A DNA stretch of 64,000 nt from Isoptericola halotolerans (GTDB taxonomy: Bacteria; Actinomycetota; Actinomycetes; Actinomycetales; Cellulomonadaceae). The DNA is taken from NCBI RefSeq assembly GCF_003003075.1, contig NZ_PVTX01000002.1, positions 372,001 to 436,000 of the forward strand. Reading direction: 5' to 3'. The first letter of the stretch is position 1, and each line of letters starts with the position of its first letter. The translations under genes were made by a program, and so were the position numbers. Under the pieces are notes generated by a model that was not told where the DNA came from, made no database searches, and saw nothing but the letters and a program-made list of their open reading frames with translations. Below, in pieces: positions 1 through 64,000 of this stretch.

Positions 1-1
1 G

Positions 2-1390
2 CTCGCCTACCAGCACGTGGGCCAGCAGCCCCAGCGGCCCAGCGAGATCGCCAACGACGTGCCCGAGGTGCTGGACCGCATCGTCCTCAGCTCCCTGGCC
101 AAGGACCGCAACGACCGCTACTCGTCGGCCGGCGAGTTCCGCTCCGACCTGGAGTCGGCCGTGCGCGGCGGCAACATCATGGCCCCGGCGCTCGGCGCCG
201 CAGCGGCCGGTGCGGCCGCCGCCTACGGTGCCACCCAGGTGCTCGGGGACCCGCAGGGCACGCAGGTGATGTCGCCCGCCGGCGACCCGTCGCCCTGGGG
301 CCAGACCGGCCTCCCGACCGACCAGACCGCCGTCGGCACGGCCGTCCCGCCCGGCGAGGAGGAGGACGAGGGCAACCGCAAGTGGCTCATGTGGACGCTG
401 ATCGGCGTCGGCGTGCTGGCCCTCGCCGCGATCCTGTTCTTCTGGCTCACCAGCGGTGAGGACGAGCCGGACCTCGTCGCGGTGCCCGAGCTGACGGCCA
501 ACATGAGCCCGACGGAGGCGCAGCGGCTCGTGGAGGGGGCAGGGCTCGTGTACTCCGAGCGCGTCGACGACGAGTCCGACGAGCCCGAGAACACCCTGAC
601 CCGCTCCGACCCGGCCAGCGGCGAGCAGGTCGCGGAGGGCTCGACCGTGCTCGTCTACTTCTCCGGCGGGCCGGAGACCTTCTCGATGCCCGATGTCACC
701 GGCCGGAGCCTCGAGGAGGCCGAGCAGCAGATCACGGATGCCGGCCTGGAGGTCGGCGAACGTGAGGAGCAGGCCAGCTCGAGCGTGGACGAGGGGGACG
801 TCATCTCGACCGACCCCGCACCCGGCAATGCCGTCAACCCGGGCGACACCGTGGACATCGTCTGGTCCAACGGCCAGGTCGAGCTGCCCGACCTCATCGG
901 GCAGGACCAGGAGGACGCCGAGGCCGCGCTCGAGGACCTGGGCCTCAACGTCCGCATCAGCAGCGAGCCCGTGCAGGACACCAACGACGTCGGCAAGGTC
1001 GTCAACCAGTCGCCCGAGGGCGGCACCGTGGACCAGGACACCACCGTCGAGCTCACGATCGGCGAGGAGCCCGAGGCCGAGATGGTGCAGGTGCCGAACG
1101 TCGAGGGGATGAGCGCCGAGGACGCCGAGTCCGCGCTGGGCGGGCAGGCCAACCTCACCGCGGTCCAGCGGACCGAGTCGTCGGAGGAGTACTGCCCGGG
1201 CTTCGTGGCGCGGCAGGACCCGCCGGCCGGGACCGAGCTGGAGATCGGGTCCGACGTGACGATCATCGTCTCGACGGGTGCCGAGGGCCAGGACTGCAGC
1301 GCCGGTGAGGCGACCCCGGCACCGCCGGAGGACGACGGCCCCGGCCTCGGCCTGGGCGGCGACGGGGAGACGCCCGGCGACGAGGGCTGA
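2..1390 (+). CDS. pknB: Serine/threonine protein kinase PknB, C-terminal part (5' end outside window)
   Basis: Open from the window edge; the kinase catalytic lobe is missing and only the last kinase helices remain (LAYQHV...SLAKDRNDRY). A linker follows, then one membrane segment about 128 residues into the visible part, then four extracellular PASTA domains of about 67 residues each and an acidic Gly/Pro tail. PASTA domains bind muropeptides or lipid II, so this kinase senses cell-wall state and phosphorylates division and wall-synthesis proteins. Two cysteines, one in PASTA 4 and one just after it, could form an extracellular disulfide (inference). The gene converges on pabA with 30 bases between stops. 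Assignment to PknB rests on PASTA architecture and on the pabA/sortase/DUF881/crgA neighbourhood. Confidence 0.93.
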   Translation, partial: LAYQHVGQQPQRPSEIANDVPEVLDRIVLSSLAKDRNDRYSSAGEFRSDLESAVRGGNIMAPALGAAAAGAAAAYGATQVLGDPQGTQVMSPAGDPSPWGQTGLPTDQTAVGTAVPPGEEEDEGNRKWLMWTLIGVGVLALAAILFFWLTSGEDEPDLVAVPELTANMSPTEAQRLVEGAGLVYSERVDDESDEPENTLTRSDPASGEQVAEGSTVLVYFSGGPETFSMPDVTGRSLEEAEQQITDAGLEVGEREEQASSSVDEGDVISTDPAPGNAVNPGDTVDIVWSNGQVELPDLIGQDQEDAEAALEDLGLNVRISSEPVQDTNDVGKVVNQSPEGGTVDQDTTVELTIGEEPEAEMVQVPNVEGMSAEDAESALGGQANLTAVQRTESSEEYCPGFVARQDPPAGTELEIGSDVTIIVSTGAEGQDCSAGEATPAPPEDDGPGLGLGGDGETPGDEG

Positions 1391-1428
1391 CGCCCTGCCG
1401 CACGCCGCGGACGGCGCCGCTCAGCCCT
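1383..1428. terminator. Possible bidirectional terminator between pknB and pabA
   Basis: Inverted repeat with 8-base arms AGGGCTGA (1383-1390) and TCAGCCCT (1421-1428) that includes both converging stop codons. The interior is GC-rich and there is no clear T-run, so this is a weak call. Confidence 0.3.
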
Positions 1429-2074
1429 GGTGGACGAGCGGCGCCATCCCGGCGGACCGTTCCACGGCCGCCGGGTCGCCGCACACCGCGAGCCAGTTGG
1501 CCAGCAGGCGGTGACCGCCCTCGGTCAGCACCGACTCCGGGTGGAACTGCACGCCGTGCAGCGGCAGGTCGCGGTGCTGCACGCCCATGATGACGCCACC
1601 GGCCGTGGTGCAGGTGACCTCGAGCTCGGCGGGCACGGTGTGCGGCTCCACGGCGAGGGAGTGGTAGCGCGTCGCCGTGAAGGGTGAACCCAGCCCGTCC
1701 AGCACGCCGACGCCCTGGTGCTCCACCTCGCTCGTCTTGCCGTGCATGAGCTCGGCGGCGTGCGACACCGTCGCCCCGTACACCTCGGCCAGGGCCTGGT
1801 GCCCCAGGCAGACGCCCAGCATCGGCGTCTCGGACCGGGCGCAGGCACGGATGACGTCCTCCGACGAGCCCGCGTGCTTGGGCGTGCCCGGTCCCGGCGA
1901 GACGAGGACGCCGTCGAAGGGCGTGCCGTCGTCGTGCCAGAAGCGACCGTCCGCATCGGGCTCCGGCACGGCGTCGTTGCGCACGACGGTGGTGCGGGCC
2001 CCGAGCTGGTCGAGGTAGCCGACGATCGTGTAGACGAAGGAGTCGTAGTTGTCGACGACGAGGATGGAGGTCAT
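1421..2074 (-). CDS. pabA: Glutamine amidotransferase, anthranilate/aminodeoxychorismate synthase component II
   Basis: 217-residue class I glutamine amidotransferase that releases ammonia from glutamine for a chorismate-using partner (PabB or TrpE). The nucleophile Cys89 lies in GVCLGHQAL, with His178 and Glu180 in GVQFHPES. The N-terminus MTSILVVDNYDSFVYT is typical of the family. I chose the ATG at 2074 because it overlaps the stop of the upstream small gene as ATGA; longer readings only add low-complexity sequence. The gene is last in a tightly coupled operon with DUF881, sortase and a 54-residue membrane protein. PabA and TrpG are hard to tell apart without the partner; this chromosomal position is usually annotated as either. 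Confidence 0.9.
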   Translation of the reverse strand: MTSILVVDNYDSFVYTIVGYLDQLGARTTVVRNDAVPEPDADGRFWHDDGTPFDGVLVSPGPGTPKHAGSSEDVIRACARSETPMLGVCLGHQALAEVYGATVSHAAELMHGKTSEVEHQGVGVLDGLGSPFTATRYHSLAVEPHTVPAELEVTCTTAGGVIMGVQHRDLPLHGVQFHPESVLTEGGHRLLANWLAVCGDPAAVERSAGMAPLVHQG

Positions 2075-2235
2075 GGGTGTGCCTCGACGGTGTTGTCGTT
2101 GATGGGGACGTAGGTGGAGAGCCAGGGGAAGACCCACTCGAAGCAGACCCAGACGAGGGCCACGAACGCCACGAGCAGCACCAGCACCCGGAACCATGCG
2201 GGTCCAGGGAGGATACGCCACAACGCTCCGTACAT
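2071..2235 (-). CDS. Small membrane protein between sortase and pabA (54 aa)
   Basis: 54-residue protein with one strong hydrophobic segment at about residues 18-40 (WFRVLVLLVAFVALVWVCFE) and a short polar tail ending VEAHP. Its start overlaps the sortase stop by one base (TGATG) and its stop overlaps the pabA start (ATGA), so translation is almost certainly coupled across the operon. I do not recognise a named family. Position and topology suggest a partner of the sortase or an envelope protein; function unknown. Confidence 0.72.
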   Translation of the reverse strand: MYGALWRILPGPAWFRVLVLLVAFVALVWVCFEWVFPWLSTYVPINDNTVEAHP

Positions 2236-3017
2236 CACGCCTCCCCGTCCTCGACGCCGCGCACCTGCACGCCGACCTCGATGAGCTCGATGGGTGTGCC
2301 CTCCTCGACGGGGGCCCAGTAGTCCAGCTCGCCGTGGACGATGTACCGCTGGGCGGCGGAGTACATGGGGTGGCACGCGGTCAGCGTCAGCAAGCGCTCG
2401 GTCAGCTCGGGCACCGGGTCGCCCGCCTGCAGGCCGGGCACGGGCGCGATGACGTCCACCTCGTGCGGCCACACGATCTCGTGCGTCGTCTTCCGGTACA
2501 CGTACCAGGTGTCCTCGGTGCGGAAGACGAGCGGGTCGCCCTCCTGGAGGTCCGCGACCTGGTGGTACGGCTTGCCGTAGGTGGTGCGGTGGCCGGCCGT
2601 GGCGAAGTTGCCGAGGTCGCCGGGCATCGCCGTCCCCGGGTAGTGGCCGGCACCGAGCCGGTCGAGCACCCGCGCCTTGTCCACACCCTGGGCGACCGGG
2701 GTCACGTAGTCGTCGCCCCAGCGGGGCACGTAGAGCTCGGCGAAGACGGTCTCGTCCGCGGGCTCGTCCAGGACGGGCGGCTCGCCGCGGTGCTCGCTCG
2801 CGATCGCCGGTCCGTCGTCGACCTCGAGCGGGGGAGGCTCGGGCCAGTCGAGGTCGGCGAGCACCTGGGTGTGGACCCGTTCGGCCTGGACGTCCGTCCA
2901 CCACAGCTGCCACACCACGAACAGCCCGAGGAACACCCCGGCGGTGATGAGCAGCTCACCGACGACGCCGACCGCCGCGCTGAGCGCACCGCCCCGGTGC
3001 CCCCGCGCATGTCTCAC
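2235..3017 (-). CDS. srtE: Class E sortase
   Basis: 260-residue membrane-anchored transpeptidase that joins secreted proteins carrying a C-terminal sorting signal to peptidoglycan or pilin subunits. There is an N-terminal membrane anchor at about residues 18-40. The catalytic triad is visible: His143 in ATAGHRTTYG, Cys215 in TLTACHP, Arg224 in AAQRYIVHG. The start is GTG at 3017, overlapping the stop of the DUF881 gene (GTGA). Actinobacterial sortases in this pknB/crgA cluster are usually class E, which tends to recognise LAXTG-type signals (family knowledge). Confidence 0.92.
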   Translation of the reverse strand: MRHARGHRGGALSAAVGVVGELLITAGVFLGLFVVWQLWWTDVQAERVHTQVLADLDWPEPPPLEVDDGPAIASEHRGEPPVLDEPADETVFAELYVPRWGDDYVTPVAQGVDKARVLDRLGAGHYPGTAMPGDLGNFATAGHRTTYGKPYHQVADLQEGDPLVFRTEDTWYVYRKTTHEIVWPHEVDVIAPVPGLQAGDPVPELTERLLTLTACHPMYSAAQRYIVHGELDYWAPVEEGTPIELIEVGVQVRGVEDGEA

Positions 3018-3745
3018 GAGAACACGTCCGTGCCCTCGGGCACCGTGGCGTGCTGCAGCCCCTCACCCCCGGTGTACGCGGGCATCTCCAGGCCGTCGTG
3101 CTGCTGGACGTCGTAGCCGAGCCCGATCCAGTCCACGTACTGCTTGTACACCCCGATCCCGGGGGATGCGTCGAGCGCCGCCTGCAGCTGGTCGGGGTCG
3201 CCGATCGCCTCGATGACGTACGGCGGCGAGAAGACCTTGCCGTGCAGCAGCAGGATGTTGCCCGAGCACCGGAACGCGCTCGTGGACGTGACGCGCTCGC
3301 CCTGCAGCGTCATCGCCTCGGCGCCCCCGGCCCAGAGGGCGTTGATGACGTGCTGCACGTCCTGCTGGTGCACCACCAGGTCGTCGGGCCGCACCTGCGG
3401 GTTGTCGAGCGCGGAGATCGGCGCGTCCTCGAGCGCGACGCTCAGCCCGCCGCCCGCCACCGGCCAGGCGCCGGAGACGACCGCCTCCTGGGCGCGCAGC
3501 GCGGGGTCACGCCGCGGGACGTCGACGTCGACGGCGTCGCCGAGCTGGTCGACCTCGTCGTCCAGGAGGTTCGCCTGCTCGCTCAGCTCCTCGACGCGCG
3601 CCGACTCCGCGGCGATCACGGAGGCCAGGTCGTCGCGGTGCCGGGTGTCCTGGTCGCCGGCGAGCTGGGCGCTGGCGGTGAAGAGCACGCCGGAGAGGGC
3701 GAGCACGCCCGCGACGGAGATCGCGGAGCGGATCCGTGGTGACAT
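3014..3745 (-). CDS. DUF881 family membrane-anchored protein
   Basis: 243-residue protein of the DUF881 family, found beside crgA and pknB in actinobacteria. An N-terminal hydrophobic segment (about residues 8-26) is followed by a predicted coiled coil (about 35-70: RVEELSEQANLLDDEVDQL) and a globular extracellular domain ending in the typical IGDPDQLQAALDASPGIGVYKQY stretch (given as positions about 200-222). A GAGGAGG ribosome-binding site precedes the ATG at 3745. It is first in the operon with srtE, the 54-residue protein and pabA. Biochemical role is unknown; a wall or division role is suggested only by context. Confidence 0.88.
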   Translation of the reverse strand: MSPRIRSAISVAGVLALSGVLFTASAQLAGDQDTRHRDDLASVIAAESARVEELSEQANLLDDEVDQLGDAVDVDVPRRDPALRAQEAVVSGAWPVAGGGLSVALEDAPISALDNPQVRPDDLVVHQQDVQHVINALWAGGAEAMTLQGERVTSTSAFRCSGNILLLHGKVFSPPYVIEAIGDPDQLQAALDASPGIGVYKQYVDWIGLGYDVQQHDGLEMPAYTGGEGLQHATVPEGTDVFS

Positions 3746-3877
3746 CGCGGGCCTCCTCTCTCATGGTGCCGGTTCTGGTGCTGGTGCTGGTGGCCACTAC
3801 GCTAGACGAAAAACCCGTCGTCGGCGGTCGAGAATCCCTCTCGAACGTCGCAAAACACCCTCACAGGAGTCAGCCCC

Positions 3878-4120
3878 GTGGCCGAGTCGAAGCCCGAGAA
3901 GAAGAAGTCCGACCCCGCGGTCCCGAAGTCGTCGGCCAACCCCCGCTGGCTCGTGCCCACGATGCTCGGACTGATGCTCGCCGGGCTCGCGTGGATCGTC
4001 ATCTACTACCTGACGAGCCAGAACCTCGGGCTGCCCGTCCCGCAGCTCGGCAACTGGAACCTCCTGGTCGGGTTCGTCCTCATCATCGCCGGGTTCTCCC
4101 TGACCACACGCTGGAAGTGA
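3878..4120 (+). CDS. crgA: Cell division protein CrgA
   Basis: 80-residue protein with a Lys-rich cytoplasmic N-terminus, two membrane helices (about residues 25-46 and 60-76) and the typical ending GFSLTTRWK. CrgA is a small integral membrane protein of the actinobacterial divisome; in mycobacteria it contacts FtsZ, FtsQ, FtsI and wall-synthesis proteins, and in Streptomyces it modulates Z-ring formation. Start is GTG at 3878 with AGGAG twelve bases upstream. It is divergent from the DUF881-srtE operon. Confidence 0.95.
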   Translation: MAESKPEKKKSDPAVPKSSANPRWLVPTMLGLMLAGLAWIVIYYLTSQNLGLPVPQLGNWNLLVGFVLIIAGFSLTTRWK

Positions 4121-4197
4121 CCTGGGCTGTACAAGTCCCACCGGTGTGATTCCACACCTGTGCATATCTCTGGGGATAACTCGTACGGCGTCCGCCG

Positions 4198-5076
4198 TCA
4201 GAGCATCGGCAGGGACACCGCGGTCGAGTACTTCCACACCGTGAGGGCGACGAGGACGACGCCGACGGCGGTAGGCAGCGCCCAGCCCACGAGCTTCTGA
4301 CGCTCCCGCGGTGCGGCGGCGTAGCCGGCGCCGATGACGAGCCCGACGACGAGGCCGCCGACGTGCGCCTGCCAGGCGATGTTGTCCATGAAGAACGGCA
4401 GCGCCATGTTGATCGCGATCAGCACCACGATCTGCCCGGCGTTGCGGCCCATGCGGCGCAGCACCGGGATGATGGCGCCGAAAAGGCCGAACACGGCACC
4501 CGAGGCACCCACCACCGGGGTGAGCCAGCTCGTGCTCAGCGGATCGGCCAGCAGCAGCACGCCCACCGACCCACCGACGGCCGCGAGCAGGTAGAGGGCG
4601 ATGAACCGCCCCCGCCCGAACGCCTGCTCGAGGAACGGTCCCACCAGCCACAGCGCGTACATGTTGAACAGGATGTGCAGCGGGCTGGTGGAGTGCAGGA
4701 ACGCCGCCGTGAGGAAGCGCCACGGCTCCTCGTCGCCGAACACGGGGACGAACGCCCACTGCTGCGTCCAGGCGCCCCCCGTCGCGAGCTGGAGGACCCA
4801 GCTCACCACGCACAGGCCGATGATCGTCAGCGTGACGACCGGGCGCCCCCCGCGGACCGTCCCCCCGAAGACGGTCCGGGCGCTGCGGGAGGCCTTCGCC
4901 GCCTGCGCCACGCAGTCGACGCACTGCACACCGACGGGCGCGGGGCGCTGGCACTCCGGGCACGTCGGTCGCCCGCAGCGCTGGCAGCGCACGTAGGCGA
5001 CCCGGTCGGGGTGCCGCGGGCAGACCGGCGGAGCCTCGCCCGGCCGGCCCGCGGGCGGCTGCTGCGGGGTGCTGAT
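4198..5076 (-). CDS. Rhomboid family intramembrane serine protease with N-terminal zinc ribbon
   Basis: Intramembrane protease with six or seven membrane segments. The catalytic Ser lies in GASGAVFGLFGA (codon near 4501) and the His in NIAWQAHVGGL (near 4363), with the conserved Asn in HILFNMYALW. The N-terminal domain is a cysteine-rich zinc-binding module (CPRHPDR...CQRCGRPTCPEC...CVDC). The first conventional start is GTG at 4992, but that cuts off CPRHPDRVAYV, part of the conserved module, and has no ribosome-binding site. Reading upstream in frame, there is GAGGAG (from the ppiA stop) eight bases before ATC at 5076, encoding (M)STPQQPPAGRPGEAPPVCP. I therefore give 5076 as the likely start; 4198-4992 is the safe minimum. 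Confidence 0.85.
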   Translation of the reverse strand: MSTPQQPPAGRPGEAPPVCPRHPDRVAYVRCQRCGRPTCPECQRPAPVGVQCVDCVAQAAKASRSARTVFGGTVRGGRPVVTLTIIGLCVVSWVLQLATGGAWTQQWAFVPVFGDEEPWRFLTAAFLHSTSPLHILFNMYALWLVGPFLEQAFGRGRFIALYLLAAVGGSVGVLLLADPLSTSWLTPVVGASGAVFGLFGAIIPVLRRMGRNAGQIVVLIAINMALPFFMDNIAWQAHVGGLVVGLVIGAGYAAAPRERQKLVGWALPTAVGVVLVALTVWKYSTAVSLPML

Positions 5077-5087
5077 GGTGGGGCTCC

Positions 5088-5627
5088 TCAGTCCTCGATC
5101 GTGACGCGCTCGAGGACGATGTCCTCGACCGGGCGGTCCCCGGGGCGCACCTTGGTCGAACCGATGGCGTCGACGACGGCGCGCGACTCGTCGTCGGCGA
5201 CCTTGCCGAAGATCGTGTGCTTGCCGTTCAGCCAGGACGTGACCGTCGTGGTGATGAAGAACTGCGAGCCGTTGGTGCCCTCGACCTCACCGGTCACGGG
5301 GTTGCGCCGCTTGCCGGCGTTCGCCATGGCGAGGAGGTACTTCTCGTCGAACGCGAGCTCCGGGTGGATCTCGTCGTCGAACGTGTAGCCGGGGCCGCCG
5401 GTGCCGGTGCCCAGCGGGTCGCCGCCCTGGATCATGAAGTTGTCGATCACCCGGTGGAAGATGACGCCGTCGTACAGCGGGTCGTTGCGCTCGGCGCCCG
5501 TGCGCGGGTCCGTCCAGGTCTTGGTGCCCTGGGCCAGCCCGACGAAGTTCGCGACCGTCTTCGGCGCGTGGTTCGGGAACAGCTCGAGGCGGATGTCACC
5601 GGCAGAGGTGTGGAGAGTTGCGAACAT
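5088..5627 (-). CDS. ppiA: Peptidyl-prolyl cis-trans isomerase, cyclophilin type
   Basis: 179-residue cytoplasmic cyclophilin that interconverts prolyl peptide bonds. Family landmarks: MFATLHTSAGDIRLELFPNHAPKTVANF at the N-terminus (positions 1-28), FHRVIDNFMIQGGDP with the catalytic Arg, GSQFFITT and LNGKHTIFGKV. No signal peptide. The stop is directly followed by the rhomboid gene on the same strand, so the two probably share a transcript. Confidence 0.96.
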   Translation of the reverse strand: MFATLHTSAGDIRLELFPNHAPKTVANFVGLAQGTKTWTDPRTGAERNDPLYDGVIFHRVIDNFMIQGGDPLGTGTGGPGYTFDDEIHPELAFDEKYLLAMANAGKRRNPVTGEVEGTNGSQFFITTTVTSWLNGKHTIFGKVADDESRAVVDAIGSTKVRPGDRPVEDIVLERVTIED

Positions 5628-5713
5628 GGCCCCATCCTCTCACCGGCGACCCGGATGGACGCCACCGGGCGTGTAGCGGTGCGACCCGGCGCGACGAGTG
5701 GCACAGTGGTCGC

Positions 5714-6595
5714 ATGGTGCAGACCCCGAAGATCGACTCCGCCAAGGTCAAGGACTCCGCCGCGGAGGTCACGGCCGCGCTCGTCGGCGCGGGCTCCCGT
5801 GCCGCGGACAGCGCCAAGGACGCCGCAGGGCAGGCCCGGGACTGGGCCTCCCCGCGTGTGGACTCGTTCGTCGAGTGGCTCCGGCCACGCGTCGAGCAGG
5901 CGTGGAGCGAAAGTGTTCAGGCCGCCGCGCCGCGTGTCGAGCAGGCCGCCGGCAGGACCGGCCCGCTCGTCGACAGCGCCCACGACAAGATCGTGGACGA
6001 GTACCTGCCCAAGCTCGTCGAGGTGTTCAACGATGCCGCCAAGAAGGCGGCGCTGACGACCGAGGAGGCGGCGAAGGCCGCCAAGAAGGCCGCGAAGGCG
6101 GCCGAGAAGTCGGCGCGCAAGGCCCAGCGCAAGTCCCGGCGCCGCAAGACGTTCGTCTGGACGCTGGTCGCGGGCGGTGCCGCCGCCGCCGGGTACGCGT
6201 TCTACCGCCGGGCGCAGCCGCAGAACGACCCGTGGGCCGAGCCCTGGGAGCAGTCCACCGCACCCGACTTCGACGGCGTGGCGCGCGACGCGCGGCACGT
6301 GGTCGGCGACGCGGCCGAGGCCGTGGGCGAGGCCGCCGGTGCGGCCGTGGCCAAGGGCAAGGAGGCCACGGAGAAGCTCTCGAGCCGGGCCGCCCAGGCC
6401 ACGGAGGACGCCAAGGAGAAGACGGCTGCCCGGACCTCCAGGGCTCGCAAGTCCGCGGCCGACGCGACCAAGGACGCGGTGGACGACGCCGCGGACGGCG
6501 CGAAGAAGGCGACGGACGCCGCCCAGCAGAAGGCCGACGAGGCTGTGGAGGCAGCCGACGAGGCCACCGACCCGAAGAACGACGGCACGAAGTAG
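5714..6595 (+). CDS. Ala/Lys-rich single-pass membrane protein (DUF5324-like)
   Basis: 293-residue protein. Residues 1-110 are an amphipathic Ala-rich helix-forming region. A Lys/Arg-rich stretch (AKKAAKAAEKSARKAQRKSRRRK) precedes one membrane helix at about residues 153-172, and the conserved-looking DPWAEPWE follows. The C-terminal 100 residues are low-complexity Ala/Lys/Asp repeats that resemble histone-like tails. A position beside ppiA and crgA and the DPW motif suggest the DUF5324 family of actinobacteria (tentative). The ATG at 5714 is chosen because upstream residues do not look coding. Function unknown. Confidence 0.75.
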   Translation: MVQTPKIDSAKVKDSAAEVTAALVGAGSRAADSAKDAAGQARDWASPRVDSFVEWLRPRVEQAWSESVQAAAPRVEQAAGRTGPLVDSAHDKIVDEYLPKLVEVFNDAAKKAALTTEEAAKAAKKAAKAAEKSARKAQRKSRRRKTFVWTLVAGGAAAAGYAFYRRAQPQNDPWAEPWEQSTAPDFDGVARDARHVVGDAAEAVGEAAGAAVAKGKEATEKLSSRAAQATEDAKEKTAARTSRARKSAADATKDAVDDAADGAKKATDAAQQKADEAVEAADEATDPKNDGTK

Positions 6596-6614
6596 ACCGC
6601 CCGTCCGGAACGCC

Positions 6615-6648
6615 GAGAGCCCCCGTCCTGACCAGGACGGGGGCTCTC
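6615..6648 (+). terminator. Intrinsic terminator
   Basis: Perfect 16-base stem with arms 6615-6630 (GAGAGCCCCCGTCCTG) and 6633-6648, a 2-base centre, and TCGTGCTG after it. It lies 20 bases after the stop of the Ala/Lys-rich gene. Confidence 0.75.
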
Positions 6649-6672
6649 GTGCTGCTGGCGCCGGGTGCCCGA

Positions 6673-6686
6673 ACCGTTTAAGCGGT
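6673..6686. promoter_or_regulatory. Candidate LacI-family operator before the pectin lyase gene
   Basis: ACCGTTTAAGCGGT is a 14-base near-palindrome (one mismatched pair) with a TTAA centre. It resembles operators of LacI-type sugar regulators and lies 170 bases before the lyase start. The remaining 6687-6855 stretch holds a second small palindrome GGATTCAATCC at 6745-6755 and AAGGAG at 6843-6848 before the start. Confidence 0.4.
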
Positions 6687-6855
6687 CGCGCACCACCATC
6701 CGCCGGAAAGCGCCTGCCCTACGATCGTGAATCGGCGGTTGGATGGATTCAATCCGATCCGACCTCGTGGCGACGGAGCCCGCTCTCGCCGCTGCGACAT
6801 GCCAGCCCTCCGGCCGCAACGCCGCGGCCGCGCCCTTTCACGAAGGAGTGAAGCA

Positions 6856-9471
6856 ATGTCCAGGCGAAGAACAACCAGAGCCGTCCTCGTCGCCGCGCTC
6901 TCCGGCGTCGCGGTCGCCGCGACGAGCGTCGGCACGCTGACCACCGCCCACGCGGACCCGGTCCGCTACGAGGCCGAGGACGCCCCAACCGTGTGTGCCG
7001 GGACGATCGACGCCAACCACGCCGGGCACTCCGGCACCGGCTTCTGCAACTCCGACAACGCCGTCGGAGCCACCCTCGACGTCACGATCGACGCCGGATC
7101 CGGCGGCACGGCCACCCTCGGCATCCGGTACGCCAACGGGGGCACGACCGACCGGCCGGCCGACGTCGTCGTCGACGGCGAGACGGTCGGCACCGTCGCG
7201 CTGGGCCCGACCGGAGCATGGGACGCCTGGACCACCAGCACCGTCACCGTTCCCGTCACCGGCGGCGCGACCACGATCCGCGTGGCCGCGACCAGCGCCG
7301 GCGGGCTCGCCAACATCGACTACGTCGAGGCCGAGGTCACCGCCGCCCCCACACCGTCTCGACACGAGGCGGAGGACGCCCCGGCACTCTGCGAAGGCCT
7401 CGTCGAGGCCAACCACGCCGGGCACTCGGGCACCGGCTTCTGCAACACCGACAACGCCGTCGGCGCCGGGGTCGAGTTCTCGGTCGACGCCGCCGCGGCG
7501 GGGACGACGACTCTCGACGTCGGCTACGCCCACGCCGGTTCGAGCAGCCGGCCCGGTGAGGTCGTCGTCAACGGGACGTCCGTGCGGACCGCGCAGTTCT
7601 CCGCCACCGGCGCATGGACGACCTGGGCGACCGAGCGCGTCACCGTCGAGCTGGACGCGGGCGTCAACACCGTCCGCCTGCAGGCGACCGGCCCGGACGG
7701 GTTGGCGAACATCGACTACCTCGACGTCACGCCCGGCGGGTCAGACCAGCCCGGAGGCGACGGCGCCTACGAGGTCGAGGCCCTGACCCGGGGCGTGAGC
7801 GTCCGACCGACGAGCGACGGCAACCTGGTGAGCTGGCGCCTGCTCGGCACGGACGACCCGGACGTGGCCTTCAACGTCTACCGGGACGGGCAGCGGCTCA
7901 ACTCCTCCCCGCTCACCGGCGCCACGAACTACCGCGACACCGGCGGCTCGTCGAGCTCGAGCTATGCGGTCGCCCCGGTGACCGGCGGGTCCGAGGGGGC
8001 GCAGGCGGCCACGGAGGCACGGTTCACCGCGGGCGGCTACCTCGACGTGCCGATCGACCGGCCCGGGAGCAACTACACGGCCAACGACGCCAGCGTCGGC
8101 GACCTGGACGGTGACGGCGACTACGAGTACGTCGTCAAGTGGTATCCGGACAACGCCAAGGACAACTCCCAGTCCGGGTACACCGACAACACGATCATCG
8201 ACGCGTACACGCTCGACGGCAGCCGCCTCTGGCGGATCGACCTGGGCCGCAACATCCGCTCTGGCGCCCACTACACCCAGTTCCAGGTCTACGACTACGA
8301 CGGCGACGGCGACGCCGAGATCGCGATGAAGACCGCCGACGGGACGCGCGACGGCCAGGGGAGCGTCATCGGGAACGCCGGCGCCGACCACCGCAACGCG
8401 GGTGGCTACGTCCTGTCGGGGCCCGAGTTCCTGACCATCTTCGACGGCCGTACCGGCGCCGCGGTCGACACCGTCGACTACCAGCCGCCGCGCGGCGACG
8501 TCTCGAGCTGGGGCGACAGCTACGGCAACCGGGTCGACCGGTTCCTGGCCGGGACCGCGTACCTGGATGGCACCAGCCCGTCCATGGTCTTCGCGCGCGG
8601 CTACTACACCCGCTCAGTCATCTGGGCGGTCGACTTCGACGGGCAGGACCTGACCACCCGGTGGGTCTTCGACTCCGACGACCAGGGTTCGCAGTACCGC
8701 GGCCAGGGCGCCCACAGCCTCTCGATCGCGGACCTCGACGGTGACGGTCGCCAGGACGTCGTCTACGGCGCGATGGCGATCGGCTCCGACGGCGACCCGC
8801 TGTGGAACTCCCGCATGGGCCACGGCGACGCGCTCCACGTCTCCGACCTCGTGCCCGGCCGGCCCGGGCAGGAGGTCTACATGCCGCACGAGAGCAGCAG
8901 CGCCCCGTCCTCCAGCCTCCTCGGCTCGGACGGCACGGTGCTGTTCCAGACCAGCCCGGACGGCGACAACGGCCGTGGCGTGGCCGCGAACGTCACCACC
9001 GCCAATCCGGGCGCCGAGTACTGGTCGTCCAACGTGTCCGGCCTGCGCAACGCCTCAGGGGACACCGTCGGGGCCAAGCCGAGCTCGGCGAACTTCCTGG
9101 CATGGTGGGACGACGACGGCGAGCGCGAGCTGCTCGACGGCACCCACGTCGACGACTACGACGACGGACGCCTGCTGACCGCCTCCGGGGTGAGCACGAA
9201 CAACGGCACGAAGTCGAACCCGGCGCTCTCCGGTGACCTCTTCGGTGACTGGCGCGAAGAGGTCGTCTGGCGGACCGACGACTCGTCGGCGCTCCGGATC
9301 TACTCCACGCCGTACGAGACGGACCTGCGGATCCCCACTCTCATGCACGATCCGCAGTACCGCGTGGCGATCGCCTGGCAGAACACGGGCTACAACCAGC
9401 CGCCGCACCCCAGCTTCCACATCGGCAGCGAGGTGAGCAGCTACCCCTGGCCTGACATCCACACCCCGTAG
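6856..9471 (+). CDS. Secreted rhamnogalacturonan lyase (PL11) with two CBM35-like domains
   Basis: 871-residue secreted enzyme predicted to cleave the rhamnogalacturonan I backbone of pectin by beta-elimination. A signal peptide (residues 1-33, twin Arg, ending AHA) is followed by two related beta-sandwich modules at about 37-160 and 170-292. Both open EAEDAP and share NHAGHSGTGFCN, as in CBM35-type carbohydrate-binding modules. The catalytic domain (about 303-871) starts RGVSVRPTSDGNLVSWRLL and has repeated Asp-rich calcium-binding motifs (DLDGDGDYEYV, DYDGDGDAEIAMKTADG, DLDGDGRQDVVYG), as in PL11 beta-propellers such as YesW. The ATG at 6856 follows AAGGAG. It stands alone between conserved chromosome genes and a tRNA, so it is probably an accessory insertion. 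Confidence 0.92.
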   Translation: MSRRRTTRAVLVAALSGVAVAATSVGTLTTAHADPVRYEAEDAPTVCAGTIDANHAGHSGTGFCNSDNAVGATLDVTIDAGSGGTATLGIRYANGGTTDRPADVVVDGETVGTVALGPTGAWDAWTTSTVTVPVTGGATTIRVAATSAGGLANIDYVEAEVTAAPTPSRHEAEDAPALCEGLVEANHAGHSGTGFCNTDNAVGAGVEFSVDAAAAGTTTLDVGYAHAGSSSRPGEVVVNGTSVRTAQFSATGAWTTWATERVTVELDAGVNTVRLQATGPDGLANIDYLDVTPGGSDQPGGDGAYEVEALTRGVSVRPTSDGNLVSWRLLGTDDPDVAFNVYRDGQRLNSSPLTGATNYRDTGGSSSSSYAVAPVTGGSEGAQAATEARFTAGGYLDVPIDRPGSNYTANDASVGDLDGDGDYEYVVKWYPDNAKDNSQSGYTDNTIIDAYTLDGSRLWRIDLGRNIRSGAHYTQFQVYDYDGDGDAEIAMKTADGTRDGQGSVIGNAGADHRNAGGYVLSGPEFLTIFDGRTGAAVDTVDYQPPRGDVSSWGDSYGNRVDRFLAGTAYLDGTSPSMVFARGYYTRSVIWAVDFDGQDLTTRWVFDSDDQGSQYRGQGAHSLSIADLDGDGRQDVVYGAMAIGSDGDPLWNSRMGHGDALHVSDLVPGRPGQEVYMPHESSSAPSSSLLGSDGTVLFQTSPDGDNGRGVAANVTTANPGAEYWSSNVSGLRNASGDTVGAKPSSANFLAWWDDDGERELLDGTHVDDYDDGRLLTASGVSTNNGTKSNPALSGDLFGDWREEVVWRTDDSSALRIYSTPYETDLRIPTLMHDPQYRVAIAWQNTGYNQPPHPSFHIGSEVSSYPWPDIHTP

Positions 9472-9490
9472 CAGGAGGCCTGTGACGACG

Positions 9491-9522
9491 AAAGGCCGCT
9501 GACCCGTCGGTCAGCGGCCTTT
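9491..9522 (+). terminator. Intrinsic terminator after the lyase gene
   Basis: 12-base perfect stem AAAGGCCGCTGA / TCAGCGGCCTTT with an 8-base loop, followed by CTCGGG. Lies 19 bases after the lyase stop; because of the A/T ends it could also stop leftward transcripts coming through the tRNAs. Confidence 0.8.
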
Positions 9523-9528
9523 CTCGGG

Positions 9529-9601
9529 TGGAGCCAAGGGGACTCGAACCCCTAACCCCCTGCTTGCAAAGCAGGTGCGCTACCAATTGCGCCATGGCCC
9601 C
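9529..9601 (-). tRNA. tRNA-Ala (anticodon TGC)
   Basis: 73-base tRNA on the minus strand. The acceptor stem GGGGCCA pairs with TGGCTCC, the D-arm is GCGCAATTGGTAGCGC, the anticodon arm CTGCTTTGCAAGCAG shows TGC, and the T-arm has GGTTCGAGTC. No encoded CCA. Confidence 0.97.
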
Positions 9602-9608
9602 GGGGGGG

Positions 9609-9728
9609 TCAGTCGAGGGAGTCGGTGACCTCGGTCCAGAGGTCGCGGTCGGCGGCGTCTGCCGACAGGCGCCGCCAGACGACGTACCCGGCCAGGGCGG
9701 CGAGCAGGATCACGAACAGCTTCTTCAT
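9609..9728 (-). CDS. DLW-39 family small protein
   Basis: 39-residue protein MKKLFVILLAALAGYVVWRR followed by a polar tail containing the hallmark DLW (ADRDLWTEVTDSLD). It has a single membrane helix with positive flanks. Length, the DLW triplet and the position between tRNA-Ala and tRNA-Ile next to gyrA match the actinobacterial DLW-39 family. Function unknown. Confidence 0.88.
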   Translation of the reverse strand: MKKLFVILLAALAGYVVWRRLSADAADRDLWTEVTDSLD

Positions 9729-9754
9729 GCTGGACCTCCGCGTCTGCCAGGGAG

Positions 9755-9828
9755 TGGGGCTAGGAGGACTTGAACCTCCGACCTCTTCCTTATCAGGGAA
9801 GCGCTCTAACCGTCTGAGCTATAGCCCC
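9755..9828 (-). tRNA. tRNA-Ile (anticodon GAT)
   Basis: 74-base tRNA on the minus strand. Acceptor GGGGCTA pairs with TAGCCCC, the D-arm is AGCTCAGACGGTTAGAGC, the anticodon loop CTGATAA gives GAT, and the T-arm has GGTTCAAGTCC. No encoded CCA. Confidence 0.97.
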
Positions 9829-9944
9829 TCCGCACGTGTCCGATGAACGCGTGCAGCACGGAACATTACCGTACCCGGCGCTCCGGTCCCAAACCGCGGG
9901 CGGTCGCCGCGGTGTGACGTCCGTCGCGCCGGGTGCGTCCCGCC

Positions 9945-10972
9945 TCAGTCGTCGGTGAGGGTCAGGTGCACGCCGCCGACCAGCGCCGCGGTGATGTTGT
10001 AGAGGATCGCCATGATGGTGGCGATCGCCGTGAACAGCACCATGTTGACCAGCGCGATGAGCGTCGAGAGCGAGATCATGCGCTCGAACTCGACGAACTG
10101 CGTGATGTTGATCGTCTGCGGCCCCATCGTCTCGATGAGGAACTCCTGGATCGTCGCGAACGTCCCGAGGGAATTCAGCGAGTACCAGACCACAGCCGTC
10201 GCGACGACGATCATGATGCCGATCGCGACGGACAGCAGGAACGCGAGCTTCATGATCGACCAGGGGTCGATCCGCGACACGGACAGGCGGACCCGACGCG
10301 GGCTGCCCAGACCCTCGCTCGGGCTGGCCGCCGACTGCAGCGTGGGCTGCGCACCGGTGGCGGCGCCGTACTGCGCGCCCCCGTACTGCGCACCCGCCGG
10401 CGACGCCTCAGGCTGCGCCGCACCGTGCACGCCCCCGGCGGAGTAGTGCATCTCCGGCCGTGAGGCGCTCTGCGTCGTCCCCGTCGAGGGCGGCGGCGGG
10501 GGAGCGCTCTGCGAGCCCGAGGACGCCGCGTCCGGCGGTTCCGCACCGGTGCTCGAGGACGCCGCCGACTGCACCTTCTTGGCCGCGTTGCGCGCCGCCG
10601 CGAGGGCCGCCGCCGCTGCCTTGACGGCACCGTCCTTCACGGCGGAACCGTTCGTGGGCGCCTGCTCCGCCGAGGCTGCTTCCGCCGGCGTGGTGTCCGC
10701 CGGCGCGGGCTTCGACGTCGTGCCCGTCGTGGTGCCCGACATCGTGCCCTCCGTCGAGGAGGCCGGCTCGGCCACGCTCACCTCGCCCACGGGCTCACCG
10801 GTGGGCTTCGCGTCGGCCTTCGCCGCGGCGGACGTGCTGCCGTTGCTCGGCGCCGGGACGCGGTCCTCGCCCGACGTGGTCGGGGCTGCCGGCACGGGCG
10901 ACATCTGCTGCGTCGAGTCCACAGCCTCCGCCGTCTTCGTCCCTGCCTGCCCCGCGTTCTTGTCGCTGGCCA

Positions 10973-10973
<1 letters not shown>
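9945..10973 (-). CDS. DUF3566 domain membrane protein downstream of gyrA
   Basis: 342-residue protein. Residues 1-215 are a low-complexity Ala/Pro/Ser/Gly cytoplasmic region. The C-terminal DUF3566 domain begins VRLSVSRIDPWSIMKLAFLL and has two membrane helices (about 237-262 and 300-325). Its start overlaps the gyrA stop (ATGA), so it is co-translated with gyrase subunit A, an arrangement conserved in actinobacteria. Role unknown. Confidence 0.9.
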
Positions 10974-13612
<2,639 letters not shown>

Positions 13613-13716
13613 CGTGTCTCCGTTTCTTCCTGCGCCGCCCGGGCGCGGGTCCTGCCTCAATCAGTCCTGAAGGTTCTGTACAACTGGACGTTCACATCGT
13701 GTACGCCCAGCTCCGG

Positions 13717-15804
13717 TCAGATGTCGAGGAACCGGACGTCCTTGGCGTTGCGCTGGATGAAGCTGCGGCGGGACTCGACGTCCTCGCCCATCAGCACCGA
13801 GAAGATCTCGTCCGCCGCGGCAGCGTCATCGATCGTGACCTGCATCAACGTGCGGTGCTCCGGGTCCATCGTGGTGTCCCATAGCTCGGTGTAGTCCATC
13901 TCGCCGAGACCCTTGTAGCGCTGGATGCCGTTCTCCTTGGGGATCCGCTTGCCCGCGGCGATGCCCTGCTGGAGGAACGCGTCACGCTCCCGGTCGGAGT
14001 ACACGTAGTCGTGCGGGGCGTTCGTCCACTTGAGCCTGTACAGCGGCGGCTGCGCGAGGTACACGTGCCCCTGCTCGATGAGCGGGCGCATGTAGCGGAA
14101 CAGCAGCGTCAGCAGGAGCGTGCAGATGTGCTGGCCGTCGACGTCGGCGTCGGCCATGAGCACGATCTTGTGGTACCGCAGCTTGACGATGTCGAAGTCC
14201 TCGCCGATGCCGGTGCCGAACGCGGTGATCAGCGCCTGGACCTCGGCGTTGGACAGCGCCTTGTCGAGCCGGGCGCGCTCCACGTTGAGGATCTTGCCGC
14301 GCAGCGGCAGGATCGCCTGGTGGTGCGGGTCGCGGCCGCGCACCGCGGAACCACCCGCGGAGTCGCCCTCGACGATGTAGATCTCGCACTCCTCGGGGCG
14401 GTTCGACTGGCAGTCCTTCAGCTTGCCGGGCATCCCGCCCGAGCTGAGGATCCCCTTGCGCCGTGTCGCCTCGCGCGCCTTGCGGGCCGCGATCCGCGCC
14501 TGCGACGCCGAGATCGCCTTGCGGATGATGTCCCGCGCCTCGTTCGGGTGGGCGTCGAACCAGTCGACCAGCTTCTCGCGCACGACGCGCTGCACGAACG
14601 TCTTGGCCTCGGTGTTGCCCAGCTTGGTCTTCGTCTGGCCCTCGAACTGCGGCTCGCCCAGCTTGACGCTCAGCACCGCGGTGAGCCCCTCGCGGATGTC
14701 GTCACCCGTGAGGTTCTCGTCCTTCTCCTTGAGGATCGCCTTGTCCCGCGCGTAGGAGTTCACCAGACCCGTCAGCGCTGCGCGGAAGCCCTCCTCGTGG
14801 GTGCCGCCCTCCGTCGTCGAGATCGTGTTGGCGAACGTGTGGACCGACTCGCTGTACGCGCTGGTCCACTGCAGGGCGATCTCGAGCGAGATCTGCGCCG
14901 AGGTGTCCTCCGACTCGATGTCGATGATCTCCGGGTGGATGATCTCCGACCGCTTCGCCGCGTTGATGTGCTTCACGTAGTCGATGAGGCCGTGGTCGTA
15001 CTTGTACGTGACCGTCCGGACCGCGCCGCCGTCCGACTCGGCGTCGTGCACCTCGTCGTCCGGGGACTCGACCGTGTCCACGGCGGGGGCGTCCGCACCC
15101 TCGATCCCGGCGGCCTCGCCGTCGGTCGGCACGCCGGTGATCTCGTCGGGGCCGGAGACGTGCTCGGTGCGCTCGTCCGTGAGCGTGATGCGCAGGCCCT
15201 TGTTGAGGAACGCGTACTGCTGGAAGCGGGACCGGAGCGTCTCGAAGTCGTAGTCCGTCGTCTCGAAGATGGTGCCGTCGGCCCAGAACGTCTGCGTCGT
15301 GCCCGTCTCGTCCGTCGCCTCGAGCTGCTGCAGCTCACCGACCGGGGCGCCGCCGTCGGCGAACTCCTGGCGCCAGGCGTGACCGTCACGGCGCACCTCG
15401 GTGACGACCCGCGACGAGAGGGCGTTGACGACCGAGATGCCCACGCCGTGCAGACCGCCGGAGACGGCGTACCCGCCGCCCCCGAACTTGCCGCCCGCGT
15501 GCAGGATCGTCATGACGACCTCGACCGTCGGCCGGCCCTCCGTGGGGTGCATCGCCACCGGGATGCCGCGGCCGTTGTCCACGACGCGCACCCCGCCGTC
15601 CGCCAGCAGCGTGACGTCGATGGTGTCGGCATGGCCGGCGAGAGCCTCGTCGACCGAGTTGTCCACAACCTCATACACGAGGTGATGGAGACCTCGCGCG
15701 CCGGTGGACCCGATGTACATGCCGGGTCGCTTACGGACTGCCTCGAGGCCCTCGAGGACGGTGATGTTCCCGGCGTCGTAGCTGCTGTCGGATCGCTGAG
15801 CCAC
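13717..15804 (-). CDS. gyrB: DNA gyrase subunit B
   Basis: 695-residue ATPase subunit of gyrase. The GHKL ATP-binding domain starts at [20 protein letters not shown], with DNSVDEA and DNGRGIP. A transducer domain follows, with an acidic insertion at about 215-255 ([22 protein letters not shown]), then the Toprim domain with EGDSAGGSA at about residue 479 and DADVDG. GTG at 15804 ([12 protein letters not shown]) is chosen as the start: GAGGAG lies 11 bases upstream and homologous proteins begin near here. The acidic insertion is longer than in many gyrases. Confidence 0.96.
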
Positions 15805-16121
15805 AGGCTGTAGCACTCCTCGTCGTCCAGGCACGCGACGGGGTGTCCCGGACCGAGGGGTCCGGGCCGCAGCACAGGGACAGGCACGGGTGTGCCGGCT
15901 GCGGGTCGGTGCCGTGCGCCGCCGGGGGACCATCGAGGCCCGAGCAGTCGTCGACCGGCCCAGCGGGGCCGGTCGCACGCTTCTCCACGGACCCGGATCG
16001 ACACCCGGGGACACCCGCCAAGTCTACCGGAGATCCGCAGGAAATCGCGGCGATCGGGCTCTTGAGCGTGTGCGCTGCCACACGTTGTCCACAGGTTTCT
16101 CCACATCGGCCGCAGCGTCGC
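15805..16121. promoter_or_regulatory. gyrB upstream region with DnaA-type boxes
   Basis: 317 bases without a gene between gyrB and dciA. It holds a perfect DnaA box TTGTCCACA at 16085-16093 and a one-mismatch box TTCTCCACA at 16097-16105, just after the dciA stop. The gyrB promoter is expected here; I see no confident -10/-35 pair and no other conserved element. Confidence 0.5.
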
Positions 16122-16718
16122 TCAGCCGAAGGTGTCACCCGGTCCCGGGCCCCGCACCGACCGGCGTCCACGGCGGAAGCTCGGGCCTGCCGGACCGAGC
16201 ACCGTGACCTTCTCCACGACGCCCTCGCCGACCTCCTCGTCGAGGCGTCGCATCAGCGTGGGCACGAGCAGCCGGACCTGCGTGGCCCACGCCGTCGAGT
16301 CCGCCCGCACCACGAGCACCTTGTCCTCGAAGGTCTCCGGCGTGCAGTGGTCCGCGACCTGGTCACCGACCACCTCGCGCCACCGGCCGATCACCCCGCC
16401 GACCGACACCTCCTCGTGCCAGCCCTTGTCCCGCAGGAGGCGCGCCACCACGTCCGACACGAGGCGCGGGTCGCGGGCGTTCGGGCCCTTGCCCGGTTCC
16501 TTGCGCGGCTCGGCCAGCGCCGAACGCCGCGACGGCGACCCCGGCCGCAGACCTTTGGCGCGAGCCGCCGCCTTCGCACGGTTCAGCGCCTCGCGGGCCA
16601 CCTCGGAGCGTGGCGTCAGCTCCGTGCGTTCGACGACGGGACGCGGGTCGCGCTCCGTACGCCCCTCCGGCGGGTCGAGCGCGTCCGGGGAGCCGGCGTC
16701 GGCCCCCTGGTCAGACAC
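16122..16718 (-). CDS. dciA: DciA family protein (DUF721), DnaB helicase loading factor
   Basis: 198-residue DUF721 protein. A variable basic N-terminal region (1-90) is followed by the DciA/DUF721 fold (about 95-175: [58 protein letters not shown]). DciA is the ancestral partner that helps load replicative helicase DnaB in bacteria lacking DnaC/DnaI. The GTG start at 16718 overlaps the end of recF by 8 bases, as in many actinobacteria. Confidence 0.92.
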
Positions 16719-17904
16719 GACGCACCTGCCCCGACGTGACCTCGAAGCGGGCGCCCAGGAGCGCCTCCGGGACGTCCTGCGGCACCGCGGCCGTCACCAG
16801 CACCTGACGGGCCTGCACCACGAGCTCGGCCAACCGCTCGCGACGGCGGACGTCGAGCTCGGCGAACACGTCGTCGAGGATGAGCACGGGATCCGCGTCC
16901 GAGCCGTGGTCCGGGTCCCAGAAGACGCCGTCGGTCTCGATGGGCTCCGAGCCGCCGCCCAGCAAGCGGAAGGCCGCGAGACGCAGCGCCAGGGCGAACG
17001 ACCACGACTCCCCGTGGCTCGCATACCCCTTCGCGGGGAGGTCGCCCAGGGAGAGCACCAGGTCGTCCCGGTGGGGCCCGACGAGACTCTGCCCGCGATC
17101 GATCTCCTGGGAGCGCTGCTCCTCGATGGCGGCGGCCAGGAGCTTCTCGAGCGCCTCCGGCGCCTCGTGCGGGAGCGGACCGTCCGGGCCGGGATCCGGC
17201 AGCACCGCCGAGCGGTACCGCACCTGCGCCTCGCTGTCCGCGTCGCTCACCTGCTCGTACGCGGTGGCCACGAGCGGCTGCAGGGCACGGACCAGCGCCG
17301 TGCGCCAGGCCAGGACCTGTCCACCGAGCTGGGCCGCCCGGGCGTCCCACACCTCCAGCGCCGACAGGTCCGGGTCGCGCCCAGCCGCCCGGTGGCCCCG
17401 CAGCGACTTCAGCAGCGCCGAGCGTTGGCGGACGACCCGCTCATAGTCCGACAGCACGCCGGCGGCGCGGGGGAGGAGCTGCACGACGAGCTGGTCCAGG
17501 AAGCGGCGTCGGCCGTCCGGCTCGCCCTTGACGAGCCCCAGGTCCTCCGGGGCGAACAGGACGGTACGCAGGATGCCGAGGACGTCGCGGGCCCGGCCGA
17601 GCTGCCCGCGGTTGACGCGGGCCCGGTTCGCCTTGCCCGCGGTGATCTCCAGCTCGACGGTCGACGCGCGCTCGCCGCGCACGACCCGGGTCCGGACCAC
17701 GGCTCGCTGGGCCCCGGCGCGGATGAGCGGGGTGTCGTTCGCGACCCGGTGGCTGCCGAGCGTCGCGACGTACCCCAGCGCCTCGACGAGGTTCGTCTTG
17801 CCGCGCCCGTTGCGCCCGACGAAGGCGTTGGGGCCCGGCTCGAGCTCGACGTCGGCGGACTCGTAGGAGCGGAAGTCGAGCAGCGACAGGTGCGAGACGT
17901 ACAT
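16711..17904 (-). CDS. recF: DNA replication/repair protein RecF
   Basis: 397-residue SMC-like ATPase of recombinational repair. Walker A is GRNGRGKTN (residues 30-38), the signature QxxxLGGG-type motif appears around LRLAAFRLL, and Walker B is [13 protein letters not shown]. It loads RecA at gaps with RecO and RecR. Start ATG at 17904 ([15 protein letters not shown]). Follows gnd by 19 bases. Confidence 0.96.
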
Positions 17905-17923
17905 GACCCCAGTGTCGCGCGGC

Positions 17924-18823
17924 CTACTCGGCCGACGGCTTCGTGGCGTGGCCGCCGAACTGCTGACGCAGCGCCGCCACGGCCTTCATGGCGGGCGAGT
18001 CGTCCTGCCGCGAGGCGAACCGGGAGAACAGCGCCGCGGAGATGACCGGCAGCGGCACAGCGTTGTCGATCGCCTCGTCCACGGTCCACCGGCCCTCGCC
18101 GGAGTCGGCGACCCAGTCGTCGATCGCGGCGAGCTGCGGGTCCTCCTCGAGGGCCTTGACCATGAGGTCCAGGAGCCAGGAGCGCACCACCGTGCCACGC
18201 TTCCACGCACGCATCGTGCCGTGCACGTCCGTGACCACGTCCTTCTTCGCCGACAGCAGCTCGTAGCCCTCGGCGTACGCCTGCATCAGGCCGTACTCGA
18301 TGCCGTTGTGCACCATCTTGGCGAAGTGCCCGGCACCGACGTTGCCCGCGTGCACGAAGCCCTCTTCGCGGGGACCCTCCGGCCGCAGCGCGTCGAAGAC
18401 CGGCATGAGGTGCGCGACCTGGTCGTCGTCACCACCGCACATCAGGCCGTAGCCGTTCTCCAGCCCCCAGATGCCGCCGGAGACACCGACGTCGACGTAC
18501 CCGACACCGCGCTCGGCGAGCTCGGCCGCGCGTGCCTGGTCCTCCGGGTAGTGGGAGTTGCCGCCCTCGACGACGATGTCGCCGTCGCCCAGCAGGGTCC
18601 CGAGCTCCTGGACGACGCCCCGGGTCGGGTCGCCGGCCGGGACCATCACCCACACCACGCGCCGAGGTCCGGGGAGGGCGTCGACCAGCGCGGCGAGCGA
18701 CTCGACGTCGGACACCTCGGGTCGCGGGTCGTACCCGGTGACCTCGATGCCCGCGCGGCGCAGGCGCTCGCGCATGTTGTTGCCCATCTTGCCCAGACCG
18801 ACCAGACCCATGTGGGTGACCAT
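17924..18823 (-). CDS. gnd: 6-phosphogluconate dehydrogenase, decarboxylating (short form)
   Basis: 299-residue enzyme of the short type that oxidises 6-phosphogluconate to ribulose 5-phosphate and CO2. The Rossmann motif is [12 protein letters not shown] (residues 6-17), the substrate motif [21 protein letters not shown] lies near 125-145, and [10 protein letters not shown] holds the catalytic Lys. At about 300 residues it is the small NAD-type form, not the 470-residue NADP enzyme. Lies between dnaN and recF, a common arrangement in Micrococcales and relatives, giving a metabolic gene in the replication operon. Confidence 0.93.
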
Positions 18824-18835
18824 GTGGAGAACCTC

Positions 18836-19969
18836 TCAGGACGAGAAACGGATGGGGACCAGCAGGTAGCGGTAGGCGGACGAGTCCTCGCCGTCCAGGG
18901 ACTCCTGGCCGGTGAACTCCACCGGCTTGTTGGGGTGCGTGAACGACATCCGCACGAAGTCCGTGCCCAGCGCGCCCAGACCGTCCAGCAGGAACTGCGG
19001 GTTGAAGGCCACCTGGATGTCCTCGCCGACGAGCACCGCCTCCAGGGCTTCCGACGCCTGGGCGTCGTCCCCCTGGCCGGCGTCGAGCACGACCTGGCCC
19101 TCGGAGAACGCCAGGCGGATCGGCGTGTTGCGCTCGGCCACGAGGGAGACCCGCTTGGCGGCGTCGATGAGGGCCTGGGTGGGCACGACGGCGTGGATGG
19201 GCGTCGCGTCCGGGAACAGCCGGCGCACGGCCGGGTAGTCGCCGTCGACCAGCTGGGAGGTGGTGTGCCGACCGCCGGCCTCGAAACCGATCAGATCGAT
19301 GCCCTCGCCGGTGGACAGCCCGATGTTCACCGGTCCGCCACCGGCGCCGAGCGACTTCGCGACGTCGTTGAGCGTCCGTGCGCGGACCAGCGCGACGGCG
19401 GAGTACCCGGGAGTCGCGGGGGTCCACGTCAGCTCGCGCAGCGCCAGGCGGTAGCGGTCGGTGGCGAGGAGCGTGATCCGCTCGCCCTCGATCTCCATCC
19501 GCACACCGGTGAGCAGCGGGAGCGTGTCGTCGCGGCTCGCGGCCACGCTCACCTGGGCGACGGCGTGGGTGAGGGCGTCACCGGGAACGGTTCCGGTGAG
19601 CTCGGGCATCGCCGGCAGCGCCGGATAGTCCTCGACCGGCATGGTGAGCAGGGTGAAGCGGGAGGCACCGCAGGTCAGCGCGACCTTGTTGCCCTCGACC
19701 GTGACGTCCACCGGCTTGCTCGGCAGGGCGCGGGAGATCTCGGCGAGGAGGCGGCCGGAGACGAGCACCGTGCCGGACTCCGACACCTCGGCGGGGATCT
19801 CGGAGCGCGCCGAGACCTCGTAGTCGAAGCTCGCCAGGCCGATCGACCCCGCGGTGCTGGCCTCGAGCCGGACACCGGCCAGGACGGGAGCCGGCGGTCG
19901 TGTGGGGAGCGTACGAGCCGTCCATGTCACGGCCTCGGCCAGGACGTCACGTTCAACCCGGAACTTCAT
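18836..19969 (-). CDS. dnaN: DNA polymerase III beta sliding clamp
   Basis: 377-residue clamp with three repeated clamp folds that encircles DNA and gives processivity to polymerase III. It starts MKFRVERDVLAEAVTW and ends with the conserved ...RYLLVPIRFSS. The ATG at 19969 has GAGGAG six bases upstream; the in-frame extension to 20155 runs into oriC and is not coding. First gene after the origin on this strand. Confidence 0.97.
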   Translation of the reverse strand: MKFRVERDVLAEAVTWTARTLPTRPPAPVLAGVRLEASTAGSIGLASFDYEVSARSEIPAEVSESGTVLVSGRLLAEISRALPSKPVDVTVEGNKVALTCGASRFTLLTMPVEDYPALPAMPELTGTVPGDALTHAVAQVSVAASRDDTLPLLTGVRMEIEGERITLLATDRYRLALRELTWTPATPGYSAVALVRARTLNDVAKSLGAGGGPVNIGLSTGEGIDLIGFEAGGRHTTSQLVDGDYPAVRRLFPDATPIHAVVPTQALIDAAKRVSLVAERNTPIRLAFSEGQVVLDAGQGDDAQASEALEAVLVGEDIQVAFNPQFLLDGLGALGTDFVRMSFTHPNKPVEFTGQESLDGEDSSAYRYLLVPIRFSS

Positions 19970-20496
19970 CCCACTCCTCAGTGTGCTCGTGCGGTGCGAC
20001 GACGTGCCTGTCAGCAGCGCCGTCGTCCGTGCAAACCCTACCGTGCCGGAGCCCTCGAGGAAGGGCGCCCTGCGACCGCCGTCCGGGGCTTCGAAGGCGT
20101 GTGGATCTCTCCTGGGAAAAACACGTTCATCGTCGTCGTAGGGGTTGTGGATCATGGGGAAAACCGGTGTCTTCGCAGTTCAGGAGGCACGGAACCCTGT
20201 GGAGGCGGCTGTGCGCGAGCCTGTGGGCAACTCGGTGCCCCTGTGGGCGACGGTTTCTGTACCCACAGGCGTCCACCGATGGGGGTGCCTTCGTCCACCG
20301 GTTCTCGCGCGTGTTCCACAGGCGTCCACAGATTTGTCCACAGGTGTGAACGGGTGCCTGACCGGAATCGGCGGAGTTGTCCACCGTGCGGGTCCACAGG
20401 ATGGGGACAGCCCGCCCGAAATGGCACGATCTCGGGCGGGCTGCTGTGGGAAACCCTGTGAACACGCGGTTGTCCACAGGGTTGTGGAATTGTGGA
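19970..20496. other. oriC: Replication origin oriC (dnaN-dnaA intergenic region)
   Basis: 527 bases without a gene, dense in DnaA boxes. Perfect TTGTCCACA occurs at 20334-20342 and 20470-20478. One- or two-mismatch boxes occur at 20312, 20322, 20377 and 20390 (plus strand) and 20146, 20222, 20483 and 20491 (minus strand). Most plus-strand boxes cluster at 20312-20398. The dnaA terminator sits inside the origin. No long AT-rich unwinding element is obvious; the least GC-rich part is about 20110-20170 (GGGAAAAACACGTTCATC). Location between dnaA and dnaN is the actinobacterial norm. Confidence 0.88.
20410..20441 (-). terminator. dnaA terminator inside oriC
   Basis: 10-base perfect stem GCCCGCCCGA / TCGGGCGGGC with a 12-base loop, 56 bases after the dnaA stop on the minus strand. 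There is no strong T-run. It lies between two blocks of DnaA boxes. Confidence 0.6.
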
Positions 20497-21933
20497 TCAG
20501 CCGCGGTGCTGCTGCTTGATCCGGCTCGTGAGCTCCGTGACCTGGTTGTACGTCGACCGGCGCTCGGCCATCTGACCGGCGATCTTCTTGTTCGCGTGCA
20601 TGACGGTGGTGTGGTCGCGGCCACCGAACTGCTGGCCGATCTTGGGCAGGGAGAGGTCCGTCAGCTCACGGCACAGGTACATCGCGATCTGGCGTGCCGT
20701 CACCAGGACGCGCGACCGGGACGTCCCGCAGAGGTCGTCGATCGTGAGACCGAAGTAGGCGGCCGTCTGGGCGATGACCATCGCCGGGGTGATCTCCGTG
20801 GCCTGGTCGTCGTCGGTGATGAGGTCCTTGAGGACGATCTCGGTGAGGGCCAGGTCCACCTGCTGCTTGTTCAGGTTCGCGAACGCCGTGACCCGGATCA
20901 GCGCGCCCTCGAGCTCGCGGATGTTCGTCGAGATGCGGGAACCGATGTAGCTCAGCACCTCGGCCGGCACGTCGAGACGCTCGCTCGCCGCCTTCTTGCG
21001 CAGGATCGCGATGCGGGTCTCGAGGTCGGGCGGCTGGACGTCGGTGATCAGGCCCCACTCGAACCGGGAGCGCAGCCGGTCCTCGAACCCGTCGAGCTGC
21101 TTGGGCGGCACGTCGGAGGTGATGACGACCTGCTTGTCCGCGTTGTGCAGCGCGTTGAAGGTGTGGAAGAACTCCTCCATCGTCTGTTCCTTGCCCTGCA
21201 GGAACTGGATGTCGTCGATGAGCAGGACGTCGACGTCGCGGTAGCGGCGCTGGAACGCGCCGGTGCGCCCCTCGCCGATGCTGTTGATGAAGTCGTTGGT
21301 GAACTCCTCCGAGTTCACGTACCGCACGCGCACGTGCGGGTACAGGTTGTGCGCGTAGTGGCCGATGGCGTGCAGCAGGTGCGTCTTGCCCAGCCCGGAG
21401 TCGCCGTAGATGAAGAGGGGGTTGTACGCCTTGGCCGGCGCCTCGGCGACCGCGACGGCCGCCGCGTGCGCGAACCGGTTGGACGAACCGATGACGAACG
21501 TCTCGAAGATGTACTTGGGGTTCAGCCGGGTGGGCTCCGCGGCCTCCTTGCGCGCCGGCGGCGCGGAGCGGTGGACCGCGGTCCGTTCCGGGGCGGAGAT
21601 CTCGGGCTCCGGTTCTTCCGAGGGAGGGCTGTAGTCCTGCGTCGGGCCGGCGAGTGCCTCGTGGCTGAGCTCCGGGTCGACCGTGATCCCGAACCGGATG
21701 TCCCGCCCGAGCGCGGAGGACATAGCCGAGACCAGCTGGTCGCGCACGCTCGTCTCGAGATAGTTGCGCGTCTGCTCGTGCGGCACGGCGATGAAGACCG
21801 TGTCCTCCAGGATCGCCATCGGCTTCGCCAGCTTGATGAAGGCGAGCTGCCGCTGGGTCATGTCCGACCGCGCCTCGAGGGTCGCCAGGGTCTGTGACCA
21901 GACCTCGGTGATGTCGGCGTCGGGCTGGGGCAC
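20497..21933 (-). CDS. dnaA: Chromosomal replication initiator DnaA
   Basis: 478-residue AAA+ initiator that binds DnaA boxes and unwinds oriC. Domain I is residues 1-90, followed by an acidic linker (95-135). Domain III has Walker [10 protein letters not shown] (177-185) and Walker [11 protein letters not shown]. Domain IV has the box-recognition signature [11 protein letters not shown] near the C-terminus. The GTG at 21933 ([12 protein letters not shown]) has GGAGGA seven bases upstream. A frame-open extension reaches into rpmH but has no coding character. Confidence 0.97.
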
Positions 21934-22248
21934 GGGGGTTCCTCCGGGCGGTCGGTAACAGTGTCCACATAGTTTTCCACACCCTGTGGAACCTGTGGAC
22001 ATCGGTGTGGACGACGGCGGCGCGAGACCGGTCGTGTCGTCGGCGTCACGCCGGGCGCAGTTGACCTGAGGGCCCGCGACGGCGTAACGTCGGACAGCCG
22101 TTCCAGGTACTTTCGCGCGCCCTCCTTCGGGCGTGCGGCCTCGGGTCGGCCCGGTCGACACACTGCCCGTGCGGACGCCGACCAGCAACCTGACCGACAT
22201 CGTCGAGGACCTGACGGTGTGCCTCCCCGACGTTTCTTGGAGTACCTC
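21934..22248. promoter_or_regulatory. dnaA-rpmH divergent promoter region with DnaA boxes
   Basis: 315 bases without a gene. A block at 21961-22014 holds GTGTCCACA (21961), TTTTCCACA (21973) and minus-strand boxes TGTGGAACC (21985), TGTGGACAT (21994) and TGTGGACGA (22006), directly before dnaA. This fits DnaA autoregulation (known in other bacteria). The right half carries the rpmH leader with TTGGAG before the start; promoter hexamers are not certain. Confidence 0.65.
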
Positions 22249-22386
22249 GTGAGCAAGCGGACCTTCCAGCCGAACAACCGCCGTCGTGCGAAGACCCACG
22301 GTTTCCGGCTGCGCATGCGCACCCGCGCCGGCCGCGCCATCCTGGCGAACCGCCGTCGCAAGGGCCGCACCGAACTCGCTGCCTGA
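22249..22386 (+). CDS. rpmH: 50S ribosomal protein L34
   Basis: 45-residue highly basic protein [20 protein letters not shown] followed by the conserved [21 protein letters not shown] start at 22249 with GGAG seven bases before it. First gene of the rightward rpmH-rnpA-yidD-yidC-jag operon. Confidence 0.97.
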
Positions 22387-22389
22387 GCC

Positions 22390-22746
22390 GTGCTCCCTGC
22401 GGCGCGACGCATGCGCCGCTCCTTCGACTTCGAACGAGCGGTGCGCGGTGGCGCGCGCGCAGGGCGCTCGACCGTCGTCGTCCACCTGACCCGCGCCCCG
22501 GGGCAGGTGGACGGCCCTTTGGTGGGCCTGGTGGTCTCCAAGGCGGTCGGCAACGCCGTGCACCGCAACCTCGTCAAGCGACGCCTCCGCGGCGTCGCGG
22601 CCGCGCACCTGGACGACCTGCCGGACGACGCGCTCATGGTGCTGCGGGCGCTGCCGGCGTCCGCCGAGGCGGACTACGCGCGCCTGGACCGGGACGTCTC
22701 CCGCGGGATGCACAAGGCGCTCGCCCGGGTCGCGGGGCCGGGCTGA
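22390..22746 (+). CDS. rnpA: Ribonuclease P protein component
   Basis: 118-residue basic protein that assists the RNase P RNA in tRNA 5' processing. It has the family core GLVVSKAVGNAVHRNLVKRRLR (residues 46-67). GTG start at 22390, three bases after the rpmH stop; its stop overlaps the yidD start by one base. Confidence 0.95.
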   Translation: MLPAARRMRRSFDFERAVRGGARAGRSTVVVHLTRAPGQVDGPLVGLVVSKAVGNAVHRNLVKRRLRGVAAAHLDDLPDDALMVLRALPASAEADYARLDRDVSRGMHKALARVAGPG

Positions 22747-23042
22747 TGACCGGTTCCGTGCTCGGGCGCAGCCGGGAGCTCGCGCGCGCCGTCCCCACGG
22801 CCGTGCTGGTCGGCGCGATCCGTGTGTACCAGGCCGTCGTGTCACCGATGACCGGGCCGACCTGCAAGTACTACCCGTCCTGCTCGCAGTACGCGCTCGT
22901 CGCAGTCCGCACGCACGGGCCGCTGCGGGGGACCGGACTCGCCCTCTGGCGGATCCTGCGGTGCAACCCGTGGAGCCTCGGCGGCGTCGACGACGTGCCG
23001 CCGGCTCGTCAGCACGAGCACCGCGGCGCCGACACGCACTGA
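22746..23042 (+). CDS. yidD: Membrane protein insertion efficiency factor YidD
   Basis: 98-residue protein with the family signature YQAVVSPMTGPTCKYYPSCS (about 31-50) and CNPWSLGGVDDVP. It helps YidC-dependent insertion. Start overlaps the rnpA stop (TGATG), indicating coupling. Confidence 0.95.
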   Translation: MTGSVLGRSRELARAVPTAVLVGAIRVYQAVVSPMTGPTCKYYPSCSQYALVAVRTHGPLRGTGLALWRILRCNPWSLGGVDDVPPARQHEHRGADTH

Positions 23043-23091
23043 CCTCCCGGGATCGCGCCACCCGGGCTCAGCTTTCCGACAGAGGAGACAA

Positions 23092-24039
23092 ATGGGCTTC
23101 TTCGATACCATCCTGTTCCCGATCCAGTGGGTCGTGGCCTGGATCATGTACGGGTCCCACCAGGTATTCACCACCCTCGGCTTCCAGGACGGCCCGGGGT
23201 TCGCCTGGGTGCTGTCGATCGTCGCCCTCGTGATCGTCATCCGCATCCTCCTGATCCCGCTGTTCTTCAAGCAGATCAAGGCGTCGCGCGGGATGCAGAT
23301 GATGCAGCCGGAGCTCCAGGCGATCCAGAAGAAGTACAAGAACAAGAAGGACCCGTCGTCCCGCGAAGCCATGGGCCGCGAGACCATGGAGCTGTATCGC
23401 AAGCACGGCACCAACCCGATGGCGTCGTGCATGCCGATCCTGCTGCAGTCGCCGATCTTCTTCGCACTGTTCCGTGTGCTCTACAACCTGCCTCCGATCG
23501 CGGCGGGCACGCTCGACCCGATCGGCCCCATCGACGCGTCGGTGGCCGCGGACATCGAGGAGTCGTCGCTCTTCGGTGCTCAGCTGTCGGACATCTTCCT
23601 GCAGACGGACGACTGGGGCGCTCGGATCACGATCCTCGTCCTCATCCTCGCGATGAGCGCCACGACGTTCTTCACCCAGCGTCAGCTGACGATGAAGAAC
23701 ATGCCGAAGGCCGCCCTTGAGGGCCCGATGGCGAACACGCAGAAGATGATGCTGTACGCGCTGCCGGTCATCTTCCTGATCTCGGGCGTGAACTTCCCGG
23801 TGGGTGTGCTGATCTACTGGACCACGACGAACCTGTGGTCCATGGGGCAGCAGTTCTACACGATCAAGCGGATGCCGGCGCCGGGCTCCGAGGCAGAGCG
23901 TCAGCTCAAGGAGAAGCAGGCCGCGAAGGCTGCCAAGAAGGGCATCGTGGCCGAGGAGCCGACGGAGATCGAGCCGCCGAAGCCGGTGGGGCAGCGTGAG
24001 CAGCCCATGCGCAAGAACCGCAAGAAGAAGAAGAGATGA
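23092..24039 (+). CDS. yidC: Membrane protein insertase YidC
   Basis: 315-residue Oxa1/YidC insertase with five membrane helices, no large periplasmic domain (short actinobacterial type), cytoplasmic hairpin RGMQMMQPELQAIQKKYKNK (about 66-85) and a Lys-rich tail ending RKKKKR that can bind ribosomes. ATG at 23092, with GAGGAG before it. Overlaps the possible first jag codon. Confidence 0.95.
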   Translation: MGFFDTILFPIQWVVAWIMYGSHQVFTTLGFQDGPGFAWVLSIVALVIVIRILLIPLFFKQIKASRGMQMMQPELQAIQKKYKNKKDPSSREAMGRETMELYRKHGTNPMASCMPILLQSPIFFALFRVLYNLPPIAAGTLDPIGPIDASVAADIEESSLFGAQLSDIFLQTDDWGARITILVLILAMSATTFFTQRQLTMKNMPKAALEGPMANTQKMMLYALPVIFLISGVNFPVGVLIYWTTTNLWSMGQQFYTIKRMPAPGSEAERQLKEKQAAKAAKKGIVAEEPTEIEPPKPVGQREQPMRKNRKKKKR

Positions 24040-24047
24040 GGTCAGCC

Positions 24048-24569
24048 ATGACGAGCGACGCGACGCCGGAGAACGGCAAGACGCTGGTGGCACGTCTCGA
24101 GGAGGAGGGCGAGGTCGCTGCCGACTACCTCGAGGAGCTCCTCGACATCGCCGACCTGGACGGCGACATCGACCTCGACATCCGCCACGAGCGTGCGGCG
24201 GTCGAGATCGTCTCCGAGGAATCCCCGCGCTCGCTCGACTCCCTGGTCGGGCGGAACGGCGAGGTGCTCGAGGCGCTCCAAGACCTCACCCGCCTCGCCG
24301 TCCAGGCGCGGACGGGGGAGCGGAGCAGGCTGATGCTGGACGTCGGCGGGTTCCGTGCGGCACGGCGCGCTGAGCTCGAGGCGCTGGCCGCGGACGCGAT
24401 CGCACGTGTGCAGGAGTCCGGCGCGACGGTGTCGCTGGACCCGATGAACGCGTTCGAGCGCAAGGTCGTGCACGACGAGGTGGCGGGTGCGGGACTCGTG
24501 AGCGACTCGGCCGGCACCGAACCGCAGCGGTACGTGGTGATCCACCCGGCGGAGCCCGCCACGGCATGA
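24048..24569 (+). CDS. jag: Jag/KhpB family RNA-binding protein (KH and R3H domains)
   Basis: 173-residue acidic-to-basic protein with a KH-like part (DIDLDIRHERAAVEIVSEES) and a C-terminal R3H domain (PMNAFERKVVHDEV). KhpB/Jag acts with KhpA on RNA and cell elongation in Firmicutes. ATG at 24048 has AGG six bases upstream; an alternative ATG at 24036 overlaps the yidC stop. The gene is followed by a parS-containing palindrome. Confidence 0.9.
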   Translation: MTSDATPENGKTLVARLEEEGEVAADYLEELLDIADLDGDIDLDIRHERAAVEIVSEESPRSLDSLVGRNGEVLEALQDLTRLAVQARTGERSRLMLDVGGFRAARRAELEALAADAIARVQESGATVSLDPMNAFERKVVHDEVAGAGLVSDSAGTEPQRYVVIHPAEPATA

Positions 24570-24580
24570 CGACGAACGAC

Positions 24581-24614
24581 GGGGCCCGCTGTTTCACGTG
24601 AAACAGCGGGCCCC
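24581..24614. terminator. Palindrome after jag with parS at its core
   Basis: 34-base perfect palindrome: arms GGGGCCCGC / GCGGGCCCC flank parS. It could act as a terminator hairpin after jag; there is no T-run. Confidence 0.55.
24590..24605. other. parS: parS site 1
   Basis: TGTTTCACGTGAAACA, a perfect 16-base ParB binding site, between jag and rsmG. Confidence 0.95.
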
Positions 24615-24647
24615 GTCGCGTCTGGACGACTCAGGTCAAGTGACAGG

Positions 24648-25295
24648 ATGGTGCGCATGGTGGACACGGACGAGGTCATGGGGACGAGCGCGGCGGTACG
24701 CGACTACTTCGGCGAGCACTACGACGCGGTCTCCCGCTTCCATGCTCGACTGCGGGACGAGGGGGAGGTCCGGGGACTGATCGGTCCGCGTGAGGTGGAC
24801 CGGCTCTGGGAGCGGCACATCCTCAACTCGGCAGCGGTCGTCCCGTTCCTCGCCTCGGCTGGATCGGTCGCTGACATCGGATCCGGAGCCGGGCTGCCGG
24901 GGATCGTCATCGCGATCCTGCGACCCGACGCCCAGGTGCATCTCATCGAGCCCATGGAGCGCCGCACGACCTGGCTCGAGGAGGTCGTCGCAGATCTAGG
25001 ACTGGCGAACGTGGAGGTGAAGCGGGGCCGCGCAGAGGAGTACGACGGCGCGCTGGAGGTCGATGCTGTGACGTCGCGCGCGGTGGCTGCACTGTCGAAG
25101 CTGGCGCGGATCAGCCTCCCGCTCGTGAGGTCCGGGGGCGAGCTGGTGATCCTCAAGGGGCGGAACGTGGAGCAGGAGATCGAGCCGGCGCGCAAGATCC
25201 TCCGCAAGCTCACGGTCGGCGAACCGGAGATCCTGGAGGGACGGACCATCGACGGCGTGGAGTCGACCACGGTGCTCAGGGTGCGGCGGAAGTAG
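24648..25295 (+). CDS. rsmG: 16S rRNA (guanine527-N7)-methyltransferase RsmG
   Basis: 215-residue SAM-dependent methyltransferase that modifies G527 of 16S rRNA. SAM-binding motif VADIGSGAGLPG (74-85), substrate motif HLIEPMERR, and VTSRAVAALSKL. Start ATG 24648; ATG 24657 is an alternative nine bases in. Neither has a strong ribosome-binding site. Standard neighbour of jag and parA. Confidence 0.94.
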   Translation: MVRMVDTDEVMGTSAAVRDYFGEHYDAVSRFHARLRDEGEVRGLIGPREVDRLWERHILNSAAVVPFLASAGSVADIGSGAGLPGIVIAILRPDAQVHLIEPMERRTTWLEEVVADLGLANVEVKRGRAEEYDGALEVDAVTSRAVAALSKLARISLPLVRSGGELVILKGRNVEQEIEPARKILRKLTVGEPEILEGRTIDGVESTTVLRVRRK

Positions 25296-25343
25296 ACCGA
25301 CACCCGGCGACCGGCCCGACCTGGTCGCCGTGGACGACCCGGC

Positions 25344-25377
25344 GGCCCGGCATGTTTCACGTGAAACATGCCGGGCC
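25344..25377. terminator. Palindrome after rsmG with parS at its core
   Basis: 34-base perfect palindrome GGCCCGGCA...TGCCGGGCC with parS in the middle, 48 bases after the rsmG stop. Same design as the one after jag. Confidence 0.55.
25353..25368. other. parS: parS site 2
   Basis: TGTTTCACGTGAAACA, perfect match, between rsmG and parA. Confidence 0.95.
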
Positions 25378-25506
25378 GCTGACGTCTGACGTGGTCTCCG
25401 AGTGACGTGCCACGAGGGCGGGTGTCACCGCCGCACACGTCGGTGCGAGGCCGTAGAGTGAGCGCGGAACTGCATCGACGTGCGACGCGACCTGGAGGAA
25501 CGACCC

Positions 25507-26583
<1,077 letters not shown>

Positions 26584-26692
26584 TGCGCGTAGCATCGAGG
26601 CAGGACGGCGAGCCGCGACCGGTCAGGGACGCGATGCCGCGACACCACGAACACGGGCCGACACCCGGACGGAACCAGGAGGCTGGTGGATC

Positions 26693-28072
26693 ATGAGCCA
26701 GAAGAAGCGAGGGCTCGGCCGTGGACTCGGGGCGCTGATCCCCCAGGGACCACCGCAGGAGAAGCCGGTGGACGTGTTCTTCCCGCAGCGGGACGAGGAG
26801 CAGGAAGCGCCCGGTGCTGTCATGACGGCACCCGACGACGACCGGGGGGGCGAGAGGTCGGAGCGGGCCTCGGAGGCGTCGTCGGCCAGCGCGGACCGGG
26901 GCGGTCGGCGTTCGGCATCGTGGGACTCGGCCATCGCCGGTGGTCGGCTGAGCATCAACGGGGGATCTCGAGCAGAGGACGCCTCGGACCCTGTGTCCGC
27001 CCTGGCGGGACTCGCCGGCAGGCTGGAGTCGGAGGCGGGCCGGGACGCGGGCGCGGGGTATGAGTCGCTGGGCACCATCGAGATCAGGGAGCACGACGCT
27101 CCGGACGATCCGGCGTCCGCTACGGAGGCGACCGAGGACGCACCCGGATCCGATGGGGCGGCACGGAGCGGCGAGGCTGGCGAAACCTTCGCGCAGGACG
27201 TGGGCGAGGAGCACCCGCACGACGAGGACGGCCTCGTGCCCGTCCCGGGTGCGCGTTTCGCCGAGGTGCCGGTGGAACAAATTCGGCCGAACTCGCGGCA
27301 GCCCCGCAGCGTGTTCGACGAGGGTGAGCTGGACGAGCTGGTCGAGTCGATCAACGAGATCGGCGTGCTGCAGCCCATCGTCGTGCGACCCGACCCGGAC
27401 GCCTCTGCCGGGTACGAGCTCATCATGGGTGAACGGCGCTGGCGTGCCGCGCAGGAGGCCGGGCTCGACACGATCCCGGCGATCATCCGTTCCACCGACG
27501 ACTCCGACATGCTGCGCGATGCGCTGCTGGAGAACCTGCACCGGGCCGCGCTGAACCCGCTGGAGGAGGCTGCGGCCTACCGGCAGCTGTTGGACGACTT
27601 CGGCTGCACCCACGAGGAGCTGGCGACGAGGATCGCGCGGTCGCGTCCGCAGATCTCGAACACGCTCCGGCTGCTGAAGCTGCCTCCTCTCGTGCAGCGA
27701 CGGGTCGCTGCGGGAGTTCTCTCCGCCGGTCACGCCCGTGCTTTGCTGGGCCTGAGCGATGGTGCCGAGATCGAGCGGCTGGCGCAGCGCATCGTCTCGG
27801 AGGGGCTGTCGGTGCGGGCCACCGAAGAGGTCGTGACGCTGCTGGCCGAGGGGTCCGACGAGCAGCCGGCCGCGCGCGCCCCACGCGCCGGGCAGCGCAG
27901 CGAGGCGATGGATGAGCTCGCCACGCGGCTCTCCGACCGGTTCGAGACGCGGGTCAAGGTCAACCTGGGCAAGACCAAGGGCAAGGTCACGGTGGAGTTC
28001 GCCTCCGTCGAGGACCTCAATCGCATCTTGGCCGTGATGGCTCCGGAGGATCCCGGCTTCGCGCCCTCGTAG
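26693..28072 (+). CDS. parB: Chromosome partitioning protein ParB
   Basis: 459-residue CTP-dependent DNA clamp that loads at parS. N-terminal ParA-contact motif [10 protein letters not shown] (7-16), then a 170-residue acidic low-complexity linker, longer than in most ParB proteins. The CTP-binding domain has PNSRQPR and GERRWRA (from residue 246), a helix-turn-helix near [16 protein letters not shown], and a C-terminal dimer domain. ATG 26693 with GGAGG upstream; 109 bases after parA. Confidence 0.95.
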
Positions 28073-28102
28073 CGCGCCTCCAAAGGCGAAAGGCCCGGTC
28101 TG

Positions 28103-28118
28103 TGTTTCACGTGAAACA
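28103..28118. other. parS: parS site 4
   Basis: TGTTTCACGTGAAACA, perfect match, at the centre of a 38-base palindrome 20 bases after the parB stop. Confidence 0.95.
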
Positions 28119-28184
28119 CAGACCGGGCCGTTTCCATGTGAGAGGAGTGGGTACGGGGCGGTTTCGCCGGCGCGAGGGACCGGC

Positions 28185-28200
28185 TGTTTCACGTGAAACA
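28185..28200. other. parS: parS site 5
   Basis: TGTTTCACGTGAAACA, perfect match, in a short hairpin context (CCGGC / GCCCGG). Confidence 0.95.
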
Positions 28201-28215
28201 GCCCGGGCGCGGCGA

Positions 28216-28231
28216 TGTTTCACGTGAAACG
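28216..28231. other. parS: parS site 6
   Basis: TGTTTCACGTGAAACG, one mismatch at the last base; only 15 bases after site 5. Confidence 0.88.
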
Positions 28232-28307
28232 GCGGCTATTCGACAAGCATGAGTCAGTCCGCCACCGTCGTCGACTCACCGGGATTCCGAAGTGCCGGAG
28301 AAACAGA

Positions 28308-28343
28308 ACGGCCGCCCTGGTTCCGGAGAACCAGGGCGGCCGT
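28308..28343. terminator. trxA terminator
   Basis: 15-base perfect stem ACGGCCGCCCTGGTT / AACCAGGGCGGCCGT with a 6-base loop, 17 bases after the trxA stop. Symmetric, so it may also stop parB transcripts. Confidence 0.8.
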
Positions 28344-28359
28344 CTGCAGCGGGGGAGTG

Positions 28360-28683
28360 TCAGGCGAGGACGCCGTCGATCTCCTCGGCCAGCGCACGCT
28401 TGGGCCGGGCGCCGATGATCGACTTGACCACCTCACCACCCGAGTAGACGTTGAGCGTCGGGATCGACGTGATGCCGTAGGCCATGGTGGTGGCCTGGTT
28501 GGCGTCGGTGTCGAGCTTGACGATCTTCACCTTGCCCTCGTACTCCTCGGAGAGCTCCTCGAGGATGGGTGCGACCATGCGGCAGGGTCCGCACCAGGTG
28601 GCCCAGAAGTCCACCAGGACGGGAACGTCGGACTCGAGGACCTCGGACTGGAAGGTGTCGTCGGTGACGGCGACAGTAGGCAT
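28360..28683 (-). CDS. trxA: Thioredoxin
   Basis: 107-residue cytoplasmic thioredoxin with active site WCGPC (Cys31, Cys34) and cis-Pro in SIPTLNV. Reduced by the adjacent thioredoxin reductase. Separated from trxB by 29 bases on the same strand. Confidence 0.97.
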   Translation of the reverse strand: MPTVAVTDDTFQSEVLESDVPVLVDFWATWCGPCRMVAPILEELSEEYEGKVKIVKLDTDANQATTMAYGITSIPTLNVYSGGEVVKSIIGARPKRALAEEIDGVLA

Positions 28684-28712
28684 GGAGACTCCTTCGGTAT
28701 GCGTGGTGGTGG

Positions 28713-29732
28713 TCAGACGGCGTCGAGCGCGGCCGGGAGCTGCTCCGGGTCGGGCGCGGTCGCGAGGTCTGCCAGCTCGGAGAGGTAGGCCTGCGCATCG
28801 AGGGCGGCGGAGCAGCCAGAACCCGCGGCGGTGATCGCCTGGCGGTAGGTGTGGTCGACGAGGTCGCCGCAGGCGAAGACGCCGGGCAGGTTCGTCCGGG
28901 TGGATCGGCCCTCCGCGAGCACGTAGCCCTCGTCGTCCAGGTCGACCTGGCCGGCGAGCAGCTCGCTGCGCGGGTCGTGCCCGATGGCGACGAAAAGCCC
29001 GGTGACGTCGAGGTCTCGCTCGGCACCGGTGACCGTGTCCCGCAGGCGGACGCCGGAGAGCTTGTCCTCACCGTCGATGCCCACGACCTCGCTGTTCCAC
29101 GCGAAGTCGATCTTGGGGTCGGCGAGGGCGCGGTCGGCCATGATCTTGGACGCGCGCAGCGCGTCGCGCCGGTGGACGATCGTGACCTTCGACGCAAAGC
29201 GGGTCAAGAAGGTCGCTTCCTCCATCGCGGAGTCACCGCCACCGACGACGGCGACGTGCTGGTCGCGGAAGAAGAAACCGTCGCACGTCGCGCACCAGGA
29301 GATGCCGCGGCCCGAGAGCTTCTTCTCCTCGGGCAGGCCGAGCTCGCGGTACGCGGACCCGGTCGCGAGGATGACGGTCCGGGAGCGGAACGTCTCGCCG
29401 CCGCCCGTGACGACGGTCTTGACGTCCCCGGCGAGGTCGAGCGTCTCGGCGTCGTCCCAGAGGACCTTCGCACCGAACTTCTCGGCCTGCTCGCGCATCG
29501 CCTCCATGAGGTCCGGTCCCTGGATCCCGGGCGGGAAGCCGGGAAAGTTCTCGACCTCGGTGGTGTTCATGAGGGCACCACCCGCTGTGACAGACCCGGC
29601 GACGACGATCGGCGCCAGGCCGGCCCGTGCGGCATAGATGGCGGCGGTGTACCCGGCGGGGCCGGAACCGACGATGACGATGTCGTGCAGCGCGGCGTCC
29701 GTGCTGGCCGGGGGGGTCGGCTGGTCGGTCAC
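28713..29732 (-). CDS. trxB: Thioredoxin-disulfide reductase
   Basis: 339-residue NADPH-dependent flavoenzyme that reduces thioredoxin. FAD motif GSGPAG (22-27), redox-active CATC (Cys147, Cys150), NADPH motif GGGDSA (164-169) and HRRD, and a C-terminal FAD segment [10 protein letters not shown]. Forms an operon with trxA. Confidence 0.97.
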
Positions 29733-29814
29733 ATCAACTCCTGCGGTTCGGTTCGGTGCCGGCGCGGGCCGGCACCAGGGGTCAACACCCGGGGCATCGG
29801 TGATGTTCCAGGGC

Positions 29815-31704
29815 TCAGGACAGCGTGATCTCGTTCAGCTCGAGGCGGTATTCGTCGGCCTTGTCCGTGTCCGGGAGCTCCGTGATCCACAGGACCAGCG
29901 AGTCGACGATGACCGGCTCGTCGAGCTCGATCGTGGTGTCCTCGGAGAACGAGCCCTCGGCGAGCAGGTCGCCGCCGGTCGGGTCATCCAGGCTGGTCGA
30001 GCGCAGCTGCCAGGTGCCGCCGCTGCCGTTCGTGCTCAGGTCGACCTGGGAGACGGGTGCCGGCTCGCGCAGCTCGACGCCGTAGCCGGCGCCCTCCTTG
30101 AAGCCGCCCCAGACAGGGTTGTTGTAGTAGGTCCGCGTGAACCAGAACGTGGACGGGTCGGCGTCGTACGCCAGCTCGACGGCCTCCGGGTGCTCTCCGT
30201 CGCTGGCGGGGTCGAGCTGCTCGCCGGTCTCGATGATGGGCCGTACCTCGGGCGTCTCGGACTCCGTCGGCTCCGGCTCCGTGCCGCCGTCCGACGTCTC
30301 CGTCGGCTCGGTCCCGGCGGTGGCCTCCTGCGAGGCCTGGACCTCGGGCGGAGGCTCGGAGCTGAAGGGCGTGAAGGCCTGGGCCATCGCCCAGACGGCG
30401 GCGAGCACGACGCCGACGAGCAGGACGCCGAGCACGATCGGCGTCGGGTTGACGCCACGCTTCTTGGGTGCGGCGGTCGAGGCGAAGCCGCCCGTCGGCG
30501 GGTTGCCCTCCGACGGCGGGACGCCCTGCGCCCCGGTCGCCGGCTGTCCGTAGGCACCCGTCGGCGGCTGGCCGGGTGCGGCGGGTTGCGCGTACCCGTT
30601 CGGACCCTGGCCCGGCGGCGGGACCGGGGGCTGGCCGTAGGGGGCAGGCTGCCCGTAGCCCGGCTGGCCGGGGGGCGGGGGCACCGCACCCTGCGCGGGC
30701 GGCTGTCCGTAAGCGGCGCCGGCCACGGCGCCCGCACCGGCACCGACCGTCCCGGCCCGGGCGATCCGGCCCCCGGAGGACGGCCGGCGCACCGGCGGTG
30801 CCGGCGGCGGCGTCCCCGGGCGCGGGCCGTTCCCGGCGGGGCTGCCGGCACCCAGGACGGACGAGCGGACCGGCCGCTCGGGCGGTTGCACGAACCGGGG
30901 GAGGGCGGCCACGACGGAGACCTGCCCCCAGGGCTCGAGCGCGGCGACGACGTCGGCGGGCGTGGCCGGGGCGCCGGCATCGTCCCCGGTGAAGGTGCGG
31001 CGGACCAGCACGTCGATCTCCTCGTCGACGTGCGGCACGAGCTCCGAGACCGGGACGACGCCGTCGGGTCCGGTCTGGGCGGGCAGCGGACGGACGGCGT
31101 CCGGGGCGATCCAGGGGACCTCGAGGCTGTCGGCGGCCCAGCGTGCGGTGAGCGCGTAGTAGCCGAGAGCCACGAGGCCCCGGGCGTCCGCCGCTGCGGC
31201 CTGGGTGTCCGTGGGCTCGATCCCGGCGAGGCCGGCGTCGATACCGAGTCCGGTGACGACCACGCGGTGCCCGTCGACGCGCACCGCCTCGGGGCGCAGC
31301 GCGCAGTGGTGCACCCCGCGCTGGCGAGCGGCCTCCAGGGCGGTCGCGGCCTCTCCCATGAGGGCGCGGGCCTGCTGGGCGTCCACCAGCCCGCGGGAGA
31401 CGATCTGCGTCAGGGACTCACCGGCGAAGGGCTCGGTGATGACGTAGGAACGGTCGCCCGCGCCGAGGTCGGTGGTGCCGACGTCGAGCACCCGGCAGAG
31501 GCGGTTGTCGGCGACCAGTGCTGCGCGGCGTGCGGCGTCGAGCGCGGAGGCGGCCTGCGGACCGTCGACGAACGTGACTCGCACGGGCCGGTCGAGGATC
31601 TGGTCGTGGGCCTCCCACGCCTCCGCCGTCGCCAGGTCCGTGCTCGCGGGCTGGGTCAGCCGGTAACGATCGACCATGACGGTCCCGGGCTGGACGGTGC
31701 TCAC
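29815..31704 (-). CDS. Membrane pseudokinase with discoidin-like extracellular domain
   Basis: 629-residue protein. Residues 10-270 have the fold pattern of a Hanks-type kinase, but catalytic residues are lost: the VAIK lysine is Thr44 (VRVTF), HRD becomes HCA (133-135), the loop Asn is Ala, and DFG becomes GLG (152-154). A Pro/Gly/Gln-rich linker follows, then one membrane helix ([20 protein letters not shown]) and an extracellular beta-rich domain (about 495-629) with features of F5/8-type or NPCBM-like modules. In mycobacteria MurJ is fused to such a pseudokinase that binds FhaA; here it is a separate gene beside murJ. Start GTG 31704 with GGAGG seven bases upstream. Confidence 0.88.
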
Positions 31705-31810
31705 CTGGACGCCTCCGTGGGGGTGTGGTGGGAGAGTGGGCTCCGGCGGGATGCGCCGGTGGTCCGTGCCATCGGACCATGGTAGAGCGAAGTGCTGGTC
31801 AGAGGTCCTG

Positions 31811-33544
31811 TCATCGTGCGCCTCGGCGCAGGCGTCGCAGGATCGGGGCCAGGGCGTCGTCGAGCTCGCGGACGCGGAGCAGCTTGAGCATGCCCAGGTA
31901 GGCGGCGACCATCACGAGGCCGCCGGCCGCCGTCATGAGCACGGCGTGCGGCCAGGACGCCGCCCCGCCGTCCATCAGGAGGACGACGCCCCAGCCGAGG
32001 ACCCCGGCGACGACGGCGGCGAGGGCGGCGCGGACGTAGAGGCGCAGCACGCGCCCGCCGTCCATGCCGTGCAGCTTGCGGTTCATGCCGCGCAGGCGCA
32101 GCAGCAGCGAGACCCAGGTGGAGAGGGCGAACGCGCCGCCGCCGGCGACCGCCCACCACTGCTCGGGCAGGACGGCGACGGCGACGGCCAGCGCGGCGAC
32201 CAGCGTGACCGTGGCGGCGATCTGGATGAGGAACAGGCCGCGGCCGTCCTCGAAGGCGAAGTACATGCGGCGGACCAGCACGGTGGCCCCGAGCGCGACC
32301 AGCCCGAGGGACATCGCCCGCAGGATGGGGGCGATCGCGTCGACCTCGGCGGCGCTCAGCGACGGCAGCAGCGCCCCGGTGAGCGGGCTCGCCAGGACGA
32401 ACAGGACCGCTGCCGAGATGACGGAGAAGATGCCGGCCGACCGGAGGCCGAGCGACATGTCCGCGCGCACCGCCGGGAGGTTGCCGGCCTGGACCGCCGC
32501 CGTCATGCGCGGGAAGAGGACGGTCACGATCGACACGATGACCAGCGAGTGGGGCAGCAGGTAGATGGTCATGGCCTGCGTGTAGGCCATGTTGCCGGCG
32601 GCGACCTCTCCGGTCGCCTCGACGGCGCGCGCCCCGCGGCCGAGCACGTTGGTGAGGAACAGGACGCCGAGCTGTTCGAGGACGACGGCACCGAGCGTCC
32701 ACCCGACGACGTTGCCCGCCGCGCGCAGACCGATGCCCCGGACCCCGAGCCGGAACCGCCAGGCGAACCCGGACCGGCGCAGCGCGACGACCAGGACCAG
32801 CGCCTGGGCGGCGATCCCGAGGGTGGCGGTGCCGGCGAGCAGCACCGTCATCGGCGTCGTCCAGGTCGACAGGTCGGTGATGCCGCGGTCGGGGGCGGTG
32901 CCCCACACCAGCAGGAAGGCGCCGAACCCCAGCACCGAGACGACGTTGTTCGCCACCGGGGCGACGCCGTAGGCACCGAACCGGCCGCGGGCGTTGAGCA
33001 CCTGGCCGAGCAGCATGTACAGGCCGTAGAAGAAGACCTGAGGGATGCACCAGTACGCGAAGACGGTCGCGAGGTGGCGCGCGTCGTCCGACCAGGCGTC
33101 GCTGGTGGTGTACGCCCACACGATCAGGGGCGCGGCGACGACGAGGACCGCCGTGAGCAGCAGGAGCCCGAGCCCGGAGAGGCTCAGCAGCTTGTCCAGC
33201 CGCTCCCGCGCGTTCTCGGCGTTCATCGCCCGCAGGATCTGCGGGATGAGCACGGCCTGCAGCACGCCCGCGGAGATCAGGGCGAACAGCACGTTGGGGA
33301 GCTTGTTGCCGATGTCGAAGGCGTCCGCGACGGTGCCGACCGCGCCGACGCACGCGACCAGCAGCATGGACCGCACCAGCCCGGAGGCCCGGGACGCCGC
33401 CGTGCCCAGGGACATGGCGACCGAACCCCGGCCGAGGCTGGGCCGGCGAACCCCGGAGCCCGACGACGACGGCCCGGCCGGCGCGGGTCGGGCGTCGTCG
33501 GGGAGGGGGCCCGGCGCGGCCGGGTCGGGGTTCTCGGCGGTCAT
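31811..33544 (-). CDS. murJ: Lipid II flippase MurJ
   Basis: 577-residue polytopic protein (about 14 helices) of the MviN/MurJ family that moves lipid II across the membrane. Family features: SLGTAASRASGLVRSMLLV at the start of the first helix, FALISAGVLQAVLIP, and NARGRFGAYGVAPVANN. A 45-residue Pro-rich cytoplasmic N-terminus precedes helix 1. ATG 33544 overlaps the DUF6049 stop (ATGA). Confidence 0.94.
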   Translation of the reverse strand: MTAENPDPAAPGPLPDDARPAPAGPSSSGSGVRRPSLGRGSVAMSLGTAASRASGLVRSMLLVACVGAVGTVADAFDIGNKLPNVLFALISAGVLQAVLIPQILRAMNAENARERLDKLLSLSGLGLLLLTAVLVVAAPLIVWAYTTSDAWSDDARHLATVFAYWCIPQVFFYGLYMLLGQVLNARGRFGAYGVAPVANNVVSVLGFGAFLLVWGTAPDRGITDLSTWTTPMTVLLAGTATLGIAAQALVLVVALRRSGFAWRFRLGVRGIGLRAAGNVVGWTLGAVVLEQLGVLFLTNVLGRGARAVEATGEVAAGNMAYTQAMTIYLLPHSLVIVSIVTVLFPRMTAAVQAGNLPAVRADMSLGLRSAGIFSVISAAVLFVLASPLTGALLPSLSAAEVDAIAPILRAMSLGLVALGATVLVRRMYFAFEDGRGLFLIQIAATVTLVAALAVAVAVLPEQWWAVAGGGAFALSTWVSLLLRLRGMNRKLHGMDGGRVLRLYVRAALAAVVAGVLGWGVVLLMDGGAASWPHAVLMTAAGGLVMVAAYLGMLKLLRVRELDDALAPILRRLRRGAR

Positions 33545-35670
33545 GCCTGCGGGTCCTCCGGTGAGTGTGTCGGCGGTCGGTGCGTCGGGGGCTCCTGCGG
33601 CGCCACCGTCTCGGCGACCTCGGCGGTGGTACGACGGTCGGACCGGCCGCGTCGCACGGTACGCCAGATTCCTGCGAGGAAGAGCAGTCCCACCCCGACG
33701 GCCATCACCGACGTGCCGACGGTCTCCCAGCCGGCGCGGACCTGGACGGCGAACTCGGTCGGGGCCGTGACCGCGGCACCGCTCGGCGCGAGCACGTTCA
33801 CCTCGAGGTTCGCGTCGCCCGAGCCGATGGCCCGGACGCGGACCTCGGCGTCGCGGGACTCGCCGGCGGGGACCACGACGGTGGGGGAGGTCTCGACGAT
33901 GAGCCGGGGGTCGTCCGGTTTGAGGGTCACCGTCACGGTGGCGTCGACCGGCAGGTCGTTGCGCACCCGGACGGGAAGGTTGCCGGTGTCGCTGATCAGG
34001 AGGACGTCGGCCCGCCCGATGACCCGGATCCCGGACTGGAGCTGGTCGGCGCGCTCCCCGGCGAGGAGGATGGCGGCGTCCCGGGCGTCCCGGTCCTGGC
34101 GGTAGGCGACGGCGAGCGGGGCGACGAGGTCGCGGTCGACGTCGGCGGTCAGCGCGGCGGGGTCCGCGGCGACGGTGGCGAAGGACGCGAGACCGTCCAG
34201 CTCGTCGACGAGGGTCTGCACGGCTCCGGGCCGCAGCTCGGCGTCGTCGACGACGCGCTGCTCGAGGGGGGTGCGCGGGGCGTCGGTGGGCTCCTCGGCC
34301 AGGACGTCCGTCAGGGCGACCGCGTCGACCCAGGACTGCCCCGCGAGGGCGGACGTGACGGCGGTGTAGGTCTCGACGTCCGGCGACCACTCCCGCGGCA
34401 TCGCGGCGACCACGGAGACGGGGCGCCCGGACTCGGCGGCAGCCATGGCGAGCACCGCGGTGTCGGCGAGCAGGCGCTGGGTGGCGGCCGGCGTCGCGCT
34501 CCCGGAGCCTGCGGTGCTCGCGGCGAGGGCCCCGCCGAGAGCGTGGTCCGCGACGACGGCCGCCACGTCGCCCGCAGCGGTGGGCACGGTGGTGGTGGCC
34601 GAGGCGGTGACACCGATCCGCGGTTCGAGGCCGTCGGTGACGAGGACGTGCTGGGTCCCGGCGGACCGGGCGGCGGCGAGGGTGTCGAGGTCGGCGGTGC
34701 CCGCGGGCCAGCCGATCCGGGTGCTCCAGGCGTCGGGCGCCGTCCAGTCGCTCGGCACCAGGCCGGTCTGCGTGGTGACGGTGCGCAGGCCGCTCGGCTG
34801 GACGTCCGCGTGCGCCAGGGCGGCGAGGTCGGTGTCGTACGGCGGGAGGGTGACGACGTCGGCCGCACCGGGGCGCTGCAACCTGCTGGCCCAGGAGCTG
34901 AGCTGCTCGTCGGAGGAGGTGGCGGCCGTGGCGACGACGGCCGGGTCGACCGCGAGGGAGAGCGGCAGGTCGGCTGCGCCGGCAGCGGACAGGAGCGCCT
35001 CGTAGGCGCCGTCCTCGGTTGTACGTTCCGCGATGGTCGAGTTGTACTCGTCCGGCGCGGCCGGGTCCAGGGGCGGTCCGGTCAGCGGGGCGACCACCGC
35101 CAGGTCCACCGGTGCCGGTGCCGTCGACCCGGCGTCGCCGGTCCCGCCGTCCGGGTCGTAGAGCATGAAGGAGTGCAGCACGTCGATGGTGCCGCCGTCG
35201 TCACGCACCTCGACGGAGAGCTGCCGGGGGCCCCAGGGGGCGTCGACGCCGAGCTGGAGGGTGGAGACGCCCAGCTCGAAGGTCACCTCGGCCGACTCGC
35301 CCGCGGGGAGGTCGTCCATCGGCAGGCTGAGCTGGCGCGCCGCCGTGCGCGTCGAGTCGTCGTCCGCCCACGCCGCCACGGTGGACCGCGCCGAGACCTC
35401 GCGCCAGCCCACGCCCAGGTCGGCCTGCAGCCCGGTCAGCGCGGCCCCCGAGTCGTTCGTGACGCGGACCGTGACGTCCTGCGTCTGGTCCGGGCCCACC
35501 ACCGTGGGAGACATGTCCACGATGTCGACCGTGACGCCGTCGCGCACGGCCGCGGACGACGGCACGGCGGCGGCGAGCGGGAGGGCGACGAGCGCACCGG
35601 CCAGCATCAGGGCGGCCACGACGACGGCGACGGCGCGGGGGAGCACCACCGCGGCACGGGACATGATCAC
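33541..35670 (-). CDS. DUF6049 family secreted/membrane protein
   Basis: 709-residue protein with an N-terminal signal peptide (about 5-40), a large extracellular region that has beta-sandwich-like stretches at both ends (SPTVVGPDQTQDVTVRVTND and LPVRVRNDLPVDATVTVTLK), a C-terminal membrane helix (VMAVGVGLLFLAGIWRTV) and a short basic tail. Position between a Nudix gene and murJ matches the DUF6049 family. GTG 35670 has GAGG eight bases upstream; ATG 35664 is the alternative. Function unknown; the context points to envelope assembly. Confidence 0.85.
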   Translation of the reverse strand: MIMSRAAVVLPRAVAVVVAALMLAGALVALPLAAAVPSSAAVRDGVTVDIVDMSPTVVGPDQTQDVTVRVTNDSGAALTGLQADLGVGWREVSARSTVAAWADDDSTRTAARQLSLPMDDLPAGESAEVTFELGVSTLQLGVDAPWGPRQLSVEVRDDGGTIDVLHSFMLYDPDGGTGDAGSTAPAPVDLAVVAPLTGPPLDPAAPDEYNSTIAERTTEDGAYEALLSAAGAADLPLSLAVDPAVVATAATSSDEQLSSWASRLQRPGAADVVTLPPYDTDLAALAHADVQPSGLRTVTTQTGLVPSDWTAPDAWSTRIGWPAGTADLDTLAAARSAGTQHVLVTDGLEPRIGVTASATTTVPTAAGDVAAVVADHALGGALAASTAGSGSATPAATQRLLADTAVLAMAAAESGRPVSVVAAMPREWSPDVETYTAVTSALAGQSWVDAVALTDVLAEEPTDAPRTPLEQRVVDDAELRPGAVQTLVDELDGLASFATVAADPAALTADVDRDLVAPLAVAYRQDRDARDAAILLAGERADQLQSGIRVIGRADVLLISDTGNLPVRVRNDLPVDATVTVTLKPDDPRLIVETSPTVVVPAGESRDAEVRVRAIGSGDANLEVNVLAPSGAAVTAPTEFAVQVRAGWETVGTSVMAVGVGLLFLAGIWRTVRRGRSDRRTTAEVAETVAPQEPPTHRPPTHSPEDPQA

Positions 35671-35680
35671 GCGGGGGGCC

Positions 35681-36298
35681 TCACTCGACGAGCTCCGGGC
35701 TGTCGGACAGCGTCTGCAACGCCGTGGCGGCGAGGCGCTGCTCGTTGGGGTACGCGAGGCGGTCGGGCAGCTCGTGGAGCGGGACCCAGCAGGCGTCCTC
35801 GGCCTCGCCGTCCGGGTCGCCGGCGGCGGTGATGACCCCGCCCTCCGACCGCAGCAGGAAGTGGTGCACCACCTTGTGGACCCGACGGTCCTCACCGCTG
35901 AACCAGTAGTCGATCACGCCCAGCGTGCTGCGCACCGTCCCGACGATGCCCGTCTCCTCGTGGATCTCGCGGACCGCGGCCTCCTCGGGCGTCTCGCGCC
36001 CCTCGAGGTGGCCTTTCGGCAGGCACATCTCGAGCCGTCCGGCGCGGTTGCGCCGCAGGATGACCGCGGCCCGGTGGCCCGAGACGTGGCGCTCGACGAC
36101 GAGACCACCTGCGGAGGTCTCGTCCACCACGGGCAGGTGACCCGAGGGAAGGCTCCCCACCGGGGGTGTCGCGGGGGCGGACGGGCTGCCCTGCCGGCGG
36201 GCAGGGTCGACCCGCAGGGGGTGTCCGCCGGGCGGGACGGGCACCGGCACGGGCGGGCGCCCGTCGGAAGCGCCTGGCGCCGGTGCCGCAGAAGACAT
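35681..36298 (-). CDS. Nudix hydrolase
   Basis: 205-residue Nudix protein. The 23-residue Nudix box runs about 96-118, starting GHLEGRETPEEAAVRE and ending EETGI, with all metal-binding Glu residues present. The N-terminal 50 residues are Pro-rich. The mycobacterial counterpart at this position is MutT4. ATG 36298 is preferred; GTG 36304 is two codons upstream. Ten bases before the DUF6049 gene. Confidence 0.93.
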   Translation of the reverse strand: MSSAAPAPGASDGRPPVPVPVPPGGHPLRVDPARRQGSPSAPATPPVGSLPSGHLPVVDETSAGGLVVERHVSGHRAAVILRRNRAGRLEMCLPKGHLEGRETPEEAAVREIHEETGIVGTVRSTLGVIDYWFSGEDRRVHKVVHHFLLRSEGGVITAAGDPDGEAEDACWVPLHELPDRLAYPNEQRLAATALQTLSDSPELVE

Positions 36299-36454
36299 GC
36301 GCACACCCTACCGAGTTCGTCGAGGCATCCCGACGACCCGGACCGTGCCGAACCCCGGTCCGCCTGACAGTGACGAACCAGGACAAACAGAACAACCGGA
36401 CCGGGTGGTCGTCACCGACGCGGACGGCGCCGCGATCTGGGAGGATGGGACGTC

Positions 36455-37936
36455 GTGTCGACCCCTGCGAACCCCGCCCCCGCCCAGCTCCTCCACCGAG
36501 CCCTGAGCGTGCTGACCCAGATGGCTCCCGCCGCCATCGAGCTCGGTGAGGTCTTCGCCGCCGCCGGGCACGAGCTGGCCCTCGTGGGAGGCCCGGTCCG
36601 CGACGCGTTCCTCGGCCGCGGCAGCGCCGACCTGGACTTCGCGACGTCCGCCTCGCCCGACGAGACCCAGCAGCTCCTCGCCCGCTGGGGCGACGCCCAC
36701 TGGGACATCGGCAAGGAGTTCGGCACCATCGGGGCCCGGCGCTTCGCGCGCGGCGCGGGCGACGACGCGGCGGACGTCGTCGTCGAGGTGACCACCTACC
36801 GCACCGACGAGTACGACCCCGCCTCCCGCAAGCCCGTCGTGGCGTTCGGCGACTCGCTCGACGGCGACCTCTCCCGGCGCGACCTCACCGTCAACGCCAT
36901 GGCGGTGCGCCTGCCGGACCTGACCTTCGTCGACCCGTTCGGGGGTCTCACGGACCTGGCGGCGAAGGTGCTGCGCACCCCGATCGCCCCGGAGCGCTCG
37001 TTCGACGACGACCCGTTGCGGATGCTCCGGGTGGCGCGGTTCGCCGCCCAGCTCGGGTTCGACGTCGAGCCGGCGACCCGCGCCGCGATCGTGGACATGG
37101 CGCCGCGGCTCGACATCGTCTCCGCGGAACGGGTGCAGGCCGAGCTGACCAAGCTGCTGTGCGCGCCCTCGCCCCGCGCCGGTCTGCAGGTCCTCGTGGA
37201 GACCGGCCTCGCCGACCAGATGCTGCCCGAGCTGCCCGCGCTGCGCCTCGAGATCGACGAGCACCACCGGCACAAGGACGTCTACGAGCACTCCCTCATC
37301 GTGCTCGACCAGGCCATCGCCCAGGAGACGGGACCGGACGGGGCGGTGCCCGCGCCGGACCTCGTGCTCCGGCTCGCGGCCCTCCTGCACGACATCGGCA
37401 AGCCCCCGACGCGCCGGTTCGAGCCGGGTGGCGGCGTCAGCTTCCACCACCACGAGGTGGTCGGGGCCAAGATGGTGGCCAAGCGTCTGCGGGCCCTGAA
37501 GTTCGAGAAGCAGGTGGTCAAGGACGTCGCGCGGCTCGTCGAGCTGCACCTGCGGTTCCACGGCTACGGCGACGGCGCCTGGACCGACTCGGCGGTGCGT
37601 CGGTACGTCACCGACGCCGGCCCCCTGCTCGAGCGGCTGCACCGGCTCACCCGCGCGGACTGCACCACCCGCAACCGGCGCAAGGCGAAGCGCCTCGCGG
37701 ACGCCTACACGGACCTCGAGCAGCGCATCGCGGCGCTGCGCGAGCAGGAGGAGATCGACTCGATCCGGCCCGACCTGGACGGGACGCAGATCATGGAGAT
37801 CCTCGGCATCGGCGCCGGACCGGACGTCGGCGCGGCGTACAAGCACCTCCTCGCGCTGCGCATGGAGCACGGCCCGCTCGGCACGGAGCGCGCGACGGCG
37901 GAGCTGACGGCCTGGTGGGAGGCTCGCCAGGCGTGA
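36455..37936 (+). CDS. cca: CCA tRNA nucleotidyltransferase
   Basis: 493-residue class II nucleotidyltransferase that adds or repairs the tRNA 3' CCA end. Head motif LVGGPVRD (43-50) with catalytic D59 and D61 in SADLDFAT, RRDLTVNAMA, RNA-binding helices, and a C-terminal HD domain with LLHDIGKPPTRR (His312, Asp313). None of the tRNAs here encode CCA, so the activity is needed. GTG 36455 follows GGAGG. Divergent from the Nudix-DUF6049-murJ operon. Confidence 0.94.
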   Translation: MSTPANPAPAQLLHRALSVLTQMAPAAIELGEVFAAAGHELALVGGPVRDAFLGRGSADLDFATSASPDETQQLLARWGDAHWDIGKEFGTIGARRFARGAGDDAADVVVEVTTYRTDEYDPASRKPVVAFGDSLDGDLSRRDLTVNAMAVRLPDLTFVDPFGGLTDLAAKVLRTPIAPERSFDDDPLRMLRVARFAAQLGFDVEPATRAAIVDMAPRLDIVSAERVQAELTKLLCAPSPRAGLQVLVETGLADQMLPELPALRLEIDEHHRHKDVYEHSLIVLDQAIAQETGPDGAVPAPDLVLRLAALLHDIGKPPTRRFEPGGGVSFHHHEVVGAKMVAKRLRALKFEKQVVKDVARLVELHLRFHGYGDGAWTDSAVRRYVTDAGPLLERLHRLTRADCTTRNRRKAKRLADAYTDLEQRIAALREQEEIDSIRPDLDGTQIMEILGIGAGPDVGAAYKHLLALRMEHGPLGTERATAELTAWWEARQA

Positions 37937-38004
37937 CGGCCCGGCCCTAGGGTGGGCTCGCGAGGTCGCCGCGTCCTGCGGGACCCGCCGAGCGGAGGCC
38001 GGGC

Positions 38005-39201
38005 ATGGGGACCGATCGCAGGGCACGTGCGGGGGCGACCGCGTACTACCTTGTCCAGGGGCTCTGCTTCGCCGGGCTGCTCGCCCAGGTGCCGACGCTC
38101 CAGGACGGCCTCGGGATCTCGGACGCCGAGCTGACCCTGGTCCTGCTCGTGGTGCCCGTGGTGGCGGGCGTCGGCAGCGTCCTCGCCGGCCACCTGGCCC
38201 CGCGGACGGGCAGCGCGGTGCTCCTGCGGCTGGCTGGCCCGCTCGTCGCCCTGGCCGTCCTCGGGACGGCTCTGGCGCCGTCGGCGGCGGTCCTCTACCC
38301 GGTGGTCGCGCTCGTCGGGCTGCTGCTCGGCGTGGTGGACGCGACGATGAACATGCAGGGAGTCGCGGTCGAGCGACGGTACGGGCGCAGCCTGCTCAAC
38401 TCGTTCCACGGCGCGTGGAGCATCGGCGGCATCCTCGGCGCGCTGGCGGCCGTCCTCGCCCACTCCCTGGACTGGGGGCTCGTCGCCGGGCTCGGACTGG
38501 TCGCGGCGGTGGCGGTCGTGGTGGATCTCGCCGCGGCCCCGCTGCTGGTGGACCACGGGGCGGACGTCGCGTCGTCGGCCACCGGCGAGGACCCGGCGGT
38601 GCGGGTGCCGTGGCGGCCGATCCTGCTGGTCGGCACCGCCGTCGCCATCGTCTACCTGGCGGACTCCGCGGCCTCGAGCTGGTCCACCAAGTACATCGCC
38701 GACGTGCTGGGCGGCGCGGGGGAGGTGGCCCCGCTGGGGCTGGCCGCCTACCTGGGCTGCCAGCTCCTGGGCCGGCTCGCGGCGGACGCACAGGTCAACC
38801 GGTTCGGCCCGGTGCGGCCCGTCGCGGTGGGCGGACTCGTCGGCGCGACGGGCCTCGGGCTGGTGGCGCTCGCCCCGGTGCCCTGGGTCGCGATCCTCGG
38901 CTTCGCCGCGACCGGTCTGGGGCTCAGCGTCGTGGTGCCGCTGTCGTTCTCGGTCGCGGGCGCGCTCGACGAGACCGGTGTGGCCGTCGCGCGCGTGAAC
39001 CTCTTCAACTACGTCGGGTTCGTGCTCGGCGCCGGACTCGTCGGCGGGATCGCGGAGCTCACGAGCCTGCGCTGGGCGTTCGCGGTGCCGGCGCTGCTCG
39101 CGCTCGGCGTCGTCGCGCTCGCCCCCGCCTTCCGGGTGGCGGCCCGCGCCCGGCGGGGCAAGCCGCTCGCCGGTGCCGTGGCGCCGGACGTCGCGCGGTA
39201 G
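38005..39201 (+). CDS. MFS transporter (FucP/YbjJ-like)
   Basis: 398-residue transporter with 12 predicted helices. Opens with YYLVQGLCFAGLLAQVPTLQ and has DATMNMQGVAVERRYGRSLL followed by NSFHGAWSIGG, a pattern seen in YbjJ-type sugar or drug transporters. ATG 38005 with GGAGG upstream. Substrate unknown. The stop codon lies inside a bidirectional terminator. Confidence 0.88.
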   Translation: MGTDRRARAGATAYYLVQGLCFAGLLAQVPTLQDGLGISDAELTLVLLVVPVVAGVGSVLAGHLAPRTGSAVLLRLAGPLVALAVLGTALAPSAAVLYPVVALVGLLLGVVDATMNMQGVAVERRYGRSLLNSFHGAWSIGGILGALAAVLAHSLDWGLVAGLGLVAAVAVVVDLAAAPLLVDHGADVASSATGEDPAVRVPWRPILLVGTAVAIVYLADSAASSWSTKYIADVLGGAGEVAPLGLAAYLGCQLLGRLAADAQVNRFGPVRPVAVGGLVGATGLGLVALAPVPWVAILGFAATGLGLSVVVPLSFSVAGALDETGVAVARVNLFNYVGFVLGAGLVGGIAELTSLRWAFAVPALLALGVVALAPAFRVAARARRGKPLAGAVAPDVAR

Positions 39202-39219
39202 GGAGGGCGACGTCCGGCG
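39182..39219. terminator. Bidirectional terminator between two converging MFS genes
   Basis: 13-base perfect stem CGCCGGACGTCGC (39182-39194) / GCGACGTCCGGCG (39207-39219). The left arm is part of the last codons of the rightward gene and the loop holds its stop; the right arm ends 8 bases before the leftward gene's stop. Confidence 0.65.
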
Positions 39220-39226
39220 AGCGACC

Positions 39227-40699
39227 TCAGTGCGCGGGCGCGGGCTGCGGGGCCTCCGACTTGCGCAGGCGCGTGGCCAGGACGAGCGCCCCGACGATGA
39301 CGACGGCCGCCACCGTGAAGGCGAGCTGTGCACCACCCGCGGTGGCCTCCGCCTCCGTGGCGCCGGCGTCGAGCAGCGTCACCTTGCGCAGCGTCAGCAG
39401 CGCGACGAACATCGCGGTGCCCGCGGCGCCCGCGAGCTGCTGGACCGTCGTGATCGCGGCGGAACCGTGCGAGTAGAGACCGGGCCGGAGGCCGCCGAGC
39501 GCCGAGGTGAAGGTCGGCGTGAAGATGAACGCCAGACCCAGGCTCAGCACGAGGTGCCCCACGACGACCAGCCACAGCGGCGACGTCGGCGACAACGACG
39601 CGAAGAGGAGCATCGCGACGCCGACGGCGGCCACCCCGGGGATGGCCAGGGGCCGCGGGCCGACGCGGTCGTAGAGGCGGCCGACCACCGGGCCGAGCAG
39701 GCCCATCAGGAGTCCTCCGGGCAGCATGAGCAGGCCGGCGGTCAGCGCGTCCAGACCCATCCCGCGCTGGAGCACGAGCGGCAGGCCGATGATCATGCCG
39801 AACATCGCGATCATGCTCACCGCCATGACCGACAGGCCGACGGAGAAGCCCGGGGCGCGGAACACCCGCAGGTCGAGCAGCGCGGAGTCGGTGCGCTGCA
39901 GCACGAGCTGGCGCCACACGAACAGCCCCAGGAACACCGCGCCCGCCACGAGCGGGACGGCCGGGGAGAGCGGGAGGTCGTGCTGCGCGGCCTCGCCGAG
40001 GGCCGAGAGTCCGTACACCAGGCCGCCGAACGCCACCGCCGCGAGGAGCAGGGACAGCGGGTCGAGGCGGGTGCGCGCGCGGTCGGCGACGTCCCGGACG
40101 AGCAGGGACCCGAGGAGCAGCGACACGGCCGCGATCGGCAGCACGACCCAGAAGACCTCACGCCAGCCCAGAGCGGTGACGACGCCGCCCGAGACGGTCG
40201 GGCCGAGCGCCGGGGCGACCGCGATCACCAGCGACACGTTGCCCATGACGCGCCCGCGGCGGTGCGGGGGCACGGTGCTCATGACGGTGGTCATGAGCAG
40301 CGGCATCATGATCGCCGTGCCCGACGCCTGGACCACCCGGGCGGCGACGAGCAGGCCGAAGACCGGCGCGATCGCCGCGAGGAACGTGCCCGTCGTGAAG
40401 AGGGACATCGCGAGGATGAAGGCGCCGCGCGTGCCGAGCCGCTGCAGGAGCCAGCCCGTGGACGGGATGACCACGGCCATGGTCAGCAGGAACCCCGTGG
40501 TCAGCCACTGCCCGGACGACTCCGGGATGTCGAACTCCTCCATGACCGCCGGCAGGGCGACGCCCATGGTGGTCTCGTTGAGGATCACGACGAACGCGGA
40601 GACCAGGAGCAGGGCGATGACGCGCACGTGCTCACGAGGCAGGCGGTCGCCGTCCGTCGGGGTGGGACCGGGCGGAGCCTCGGTGGTGCGTACAGACAT
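39227..40699 (-). CDS. MDR family MFS transporter (DHA2 type)
   Basis: 490-residue drug:proton antiporter-like protein with 14 predicted helices. Motifs include LNETTMGVALPAVMEEF, TGFLLTMAVVIPSTGWLLQR and the motif A region RLGTRGAF. ATG 40699 (MSVRTTEAPPG) has GGAGGGG seven bases before. Closest type is EmrB/DHA2 multidrug exporters; substrate unknown. Confidence 0.9.
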   Translation of the reverse strand: MSVRTTEAPPGPTPTDGDRLPREHVRVIALLLVSAFVVILNETTMGVALPAVMEEFDIPESSGQWLTTGFLLTMAVVIPSTGWLLQRLGTRGAFILAMSLFTTGTFLAAIAPVFGLLVAARVVQASGTAIMMPLLMTTVMSTVPPHRRGRVMGNVSLVIAVAPALGPTVSGGVVTALGWREVFWVVLPIAAVSLLLGSLLVRDVADRARTRLDPLSLLLAAVAFGGLVYGLSALGEAAQHDLPLSPAVPLVAGAVFLGLFVWRQLVLQRTDSALLDLRVFRAPGFSVGLSVMAVSMIAMFGMIIGLPLVLQRGMGLDALTAGLLMLPGGLLMGLLGPVVGRLYDRVGPRPLAIPGVAAVGVAMLLFASLSPTSPLWLVVVGHLVLSLGLAFIFTPTFTSALGGLRPGLYSHGSAAITTVQQLAGAAGTAMFVALLTLRKVTLLDAGATEAEATAGGAQLAFTVAAVVIVGALVLATRLRKSEAPQPAPAH

Positions 40700-40876
40700 G
40701 TGTCCCCTCCGGTTCGTCGATGCCTTCCGACCGCGGGCGACGCTGCGCACGGACTGACCCGTCAACTCAAGTCGTCACCAGGGTGCGGTATTCCCCCGCG
40801 GGGGGTCGACCTGATTTCGTCGCCGGACTCATCGGAGGGGCCGACGGGTCCCGTCAGGAAGCGTCGTCAGCCGCCG

Positions 40877-43000
40877 TCAGGAGGCGCCGTCGGAGCCGGG
40901 CGTGTTGCGCACCACCAGCAGGCAGGTGTCGTCCTCGCGCGTGCCGTCCGCGCACACCTCGACGATCGCGTCACGGATGCCGGCCGCGTCCATCCCCTGC
41001 TCGATCTCCCCGGCGCAGGTGGCCAGGTTCTCCAGCTGGGCGCGCAGCGGGCGGTCCCGCCGCTCGACCAGCCCGTCCGTGAACAGCACGAGGACGTCGC
41101 CGGGGTGCAGGACGGCCTCGGCCTGCGGCACCTCCTCGTGGATGGTCGAGACGCCGATGGGCGTGGTGAGGGCGCCGTCCAGGTGCTCGACGGTCCCGTC
41201 GACCCGCAGCAGCAGCGGAGCCGGATGCCCCGACCGCGTGTAGGTGATCCGCCGCGAGCCGTGCTCGTCGGGCAGGTCGACCAGCGCGAACACGCACGTC
41301 GCGATGTCCGCCATCCCCAGACCCCGGACCAGCTCGTCCATCCCGGAGACCACCTCGGCGGGCGACCGGCCGGACCACGCCTCGCTGCGGATCACCGAGC
41401 GCAGCTGACCCATGGACGCGGCCGCCCGGACGTCGTGGCCGACGACGTCGCCGACCGTGACGGCGACGCGCCCGGTGGGCAGCGGCACGACGTCGTACCA
41501 GTCGCCGCCGACGTCCGCGCCGTCGGACGCCGGGTCGTACAGCGTGGCGCAGTCCAGCCCCGGTGCGGCGACGATCTCGGGCAGCAGGCTCCGCTGCAGC
41601 GTCAGCGCCGCCTCGTGCTCCCGGTGGTACAGGCGGGCGTTGTCGAGCGCGAGCCCGGCGCGGGCACCCAGCGCCACGATGTCGTGGAGGTCGTCGCCGG
41701 AGAAGGCGTCCTCGTCCTCGCTGACCACGACCAGGACGCCGGTGTGGCGGTCCCGGCCGCGCAGCGGGACGACGAGGGCGCTGCCGAGGCCCAGCCGTTC
41801 CAGCGCGGCCAGCTCCTCCGGCGTTGTGCGGCTCGGCAAGGTGTCGACCTGGACCGGGAACGGTGCCGGCACCTGGCTGTGGTGCGCCGACAGCACGTGC
41901 AGGACGGAGGGTGACTCGCGGACCCAGCGGTGCGAGCGCTCGAGCACCGCGATGTCCGCCGCACGCTCCGGGTCGCGCGCCGCGCCGTGCACGAGCCGTG
42001 GCTCGCCCGTGTCGTCCACGACCACGACGGCGCACCAGGTCCCGAAGTGCGGGGCGACCAGCTCGGGCAGGAGAGCGGCGCCGGAGTCCTCGTCGAAGAG
42101 GTCGACGAGCGCCTGCGTGATCGTGGCGAGCAGGCTGAGCCGCTGGTTCTCGCGGTTGACCTCGTCGAGCTCGAGCACGTGCCGGCGCTCGGCGTGGATG
42201 CGTTCGGTCACGTCGGCCTGGATGCCGACGTGATGGGTGATCCGCCCCTGCTCGTCGTGCACCGGGGAGACCACCACCTGGTTCCAGAACGGTGTGCCGT
42301 CCTTGCGGTGGTTGAGCAGGGTCTCGCCGACGGCCTCGCCCGCCTCGATCGCTGCGCGGATGCGCGCCACGGCACCGGGGTCGGTGCCGGGACCCTGCAG
42401 GAACCGGCAGTTGCGGCCGAGGACCTCCTCCGCCGTGTAGCCCGTCACCTCGCAGAACGCGGGGTTCACCCAGATCAGCGGGTCGTCCGGCAGGGTCGGG
42501 TCCGAGATGGTGAAGCTCAGGTGGCTCGCGACGGCGGCCCGCATCTGGAGCCCGTCCAACGAGTTGTCGCGGTCCGAGGGCTCGTCGAGCCCGGCGATCG
42601 GCAGCAGCACGAGGAGCGCGCGGTCCGCGAGGTGGTCCGGTGCGCCGACGAGGGGCAGCCCCACCGCCCACGAGACGCCGTCCTGGCCACGGCGGGTCGA
42701 GCGGACGGCGATCCCGCGACCCTCACGCAGCGCGGCGAAGATCGCCTCCGGGGTGCTCTGCGGCGTCTCGAACGCAGGGATGATGCCCGCGGCCGTGCAC
42801 CACGAGCCGAACGACGACGGGATGCCCATGCCGCCGGCCAGGCGCGAAGCGACCCGGTTGGCGTCCACCACCATCTGGCTCGCCGTGTCCAGGAGCAGCA
42901 CCGCGCCACCGGTGGCGGCCTGCACGGGGTCGACGAGATCGGGCAGCACCATCGTGCTGGGTGTCGTGCCGGCCGGCGACGACGTCGCGTGCTGCGTCAT
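40877..43000 (-). CDS. PAS-LOV-GAF-PP2C (SpoIIE-type) protein phosphatase, predicted blue-light sensor
   Basis: 707-residue cytoplasmic signalling protein. An N-terminal PAS-like domain (about 25-140) is followed by a LOV domain (about 163-268) with the flavin-binding signature GRNCRFLQG. Cys198 is the residue that forms the photo-adduct, and LLNHRKDGTPFWN and HHVGIQADVTER are also typical. A short coiled coil (275-300) leads to a GAF domain (about 300-455). The C-terminal PP2C/SpoIIE phosphatase (475-700) has its metal-binding aspartates: VGGDWYD, GDVVGHD, FTDGLVE, REDDTCL. Such phosphatases usually dephosphorylate anti-sigma antagonists (STAS proteins), so light could control a stress sigma factor (inference). 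No partner is encoded nearby. ATG 43000 chosen (MTQHATSS). Confidence 0.92.
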   Translation of the reverse strand: MTQHATSSPAGTTPSTMVLPDLVDPVQAATGGAVLLLDTASQMVVDANRVASRLAGGMGIPSSFGSWCTAAGIIPAFETPQSTPEAIFAALREGRGIAVRSTRRGQDGVSWAVGLPLVGAPDHLADRALLVLLPIAGLDEPSDRDNSLDGLQMRAAVASHLSFTISDPTLPDDPLIWVNPAFCEVTGYTAEEVLGRNCRFLQGPGTDPGAVARIRAAIEAGEAVGETLLNHRKDGTPFWNQVVVSPVHDEQGRITHHVGIQADVTERIHAERRHVLELDEVNRENQRLSLLATITQALVDLFDEDSGAALLPELVAPHFGTWCAVVVVDDTGEPRLVHGAARDPERAADIAVLERSHRWVRESPSVLHVLSAHHSQVPAPFPVQVDTLPSRTTPEELAALERLGLGSALVVPLRGRDRHTGVLVVVSEDEDAFSGDDLHDIVALGARAGLALDNARLYHREHEAALTLQRSLLPEIVAAPGLDCATLYDPASDGADVGGDWYDVVPLPTGRVAVTVGDVVGHDVRAAASMGQLRSVIRSEAWSGRSPAEVVSGMDELVRGLGMADIATCVFALVDLPDEHGSRRITYTRSGHPAPLLLRVDGTVEHLDGALTTPIGVSTIHEEVPQAEAVLHPGDVLVLFTDGLVERRDRPLRAQLENLATCAGEIEQGMDAAGIRDAIVEVCADGTREDDTCLLVVRNTPGSDGAS

Positions 43001-43119
43001 CGGGTACCTCTCGTCCTGAAGCACCGGCGGCCGTCTGCTCGACCGTCCGGACGGCTATATCTTGCGTCGCGCGCGTCCACCTGTCCACGTGCGCGCCGTC
43101 ACGCCTCGCGGCGTGGACC

Positions 43120-44454
43120 TCACCGCGCCGCCGGGGAGCGGGGGAGGTCGACCTCGGCGGGGTGGCGCGCGCCGCGGAACCACATCAGCGCCGCGACGGC
43201 GAGGTAGGCCAGCGCCAGGAGGACGAACAGCCCCCGCGACCAGCCGTCGTCGGGCACCGCGAACGCGGCGAGGACGGCGGCGCCGACGAACGCCGCGTTG
43301 TAGAGCACGTCGTAGAACGCGAACGCGCGGCCCCGGTAGTCGTCGTGCGTGTCGCGCTGGACGATGGTGTCGACGGCGATCTTGGCGCTCTGCGCGGCGA
43401 GCCCCAGCAGGCCCGCACCGACGAGGACCACGGTGCGCGACGGCGTCGTGGCCAGCAGAAGCTGCGAGGCCGCCGCGAGCAGCAGCATGCACACGATCCA
43501 GCCCTGCGGACCCGTGCGGCGGGACAGCACCGGGGTGATGAGGACCGCGCAGGCGCCGCCGACGCCCGTCATCGCGATGACGAGGGCGAAGTTCGCCAGG
43601 CCGGCCGACGTGTCGCCCGGCTCGGCCAGCAGATTGCGCGAGATGAGGATCGCCGCGATGAACACGACGCCGTAGAGGAACCGGTGCGCGGCCATGACGA
43701 GCAGGCCCTGCCCGGGCGTCCGTCGGGCGACGAGGTACCGGGCGCCGTCGACCAGGCCGCGGGCGACCGCGGCGATCTCCGCCCCGAGGCGCCCGCGGAC
43801 CGGGTGCTCGGGACCGAGCTGGTCGCGGCCCAGGCGCAGCGCCAGCAGGCCGGCCACACCGAAGACGACGGACGCGCAGACGAGCGCCGCGGCGTCGTGC
43901 ATCCGGCCGGGCGCGAGGCCGAGCCCCAGGAGGAAGCCGACGCCCCCGCCGAGGAACACCGCTCCGGCGCCCAGCGTGGGCGTCAGCGAGTTCGCGGTGA
44001 GGAGCAGGGGTCCGTCGACGACGCGGGGGAGTCCCGCGCTCAGCGCAGCGAGCAGGAACCGGTTGACGCTCAGGGCGGTCAGCCCCAGGACGATCACGAC
44101 GGCCTCGCCCGCGCCCGACAGGCCTCCGGTCAGCATCACGGCCGCCATCGCGCCCGTGAGGACCAACCGCACCAGGTTGCCGACGGCGAGCACCTGCCGG
44201 CGGCGCCACCGGTCCAGCAGCACGCCGGCGAACGGGCCGACGAGCGTGAACGGGGCCAGCATGATCGCGAACGCGCCCGCGACGCCCGCCGCCGTCCCGG
44301 CCCGCTCCGGGGAGAAGAACAGCAGCGACGCCAGACCCACCTGGAACATGCCGTCACCGGCCTGGGAGACCAGGCGCACAGCGAAGAGCCGCCGGAAGCC
44401 CGACAGGCGCAGCAGAGCGCGCAGGTCCTGCCAGGTCTCGCTGAGGGCGCCCAC
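43120..44454 (-). CDS. MFS transporter (MFS_3/enterobactin-exporter type)
   Basis: 444-residue transporter with 12 predicted helices; opens GFRRLFAVRLVSQAGDGMFQ and has motif A LLDRWRRRQVL (about 79-89). GTG 44454 with AAAGG nine bases upstream. Substrate unknown. A 20-nt periodic palindromic array lies just upstream. Confidence 0.88.
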   Translation of the reverse strand: MGALSETWQDLRALLRLSGFRRLFAVRLVSQAGDGMFQVGLASLLFFSPERAGTAAGVAGAFAIMLAPFTLVGPFAGVLLDRWRRRQVLAVGNLVRLVLTGAMAAVMLTGGLSGAGEAVVIVLGLTALSVNRFLLAALSAGLPRVVDGPLLLTANSLTPTLGAGAVFLGGGVGFLLGLGLAPGRMHDAAALVCASVVFGVAGLLALRLGRDQLGPEHPVRGRLGAEIAAVARGLVDGARYLVARRTPGQGLLVMAAHRFLYGVVFIAAILISRNLLAEPGDTSAGLANFALVIAMTGVGGACAVLITPVLSRRTGPQGWIVCMLLLAAASQLLLATTPSRTVVLVGAGLLGLAAQSAKIAVDTIVQRDTHDDYRGRAFAFYDVLYNAAFVGAAVLAAFAVPDDGWSRGLFVLLALAYLAVAALMWFRGARHPAEVDLPRSPAAR

Positions 44455-44743
44455 GCAGGCCAGCCTTTCACGTCGGTCCTGCGGAGGATGGAGCGCTCGG
44501 CGACGTCGGTCCCGTCGCCCAGGGACGAGGCGCGAGGTAGCGCGGCGTCGGCCGAGGTAGCGCGAGGGGCGCCGAGGTAGTGCGGGACGCGCCGAGGTAG
44601 TGCGGGACGCGCCGAGGTAGTACTACCTCGGCGCGTCGTCCACTACCTCGGCGTGCGAGCTACTACCTCGCGCCGGGCTCGCTCCAGGTCAGCGCTCCAC
44701 CTGGATGGTCGCGATCGTCCTGCGCTCGCAGGCTCGCTACGGA
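44455..44743. other. Intergenic region between ino1 and an MFS gene
   Basis: 289 bases without a gene. The left part holds the MFS ribosome-binding site, 44533-44670 is a periodic palindromic array, and 44700-44743 shows nothing recognisable. The array follows the ino1 stop and so may also end ino1 transcription. Confidence 0.7.
44533..44670. repeat. 20-nt periodic palindromic array of CGAGGTAG units
   Basis: Eight copies of CGAGGTAG. Five are direct, starting at 44533, 44553, 44573, 44593 and 44613. Three are inverted (CTACCTCG), at 44623, 44643 and 44663. The spacing is exactly 20 bases within each set. The central pair forms a 32-base perfect palindrome at 44606-44637. Spacers of about 12 bases vary at the edges and repeat (TGCGGGACGCGC) near the centre. 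Confidence 0.9.
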
Positions 44744-45835
44744 CTATCGCTCCACGTCACCGCGGATGAAGGCCTCCAGGTGCCGGCGGCCCTCGGTGTC
44801 CTCCATCTGCACGGGCGGGGACTTCATGAAGTACGTCGACGCCGACAGGATCGGCCCGCCGGTGCCGCGGTCCTTCGCGATCTTCGCGGCGCGGATGGCG
44901 TCGATGATGATGCCGGCCGAGTTGGGGGAGTCCCACACCTCGAGCTTGTACTCGAGGCTGATCGGGGCCTCGCCGAACGCGCGACCCTCGAGGCGGACGT
45001 ACGCCCACTTGCGGTCGTCGAGCCAGGCCACGTAGTCCGACGGCCCGATGTGGACGTTGCGGTCCTCCGTCTTGCCACCGAGCGCGCCGGTGAGGTTGGA
45101 GGTCACGGCCTGGGTCTTCGAGACCTTCTTCGACTCGAGCCGGTCGCGCTGCAGCATGTTCTTGAAGTCCATGTTGCCGCCGACGTTGAGCTGGTACGTA
45201 CGGTCCAGCACCACGCCGCGGTCCTCGAAGAGCTTCGCGAGCACGCGGTGCGTGATCGTCGCGCCGACCTGGGACTTGATGTCGTCACCGACGATCGGCA
45301 CGCCGGCGTCCTCGAACTTCTTCGCCCAGACGGGGTCGGAGGCGATGAACACGGGCAGGGCGTTGACGAACGCGACGCCCGCGTCGATGGCGCACTGGGC
45401 GTAGAACTTGTCGGCCTCCTCGGAGCCCACCGGGAGGTAGGAGACGAGGACGTCCACGCGGGCGTCCTTGAGCGCCTGCACGACGTCGACGGCCTCACGG
45501 TCGGACTCGTCGATCGTCGCGGCGTAGTAGTCGCCGAGGCCGTCGAGCGTCGGACCGCGCTGGACCATGACGCCCGTGGGCGCCACGTCCGCGATCTTGA
45601 TGGTGTTGTTCTCCGAGGCGTGGATCGCCTCGGCCAGGTCGAAGCCGACCTTCTTCGCGTCGACGTCGAACGCCGCCACGAACTCGAGGTCGCGCACGTG
45701 GTATTCACCGAACTGCACGTGCATGAGACCCGGGACGGTGTCGGACGGGTCGGCGTCGCGGTAGTAGTGCACACCCTGGACCAGGGACGATGCACAGTTT
45801 CCGACGCCGACGATGGCAACGCGGACGGAGGTCAT
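44744..45835 (-). CDS. ino1: Inositol-3-phosphate synthase
   Basis: 363-residue NAD-dependent enzyme converting glucose 6-phosphate to 1L-myo-inositol 1-phosphate, the first step to phosphatidylinositol, mannosides and mycothiol in actinobacteria. NAD motif [12 protein letters not shown] (10-21), [10 protein letters not shown], and the catalytic region [20 protein letters not shown] (about 218-237). Start overlaps the stop of the padR gene (ATGA), so it is co-translated with its likely regulator. Mycobacteria have the same pair (Rv0046c-Rv0047c). Confidence 0.95.
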
Positions 45836-46509
45836 CCTCGCTCCTTGTTTCTCGTGGCCGGGACGTCGTGCGTCCCGGCGGTCTTGTCGCGGCTGCTCGC
45901 GCGGTCGCGCTCGGTGGTGATGAGCCCGTCGAGCCAGCGCACCTCGCGCTCGACCTGCTCCAGCCCGTGCCGTTGCAGCTCGAGCGTGTACTCGTCGAGC
46001 CGTTCACGGGTCCGGGCTGCGGACTCCCGGACCGCCTCCAAGCGCTCGGTCAGCCGGGTGCGCCGGCCCTCGAGGATGCGGAGGCGGGTCTCGGCGTCCG
46101 TCTGCGCGAACAGCGCGAACCGGACGTCGAAGCTCTCGTCCTCCCAGGCCGCGGGGCCCGCGGAGGAGAGAGTGGTCTGGAGGTGCTCCTTGCCGTCGGC
46201 AGTGAGCCGGTACACGATACGCCCGCGGCGCCCCGTCAACGGCTTCGTGCCCGACGGCGTCCGCCCGGTGGCGCTCGACGCGCCGGCCCGTGCGGCGGCC
46301 CGGGGGAGGGCCTCGGGGTCCGGGTCGACGGTCTCGATGAGGCCCCGCGCCACCAGCGACTTCAGCGCCGGGTAGAGGGTGCCGTACGAGAACGCCCGGA
46401 AGGACCCCAGGAGCAGGTTGAGGCGCTTGCGCAGCTCGTAGCCGTGCAGCGGTGCGGAGCTGAGCAGGCCGAGGATGGCCGTCTCGAGGACGTTCGAGCG
46501 ACTGCGCAC
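45832..46509 (-). CDS. PadR family transcriptional regulator
   Basis: 225-residue regulator: an N-terminal winged helix (residues about 8-100, [37 protein letters not shown]), with a 25-residue insertion in the wing region, and a C-terminal helical dimer domain. GTG 46509 ([11 protein letters not shown]) has AAGGAGG eight bases upstream; a GTG at 46539 lacks one. A 17-base palindrome 55 bases upstream is a likely operator. Probably controls itself and ino1. Confidence 0.92.
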
Positions 46510-46825
46510 CCGGCTGCCCTCCTTCGCTCCGTGCTGCACGTGCCGGTCATGTCTGATGACTCGTTGTATCGAGTCGATACATCGTCAGGATAGGACCTGC
46601 CGACCGGTGCGAGCAACGGGACGCGCCCGTCCGCCGTCGGGCCACGAGTTGTGAAGGCCCGGTGGAGCGGCCTGTGAGGGTCTGGGGACGGTCGGCGTGG
46701 AACCGCGTCAGGGCCGGGCGAGCCTGGACAGTCACGCGGGTCGATCCCCTAGTGTTCCCTGTGGTTCCTCGTGCCCGCAGGGGGCGGGACTCCTCCGAGG
46801 ACCTCCGCAATCGAAAGGCTGGGAC
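46510..46825. promoter_or_regulatory. padR-ponA divergent promoter region
   Basis: 316 bases without a gene between the divergent padR and ponA genes. It holds the padR operator at 46565-46581. The ponA side (46600-46825) has AAAGG before the start; no other conserved element is clear. Confidence 0.55.
46565..46581. promoter_or_regulatory. Likely PadR operator
   Basis: TGTATCGAGTCGATACA, a perfect 17-base palindrome with a one-base centre. It has the TGTATC...GATACA-type ends seen in PadR-family operators, and lies 55 bases before the padR start. Confidence 0.7.
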
Positions 46826-49372
46826 GTGGCGAGCAAGCGCAGACGTCGCTTCTGGAACTACCCGCGCCGGGGCAAGAACCCGGTGCAGCGGTGGCTGCCC
46901 TCGTGGCGCGTGGTCGTCGGCTGCATGCTGGGCTGCCTCGCCCTGGGCGCCGGCGTGTTCTTCGCCGCGTGGACCTCCACCGAGATCCCGGAGAACCTCG
47001 ACGACGTCAACCACCAGGCCACCACCGTCTACTACGGCAACGGCAAGGAGGTCGGCTCCTACTCGACGATCACGCGCGAGATCGTCGACTACGAGACGCT
47101 GCCCTCCTACGTGGGCGACGCCGTCGTCGCCTCGGAGAACGCGTCGTTCTGGACCGACCCCGGCGTCGACATGAAGGGCATGGCCCGCGCGCTGTGGACC
47201 AACCTGACGAGCGACGGGGGCACGCAGGGCGGGTCCACGCTCACGCAGCAGTACGTGGAGCGCTACTACCTGGGCAGCACCACGGACATCCTGGGCAAGG
47301 CGCAGGAGGCGATCATCGCGTTGAAGATCACCCGCGAGCAGTCCAAGGAGCTCGTGCTGGACCGGTACCTCAACACCATCTACTTCGGCCGCGGCGCGTA
47401 CGGCGTCCAGGCGGCCGCGCAGGCGTACTTCGGCAAGGACGCCGCCGACCTGACGTACTCGGAGTCGGCGATGCTGGCCGGCATCATCCCCTCCCCGGTG
47501 AACTACGACCCGTCGGTGCAGCTCGAGGTCACGCAGAAGCGCTGGGAGCGCAGCATCAACCGGATGGCCGACCAGGGCTACATCACCGAGGAGGAGCGGC
47601 AGTCCGCCGAGTTCCCTGAGTTCAAGGAGAAGGAAGAGGGCGGCAACAGCCTCGGCGGCCAGAAGGGCTACATCATGGCCGCGGTCAAGGCTGAGCTGCT
47701 GAAGAACGGCCTCACCGAGGAGGAGATCGAGACCAAGGGTCTGCAGATCTACACCACCATCAAGCCGAAGCTGCAGCGCGAGGCCGCCAAGATCGTCAAG
47801 AACATGCCCGACGACGCGAGCAAGAAGGTCCGCGCCTCGATCGTCTCGATCGACCCGTCGAACGGCGCGGTCGTGACGCTGTACGGCGGCAAGGACTACA
47901 TCAAGCAAGCGCTCAACACCGCCAGCCAGGACAGGATCCAGGGCGGCTCGACGTTCAAGCCGTTCACGCTCATCGGGGCGCTCGAGAAGGGCCACGAGCT
48001 CAACGAGACGTTCGACGGCAACTCGCCGGGCCACCTGGACCCAGAGGATCCCTCGAGGGAATGGCCGACGAACTTCGGCCTCCAGAGCTACGGCCAGATC
48101 GACCTGGTCAAGGCGACCGCGAACTCGGTCAACACCGCTTATGTCGCGCTGAACATCGAGGTGGGTCCCGAGAAGACCGCCGACGTGGCGCACCGCCTCG
48201 GGATCCGCGAGGAGACCGAGATCGACCCGTACCCGTCGAACGTGCTCGGGACGGCGGACGTCTACCCGGTGGACCTCGCGTCCGCGTACGCGACGATCGC
48301 CGCCGGCGGCAACTACATCAAGCCGCACGTCGTCGAGCGGGTCGAGCACCGCGACGGGTCGCTGCGGTGGGAGCCCGAGACGACTCCCGACCAGCGGTTC
48401 GAACGGGACGTCATCACCCAGGCGACGTACGCCATGACCCAGGTGGTCGAGCAGGGCTCTGGCCGCGCCGCTCTCGAGCTGACCGGTCCGGACGGGACCC
48501 GTCGTCCGGTAGCCGGCAAGACCGGCACCTCGAACGACAACGTGACGGCCTGGTTCGCCGGCTTCACCCCGCAGCTCGCGACGGTGGTGAACCTGCGCCA
48601 ATACAAGAAGGTCGACGTCGAGGAGGGGATCCTCGCCGACCGGGAGCCGATCGACGCCTTCGGCGGTTACGACGAGATCACCGGTAGCACGTGGCCCGCC
48701 GCGGCCTGGACGGATTTCATGCAGGTGGCGCTCGACGGCAAGGAGATCCAGGAGTTCCCGGCGTACACCCCGCCGCGTCCCACCTTCTCGCCCAGCCCGT
48801 CACCGAGCGAGTCGACGCCGGAGTGGGTGGAGCTTCCCGGCAACCTCGTCGGGATGGACATCTCGCAGGCGACGACGCTGCTCCAGGAGATGGGTCTGAA
48901 GGTGGCGACGCAGGCGGCGAACGACCAGGCCGCCAAGGGCACGGTCGTCAGCGTCAACTCCGGCGGTGGCAAGATCCCTGCCGGATCGACCATCACGCTG
49001 GTGGTCTCGACCGGACAGCCGGCCGAACCGCAGCAGGTCGCCGTCCCGAACGTGGCCGGCCAGCCGCGCACGGCTGCCGAGCAGCAGCTCCGGCGGGTCG
49101 GGCTGTCCGCGGCCACCGCGGAGGAGTTCAGCAACGACGTGCCGGTGGGCAACGTCATCCGCACCGACCCCGGCGCGGGAGCCGAGGTGGCACCTGACTC
49201 GACCGTGACGATCGTCGTCTCACGTGGCCCCGAGCAGACCGAGGAGCCCGAGCCCGAGCCCGAGCCGACCGACGAGGAAGGCGGCGGTGGCGGCAACGGT
49301 GGCGGCGGCGGCGGTGGCGGCGGTGGAGGTGGCAACGACGGTGGCCTCCTCGGCAACGCCAGTGATGGATAG
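46826..49372 (+). CDS. ponA: Bifunctional class A penicillin-binding protein with two PASTA domains
   Basis: 848-residue peptidoglycan synthase. Cytoplasmic basic N-terminus, membrane helix 28-49, GT51 glycosyltransferase (about 75-255; SENASFWTDPGVD, GGSTLTQQYVER), transpeptidase (about 330-620) with Ser375 in STFK, SVN and KTGTS (Lys565). Two PASTA domains follow (about 669-733 and 734-800), then an acidic Glu/Pro stretch and a Gly-rich tail (820-848). GTG 46826 (MASKRRRRFW) is chosen by AAAGG and by the positive-inside N-terminus. Likely the counterpart of mycobacterial PonA1. Confidence 0.95.
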   Translation: MASKRRRRFWNYPRRGKNPVQRWLPSWRVVVGCMLGCLALGAGVFFAAWTSTEIPENLDDVNHQATTVYYGNGKEVGSYSTITREIVDYETLPSYVGDAVVASENASFWTDPGVDMKGMARALWTNLTSDGGTQGGSTLTQQYVERYYLGSTTDILGKAQEAIIALKITREQSKELVLDRYLNTIYFGRGAYGVQAAAQAYFGKDAADLTYSESAMLAGIIPSPVNYDPSVQLEVTQKRWERSINRMADQGYITEEERQSAEFPEFKEKEEGGNSLGGQKGYIMAAVKAELLKNGLTEEEIETKGLQIYTTIKPKLQREAAKIVKNMPDDASKKVRASIVSIDPSNGAVVTLYGGKDYIKQALNTASQDRIQGGSTFKPFTLIGALEKGHELNETFDGNSPGHLDPEDPSREWPTNFGLQSYGQIDLVKATANSVNTAYVALNIEVGPEKTADVAHRLGIREETEIDPYPSNVLGTADVYPVDLASAYATIAAGGNYIKPHVVERVEHRDGSLRWEPETTPDQRFERDVITQATYAMTQVVEQGSGRAALELTGPDGTRRPVAGKTGTSNDNVTAWFAGFTPQLATVVNLRQYKKVDVEEGILADREPIDAFGGYDEITGSTWPAAAWTDFMQVALDGKEIQEFPAYTPPRPTFSPSPSPSESTPEWVELPGNLVGMDISQATTLLQEMGLKVATQAANDQAAKGTVVSVNSGGGKIPAGSTITLVVSTGQPAEPQQVAVPNVAGQPRTAAEQQLRRVGLSAATAEEFSNDVPVGNVIRTDPGAGAEVAPDSTVTIVVSRGPEQTEEPEPEPEPTDEEGGGGGNGGGGGGGGGGGGNDGGLLGNASDG

Positions 49373-49388
49373 CACCACCCCCTGAATT

Positions 49389-49421
49389 CCACCGGGGTGC
49401 CCGCACCGGGTACCCTGGTGG
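49389..49421 (+). terminator. Possible terminator after ponA
   Basis: 10-base imperfect arms CCACCGGGGT / ACCCTGGTGG (one mismatch) with a 13-base loop, 17 bases after the stop. No T-run. Confidence 0.4.
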
Positions 49422-49470
49422 ACTGGCCGTGCCACCCGGTGGCGCGGCCGACGCACGCAATAACCCTCCT

Positions 49471-49489
49471 GCCACGGACAGACCGTGGC
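49471..49489 (+). promoter_or_regulatory. rpsF leader hairpin
   Basis: 7-base perfect stem GCCACGG / CCGTGGC with loop ACAGA, ending 11 bases before GAGGAGG of rpsF. Ribosomal proteins S6:S18 repress their own operon through a leader RNA in several bacteria; whether this hairpin does so is unproven. Confidence 0.35.
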
Positions 49490-49519
49490 CGTTGAGACCA
49501 GAGGAGGTGGGTTGAACAC

Positions 49520-49810
49520 ATGCGTCAGTACGAACTGATGGTGATCCTGGACCCGGAGGTCGAGGAGCGCACCGTAGCCCCGTCGCTCGAGAAGCTGCTG
49601 ACGGTCGTCAAGACCGAGGGCGGCACCGTCGACAACGTGGACATCTGGGGCCGTCGCCGTATGGCCTACGAGATCAACAAGCGGGCCGAGGGCATCTACG
49701 CCGTCGTCGACTTCACGTCCACGCCGGACACCGCGAAGGAGCTGGACCGCCAGCTCGGCCTGAACGAGGCCGTGCTGCGCACCAAGATCCTGCGCCCCAG
49801 CGCTCGCTGA
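49520..49810 (+). CDS. rpsF: 30S ribosomal protein S6
   Basis: 96-residue S6 ([19 protein letters not shown]...), with the [18 protein letters not shown] core that binds S18 and 16S rRNA. Strong GAGGAGG 12 bases before the ATG. First gene of rpsF-ssb-rpsR-rplI. Confidence 0.97.
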
Positions 49811-49926
49811 ATCCGCTGAACCGAAACATTCTGCGCCCGTCCCGGCCCCCTGTGGGAGGCTCGTGATGGGATCTTCCCTGGAAGTCGAGTACAGCCGAAT
49901 CTCGCGGACGAACGAAGGAGCTTGGC

Positions 49927-50484
49927 ATGGCTGGTGAGACCGTCATCACGGTCGTCGGAAACCTGACTGCGGACCCGGAGCTGCGCTTCACCCCGTCGGG
50001 TGCTGCCGTTGCCAACTTCACGATCGCGTCCACGCCCCGCACGTTCGACCGGCAGTCGAACGAGTGGAAGGACGGGGAGGCGCTGTTCCTGCGCTGCTCC
50101 ATCTGGCGTGAGGCCGCGGAGAACGTCGCCGAGTCGCTGACGAAGGGCATGCGCGTCATCGCGCAGGGCCGTCTGACGCAGCGGTCGTACGAGACCCGCG
50201 AGGGCGAGAAGCGCACCGTCGTCGAGCTGCAGGTGGACGAGATCGGCCCGGCCCTGAGGTTCGCCTCGGCCAAGGTCACTCGTGCCCAGCGCTCCGGTGG
50301 CGGTGGCGGCTTCGGCGGCGGCGGGGGCTACGGCGGCAACGCCGGTGGCCCCGGTGGCCAGCCCGGCGGCGGCCAGGGCGGCGGTTTCGGTTCCTCCGGC
50401 GGCGGTCAGCAGCAGAACGACCCCTGGGCCACGGCCGGCCCGGCGTCGTCCGGCGGCGGGTTCTCGGACGAGCCCCCGTTCTGA
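49927..50484 (+). CDS. ssb: Single-stranded DNA-binding protein
   Basis: 185-residue SSB: an OB-fold (1-115; [19 protein letters not shown]), a Gly/Gln-rich linker (about 120-165) and the acidic tip SDEPPF that recruits partner proteins. AAGGAG lies upstream of the ATG. Placement between rpsF and rpsR is standard. Confidence 0.97.
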
Positions 50485-50562
50485 TCGTCGCTCAACCCCC
50501 AGATCATCCCTGTCCCGGCGGTACGTACCGGCCGGGGCGATCCTGAGTAAGGAGCACTCACC

Positions 50563-50799
50563 ATGGCCAAGCCTGTGGTGCGCAAGCCCAAGAAGAAGGC
50601 CAACCCGCTGAAGGCGGCGAAGGTCGAGACGGTGGACTACAAGGACACCGCCCTGCTGCGCAAGTTCATCTCCGACCGTGGCAAGATCCGCGCGCGTCGG
50701 GTCACCGGCGTCTCCGTCCAGGAGCAGCGCCAGATCGCCAAGGCCGTCAAGAACGCCCGCGAGATGGCACTCCTGCCGTACTCGTCGTCGGCCCGCTGA
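50563..50799 (+). CDS. rpsR: 30S ribosomal protein S18 (Cys-less form)
   Basis: 78-residue S18 with the conserved [21 protein letters not shown] core. The zinc-binding CxxC found in many actinobacterial S18 proteins is absent: the N-terminus reads [20 protein letters not shown] with no cysteine. So the main-operon copy is the zinc-independent type. AAGGAG precedes the ATG. Confidence 0.96.
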
Positions 50800-50817
50800 C
50801 CGGAAAGGATCCAGATC

Positions 50818-51267
50818 ATGGCAAAGCTGATCCTGACCCACGAGGTCACCGGTCTCGGTGAGCCCGGGGACGTCGTCGAGGTGAAGGACGGGTACGCCCG
50901 TAACTTCCTCATCCCGCGCTCGCTCGCCACGCCGTGGACCAAGGGCGCCGAGTCCCAGGTCTCGGCGATCCGCAAGGCCCGCAAGGCCCGCGAGATCTCC
51001 ACGCGTGAGGACGCCGAGGCCGCTGCGGCCTCGATCCAGTCGAAGACCTACACGATCGAGGCGCACTCCGGCGAGTCCGGCCGTCTCTTCGGTGCGGTCA
51101 CCACGGCCGACATCGCCGCTGCGGTGAAGTCCGCCGGTGGCCCGTCGGTCGACAAGCGCAAGATCGAGATCGGCCAGCCGATCAAGTCGACCGGTGTGCA
51201 CACCGCGTCGATCCGCCTCCACCCCGAGGTGTCGGCCAAGATCGAGCTCGAGGTCGTCGCCGGCTGA
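50818..51267 (+). CDS. rplI: 50S ribosomal protein L9
   Basis: 149-residue L9: N-terminal domain with [20 protein letters not shown], long connecting helix, and C-terminal rRNA-binding domain. 18 bases after rpsR, followed by a strong terminator. Confidence 0.97.
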
Positions 51268-51286
51268 CGCCGGTCTAGACCGTCGG

Positions 51287-51329
51287 AGGCCCCGGTCCCG
51301 CTCGCCCAGCGAGCAGGACCGGGGCCTTC
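51287..51329 (+). terminator. Intrinsic terminator after rplI
   Basis: 12-base perfect stem AGGCCCCGGTCC / GGACCGGGGCCT with an inner GCTCG/CGAGC stem, followed by TCTGC. 20 bases after the rplI stop. Confidence 0.85.
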
Positions 51330-51350
51330 TGCATGCCGCAGGGGAGCGCG

Positions 51351-51410
51351 TTCGGCAGTTCCTGCTTTGTTCGGCAGTTCCAACTGCCGAACGCGGCACG
51401 AAGTGCCGAA
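51351..51410. repeat. 19-nt periodic palindromic element, left copy
   Basis: Four 10-base units: TTCGGCAGTT at 51351 and 51370 (direct), AACTGCCGAA at 51382 and AAGTGCCGAA at 51401 (inverted). 9-base spacers give a 19-base period; the centre is CC at 51380-51381. The inner pair plus a flanking base on each side is a palindrome at 51369-51392. Lies between the rplI terminator and the AbiEi-like gene. Confidence 0.9.
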
Positions 51411-51471
51411 CGAGGGGACGAGCCTGTGGACAGCCGGCACGGGGACCGTGCCCCGGCGCCAGGCTGGGAGC

Positions 51472-52419
51472 ATGCCGACCGAGATCCTCGTCGCCCGTGA
51501 GCACCTGCCCACCGCGCTGCGCACCGCGCGCCGTGCGGGCGAGATCGAACGGATCCGGCGCGGTGCGTACCGCGTGGTGCCCGACGACGGCAGCGGCGGA
51601 CCGGACAGCTGGTCCGCCGCACGCTGGCTCCAGGTCGACCGAGCGCGTGCCCTGGGACGCCAGCTCCGGTCGGCGCACTGGTTCAGCCACCAGACGGCGG
51701 CGATGCTGCACGGTCTGCCCCTGTGGCGCCTGCCCTCGGAGACGCACGTGCTGCAGACCTATCGAGCGTCGTCGCGGGCGGCCCGGGACGTACGCCGGCA
51801 CTTCGTCGAGGGGCGCCCGGCCGATGGCTGCGAGGTGCTCGGCCTGCCGGTCACTACCCTGGAACGGACGGTGGCCGACTGCGCGACGACGCTGCCCCCG
51901 CTCGACGCCCTGGTGGTCGCCGACGCCGCCATGGCGCGGGGTCTCGACCGCGACAGGACGGCGGAGCTCGTCAGGTCGCGTGCGCGAGGCGTCCGGCGTG
52001 CGCTCCTCGTCCTCGAGCTGGCAGATCCAGGCGCCGAGAGTCCCTGGGAGTCGTGGTTGCGCTACGTGGCCCACTGGGCGGGACTGCCGCGGCCACGGAC
52101 GCAGGTGCCGGTGCGCACCGCGCTCGGCCGCTTCCGGGTGGACCTGGGCTGGGAGGACCACCGGGTGCTCGTCGAGTTCGACGGCCTCGTGAAGTACCGG
52201 ACCGGCGCGCTCGGCACGGACCACGACCCGGACCGGGCACGGATCGACGAGAAGCGGCGGTCCGATGCCATCGCGGAGGCCACCGGCATCCAGCCGCTCC
52301 ACGTGACGTCGAAGGATGCTCCGGACCCGCAGGCGGTGGCCGATCGTCTGCTGGCGCGCTTTCCTGGCGATGTGCGGCGCGCTGCGCGCAAGAATCCCTT
52401 GCTGCCCCGGCCGCGATGA
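51472..52419 (+). CDS. AbiEi-type winged helix / DUF559-like nuclease-fold protein
   Basis: 315-residue cytoplasmic protein. The N-terminus (about 8-50, LPTALRTARRAGEIERIRRGAYRV) matches the AbiEi-type winged-helix domain of type IV toxin-antitoxin antitoxins. The middle carries LPVTTLERTVADCA, typical of this family. The C-terminus (about 215-295) has FRVDLGWEDHRVLVEFDG, the D...ExDG pattern of DUF559/Vsr-like endonuclease folds. Such proteins are often multicopy orphans in actinobacteria; no AbiEii toxin is adjacent. ATG 51472 (MPTEILVAREHLPT), with GGGAG six bases upstream. Flanked on both sides by matching palindromic elements. Confidence 0.85.
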   Translation: MPTEILVAREHLPTALRTARRAGEIERIRRGAYRVVPDDGSGGPDSWSAARWLQVDRARALGRQLRSAHWFSHQTAAMLHGLPLWRLPSETHVLQTYRASSRAARDVRRHFVEGRPADGCEVLGLPVTTLERTVADCATTLPPLDALVVADAAMARGLDRDRTAELVRSRARGVRRALLVLELADPGAESPWESWLRYVAHWAGLPRPRTQVPVRTALGRFRVDLGWEDHRVLVEFDGLVKYRTGALGTDHDPDRARIDEKRRSDAIAEATGIQPLHVTSKDAPDPQAVADRLLARFPGDVRRAARKNPLLPRPR

Positions 52420-52438
52420 CGCCGGGGTCGGTGGCTCA

Positions 52439-52498
52439 TTCGGCACTTCCTGCCTCGTTCGGCAGTTCCAACTGCCGAACGAGGCAGGATGTGCCGAA
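52439..52498. repeat. 19-nt periodic palindromic element, right copy
   Basis: Four 10-base units: TTCGGCACTT (52439), TTCGGCAGTT (52458), AACTGCCGAA (52470), ATGTGCCGAA (52489). Spacers are 9 bases and the centre is CC, the same geometry as the copy at 51351-51410. A 34-base perfect-arm palindrome spans 52452-52485. Lies between the AbiEi-like gene and the MATE gene stop. Confidence 0.9.
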
Positions 52499-52510
52499 CG
52501 AGAGGGGCGC

Positions 52511-53824
52511 TCAGACGCCCGTGACCATCCACCGGTCGCCGCGCGCCCGCAGCCCCGTGGTCAGCGCCCGCGCGAGCATGAAGACCCCGGCGAAGGCCGC
52601 CCACAGCCACGCGAGCCCGACGGCGCCGTCGGGGGCCCACGCCCGGACCGCCAGCGCGCACGGGACGTACAGCACGAGGGTGAGCATCCCGGCCCACGCG
52701 AGGTAGCGGCCGTCGCCCGCGCCGATGAGCACGCCGTCGAGGACGAACACCCAGCCGGCCATCGGCATGAGGACGCCGCACACGGCCAGTCCCGCCGCGA
52801 CCGCGAGGCGCACGTCGGGGTCGGGGGAGAACAGGGGCGCGATCCACCAGCCCGACGCCGCGAAGACCAGGCCGATCACGATCCCGGCGCCGACGCCCCA
52901 CTGCAGGCAGCGCCGCAGCACGGCCCGGACCCGCTCGACGTCGCCTGACCCGAGGCCGTGCCCGACCAGCGCCTGGGCGGCGATCGCCAGGGCGTCGAGG
53001 GCGAACGCCGCCAGTCCCCACAGGCTGTTGATGACCTGGTGCCCGGCGAGGGCCACCGCGCCGAGCGAGGTCGCCGTCCACACCGTCAGCAGGATCGCGA
53101 GCCGCAGCGAGACGGTGCGGACGAACAGCGGCGCCCCGGCGACGGCGTTGGCCCAGATCCCCGCGTGGTGCGGACGCAGGGACGCACCGCGCCGCCGGGC
53201 TCCGGCGACGACGACGGCGGCGAGCACGGCCGCCATCAGCAGCTGCGCCGTCGTCGTCGCCAGGGCCGAGCCCGCGATGCCCATCCCCAGGCCGTACACG
53301 AGCGTCACCGACCCGACGGCGTTGAAGACCGCTCCGCCGGAGGCCACCCACAGGGGTGTGCGGGTGTCCTGCAGACCGCGGAGCACGCCCGTGGTGGCGA
53401 GCACGAGCAGCATCCCCGGCAGGCCGGGGGCGGACCACCGCAGGTAGGTGACGGCGTGCGCGGCGACGTCGTCGGAGGCGCCCATGGCGCTGACCGCCCA
53501 CGGGGCGGCGAGGAGGAGGGCGGCGGCGAGGACCGTGCCGAGGAGCAGGGCGAGCCACATGCCGTCGACGCCGGACTGGAGAGCCTCGCGGTCCGCCCCG
53601 GCGCCGAGGCGGCGCGCCACGGCGGCGGTGGTCGCGTAGGCGAGGAAGACGCAGAGCCCGACGAGGGTGATGAGGAGCGTCGAGGCGAGGGATAGCCCGG
53701 CGAGCTGGGCGGTGCCGAGGTGGCCGACGACGGCGCTGTCGACGAGCACGAACAGCGGCTCCGCGACGAGCGCCCCGAGGGCCGGCCAGGCGAGCGCGAG
53801 GATCTCGCGGTCGATGCGGCGCAA
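52511..53824 (-). CDS. MATE family efflux transporter (DinF type)
   Basis: 437-residue transporter with 12 predicted helices, opening (M)RRIDREILALAWPALGALVA then EPLFVLVDSAVVGHLGTAQLAG, typical of DinF-like MATE proteins. Start TTG at 53824 has AAAGG nine bases upstream and gives the usual family length; an ATG at 53884 would add 20 residues encoded across DnaA-like boxes and has no ribosome-binding site. Substrate unknown. Position between rplI and dnaB is common in actinobacteria. Confidence 0.9.
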   Translation of the reverse strand: MRRIDREILALAWPALGALVAEPLFVLVDSAVVGHLGTAQLAGLSLASTLLITLVGLCVFLAYATTAAVARRLGAGADREALQSGVDGMWLALLLGTVLAAALLLAAPWAVSAMGASDDVAAHAVTYLRWSAPGLPGMLLVLATTGVLRGLQDTRTPLWVASGGAVFNAVGSVTLVYGLGMGIAGSALATTTAQLLMAAVLAAVVVAGARRRGASLRPHHAGIWANAVAGAPLFVRTVSLRLAILLTVWTATSLGAVALAGHQVINSLWGLAAFALDALAIAAQALVGHGLGSGDVERVRAVLRRCLQWGVGAGIVIGLVFAASGWWIAPLFSPDPDVRLAVAAGLAVCGVLMPMAGWVFVLDGVLIGAGDGRYLAWAGMLTLVLYVPCALAVRAWAPDGAVGLAWLWAAFAGVFMLARALTTGLRARGDRWMVTGV

Positions 53825-54131
53825 CTCACCCCACCTTTCTTTTCTCCACAGGCTGGGAACAGCGTTGCTGCAGGTCACAGCCATATCTTGAGTTGTACAC
53901 AGGAGATGTCCCCAGTTGTGCACAGGGTTGTCCACCACCGGTGCACAGGACTGGGCAGTCTTCCACAACCCTGTCCACAGATGTGTCCACAGAGTCTTTT
54001 GCGCACCGTACCGGGCGCGCCTAGCGTCGTCCCGAGTGTCAGAGGTGGACTGTAGAACAAGGTGCTGAGGACCGGTCGATTCGCCCGGGTTCGGGTCGTG
54101 GTGCCGGTGGGAGCCGGGGGAGGTGGGAGAC
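53825..54131. promoter_or_regulatory. dnaB upstream region with a DnaA-box cluster
   Basis: 307 bases without a gene. Eight DnaA-like boxes all on the plus strand between 53842 and 53991: TTCTCCACA (53842), TTGTACACA (53893), TTGTGCACA (53916), TTGTCCACC (53928), CGGTGCACA (53939), TCTTCCACA (53959), CTGTCCACA (53971), GTGTCCACA (53983). None is perfect. The dnaB ribosome-binding site GGGGGAGG is at 54116-54123. Confidence 0.7.
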
Positions 54132-57100
54132 ATGTCGATCGACGAGCTGGAGGCGAACTACTCGTCGCGCGGGAGCTTCGACCGCACCCCTCCGCAGGAC
54201 GTCGAGGCCGAGATGAGCGTGCTCGGCGGCATGCTCCTGTCGAAGGACGCGATCGCCGACGTGGTCGAGCAGATCCGCGGCGTCGACTTCTACCGCCCGG
54301 TGCACGAGGCGATCTACGACGCGATCATCGACCTGTACGGCCGCGGTGAGCCCGCCGACGCGATCACCGTGGTCGCCGAGCTGACCAAGCGGGGCGAGAT
54401 CGGGCGGATCGGCGGCGCCTCCTACATCCACGACCTCATGGCCGGCGTGCCGACGGCGGCCAACGCCGGCTACTACGCGCGCATCGTGCAGGAGCGGGCC
54501 GTCCTCCGGCGGCTCGTCGAGGCGGGGACCAAGATCGTCCAGCTCGGATACGCGACCGACGGCGGCGACGTCGACGCGGTCGTCAACAACGCCCAGGCCG
54601 AGATCTACGCGGTCACCGAGCGCAAGACGTCCGAAGACTACGCACCGCTCGCCGACATCATCGGCGGCGCGATGGACGAGATCGAGGCCGCGGGCAACCG
54701 GGGCGAGGGCATGGTCGGCGTGCCGACCGGGTTCGCCGACCTCGACCGGCTGACGAACGGGCTGCACCCTGGGCAGATGATCGTGGTCGCGGCGCGACCG
54801 GCCATGGGTAAGGCGCTCGCCCTCGACACCCCGCTGCCGACGCCGACCGGCTGGACCACGATGGGCGACGTCGCCGTCGGGGACGAGCTGATCGCCGCGG
54901 ACGGGACGCCGACGCGCGTGGTGCGCGCCACCGAGGTCATGACCGGCAGGCCCTGCTACGAGGTGGTGTTCGACGACGGCACGACGATCGTCGCGGACGC
55001 CTGGCACGAGTGGGTGACGAGCACGTCGGGGAAGCCCGCTGACGCCGCGGTGCGGACGACGGAGGACATCCTTGCGTCGATGCGTGCGGGCGTTGCGCAC
55101 TCGGTGGCGCGGCCCGGCGCCGCCTGGAAGATCGTCGACGTCGTGGCGGTCGATTCGCGGCCCGTACGCTGTGTGGAGATCGACCACCCGGAGCATCTGT
55201 ACCTTGCGTCGGCGGCGAAGATCCCGACGCACAACTCGACGCTCGCCATCGACATCGCACGGTCGGCGTCCATCAAGCACCAGAAGACGTCCGTCGTCTT
55301 CTCGCTCGAGATGAGCCGCAACGAGATTACGATGCGTCTGCTCTCCGCCGAGGCGCGCGTGCACCTGCAGAAGCTCCGCAACGGCTCGCTCGGTGACGAC
55401 GACTGGCAGAAGCTCGCCAAGGTCATGGGCAAGGTGTCCGAGGCGCCGCTGTTCATCGACGACTCGCCCAACATGTCGCTGACCGAGATCCGCGCCAAGT
55501 GCCGGCGGCTCAAGCAGAAGCACGACCTCGAGCTGGTCGTCATCGACTACCTGCAGCTGATGACGTCCGGCAAGAAGGTCGAATCACGGCAGCAGGAGGT
55601 CTCCGAGTTCTCGCGTGCTCTGAAGCTGCTGGCGAAGGAGATCGAGGTTCCTGTGATCGCGCTGTCGCAGTTGAACCGTGGTCCGGAACAGCGGCAGGAC
55701 AAGAAGCCGGCGATGTCGGATCTTCGTGAGTCGGGCTGTCTCACCGAAGACACCAAGATCCTCCGCGCCGACACCGGCGCTGAGACCACGATGGGCGAGC
55801 TCTTCGCGCTGAACGCGAAGGACGTCCCGGTCTGGGCGCTCAATGAGCGGCTGCAGTACGTGCGACGTCACCTCACGCACGTCTTCCCGACGGGAGTGAA
55901 GCAGGTCTACCGGCTGCGTCTCGCCTCCGGTAAGCAGATCGAGGCCACGGCGAACCACCCGTTCCTCACCTACGAGGGCTGGACGCCGCTCGGCGAGCTC
56001 GAGGTCGGCGCTCGCCTCGGAGTGCCGCGCCATGTGCCTGGGCCGGAGCAGAACATCGAGTGGGACGACCGCAAGGTCGTCATGCTTGCGCACCTGCTCG
56101 GAGACGGATCATTCGTCAAGCGGCAGCCCATCCGCTACGCGTCGATCGACGAGCGCAACCTCTCGGCCGTGACGGACGCGGCGGAAGCCTTTGGGATCAC
56201 AACCATCCGTGACGAGTACGCCGCCGCACGCGTGACGACGCTGCGCCTGCCGGCGCCCTACCGTCTTGCTCGAGGCCGGCGGAATCCTATCGCCGAATGG
56301 CTCGACGACATGGGTCTGTTCGGTGCGCGGAGCCACCAGAAGTTCGTTCCATCGAGCGTCTTCCACCTGCCGAAGCATCAGATCGCGCTCTTCATCAAGC
56401 ACATCTGGGCGACCGACGGCTCAGTGACGATCAACAAGAACGGTCGCAGCGGGCGGATCTACTACGCGTCGACGTCGCGCGAGCTGGTTGACGGCCTGTC
56501 TCGGCTGCTGCTCCGCTTCGGGATCTCGACGCGTGTGCGCCGGACGACACTGAAGGGCGCCTACCGGCAGGGTTACACACTGGACGTCAGCGGCGTTGAC
56601 GACCAGCGCCGCTTCCTCCAGGAGATCGGTGTGCACGGCGACCGCGGGGACATCGCAGAGAGGCTGCTAGAGATCATCCGCGAGACGCAGGCGAACACCA
56701 ATATCGACACCGTGCCGCGTCAGGTCTGGGACGACGTGCGGGACCTTCTCGTGGAGCGAGGAATGACGCATCGCCAGTTTGCTGAGGCGATCGGCACCCA
56801 GTTTTGCGGCAGCACGCTCTGGAAGCGCTCGCCGTCCCGTCAGCGGTTGGGGAAGATCGCGACCGTCCTCGAGAGTGAAGAGCTAGAGATGATGGCGGTG
56901 AACGATCTCCTGTGGGACGAGGTCGTCGAGATCGAGCCGGTCGGGGAGAAGCAGGTATTCGACGCGACGGTCCTGGATACTCATAATTTTGTCGCGAACG
57001 GCATCGCTGTCCACAACAGCATCGAGCAGGACGCCGACATGGTGATCCTGCTGCACCGCGAGGACGCCTATGAAAAGGAGTCACCGCGCGCTGGGGAGGC

Positions 57101-57197
57101 AGACCTGATTGTTGCAAAGCACCGTAACGGCCCGACCGACACGATCACCGTAGCGTTCCAGGGGCACTACTCGCGGTTCGTTGACATGCAGGTGTGA
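54132..57197 (+). CDS. dnaB: Replicative DNA helicase DnaB with two inteins
   Basis: 1021-residue precursor of the hexameric helicase that unwinds DNA at the fork. N-terminal domain 1-150 (PPQDVEAEMSVLGGML), linker, RecA-like ATPase domain. Two in-frame inteins interrupt ATPase motifs: intein A (residues 228-368) between Lys and Ser of Walker A (RPAMGK | S), and intein B (536-962) in DLRESG | SIEQDADM. Without them the mature protein is 453 residues, normal for DnaB. ATG 54132 has GGGGGAGG eight bases upstream; GTG 54123 is an alternative. Activity requires both inteins to splice because Walker A is split. Confidence 0.97.
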   Translation: MSIDELEANYSSRGSFDRTPPQDVEAEMSVLGGMLLSKDAIADVVEQIRGVDFYRPVHEAIYDAIIDLYGRGEPADAITVVAELTKRGEIGRIGGASYIHDLMAGVPTAANAGYYARIVQERAVLRRLVEAGTKIVQLGYATDGGDVDAVVNNAQAEIYAVTERKTSEDYAPLADIIGGAMDEIEAAGNRGEGMVGVPTGFADLDRLTNGLHPGQMIVVAARPAMGKALALDTPLPTPTGWTTMGDVAVGDELIAADGTPTRVVRATEVMTGRPCYEVVFDDGTTIVADAWHEWVTSTSGKPADAAVRTTEDILASMRAGVAHSVARPGAAWKIVDVVAVDSRPVRCVEIDHPEHLYLASAAKIPTHNSTLAIDIARSASIKHQKTSVVFSLEMSRNEITMRLLSAEARVHLQKLRNGSLGDDDWQKLAKVMGKVSEAPLFIDDSPNMSLTEIRAKCRRLKQKHDLELVVIDYLQLMTSGKKVESRQQEVSEFSRALKLLAKEIEVPVIALSQLNRGPEQRQDKKPAMSDLRESGCLTEDTKILRADTGAETTMGELFALNAKDVPVWALNERLQYVRRHLTHVFPTGVKQVYRLRLASGKQIEATANHPFLTYEGWTPLGELEVGARLGVPRHVPGPEQNIEWDDRKVVMLAHLLGDGSFVKRQPIRYASIDERNLSAVTDAAEAFGITTIRDEYAAARVTTLRLPAPYRLARGRRNPIAEWLDDMGLFGARSHQKFVPSSVFHLPKHQIALFIKHIWATDGSVTINKNGRSGRIYYASTSRELVDGLSRLLLRFGISTRVRRTTLKGAYRQGYTLDVSGVDDQRRFLQEIGVHGDRGDIAERLLEIIRETQANTNIDTVPRQVWDDVRDLLVERGMTHRQFAEAIGTQFCGSTLWKRSPSRQRLGKIATVLESEELEMMAVNDLLWDEVVEIEPVGEKQVFDATVLDTHNFVANGIAVHNSIEQDADMVILLHREDAYEKESPRAGEADLIVAKHRNGPTDTITVAFQGHYSRFVDMQV
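54813..55235 (+). other. Intein A in DnaB: class 3 mini-intein
   Basis: 141 residues with no homing endonuclease. First residue is Ala (ALALDTPLPTPTGWTTMGD), not Cys or Ser. Block B is GTTIVADAWHEW with His at B:10 and Trp at B:12; block F RPVRCVEIDHPEHLYL has Cys at F:4; block G ends PTHN with Thr at G:5; the +1 residue is Ser. Trp-Cys-Thr together define class 3 inteins, which start splicing from the block F cysteine (established for the Bethlehem phage DnaB intein). Confidence 0.9.
55737..57017 (+). other. Intein B in DnaB: class 1 intein with LAGLIDADG endonuclease
   Basis: 427 residues. Begins with Cys1 (CLTEDTKIL), block B has ATANHPFLT, block F VFDATVLDTHNFVANG, ends VHN before +1 Ser. 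Two LAGLIDADG-type motifs: LAHLLGDGS and IKHIWATDGS. A segment near the C-terminal splicing blocks (LLVERGMTHRQFAEAIGTQF) resembles a helix-turn-helix. Codon use is looser (more ATT, GTT, TTT) than in the flanking exteins, fitting horizontal entry. Confidence 0.92.
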
Positions 57198-57359
57198 CGA
57201 GGACCTATGTCGACGTGCAACCTAGATTTCACAAACCCTCACCTATGTAACATGGTTCGGGCTTGAGTCTTGCTCGACCTTTACATGACGTCATTCGGGG
57301 TCCGCTGGCAGCCCGGACCTGGCGATCCCGCTGGTACGCCTTGCTCTGACGGACGGCCC
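57198..57359. other. dnaB-lipoprotein intergenic region
   Basis: 162 bases, lower in GC than most of the window, marking the change from core genes to the variable region. A palindrome ATGACGTCAT lies at 57284-57293. No terminator stem is clear after dnaB. Confidence 0.4.
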
Positions 57360-57983
57360 TCAACAGTGAGTGTTGAGCCTTCCGATGGCGGTATCTGCCC
57401 GCTGTAGAGCAGTGTCGAGGTCGTGCTCCGTCACGGCGGAGATCAGTTCGGGGAAGTCGCGGGCTCGTTCGAGGTCTTCGGCTATGCGGGCAGCGTCGTT
57501 TAGGGCCCAGGCCACGCTTGAGGCTTCGCTTCGGACCGTGGTGAGTCGGATGTTCGTCGTCGGCCAGTTGCCCCCGGCGCTGACTGCCATCTGGAAGGAC
57601 GAGGCGAGAGCACGCAGGCCCCTGGCGTCGGCAGTCGGGGGCGCCCTGAGCGCGTTGCTTGCCTGGCGGCAGATTTCATCAGCTTCGGCGTCAGGGTCCA
57701 GGTCCGGTCCGGAGTCATCGTCGGGCTCATCGAGTTCCGGTGAAGGCTCGGCCGTTGGTCGGTCGGCGCCCGCGTCCGCTGTCGGCAAGGGTTCGTCGAC
57801 GTGCTGGTCCAGAGAGTTCTCGGGGAGGAGCACACCGCTCCCCGGGCTCATCCGGGTAGGTCCAGCCTCCGTCGATGTGGATATCGGTTCGGGCGTCGCA
57901 GACGACGTCGGCGGTTCCGAGTCGCAGCCAGCGAGCGCGAGGCCGATGGCCACGATGGAGGTGCAGGCTACGCCAGCCCTCAT
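57360..57983 (-). CDS. Putative lipoprotein of unknown function
   Basis: 207-residue protein with a lipoprotein signal peptide: MRAGVACTSIVAIGLALAGC, lipobox LAGC with Cys20. Residues 22-105 are a disordered Pro/Thr/Glu/Asp-rich spacer; residues 108-207 form a helical domain (ICRQASNALRAPP..., AIGRLNTHC) with two further cysteines that could pair. GGAGG seven bases before ATG 57983. No known family recognised. Confidence 0.75.
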   Translation of the reverse strand: MRAGVACTSIVAIGLALAGCDSEPPTSSATPEPISTSTEAGPTRMSPGSGVLLPENSLDQHVDEPLPTADAGADRPTAEPSPELDEPDDDSGPDLDPDAEADEICRQASNALRAPPTADARGLRALASSFQMAVSAGGNWPTTNIRLTTVRSEASSVAWALNDAARIAEDLERARDFPELISAVTEHDLDTALQRADTAIGRLNTHC

Positions 57984-58155
57984 CGGATCCTCCGATCGCT
58001 TGGCATGCGGAGTGCGGCGGACTCCCGACTCACGCTATCGGCGTGAACGGGCCCCTGCCCGGGGGCGGGGGGCGAAATCACTAATCGCTCGGACGCTGGA
58101 CAAGGCCCTGGTGTATGGCTTCGGCCGTGCGATGCGCGCCGCGAACATTCTCGAC

Positions 58156-58470
58156 TCAGCCCTCTGCTGCAGGACCCCGTGCTTCGACTTCTTGGTGCGT
58201 GGTGAGCAGGGGTGGGTAGCGATAAAGGTGGAAGCGCAGGGCGGTGCGCCGTCGGAGGAGCTCGGGCCGTTCCTTCTTGGGGGCCCGGGCTAGAGCGTCG
58301 TCGACCACGTCGAGGTCATCAAGCAAGGTCGCTCGTTGACGGTGGTACCGATTGCGGCACGCAGAGCTGCAGAAGGCGCCAGGACGTCCGGTCTGGGAGA
58401 GCTCGCAGAGCTTCGTGCACCTGGGCTCCATGCATCGCATCGGCACCTCAAGTTGCTCGGCGTTCAGCAT
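58156..58470 (-). CDS. Small zinc-finger-like protein
   Basis: 104-residue protein with cysteines at 13, 18, 22, 34 and 38 and His43 (MEPRCTKLCE, FCSSACRNRYHRQR), a treble-clef/CGNR-like pattern that probably binds one zinc. A helical charged region follows (LLDDLDVVDDALARAPKKERPELLRRR). ATG 58470 has GGAG five bases upstream; ATG 58584 would add 38 residues without a ribosome-binding site. Possibly a nucleic-acid binding protein; not assigned to a named family. Downstream of the KAP gene on the same strand. Confidence 0.6.
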   Translation of the reverse strand: MLNAEQLEVPMRCMEPRCTKLCELSQTGRPGAFCSSACRNRYHRQRATLLDDLDVVDDALARAPKKERPELLRRRTALRFHLYRYPPLLTTHQEVEARGPAAEG

Positions 58471-58693
58471 GTCGGCTCCGGGCGGTCGGTCTAAGGCGCG
58501 TAGGGCCTGGTCAGGGGCGGATTCTCTCGGCACCGTTGATCTGAGACGAAACTGTCCCCGTGCGAACGATGTTTGCCTGATCATGTCAGCAAGTGCCCTG
58601 GTAGAGGTGGACGAAACAACTCTTCCACTCTCGATCGATCAGGTCTAGGCTCAGAGAGCCACCATGGTGGTGGCAGAGCCTGCGTGAGAGCGC

Positions 58694-58728
58694 AAAATGG
58701 GGTGCCGCTGCTCCAACAGCGACACCCC
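58694..58728 (-). terminator. Intrinsic terminator after the KAP gene
   Basis: Read on the minus strand: GGGGTGTCGCTG / CAGCGGCACCCC stem (one mismatch) with loop TTGGAG, followed by ATTTTG. 80 bases after the KAP stop. Confidence 0.75.
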
Positions 58729-58754
58729 GGTGACGGCTCTGAGAGACTGCTGCA

Positions 58755-58784
58755 CGGTCGGGTGTCACCTGACCGTGCAGCGGA
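58755..58784. repeat. 30-base direct repeat, copy 1
   Basis: CGGTCGGGTGTCACCTGAC followed by one variable base and GTGCAGC. Matches the copy at 61069-61098 at 28 of 30 positions. The two copies bracket the KAP gene. Confidence 0.85.
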
Positions 58785-58808
58785 GCCCAGACTCCCCCAG
58801 GTAGAGGG

Positions 58809-60995
58809 TCACTCCTTCTGGGGTGGCTGCGGGGATGGCTGTTCGCGGGACTGTTTCAGCGCGAGTAGGGAGTGTCGAATCCTGTTGTCTCGGGTGGCTG
58901 GCACACGGAATGTGCCGCCGCCCGGTGGTGTGGCCGCGTCGATGTCAGCCGACGCATCCGAGTAGATTGCTTCTAAGCCGAAGATTTCGTCTGCGGCCTG
59001 GATATCAAACTCGCTGATGCTCGTCTCAGGTGTGCCTGCTCCGATGGACACAGCTGTGGTCGTGAGCGCTCCGAGAGCGTCGACCAGCGACCACCGTCCG
59101 GAATCAACCTGCTGTCGGAACCACGCGTCAGCCTCCTTCGTGTCGAGGGCTCGCCATGTCCAGAAGCTCGTCAGTGCGCCCTCGTCGAGCGGGTTCTCTG
59201 GCGGTTGCGTCCCGCGGGATGCCTTGAGAGCTGCGGCGGCAGCGCGGGCAACTGCGTCCAGGTCGTAGTCATTGGATACCCGCGACCGATCCGGATCGCT
59301 CCCGCTACGCAGCAGGAACCAGACGGCCTCAACGACGTACTCCTCGAGATCGGGCTCGGCGGCCAGGAGACCAACTGTTTCCGCTGCTGACTCGCTGCCC
59401 ATCGCGCCAAGACACGAAGCCCCACCGAACACCGCAGACCGCCACGGGTCATCGAACATGCTGGTGCGTCTACGGTCGATGGACGATGCGTTCCGTGTGA
59501 TCAGTTCGAAAAGTGACCGCTCGGGCAGGGCCCGGCCAGACTGCCTCAAGGCGTCTAGTTTGCGCATGATACGCGCCGCGTTGCCGGCGACCTCCTCGGC
59601 GAGGCGTCTGCTGGCCGGGCCCTGTTCACCTCTCGCTAGGTCGTCGAGGGCGTCGAGGACGTCAGAATCGGACACGTCCTCCATCGGGACTCCGAAGCTT
59701 ACGTATCTGTCGAAGTAGTCGGGGTCGCTGATCGCCTTCGGGGTTGCTCGCTGTCCGGCTTGGGCGAACTGTTGGAAGTTGGAGAACGCGGCTTCGAGTT
59801 CAGGGAACAGCGTCGAGAGAACCTTGACGACTCCAACGACGTCCACATTCTTCACGTGGGCGGTGGCGAGTCGCTCGTGCCACTTCTCGCGGCGCTCTTG
59901 CTGTGCGGAGGCATTCTGGTTGACAGTGAAGCTGGCCACTCCGACACGAAGCAACTCATCTCGGTGGCTCTGCAACATCCGGTAGACGCCTGGCTCCTGG
60001 GTGCGAAGCCATGTCACCAGAAAGAAGTCAACGAAGTCAACCTCCCCGTGAAGCAGGGGATAGAAGGCCTGGACCTGTCCGAGGAACCGGTTGACTGCGC
60101 GTGGCGTCGCGAGGCGCCGGTCCAGGACAGAGAAGTAGATCTCACCGAGTCGTCGTTCGTCGTCCTCGGATAGTTGAAGGTCCACCTGGCTTCCGACCTG
60201 CTCTATCCCGGCTTCAAGGAGGGCGGAACGTTGGGCGTAGCGCAGAGTGGGCATGTCGAGCCGGACCTGCACGATCTTCTCCATGTAGGCGCGGGCTCGG
60301 GTCTCGTCATCGCCCGTCACCGAAGTGCGTCGAAGGACGTCTAGGAGCGTCCGCTCGTCGTAGGAAAGCAGGTAGTAGACGTGGGGGAGCCGGCCTACGA
60401 GCCGGACCAACTTGAGGACCTCGAGTAGCTCGTCCGGTGTTAGCCGGTCCAAGTCATCGACGACCATGAGTACGGGGCGACCGCTCCGTCGCAAGGCAAC
60501 TTCGGCGGCCCGCTTTGCGGCAGAGGCGCTGGTGTCACCCGCGATGAGGTCACCCACGGCCTTGAGCGGATTCTCAAGTTGAAGTCCGATGACGCTGGCC
60601 AGCCCGCCGAGAGGGCTTATGGCACGGGCGAAGTCACCAACCTTCGCTCGCGCGTTGCCTAGGCGGTCCTCGTCAGGTAGCTCGGCTCCGAGCTCGTTGA
60701 AGAATCCTCGCTGCAGGGTCGCCGGGTCGGGGTAGGTCCACGGGTTGAACGTGGCCACGAGCCATGGATCCTCAAGGCTGCGACGGAGCATCTCAAGGAC
60801 AGAACTCTTGCCAGAACCCCAGTCGCCGATCAGAGCCAGAACTGTCGACTCGCTCTGTGAACGGACGTTGTCGAGCAGCGCCGATAGGTGTTCAACAAAC
60901 ATCTTGCGGTCGAGGCCGTCGGGCCGCCCAGGCGTGCCATCGCGAGCATCGTCGCTGAGTAGGCCCGGGAAGCGATCGCCTGGTGTCGTCGACAT
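58809..60995 (-). CDS. KAP family P-loop NTPase
   Basis: 728-residue P-loop NTPase. Walker A GDWGSGKSS (57-65), the KAP-typical FNPWTY (83-88), Walker B VLMVVDDLDRL (175-185), and sensor-like YYLLSYDER. Only a weak hydrophobic stretch (about 127-140) replaces the membrane insert that many KAP proteins have. The C-terminal 400 residues are helical and unassigned. The family is named after Kidins220 and PifA; PifA of plasmid F excludes phage T7, and several KAP proteins act in phage defence, so a defence role is plausible but unproven here. ATG 60995 lies 7 bases after TACGGT, a -10 element for a leaderless transcript. Codon use differs from core genes. Confidence 0.88.
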   Translation of the reverse strand: MSTTPGDRFPGLLSDDARDGTPGRPDGLDRKMFVEHLSALLDNVRSQSESTVLALIGDWGSGKSSVLEMLRRSLEDPWLVATFNPWTYPDPATLQRGFFNELGAELPDEDRLGNARAKVGDFARAISPLGGLASVIGLQLENPLKAVGDLIAGDTSASAAKRAAEVALRRSGRPVLMVVDDLDRLTPDELLEVLKLVRLVGRLPHVYYLLSYDERTLLDVLRRTSVTGDDETRARAYMEKIVQVRLDMPTLRYAQRSALLEAGIEQVGSQVDLQLSEDDERRLGEIYFSVLDRRLATPRAVNRFLGQVQAFYPLLHGEVDFVDFFLVTWLRTQEPGVYRMLQSHRDELLRVGVASFTVNQNASAQQERREKWHERLATAHVKNVDVVGVVKVLSTLFPELEAAFSNFQQFAQAGQRATPKAISDPDYFDRYVSFGVPMEDVSDSDVLDALDDLARGEQGPASRRLAEEVAGNAARIMRKLDALRQSGRALPERSLFELITRNASSIDRRRTSMFDDPWRSAVFGGASCLGAMGSESAAETVGLLAAEPDLEEYVVEAVWFLLRSGSDPDRSRVSNDYDLDAVARAAAAALKASRGTQPPENPLDEGALTSFWTWRALDTKEADAWFRQQVDSGRWSLVDALGALTTTAVSIGAGTPETSISEFDIQAADEIFGLEAIYSDASADIDAATPPGGGTFRVPATRDNRIRHSLLALKQSREQPSPQPPQKE

Positions 60996-61012
60996 GCAAG
61001 CGACCGTAGCGC
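60989..61012 (-). promoter_or_regulatory. Leaderless promoter of the KAP gene
   Basis: TACGGT ends seven bases before ATG 60995 on the minus strand, the spacing expected when transcription starts at the start codon. No ribosome-binding site is present. Confidence 0.45.
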
Positions 61013-61217
61013 GGGCCAAGCGCGATGGCTCTCGAATGATCGCCGCAAACCAGGATTCGTCTGTTGCTCGGTCGGGTGTCACCTGACTGTGCAGCAGACC
61101 CGGAAGGGCACACCTACACCTTGACCCGGGTCATGGGCGGTTGACCAGTCGACCCACGGGAGTTCACCCTGGCACGCATCTGCGAAGGCCTCGACCTGGG
61201 CCACTGCGGCGGCCAGG
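60996..61217. other. Divergent intergenic region between KAP and unknown gene
   Basis: 222 bases. Holds the KAP promoter, the second 30-base repeat (61069-61098), and otherwise nothing I recognise. Confidence 0.4.
61069..61098. repeat. 30-base direct repeat, copy 2
   Basis: Same as copy 1 (58755-58784) apart from two bases (C to T after CACCTGAC, G to A after GCAGC). Located upstream of the KAP start. Confidence 0.85.
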
Positions 61218-61997
61218 ATGGCACCCGTGGTGGAACTACGGGGCGAGGAGCGTTGGGCAGCGAGATGCATCGAACAGGCACTGCCTGGCGTTGTCACACG
61301 TCAGCACGATGACGGCAGTCGCCCCGCGATGCATGACATGGATCTGATGCGCGACGGAGTGCGGTTCGGTGCCTGCGAGATCACGGCAGCTGCGGACACG
61401 ACCTCGATCGAGTTGTGGAACGTGGCCAACGGCAGCGGGGAGCGCTGGATCGAGACCGAGATCGCTGGAGGGTGGGTCCTGAGCCTGGCCCCTCGCTGCA
61501 AAGTCAAGAAGCTCAAGCAGCGCGCACCCAGTCTGCTGTATCGCCTGGAGGCCGACGCGAGTGATCGTGAAGCGGGAGCGCTCCTCCAAGGGCTCGGTGT
61601 CGTCGACGCCCACCGATCGGACACGGACTTTCCCGGCAGCATCTACTTGACCATCGATCGCAATCATGCGCTCACCGGCGGGCTGACGGGCGAAACGGGC
61701 GACGAGCTCGTGACCTGGTTCAACCACTGGGTGCGTCAACCCGACCTGGAGCACAACCTCGCCAAACTTGCAGCCGTGGATCGAGCCGAACGGCACCTAT
61801 TCGTCTTGATGCCCGGATTCACGTCCGCGCCGTTCTCGGTGTCGGACCTTCTGGCCCGTGCCGCAGCGCCGCTGCCGGATGCCGCGCCCGACCTACCACC
61901 AGAGTTGACGCACCTGTGGTTCATGAGCACTTGGAACGCCGGGGGCATCTTCCACTGGTCCCCGACGGGCTGGGCCAGATTTGACAAGCTCGTTTGA
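61218..61997 (+). CDS. Unknown protein, possible PD-(D/E)xK-like fold
   Basis: 259-residue soluble protein. The only suggestive motif is MHDMDLMRDGVRFGACEIT (37-55), where an Asp pair, a hydrophobic strand and ExT fit the order of a PD-(D/E)xK nuclease core with Thr in place of Lys. The rest (LFVLMPGFTSAPFSVSDLLA, HLWFMSTWNAGGIFHWSPTG) is typical of globular alpha/beta proteins. ATG 61218 is used; GTG 61227 is an alternative. No clear ribosome-binding site. Not assigned to a family; nuclease idea is inference. Confidence 0.65.
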   Translation: MAPVVELRGEERWAARCIEQALPGVVTRQHDDGSRPAMHDMDLMRDGVRFGACEITAAADTTSIELWNVANGSGERWIETEIAGGWVLSLAPRCKVKKLKQRAPSLLYRLEADASDREAGALLQGLGVVDAHRSDTDFPGSIYLTIDRNHALTGGLTGETGDELVTWFNHWVRQPDLEHNLAKLAAVDRAERHLFVLMPGFTSAPFSVSDLLARAAAPLPDAAPDLPPELTHLWFMSTWNAGGIFHWSPTGWARFDKLV

Positions 61998-62290
61998 GCT
62001 GAGCGTATCGGCAGGGGTCTAGGACCATGAACCGCCTTAGGCCTGATGGAGGTGGTCTGCCCCGGCTTCCGTGGAGTCCGCTGAACCCTAGGCGCAACAC
62101 TCGTATGGACGGGCCACTCATCTGTCCCGGTGGGCTACGCGTGGGTTGGGCCGTCCTGGTGCCTCCCTGGACGCGTTGGACGTGGTGATCTGGCCCGCAT
62201 CCACAGGGGCAGACCTCGCGGGTCAGACGCACCACAGGCAACGTGCCTATCCGTGCAGTGGTCTCGGTCCGCCTCGGCTACGGTCTGACC
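61998..62290. other. Intergenic region
   Basis: 293 bases between two unknown genes. TACGGT at 62279-62284 sits six bases before GTG 62291 and is a probable leaderless -10 element. Nothing else is recognisable. Confidence 0.4.
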
Positions 62291-63154
62291 GTGGCACCCA
62301 TCGACGAGAAGCGCGCGCTCGACCACCTGAACCTCGTCTACAGGCAGCTCCACAAATACGATGACCGTCTACAGGCCGCCGAACCGCCCATCGAGGAGGG
62401 GTCATCCCTCGCACAGGACGAGGCGAGGTCTACCCTGCAACCGGGAAACCGCGCGTACTTCCACCTGCAAGTGAGTTATGAGTTCCTGCGGTCCATCGGC
62501 ATCCTCGCGCGGGCAACGAAGTCCTTCAACCCGCTCGGGGTGGAGCAAGCGATGAGCCGGACCGCTCTGATCGCGGCCTGCAAAGCTCTCTACCTCCTCG
62601 AGCCCTCGGCCAGCGACGACCGGCTCGCGCGGTGCGCGTCCCTGATGCTGAAGGATGGCGAAAGCTCGCTCCGTGAGGTCGAGGACGCCCTGAAAGTGCT
62701 CGGCGAGGAGGACCCGATGAGCGCGACGTGGGCCGGGTGGCAGACCCGATTGAAGGCAGGCCCGGCTCAAGTCAAGGAGCAACTCCGAGCGCTTGGCATC
62801 GAGAGGGCATCCCTACGTGGCGACGGGGAACTGTTTAGCACGGCGGGACAATACCTCGACAAGGTGCAGCCACTGCAGCAGTCCGACGAAGTTGAGCCGT
62901 CCCGCTCGATCACTAGCGAGGCGGTCCTCGTCCGCTACTGGAACCAGACGAGCGGCTACGCCCATGCGAACATGTGGCCGTTCCTACGGATCGCGACACC
63001 GAACTCGGATGGCACGGGACACCTGGTCTCTGCCCGACTAGACGACGCGGTTGGACTGCTTAGCATCACCTACCAAGTCTTCGAGAGTGCTTACGAACTG
63101 CTCGAACGTCGTGGCCGCAAGCATTCCCCGGGCGCTGCGTTCGTCGGCCACTGA
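62291..63154 (+). CDS. Unknown helical protein
   Basis: 287-residue, mostly helical soluble protein. Start GTG 62291 (MAPIDEKRALDHLNLVYRQL) is chosen because TACGGT lies six bases upstream, as in leaderless actinobacterial genes; GTG 62243 would add 16 residues. Contains FHLQVSYEFLRSIGILARATK and a conserved-looking SGYAHANMWPFLRIA near 235-250. I do not recognise the family; no membrane segment or catalytic motif is visible. Confidence 0.65.
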   Translation: MAPIDEKRALDHLNLVYRQLHKYDDRLQAAEPPIEEGSSLAQDEARSTLQPGNRAYFHLQVSYEFLRSIGILARATKSFNPLGVEQAMSRTALIAACKALYLLEPSASDDRLARCASLMLKDGESSLREVEDALKVLGEEDPMSATWAGWQTRLKAGPAQVKEQLRALGIERASLRGDGELFSTAGQYLDKVQPLQQSDEVEPSRSITSEAVLVRYWNQTSGYAHANMWPFLRIATPNSDGTGHLVSARLDDAVGLLSITYQVFESAYELLERRGRKHSPGAAFVGH

Positions 63155-63303
63155 ACTGGTCGACGAGAAGACCCAGGAACCTCCATCCTGTACGTCTAGA
63201 CCTCGAGAGAAGGGCAATTATATGCCGGTCAAGTGAGAAAGCGCGACGAGGTGTGGTCGGTGCAGACTACGGCGGGTTCCATCTCGGGTACGACGGAGGC
63301 AGA

Positions 63304-64000
63304 GTGAACAGCAGGATGTTTGACGATGGTGTCATCGAAGAGGACAACGACGGCGACCTTGAACTCGAGGACAGGCTCGGTGCGATCTACGCCAGCGTCG
63401 ACGGGGATGAGCTCGTCCTGACGAGGACATCGTTGGACGGCACGCGCGCGCCGCGCGAGATGCTCCGGTTTGACCGAGGTCAGGAGCTAGTGCGGATCTT
63501 CCCGACGAAACTCAGCTTCGGCGACTGGGTCGGGCAGTTCGAACGGGTCCACGAGATCCAAATCGAGAGCCCTTCCTGGAATGCGGCTGACCACTCGTTT
63601 GAGGGCGATCGTTTCGGCTTGCTCTGTGCCAACGGGTTGCCCAGAGGGTTCGGGACCACCTACGAGTATGGCCTCGGAGTGAAGCGGGACTATCGCGGTC
63701 TGATCGATGAGATCGAGGCGCGCACGACCTGCACGACGGTCAGACTCACGATGGCCGGAGACGAGGGGGCCAGCGAGGACGGGGTGACTTTCCGGATCTC
63801 TCTCGATCGTTTCGACAGGTACCGCGCGGCCGTGGATCGTGATCGGTCGCGCGCCCAAACTGCAGCCAGGCGGGTGATCGAGGCCGAGCTCCACAACGCT
63901 GTTGCGGACCTATTCGGCCTGGATCATGTCGAGCCGCGATACGGCAGGAACGAGGTTATCCGCGCTATCACTGAGGAGGCGTTCACTGGTCACGTGGTCG
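63304..64000 (+). CDS. Unknown protein, 3' end outside window
   Basis: Reading frame open to the window end (at least 232 residues). Starts at GTG 63304 with GGAGG four bases upstream, or ATG 63316; the frame is also open further upstream (GTG 63253). The protein is acidic at the N-terminus (MFDDGVIEEDNDGDLELED) and carries a predicted helical stretch near the end (RYRAAVDRDRSRAQTAARRV). No signal peptide or membrane segment. Unrecognised. Confidence 0.55.
   Translation, partial: MNSRMFDDGVIEEDNDGDLELEDRLGAIYASVDGDELVLTRTSLDGTRAPREMLRFDRGQELVRIFPTKLSFGDWVGQFERVHEIQIESPSWNAADHSFEGDRFGLLCANGLPRGFGTTYEYGLGVKRDYRGLIDEIEARTTCTTVRLTMAGDEGASEDGVTFRISLDRFDRYRAAVDRDRSRAQTAARRVIEAELHNAVADLFGLDHVEPRYGRNEVIRAITEEAFTGHVV

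Follow-up and report, generated by a model that had tools for sequence, protein, structure and literature searches.

Phased 20-bp arrays of species-specific words at gene 3' ends in Isoptericola and its relatives

The window analysed here is a 64-kb stretch (64,000 nucleotides) of the Isoptericola halotolerans genome (the source genome, G000), and it holds, next to the 3' end of ino1, an array of one eight-letter word, CGAGGTAG (Table 1). The direct half-array repeats this word at a 20-bp period with 12-bp variable spacers and is antisense to both flanking genes; the inverted half-array is sense to ino1 and begins 73 bp past the ino1 stop codon. The lattices of the two strands are mutually offset by 10 bp, and the MFS transporter gene starts 78 bp beyond the array. 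A preliminary description had reported five direct and three inverted units at exact 20-base steps between 44533 and 44670, which proved correct to the base, and the 32-base perfect palindrome that it placed at their convergence was recovered.

Table 1. Features of the ino1 locus, in window coordinates.
Feature	Position	Strand	Remarks
Direct half-array, five CGAGGTAG units	44533..44620	+	unit starts 44533, 44553, 44573, 44593, 44613
Inverted half-array, three units	44623..44670	-	units 44623-44630, 44643-44650, 44663-44670
32-bp perfect palindrome with CGAGGTAGTACTACCTCG core	44606..44637	.	meeting point of the two half-arrays
ino1, myo-inositol-1-phosphate synthase (Inos-1-P_synth)	44744..45835	-	array follows its 3' end
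MFS transporter gene	43120..44454	-	next gene, same direction as ino1

The word occurs 14 times in the window, compared with 1.41 occurrences expected from dinucleotide shuffles (sd 1.08), and none of 100 such shuffles matched this count. Its six copies outside the array are all single and all lie within predicted genes. No Rfam family was found at the array site. Two other palindromic structures were seen in the window. A separate hairpin, GAGCGATAGTCC...GGACGATCGCGACC, overlaps the ino1 stop codon (44675-44746, minus strand) in a near-duplicated stop-codon context; it is also present at the ino1 3' ends of G002, G005, G007, G009, G012 and G016, with CTGACCT...AGGTC variants outside the source genome, and resembles a REP-like family whose members overlap stop codons. 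Another palindromic element, ~60 bp long (TTCGGCA[CG]TTCC...), consists of two units spaced at 19 bp that face two more in reverse orientation; it lies at 51350-51411 and 52439-52499, with a further copy near 2478 of the sampled stretch L085. The two window copies flank one predicted gene of unknown family, and the second adjoins a MatE gene. This element looks like a copied mobile hairpin, because its spacers are conserved too.

The ino1 array is one copy of a genome-wide family that sits at gene 3' ends and uses species-specific words, which extends the view taken in the preliminary description. A search of the 3.85-Mb source genome at 20-base spacing returned 226 word-N12-word pairs (139 forward, 87 reverse) and none for the backwards-read control; a randomly placed unit lacking the 20-bp phase was not what was seen. 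Spacing was analysed in 20 stretches of the source genome including the window (L072-L090), 18 stretches of G012 and fewer from other species, an uneven sampling in which most stretches were chosen for containing arrays. Same-strand neighbours no more than 130 bp apart were separated by exactly 20 bp in 115 of 124 cases, the remainder being six distances of 40 and one each of 21, 45 and 90. Where runs on opposite strands interleave or touch, the offset was 10 modulo 20 in 23 of 26 pairs; a handful of tightly facing arrays supplied these pairs, and they are not independent observations. Perfect words filled 157 of the 163 in-phase slots within runs, which by definition begin and end in perfect words, and the other six slots carried one mismatch. 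The preliminary description had also suggested cooperative protein binding on one face of the DNA; the phase behind that suggestion holds across the family, and the binding protein itself is putative.

Constraint reaches past the 8-mer as a short species-specific tail, namely TGC in the source genome, CGC in G017, GGCAA in G001 and G006, and TTC in G004. The G017 array L219 (19443-19630) varies in the fourth letter of the word (CGACGTAG, CGAGGTAG) and keeps CGA.GTAGCGC constant, which suggests from its sequence that the real site may be longer than eight letters. Spacers matched at a mean of 7.63 of 12 positions within arrays and 5.87 between loci. In this spacer comparison, many arrays are alike only in the word. 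Spacers common to different loci formed 30 pairs, compared with a column-shuffle mean of 10.9 (maximum 22 in 60 shuffles), an excess hinting at unit exchange. Unit numbers vary among arrays, and L075 contains identical neighbouring units.

Several of these features are shared with the species-specific tandem repeats, constant at 20-21 or 52 nt, that have been described in bacteria (Subirana and Messeguer 2021, PMC8161180). In the passages of that paper on these satellites, a short signal is common to the arrays of one genome (TCGCGG in B. weihaiensis) and the function of the satellites is given as unknown; actinobacteria are mentioned, two helical turns are noted, and a polymerising protein or small RNAs are suggested. 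Like the 20-21 nt satellites as described there, the present arrays are non-coding, keep a fixed step (strictly 20 nt, outside genes), occur several times per genome with one genome-wide short signal, differ between species and are patchily distributed. We file the family as a variant of the constant-size 20-21 nt class described in those passages. Unlike what those passages report, its arrays are bound in position to the 3' ends and stop codons of genes, its facing lattices are offset by 10 bp, its words switch at fixed sites and its spacers turn over, and relative to them these four properties are new. A titles-level literature search returned no description of the word, of Isoptericola or Cellulosimicrobium repeats, or of actinobacterial 3'-end tandem repeats matching the family.

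Placement was determined with a simple codon-usage gene caller built for this analysis. Across the eight species sampled, none of 89 runs lay inside a predicted gene and 86 of the 89 adjoined a gene 3' end. In the source genome, 31 of 35 runs are sense after a gene 3' end, and the other four are antisense partners of facing pairs. The TAG of the word is itself the stop codon in 15 of 30 array-bearing genes there, supplied by the first unit in 12 genes and by the second in three; TAG makes up 37 of 214 predicted stops. The sense orientation does not hold in every species: tandem-gene contexts in G003 hold four sense and six antisense runs, and some G003 genes end on the TGA of the reversed word. 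No shared function was found among array-bearing genes in a scan of 28 proteins, with ino1 included and the MFS gene kept apart; the scan covered 28 of the 30 listed genes (L084:9990-13670 was left out), and three of the 28 slots hinge on our own gene calls.

REP, REPIN and BIME palindromes are likewise placed at 3' ends, form inverted pairs and contain GTAG. The GTAG-containing word, its 3'-end placement and its inverted pairs would thus suit mobile palindromes of this type moved by a RAYT transposase. However, only the word of 8-12 bp is common to the copies here and not a whole element, as the between-locus spacers show, and the RAYT-type transposase domain Y1_Tnp (PF01797) was found in none of the 18 genus genomes, having been detected in 5 of 14 control genomes. 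We regard this origin as very improbable. Tandem transposase sites of about 20 bp are also a feature of Tn7/Mu-like ends; these were rejected, as Mu-transpos_C (PF09299) occurs in 5 of 18 genomes and not in the source genome, yet is present in G002 and G009, which have no arrays. CRISPR arrays have repeats of a few tens of bp and longer unique spacers, and occur at one or a few loci together with cas genes; the 8-12 bp word, the 12-bp spacer and the many loci do not fit this pattern, and no Rfam family was found at the site. A plasmid or phage origin was rejected after distant blastn searches that gave six weak hits each (best E 0.7 for plasmids and 0.2 for phages). Among viral contigs, two stretches contained the exact three-unit word, both being 10-bp repeats; the degenerate pattern recovered these two and 15 more (17 in all), and the additional ones looked unrelated or of low complexity.

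The exact word pair was found in 11 of 18 genus genomes and 35 of 200 family genomes, and the exact triple in one of 396 genomes of a phylum sample, namely the source genome. Named hits belong mainly to Isoptericola and Krasilnikoviella, with others in Oerskovia flava, a Cellulosimicrobium, a record labelled Sphaerisporangium cinnabarinum and one stretch (L189) from an Anaerolineales MAG. A degenerate triple (CGASNNAG) was detected in 14 of 18 genus genomes and 29 of 200 family genomes, several of the latter with one match only that may be due to chance. Other species use other words in the same architecture: CGASTCAG in G003 and G008, for which the backwards control also matches because this word reads nearly the same reversed, CGAGATAG in G102 and CGAGCAAG in G067. 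The facing CGAGATAG array of G102 has the same design as the window array at ino1. G102 (L270) belongs to family genus g10, in which 1 of 11 genomes in the degenerate-triple survey has arrays, and it has 123 triple matches of its word; its arrays are a candidate recent gain. In family genus g8, facing versions at 20-21 bp were observed in L068, L069 and L070, with spacers conserved too and perfect palindromes of up to 38 bp. No 20-bp CGASNNAG arrays were found in G002, G007, G009 and G014, and the system is therefore dispensable. A search of 100 kb each of the array-less G002 and G007 found no other 20-bp word family; a single perfect repeat of three copies was seen in G002.

Species-specific variants of one word are known from the DNA uptake sequence dialects of Neisseriaceae. 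The word variants here, in their fixed frame CGASNNAG, resemble such dialects, and a DNA-uptake sequence would account for them; unlike uptake dialects, the present words stand in strict arrays and single words are not enriched, with six outside the array in 64 kb of the source genome versus 17 in 100 kb of the array-less G007 (small samples). We find a role in uptake scarcely credible.

Orthologous sites were compared between the source genome and its close relative G012, whose ino1 is 97% identical; eleven pairs of orthologous runs were tried and ten were comparable. Site and word are the same in these pairs, and unit numbers differ in most. In nine of the ten, spacer similarity does not exceed that between unrelated loci, even with 39 of 40 or 36 of 40 positions identical in the abutting flank; the ungapped 40-bp flanks of other pairs show far less similarity. 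One likely homologous spacer is retained in the tenth pair (P = 0.03). Within the genus, the word itself can change at a fixed gene end. The ino1 end carries CGAGGTAG in G000, G001, G006, G012 and G017, CGASTCAG in G003 and G008, and reversed CGAGTCAG in G013. Different words, in opposite orientation, follow a deaminase gene in G000 (L079) and G003 (L279), and different words also follow an alpha/beta-hydrolase gene in G000 (L076) and G013 (L215). Alignment positions further indicate gain or loss of whole arrays: G008 lacks the L073 array, and the record of Isoptericola sp. AK164 lacks that of L086.

These comparisons bear on whether the arrays are a neutral or selfish satellite, in which a short word would spread and expand through slippage, with 3' ends the only places that tolerate it. 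Variable unit numbers, the identical neighbours in L075, spacer sharing above that of shuffles and the patchy distribution are all consistent with such an origin. However, a neutral satellite should mutate evenly, and here the word is kept and the spacers are lost; several sites, moreover, hold their place across species despite different words. This origin is accordingly improbable in our judgement.

A long hairpin RNA after ino1 had been offered in the preliminary description as the other possible function. This fits the window locus, where the array folds at -144.5 kcal/mol (z -5.48), but not the family. The 16 facing arrays have a mean RNA fold z of -2.06 and the G012 ino1 array forms a 29-pair stem, as would be expected if facing arrays folded into a long modular transcript hairpin that terminates or protects the RNA. 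Against such an RNA-level element, the 13 arrays with no facing partner have a mean z of -0.43, with no excess structure, and exact 20- and 10-bp phasing is a property of the double helix, not of an RNA stem. We consider it unlikely; because the 20-bp phase is held genome-wide, phased protein binding stays the better idea.

In position, the arrays resemble intrinsic terminator hairpins, and at ino1 of the source genome the array forms the strongest hairpin; unlike such terminators, many arrays are one-directional and unstructured. Where the ino1 3' region lacks words, a strong hairpin is present in 8 of 8 species. Among the nine species that have words there, array words form part of the best hairpin in five, the best hairpin is weak in two more, and G013 and G017 combine words with a strong separate hairpin. 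At the L078 site, arrays are found in G000 and G004 and a visible GC hairpin in G002. Hairpin scores of at least 25 were obtained, with arrays left unmasked, for 44% of 32 array-bearing 3' regions compared with 64% of 72 others; with arrays masked, array-bearing regions showed no hairpin deficit relative to matched controls (mean percentile 0.63, n = 32).

Based on these data, we propose that the arrays are phased double-stranded sites for a putative DNA-binding protein of shifting specificity, and that a loaded array stops or insulates transcription at operon ends, a tentative reading to which we give a probability of about 0.42. Each unit would be an asymmetric site of 8-12 bp that carries the single word of its genome; successive units stand exactly 20 bp, or two helical turns, apart, and lattices that face each other are shifted by 10 bp, or one turn. 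These sites would load a putative sequence-specific protein whose copies line up next to one another along double-stranded DNA. From its position directly behind a stop codon, in many cases opposite a second array between convergent genes, the loaded array would then stop or insulate transcription, replacing or helping a hairpin terminator. Drift of the protein's specificity between species would change the word and leave the site in place. The two-turn phasing, the use of either orientation in some species and the absence of excess RNA structure in unpaired arrays together point to a protein that recognises double-stranded DNA. Termination or insulation is favoured as its role because of the position of the arrays, the hairpin pattern at ino1 and the exchange of hairpin and array at L078, and it is weakened because G013 and G017 keep a strong hairpin and the masked comparison lacks a deficit. 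The proposal as a whole also has against it that some species of the genus do without the arrays and that the genes bearing them have no function in common.

An array-bound protein could instead act on the nucleoid, in division occlusion, compaction or segregation, with 3' ends serving as harmless places for chromosome-organising sites. The number of loci, a few dozen to a hundred per genome, would suit such sites, and nucleoid stabilisation is among the proposals in the passages on satellites in PMC8161180. In G006, the 1.1-Mb arc opposite dnaA holds one locus of 32 (P = 0.005), but the mean distance from the antipode gives only P = 0.06; the contig begins with an ORF that we take to be dnaA. 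G003, which uses another word, has a dnaA homologue at about 2.666 Mb and is denser on the origin side in the listed part, with 13 loci in the 1.71-Mb terminus side versus 20 in 1.21 Mb of the origin side among loci listed to 2.916 Mb. A pure terminator need not show such a trend towards oriC as is seen in these two genomes. However, the trend is modest and in part post hoc, the distribution of core genes could account for it, and chromosome organisation gives no account of placement abutting stop codons or of the hairpin exchange at ino1. We hold it to be a minority reading, unlikely and still of some weight.

The proposed transcription-stopping sites for a DNA-binding protein also admit a stronger form, which we judge to be rather doubtful: a single fast-evolving trans-acting factor per genome might set its dialect, so that a shift in specificity would cause the words to be rewritten to match at dozens of unchanging sites behind genes, and active rebuilding of arrays would refill the 12-bp spacers with unrelated sequence. 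A published and unexplained class of satellites gains a testable anatomy here, consisting of a word, a lattice, a gene-end position and natural word swaps among close relatives. Should the word be read by a protein, that protein would represent a new kind of gene-end factor whose specificity changes rapidly, and it should be findable by comparison of gene content, as one genus contains both array-positive and array-negative species. Were the dialect reading true, these bacteria would possess a system for marking gene ends that has both a writer and a reader of its own.

Follow-up and report, generated by a model that had tools for sequence, protein, structure and literature searches.

The window, a stretch of 64,000 nucleotides from Isoptericola halotolerans, carries a gene for a protein of 315 residues enclosed by two palindromic elements of 62 bases each, which we refer to as type T1 (Table 1). 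A sequence-only reading of this DNA had placed a gene between matching palindromic elements here, and this was borne out: the two flanking copies are 88% identical over 72 bases, with a period of 19 and a CC centre. The 9-base spacers that it described hold only when the unit is counted as 10 bases; between the 7-mers the gap is 12 bases. None of 100 shuffles of the window produced the composite T1 pattern and, as single-stranded DNA, the flanking elements reach hairpin z-scores of -8.5 and -14.3. The bracket holds no ORF other than the nuclease gene. On one side its neighbour is rplI and on the other a convergent gene that we take, from its ORF, to encode a putative MATE-type transporter; the downstream element lies 18 bases past the stop codon of the nuclease gene and 11 bases ahead of the stop of the convergent gene. 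Elsewhere in the window, the ORF of a replicative helicase (DnaB) appears to contain two inteins, of which one is inserted at the P-loop and the other, longer one lies beyond it.

Table 1 Features of the window discussed in the text, with positions counted from the first base of the window.
Feature	Position	Strand	Remarks
Array of CGAGGTAG units, type T4	44533..44670		period 20; units at 44533-44663; dispersed T4 copy
Terminator hairpin of rplI	51287..51327		upstream of the T1 element
Upstream element, type T1	51350..51411		two direct and two inverted GTTCGGCA-type units, period 19, centre CC, hairpin; TTCGGCA at 51351 and 51370, TGCCGAA at 51385 and 51404
CTGTGGAC motif	51424..51431		between upstream element and start codon; enriched upstream of homologues
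Gene for the 315-aa AbiEi plus Vsr-like nuclease protein	51472..52419	+	likely start ATG 51472; TGA 52417-52419
AbiEi-antitoxin fold, residues 1-185	51472..52026	+	predicted winged helix and nucleotidyltransferase-like core; matches 6y8q_A, 1zel_A
Vsr / I-Bth0305I-like nuclease domain, residues 188-302	52033..52377	+	predicted fold; matches 3r3p_A, 1cw0_A
Downstream element, type T1	52438..52499		same unit layout as upstream element; TTCGGCA at 52439 and 52458, TGCCGAA at 52473 and 52492
DnaB ORF	54123..57197		1024 aa

Rfam gave no known RNA at the elements, the weak mir-5592 matches lying below the gathering score, and prediction found no sigma-70 promoter. The motif between the upstream element and the start codon (CTGTGGAC / GTCCACAG) occurs at 40 of 79 homologues vs 8 of 447 control windows. 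We take it to resemble a DnaA box (TTGTCCACA), in reverse at the window locus, and as such it could couple expression of the cassette gene to replication.

The N-terminus of the protein is recognised as AbiEi by PADLOC (E 3.6e-16), and Pfam AbiEi_4 scores 22.8 bits, under its cut-off of 25 bits. NCBIfam holds no family for the protein, and a sequence-profile search of solved structures gave no meaningful match to it. The nuclease domain is recognised by fold in the window protein and, in relatives, as MTES_1575 / DUF559. The winged helix and nuclease-like fold that had been proposed from the sequence were confirmed by a high-confidence AlphaFold2 model computed with 62 relatives (pLDDT 93.8, pTM 0.90). 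Residues 1-185 of the model match the AbiEi antitoxin (6y8q_A, Z 12.3) and Rv2827c (1zel_A, Z 8.9), with a Foldseek E-value of 6.7e-6 to the AbiEi fold, while residues 188-302 match the catalytic domain of I-Bth0305I (3r3p_A, Z 10.7, 97/97 residues) and Vsr (1cw0_A, Z 9.9). Five residues, E193, D224, E235, D237 and K241, are invariant among the 62 sequences and give the nuclease motif of the family, E..D..ExD...K. According to the model, residues 1-185 are likely to form the DNA-recognition part of the protein.

The protein thus shares with the AbiE type IV toxin-antitoxin systems (AbiEi, Rv2827c) the AbiEi fold, which makes up its N-terminal two-thirds, and the paired inverted repeats to which AbiEi proteins bind are comparable in length. 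It differs from them in carrying a C-terminal nuclease instead of a partner toxin, and in having elements on both sides of the gene as well as dispersed. Moreover, no gene for a DUF1814 nucleotidyltransferase toxin adjoins the window locus, which is therefore not an AbiE toxin-antitoxin locus.

Homologues were collected by a protein motif, hence blindly with regard to their flanks, and 80 homologous loci were obtained from Isoptericola, Promicromonospora, Cellulosimicrobium, Cellulomonas, Sanguibacter and relatives. The sequence-only reading had proposed to test homologues for flanks of the same kind, and such flanks were found: long palindromes with a score of at least 14 are present in 83 of 156 homologue flanks vs 24 of 857 control windows (p 2e-33). 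The downstream element starts at a median of 16 bases past the stop codon, and the upstream one lies about 60-250 bp ahead of the start codon. The two elements that flank the same gene match with a mean score of 53, vs 12.5 for elements of other genes; the gene's own partner element ranks first in 26 of 29 genes, and none of 10000 permutations reaches the observed value. The flanking pairs are direct in 16 cases and not in 4, with 9 ties. In a test that makes no use of palindromes, 43 of 76 genes exceeded the 99th percentile of mismatched pairs (0.8 expected), with 1 of 68 in a shifted pseudo-gene control, and in a phylum-wide sample of distant Actinomycetota 12 of 20 loci had matching flanks (0.2 expected). 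Selection or gene conversion, without any mobility, could account for the upkeep of part of this similarity between left and right. The flank tests detect no bracket at 33 of 76 loci (about 40%), which is a point against a self-spreading element, and they overlook tandem arrays and decayed elements, which are present at some of these loci. Element similarity tracks protein similarity (Mantel rho 0.38, 0 of 2000 permutations) across loci that are related and not fully independent, with few pairs above 70% identity. Among close orthologues of Cellulosimicrobium, the elements vary in the number of units, with no clean presence or absence.

Bracketing goes with the AbiEi-plus-nuclease architecture, as the other AbiEi_4 proteins of the genus have long hairpin flanks in 9 of 15 cases with a nuclease domain vs 0 of 9 without (p 0.004). 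The nuclease-bearing ones form the VEIDGxxxH clade, in one member of which (L276) the elements match on both sides. The hairpins of this clade (L249-L278, e.g. L261, L263, L264, L266 and L276) are long and of another design, and several have in common a GTGCTGA...TCCTCAAAC-like arm.

The window genome (G000; 3.85 Mb in 22 contigs) holds three paralogues of the window gene, with 55, 48 and 41% identity, and a fifth family copy (G000:C6:2866-3714) with an in-frame stop that, from its sequence, looks like a pseudogene. Two of the paralogues have palindromes of their own that are unlike T1, ATCGTCACTTCGGTTTCTGTCCGGCA... (T2) and GTTCGGCACGAGGTGACC... (T3). The fourth gene (C2:207850-208686) is bracketed by inward-facing 20-base tandem arrays of GCCGAGGTAGT units (T4), which elsewhere in G000 give 54 matches in 456 kb vs 5.4 expected. 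The array at 44.5 kb in the window, whose geometry had been likened to that of the elements around the gene, is indeed related to them, with a period of 20, and belongs to a different type, being one of the dispersed T4 copies. Facing pairs of T4 arrays are also seen around 150-270 bases without a nuclease gene (G000:C2:325983-326441 and C5:267776-268236). The large-genome genus g7 has 5-10 family copies per genome (L237-L241, in G055 and G113) and is a natural test set for the coexistence of multiple element types.

Three of the element types (T1, T2 and T5) were searched throughout the genus, and a fourth in a distant genus against eight comparison genomes, with copy numbers that are lower bounds fixed by the mismatch limits. 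The T1 core is found in 13 copies in G000 and 3 in G012, where the gene is 95% identical, vs at most one copy in four other genomes of the genus and zero in the remaining twelve. T2 genes were found in G000 and G007 only, and these have 4 and 6 copies of the T2 element, respectively; G014 has one match with three mismatches. T5 has 8 copies in G001, and G003 and G006 have a single copy. The distant genome G159 has 6 copies of the element that flanks its own gene, with sharp shared ends (ATCTTCGC...GCGAAGAT), vs 0 in the eight other genomes. The sequence-only reading had named two observations that would tell against it, homologues lacking such flanks and elements occurring widely with no link to the gene. 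Both were examined, and each type proved to be multi-copy only where the matching gene type is present. Copy numbers of about 4-13 are, on the other hand, far below those of typical REPs, which is a point against self-spreading. At sites orthologous to the solo copies of G000, the element is variously present or absent in G012, G007 and G013. Also in G001, a pair of T5 elements surrounds an unrelated ORF of roughly 230 codons (G001:C1:61773-62571; L224, L225), possibly a palindrome-cargo-palindrome unit.

The solo copies are mostly intergenic, and 8 of 20 lie between convergent genes, as judged from the approximate calls of a simple gene caller. This location, together with the strong hairpins, is what would be expected if the elements were ordinary bidirectional transcription terminators or insulators whose matching around the gene is incidental. 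We consider this highly improbable: rplI already ends in a terminator of its own ahead of the element, prediction places no T-tract terminator at the elements, and each gene has flanks that match each other and differ from those of other genes, with copies that track the gene type. Such type-specific co-occurrence of element and gene contradicts the terminator or insulator reading.

Base pairing within the elements appears to be maintained. The 12 T1 copies analysed were found by their central 24 bases only, with the outer arms outside the search pattern, so paired changes in the arms were not selected for. In these copies, both partners have changed in 12 of 30 pairs, with a covariation score of 0.215 vs 0.115 in shuffles (0 of 500) and 0.04-0.08 in slid structures. 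The units are near-invariant, and the spacers are variable yet still paired. T5 behaves likewise (0.126 vs 0.057, 0 of 500). As read from these alignments, the kept pairing suggests either that the hairpin form is in use or that one arm is copied from the other.

These results bear on a regulatory model. In it, the protein would act as a repressor of the AbiEi type that controls its own gene through the upstream element as operator, the dispersed copies would make up a regulon or serve in looping, and the nuclease fold would be incidental. The promoters of AbiEi and Rv2827c do contain paired inverted repeats of 23 bp to which these proteins bind (PMC7319586), and the upstream element lies about 60-250 bp ahead of the start codon. 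Nevertheless, there is a matching element past the stop codon as well, solo copies are equally common at the 3' ends of genes, including those between convergent genes, and AbiEi proteins without a nuclease have no brackets. Furthermore, a purely double-stranded operator would have no need of the covariation seen in the T1 spacers, and the catalytic-type residues are invariant. We therefore regard this model as unlikely, although the upstream copy may double as an operator.

Comparison of related genomes gives a view of the cassette in several states. At the rplI-MATE site, the cassette is present in G000, G012, G013, G007, G015 and G017, G016 has a solo element, and G005 and G006 have an empty gap; G015 and G016 are incomplete assemblies, and the cassette of G016 is found elsewhere in its genome, beside other genes. 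At the site of the T2 gene, the flanks of G012 and G000 are 89% and 81% identical, while the proteins are 54% identical and both elements are of another type in G012; G007 has there a T2 gene (83%) with T2 elements. This comparison fits the exchange of whole palindrome-gene-palindrome units; very fast co-divergence is a formal alternative. No clean empty site with a target duplication could be read at ten solo sites aligned with G012, G013 and G007, as the gaps have diverged too far even in the nearest genomes. Phages yielded no homologue, and plasmids only one partial match, on a record of 11.9 Mb that is evidently a chromosome; there is thus no sign of frequent horizontal transfer. This, like the want of a readable insertion, counts against self-spreading.

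Our best explanation is a self-spreading partnership of gene and palindrome, similar to REPIN-RAYT, or to a homing nuclease and its target site, and built on an unrelated protein, to which we give a probability of roughly two in three. At the level of sequence, its support is the bracketing, the left-right matching, the co-diversification of elements and proteins, the type-specific dispersal, the hairpin-preserving changes, the cassette exchange and the solo and empty sites. The AbiEi-like part would recognise the units of its own palindrome, which we hold to be very probable, and the Vsr-like part would nick or cut at or beside the palindrome, probably in hairpin or cruciform form. Solo palindromes, and less often whole cassettes, would thereby reach other intergenic sites, and a role of the protein in this spread is probable. 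Gain, exchange or loss would affect the palindrome-gene-palindrome unit as a whole; the flanking copies would be the ends of this cassette, and if they recombined, a solo palindrome would remain.

The route of spread could be hairpin transposition or homing-type copying. In the latter case, the nuclease would cut solo elements and repair would copy the gene in, with the elements as homology arms, so that solo copies would be either older targets or the scars that lost cassettes left behind. Among nuclease folds, the closest is that of a homing endonuclease, I-Bth0305I, the flanking pairs are mostly direct, and a solo element stands where relatives have the cassette. However, the G012 cassette of quite different element type at the same site is unlike element-to-element homing, and solo copies are far more numerous than cassettes. 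This homing version seems to us possible though rather doubtful, and it is a sub-version of the self-spreading partnership, not its opposite. I-Bth0305I itself, an EDxHD / Vsr-like homing endonuclease, is similar in its nuclease fold and as a lone nuclease gene that appears mobile. The present family differs in lying outside introns and inteins, in its private palindrome on both sides, in its AbiEi recognition part and in its nuclease motif.

A further possibility is a defence or addiction function, in which the nuclease would be restrained by, or would spare, the elements of its own genome and attack DNA without them. AbiEi and Vsr/MTES_1575 domains do recur in conflict systems (PMC3710099), yet the bracket contains no partner toxin or methylase, and the exchange of cassettes and the turnover of low-copy elements resemble selfish spread. 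This reading appears very unlikely.

As to known systems, the self-spreading partnership shares with REPIN-RAYT a gene flanked by its own palindromes, dispersed extragenic copies tied to the gene, several type-specific pairs per genome, hairpins made of inverted pairs, and co-evolution (PMC3116915, PMC3733652). It differs in being actinobacterial and in its protein, an AbiEi plus Vsr-like nuclease and not an HUH/Y1 protein, as well as in its phased units of 19-22 bases or tandem arrays, its low copy number and the occurrence of the cassette at different sites. Indeed, the HUH/Y1 (RAYT) transposase PF01797 is absent from all 18 genomes of the genus, the control genomes being positive, and no GTAG or CGTC tag is found at the foot of the palindrome, where T1 copies read GTTCGGCA...TGCCGAAC. 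The bracketed nuclease would work like REPIN-RAYT, yet it is not a member of that group. Vsr and MTES_1575 / DUF559 restriction-like nucleases resemble it in nuclease fold and acidic residues, and we know of no link between them and dispersed palindromes. REP-like repeats for which no transposase is known, such as the CGTC REPs, are likewise dispersed palindromes in need of a mobiliser (PMC3733652), but these orphan repeats have no dedicated gene, whereas here each type has a matched one. The sequence-only reading knew of no described system of this kind, and we found none on palindromes with AbiEi or DUF559 among open-licence papers; a description elsewhere is possible.

To our knowledge, the only enzyme class linked to dispersed bacterial palindromes to date is that of the HUH single-strand transposases, and for several palindrome families no mobiliser is known. 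If an enzyme class unrelated to these also had matched palindromes, partnerships of gene and palindrome would have evolved more than once. We lean slightly towards a new mobile or selfish class across Actinomycetota, in which AbiEi plus Vsr-like fusions mobilise private hairpins independently of HUH-based REPIN-RAYT, and in which the VEIDGxxxH clade would be self-bracketed as well. If true, this would point to a candidate for mobilising the orphan repeats and would assign a function to many proteins whose current annotation is AbiEi antitoxin or DUF559; it would also provide dozens of natural protein-target pairs from which a recognition code could be read.

A second dispersed hairpin family, GCTGTGGGTGCACGACACGCC...GGCGTGTCGTGCACCCACAGC, is also present in G000 without an assigned gene, at G000:C2:291662-291744, C5:83851-83908 and C5:147835-147898, and beside L011.
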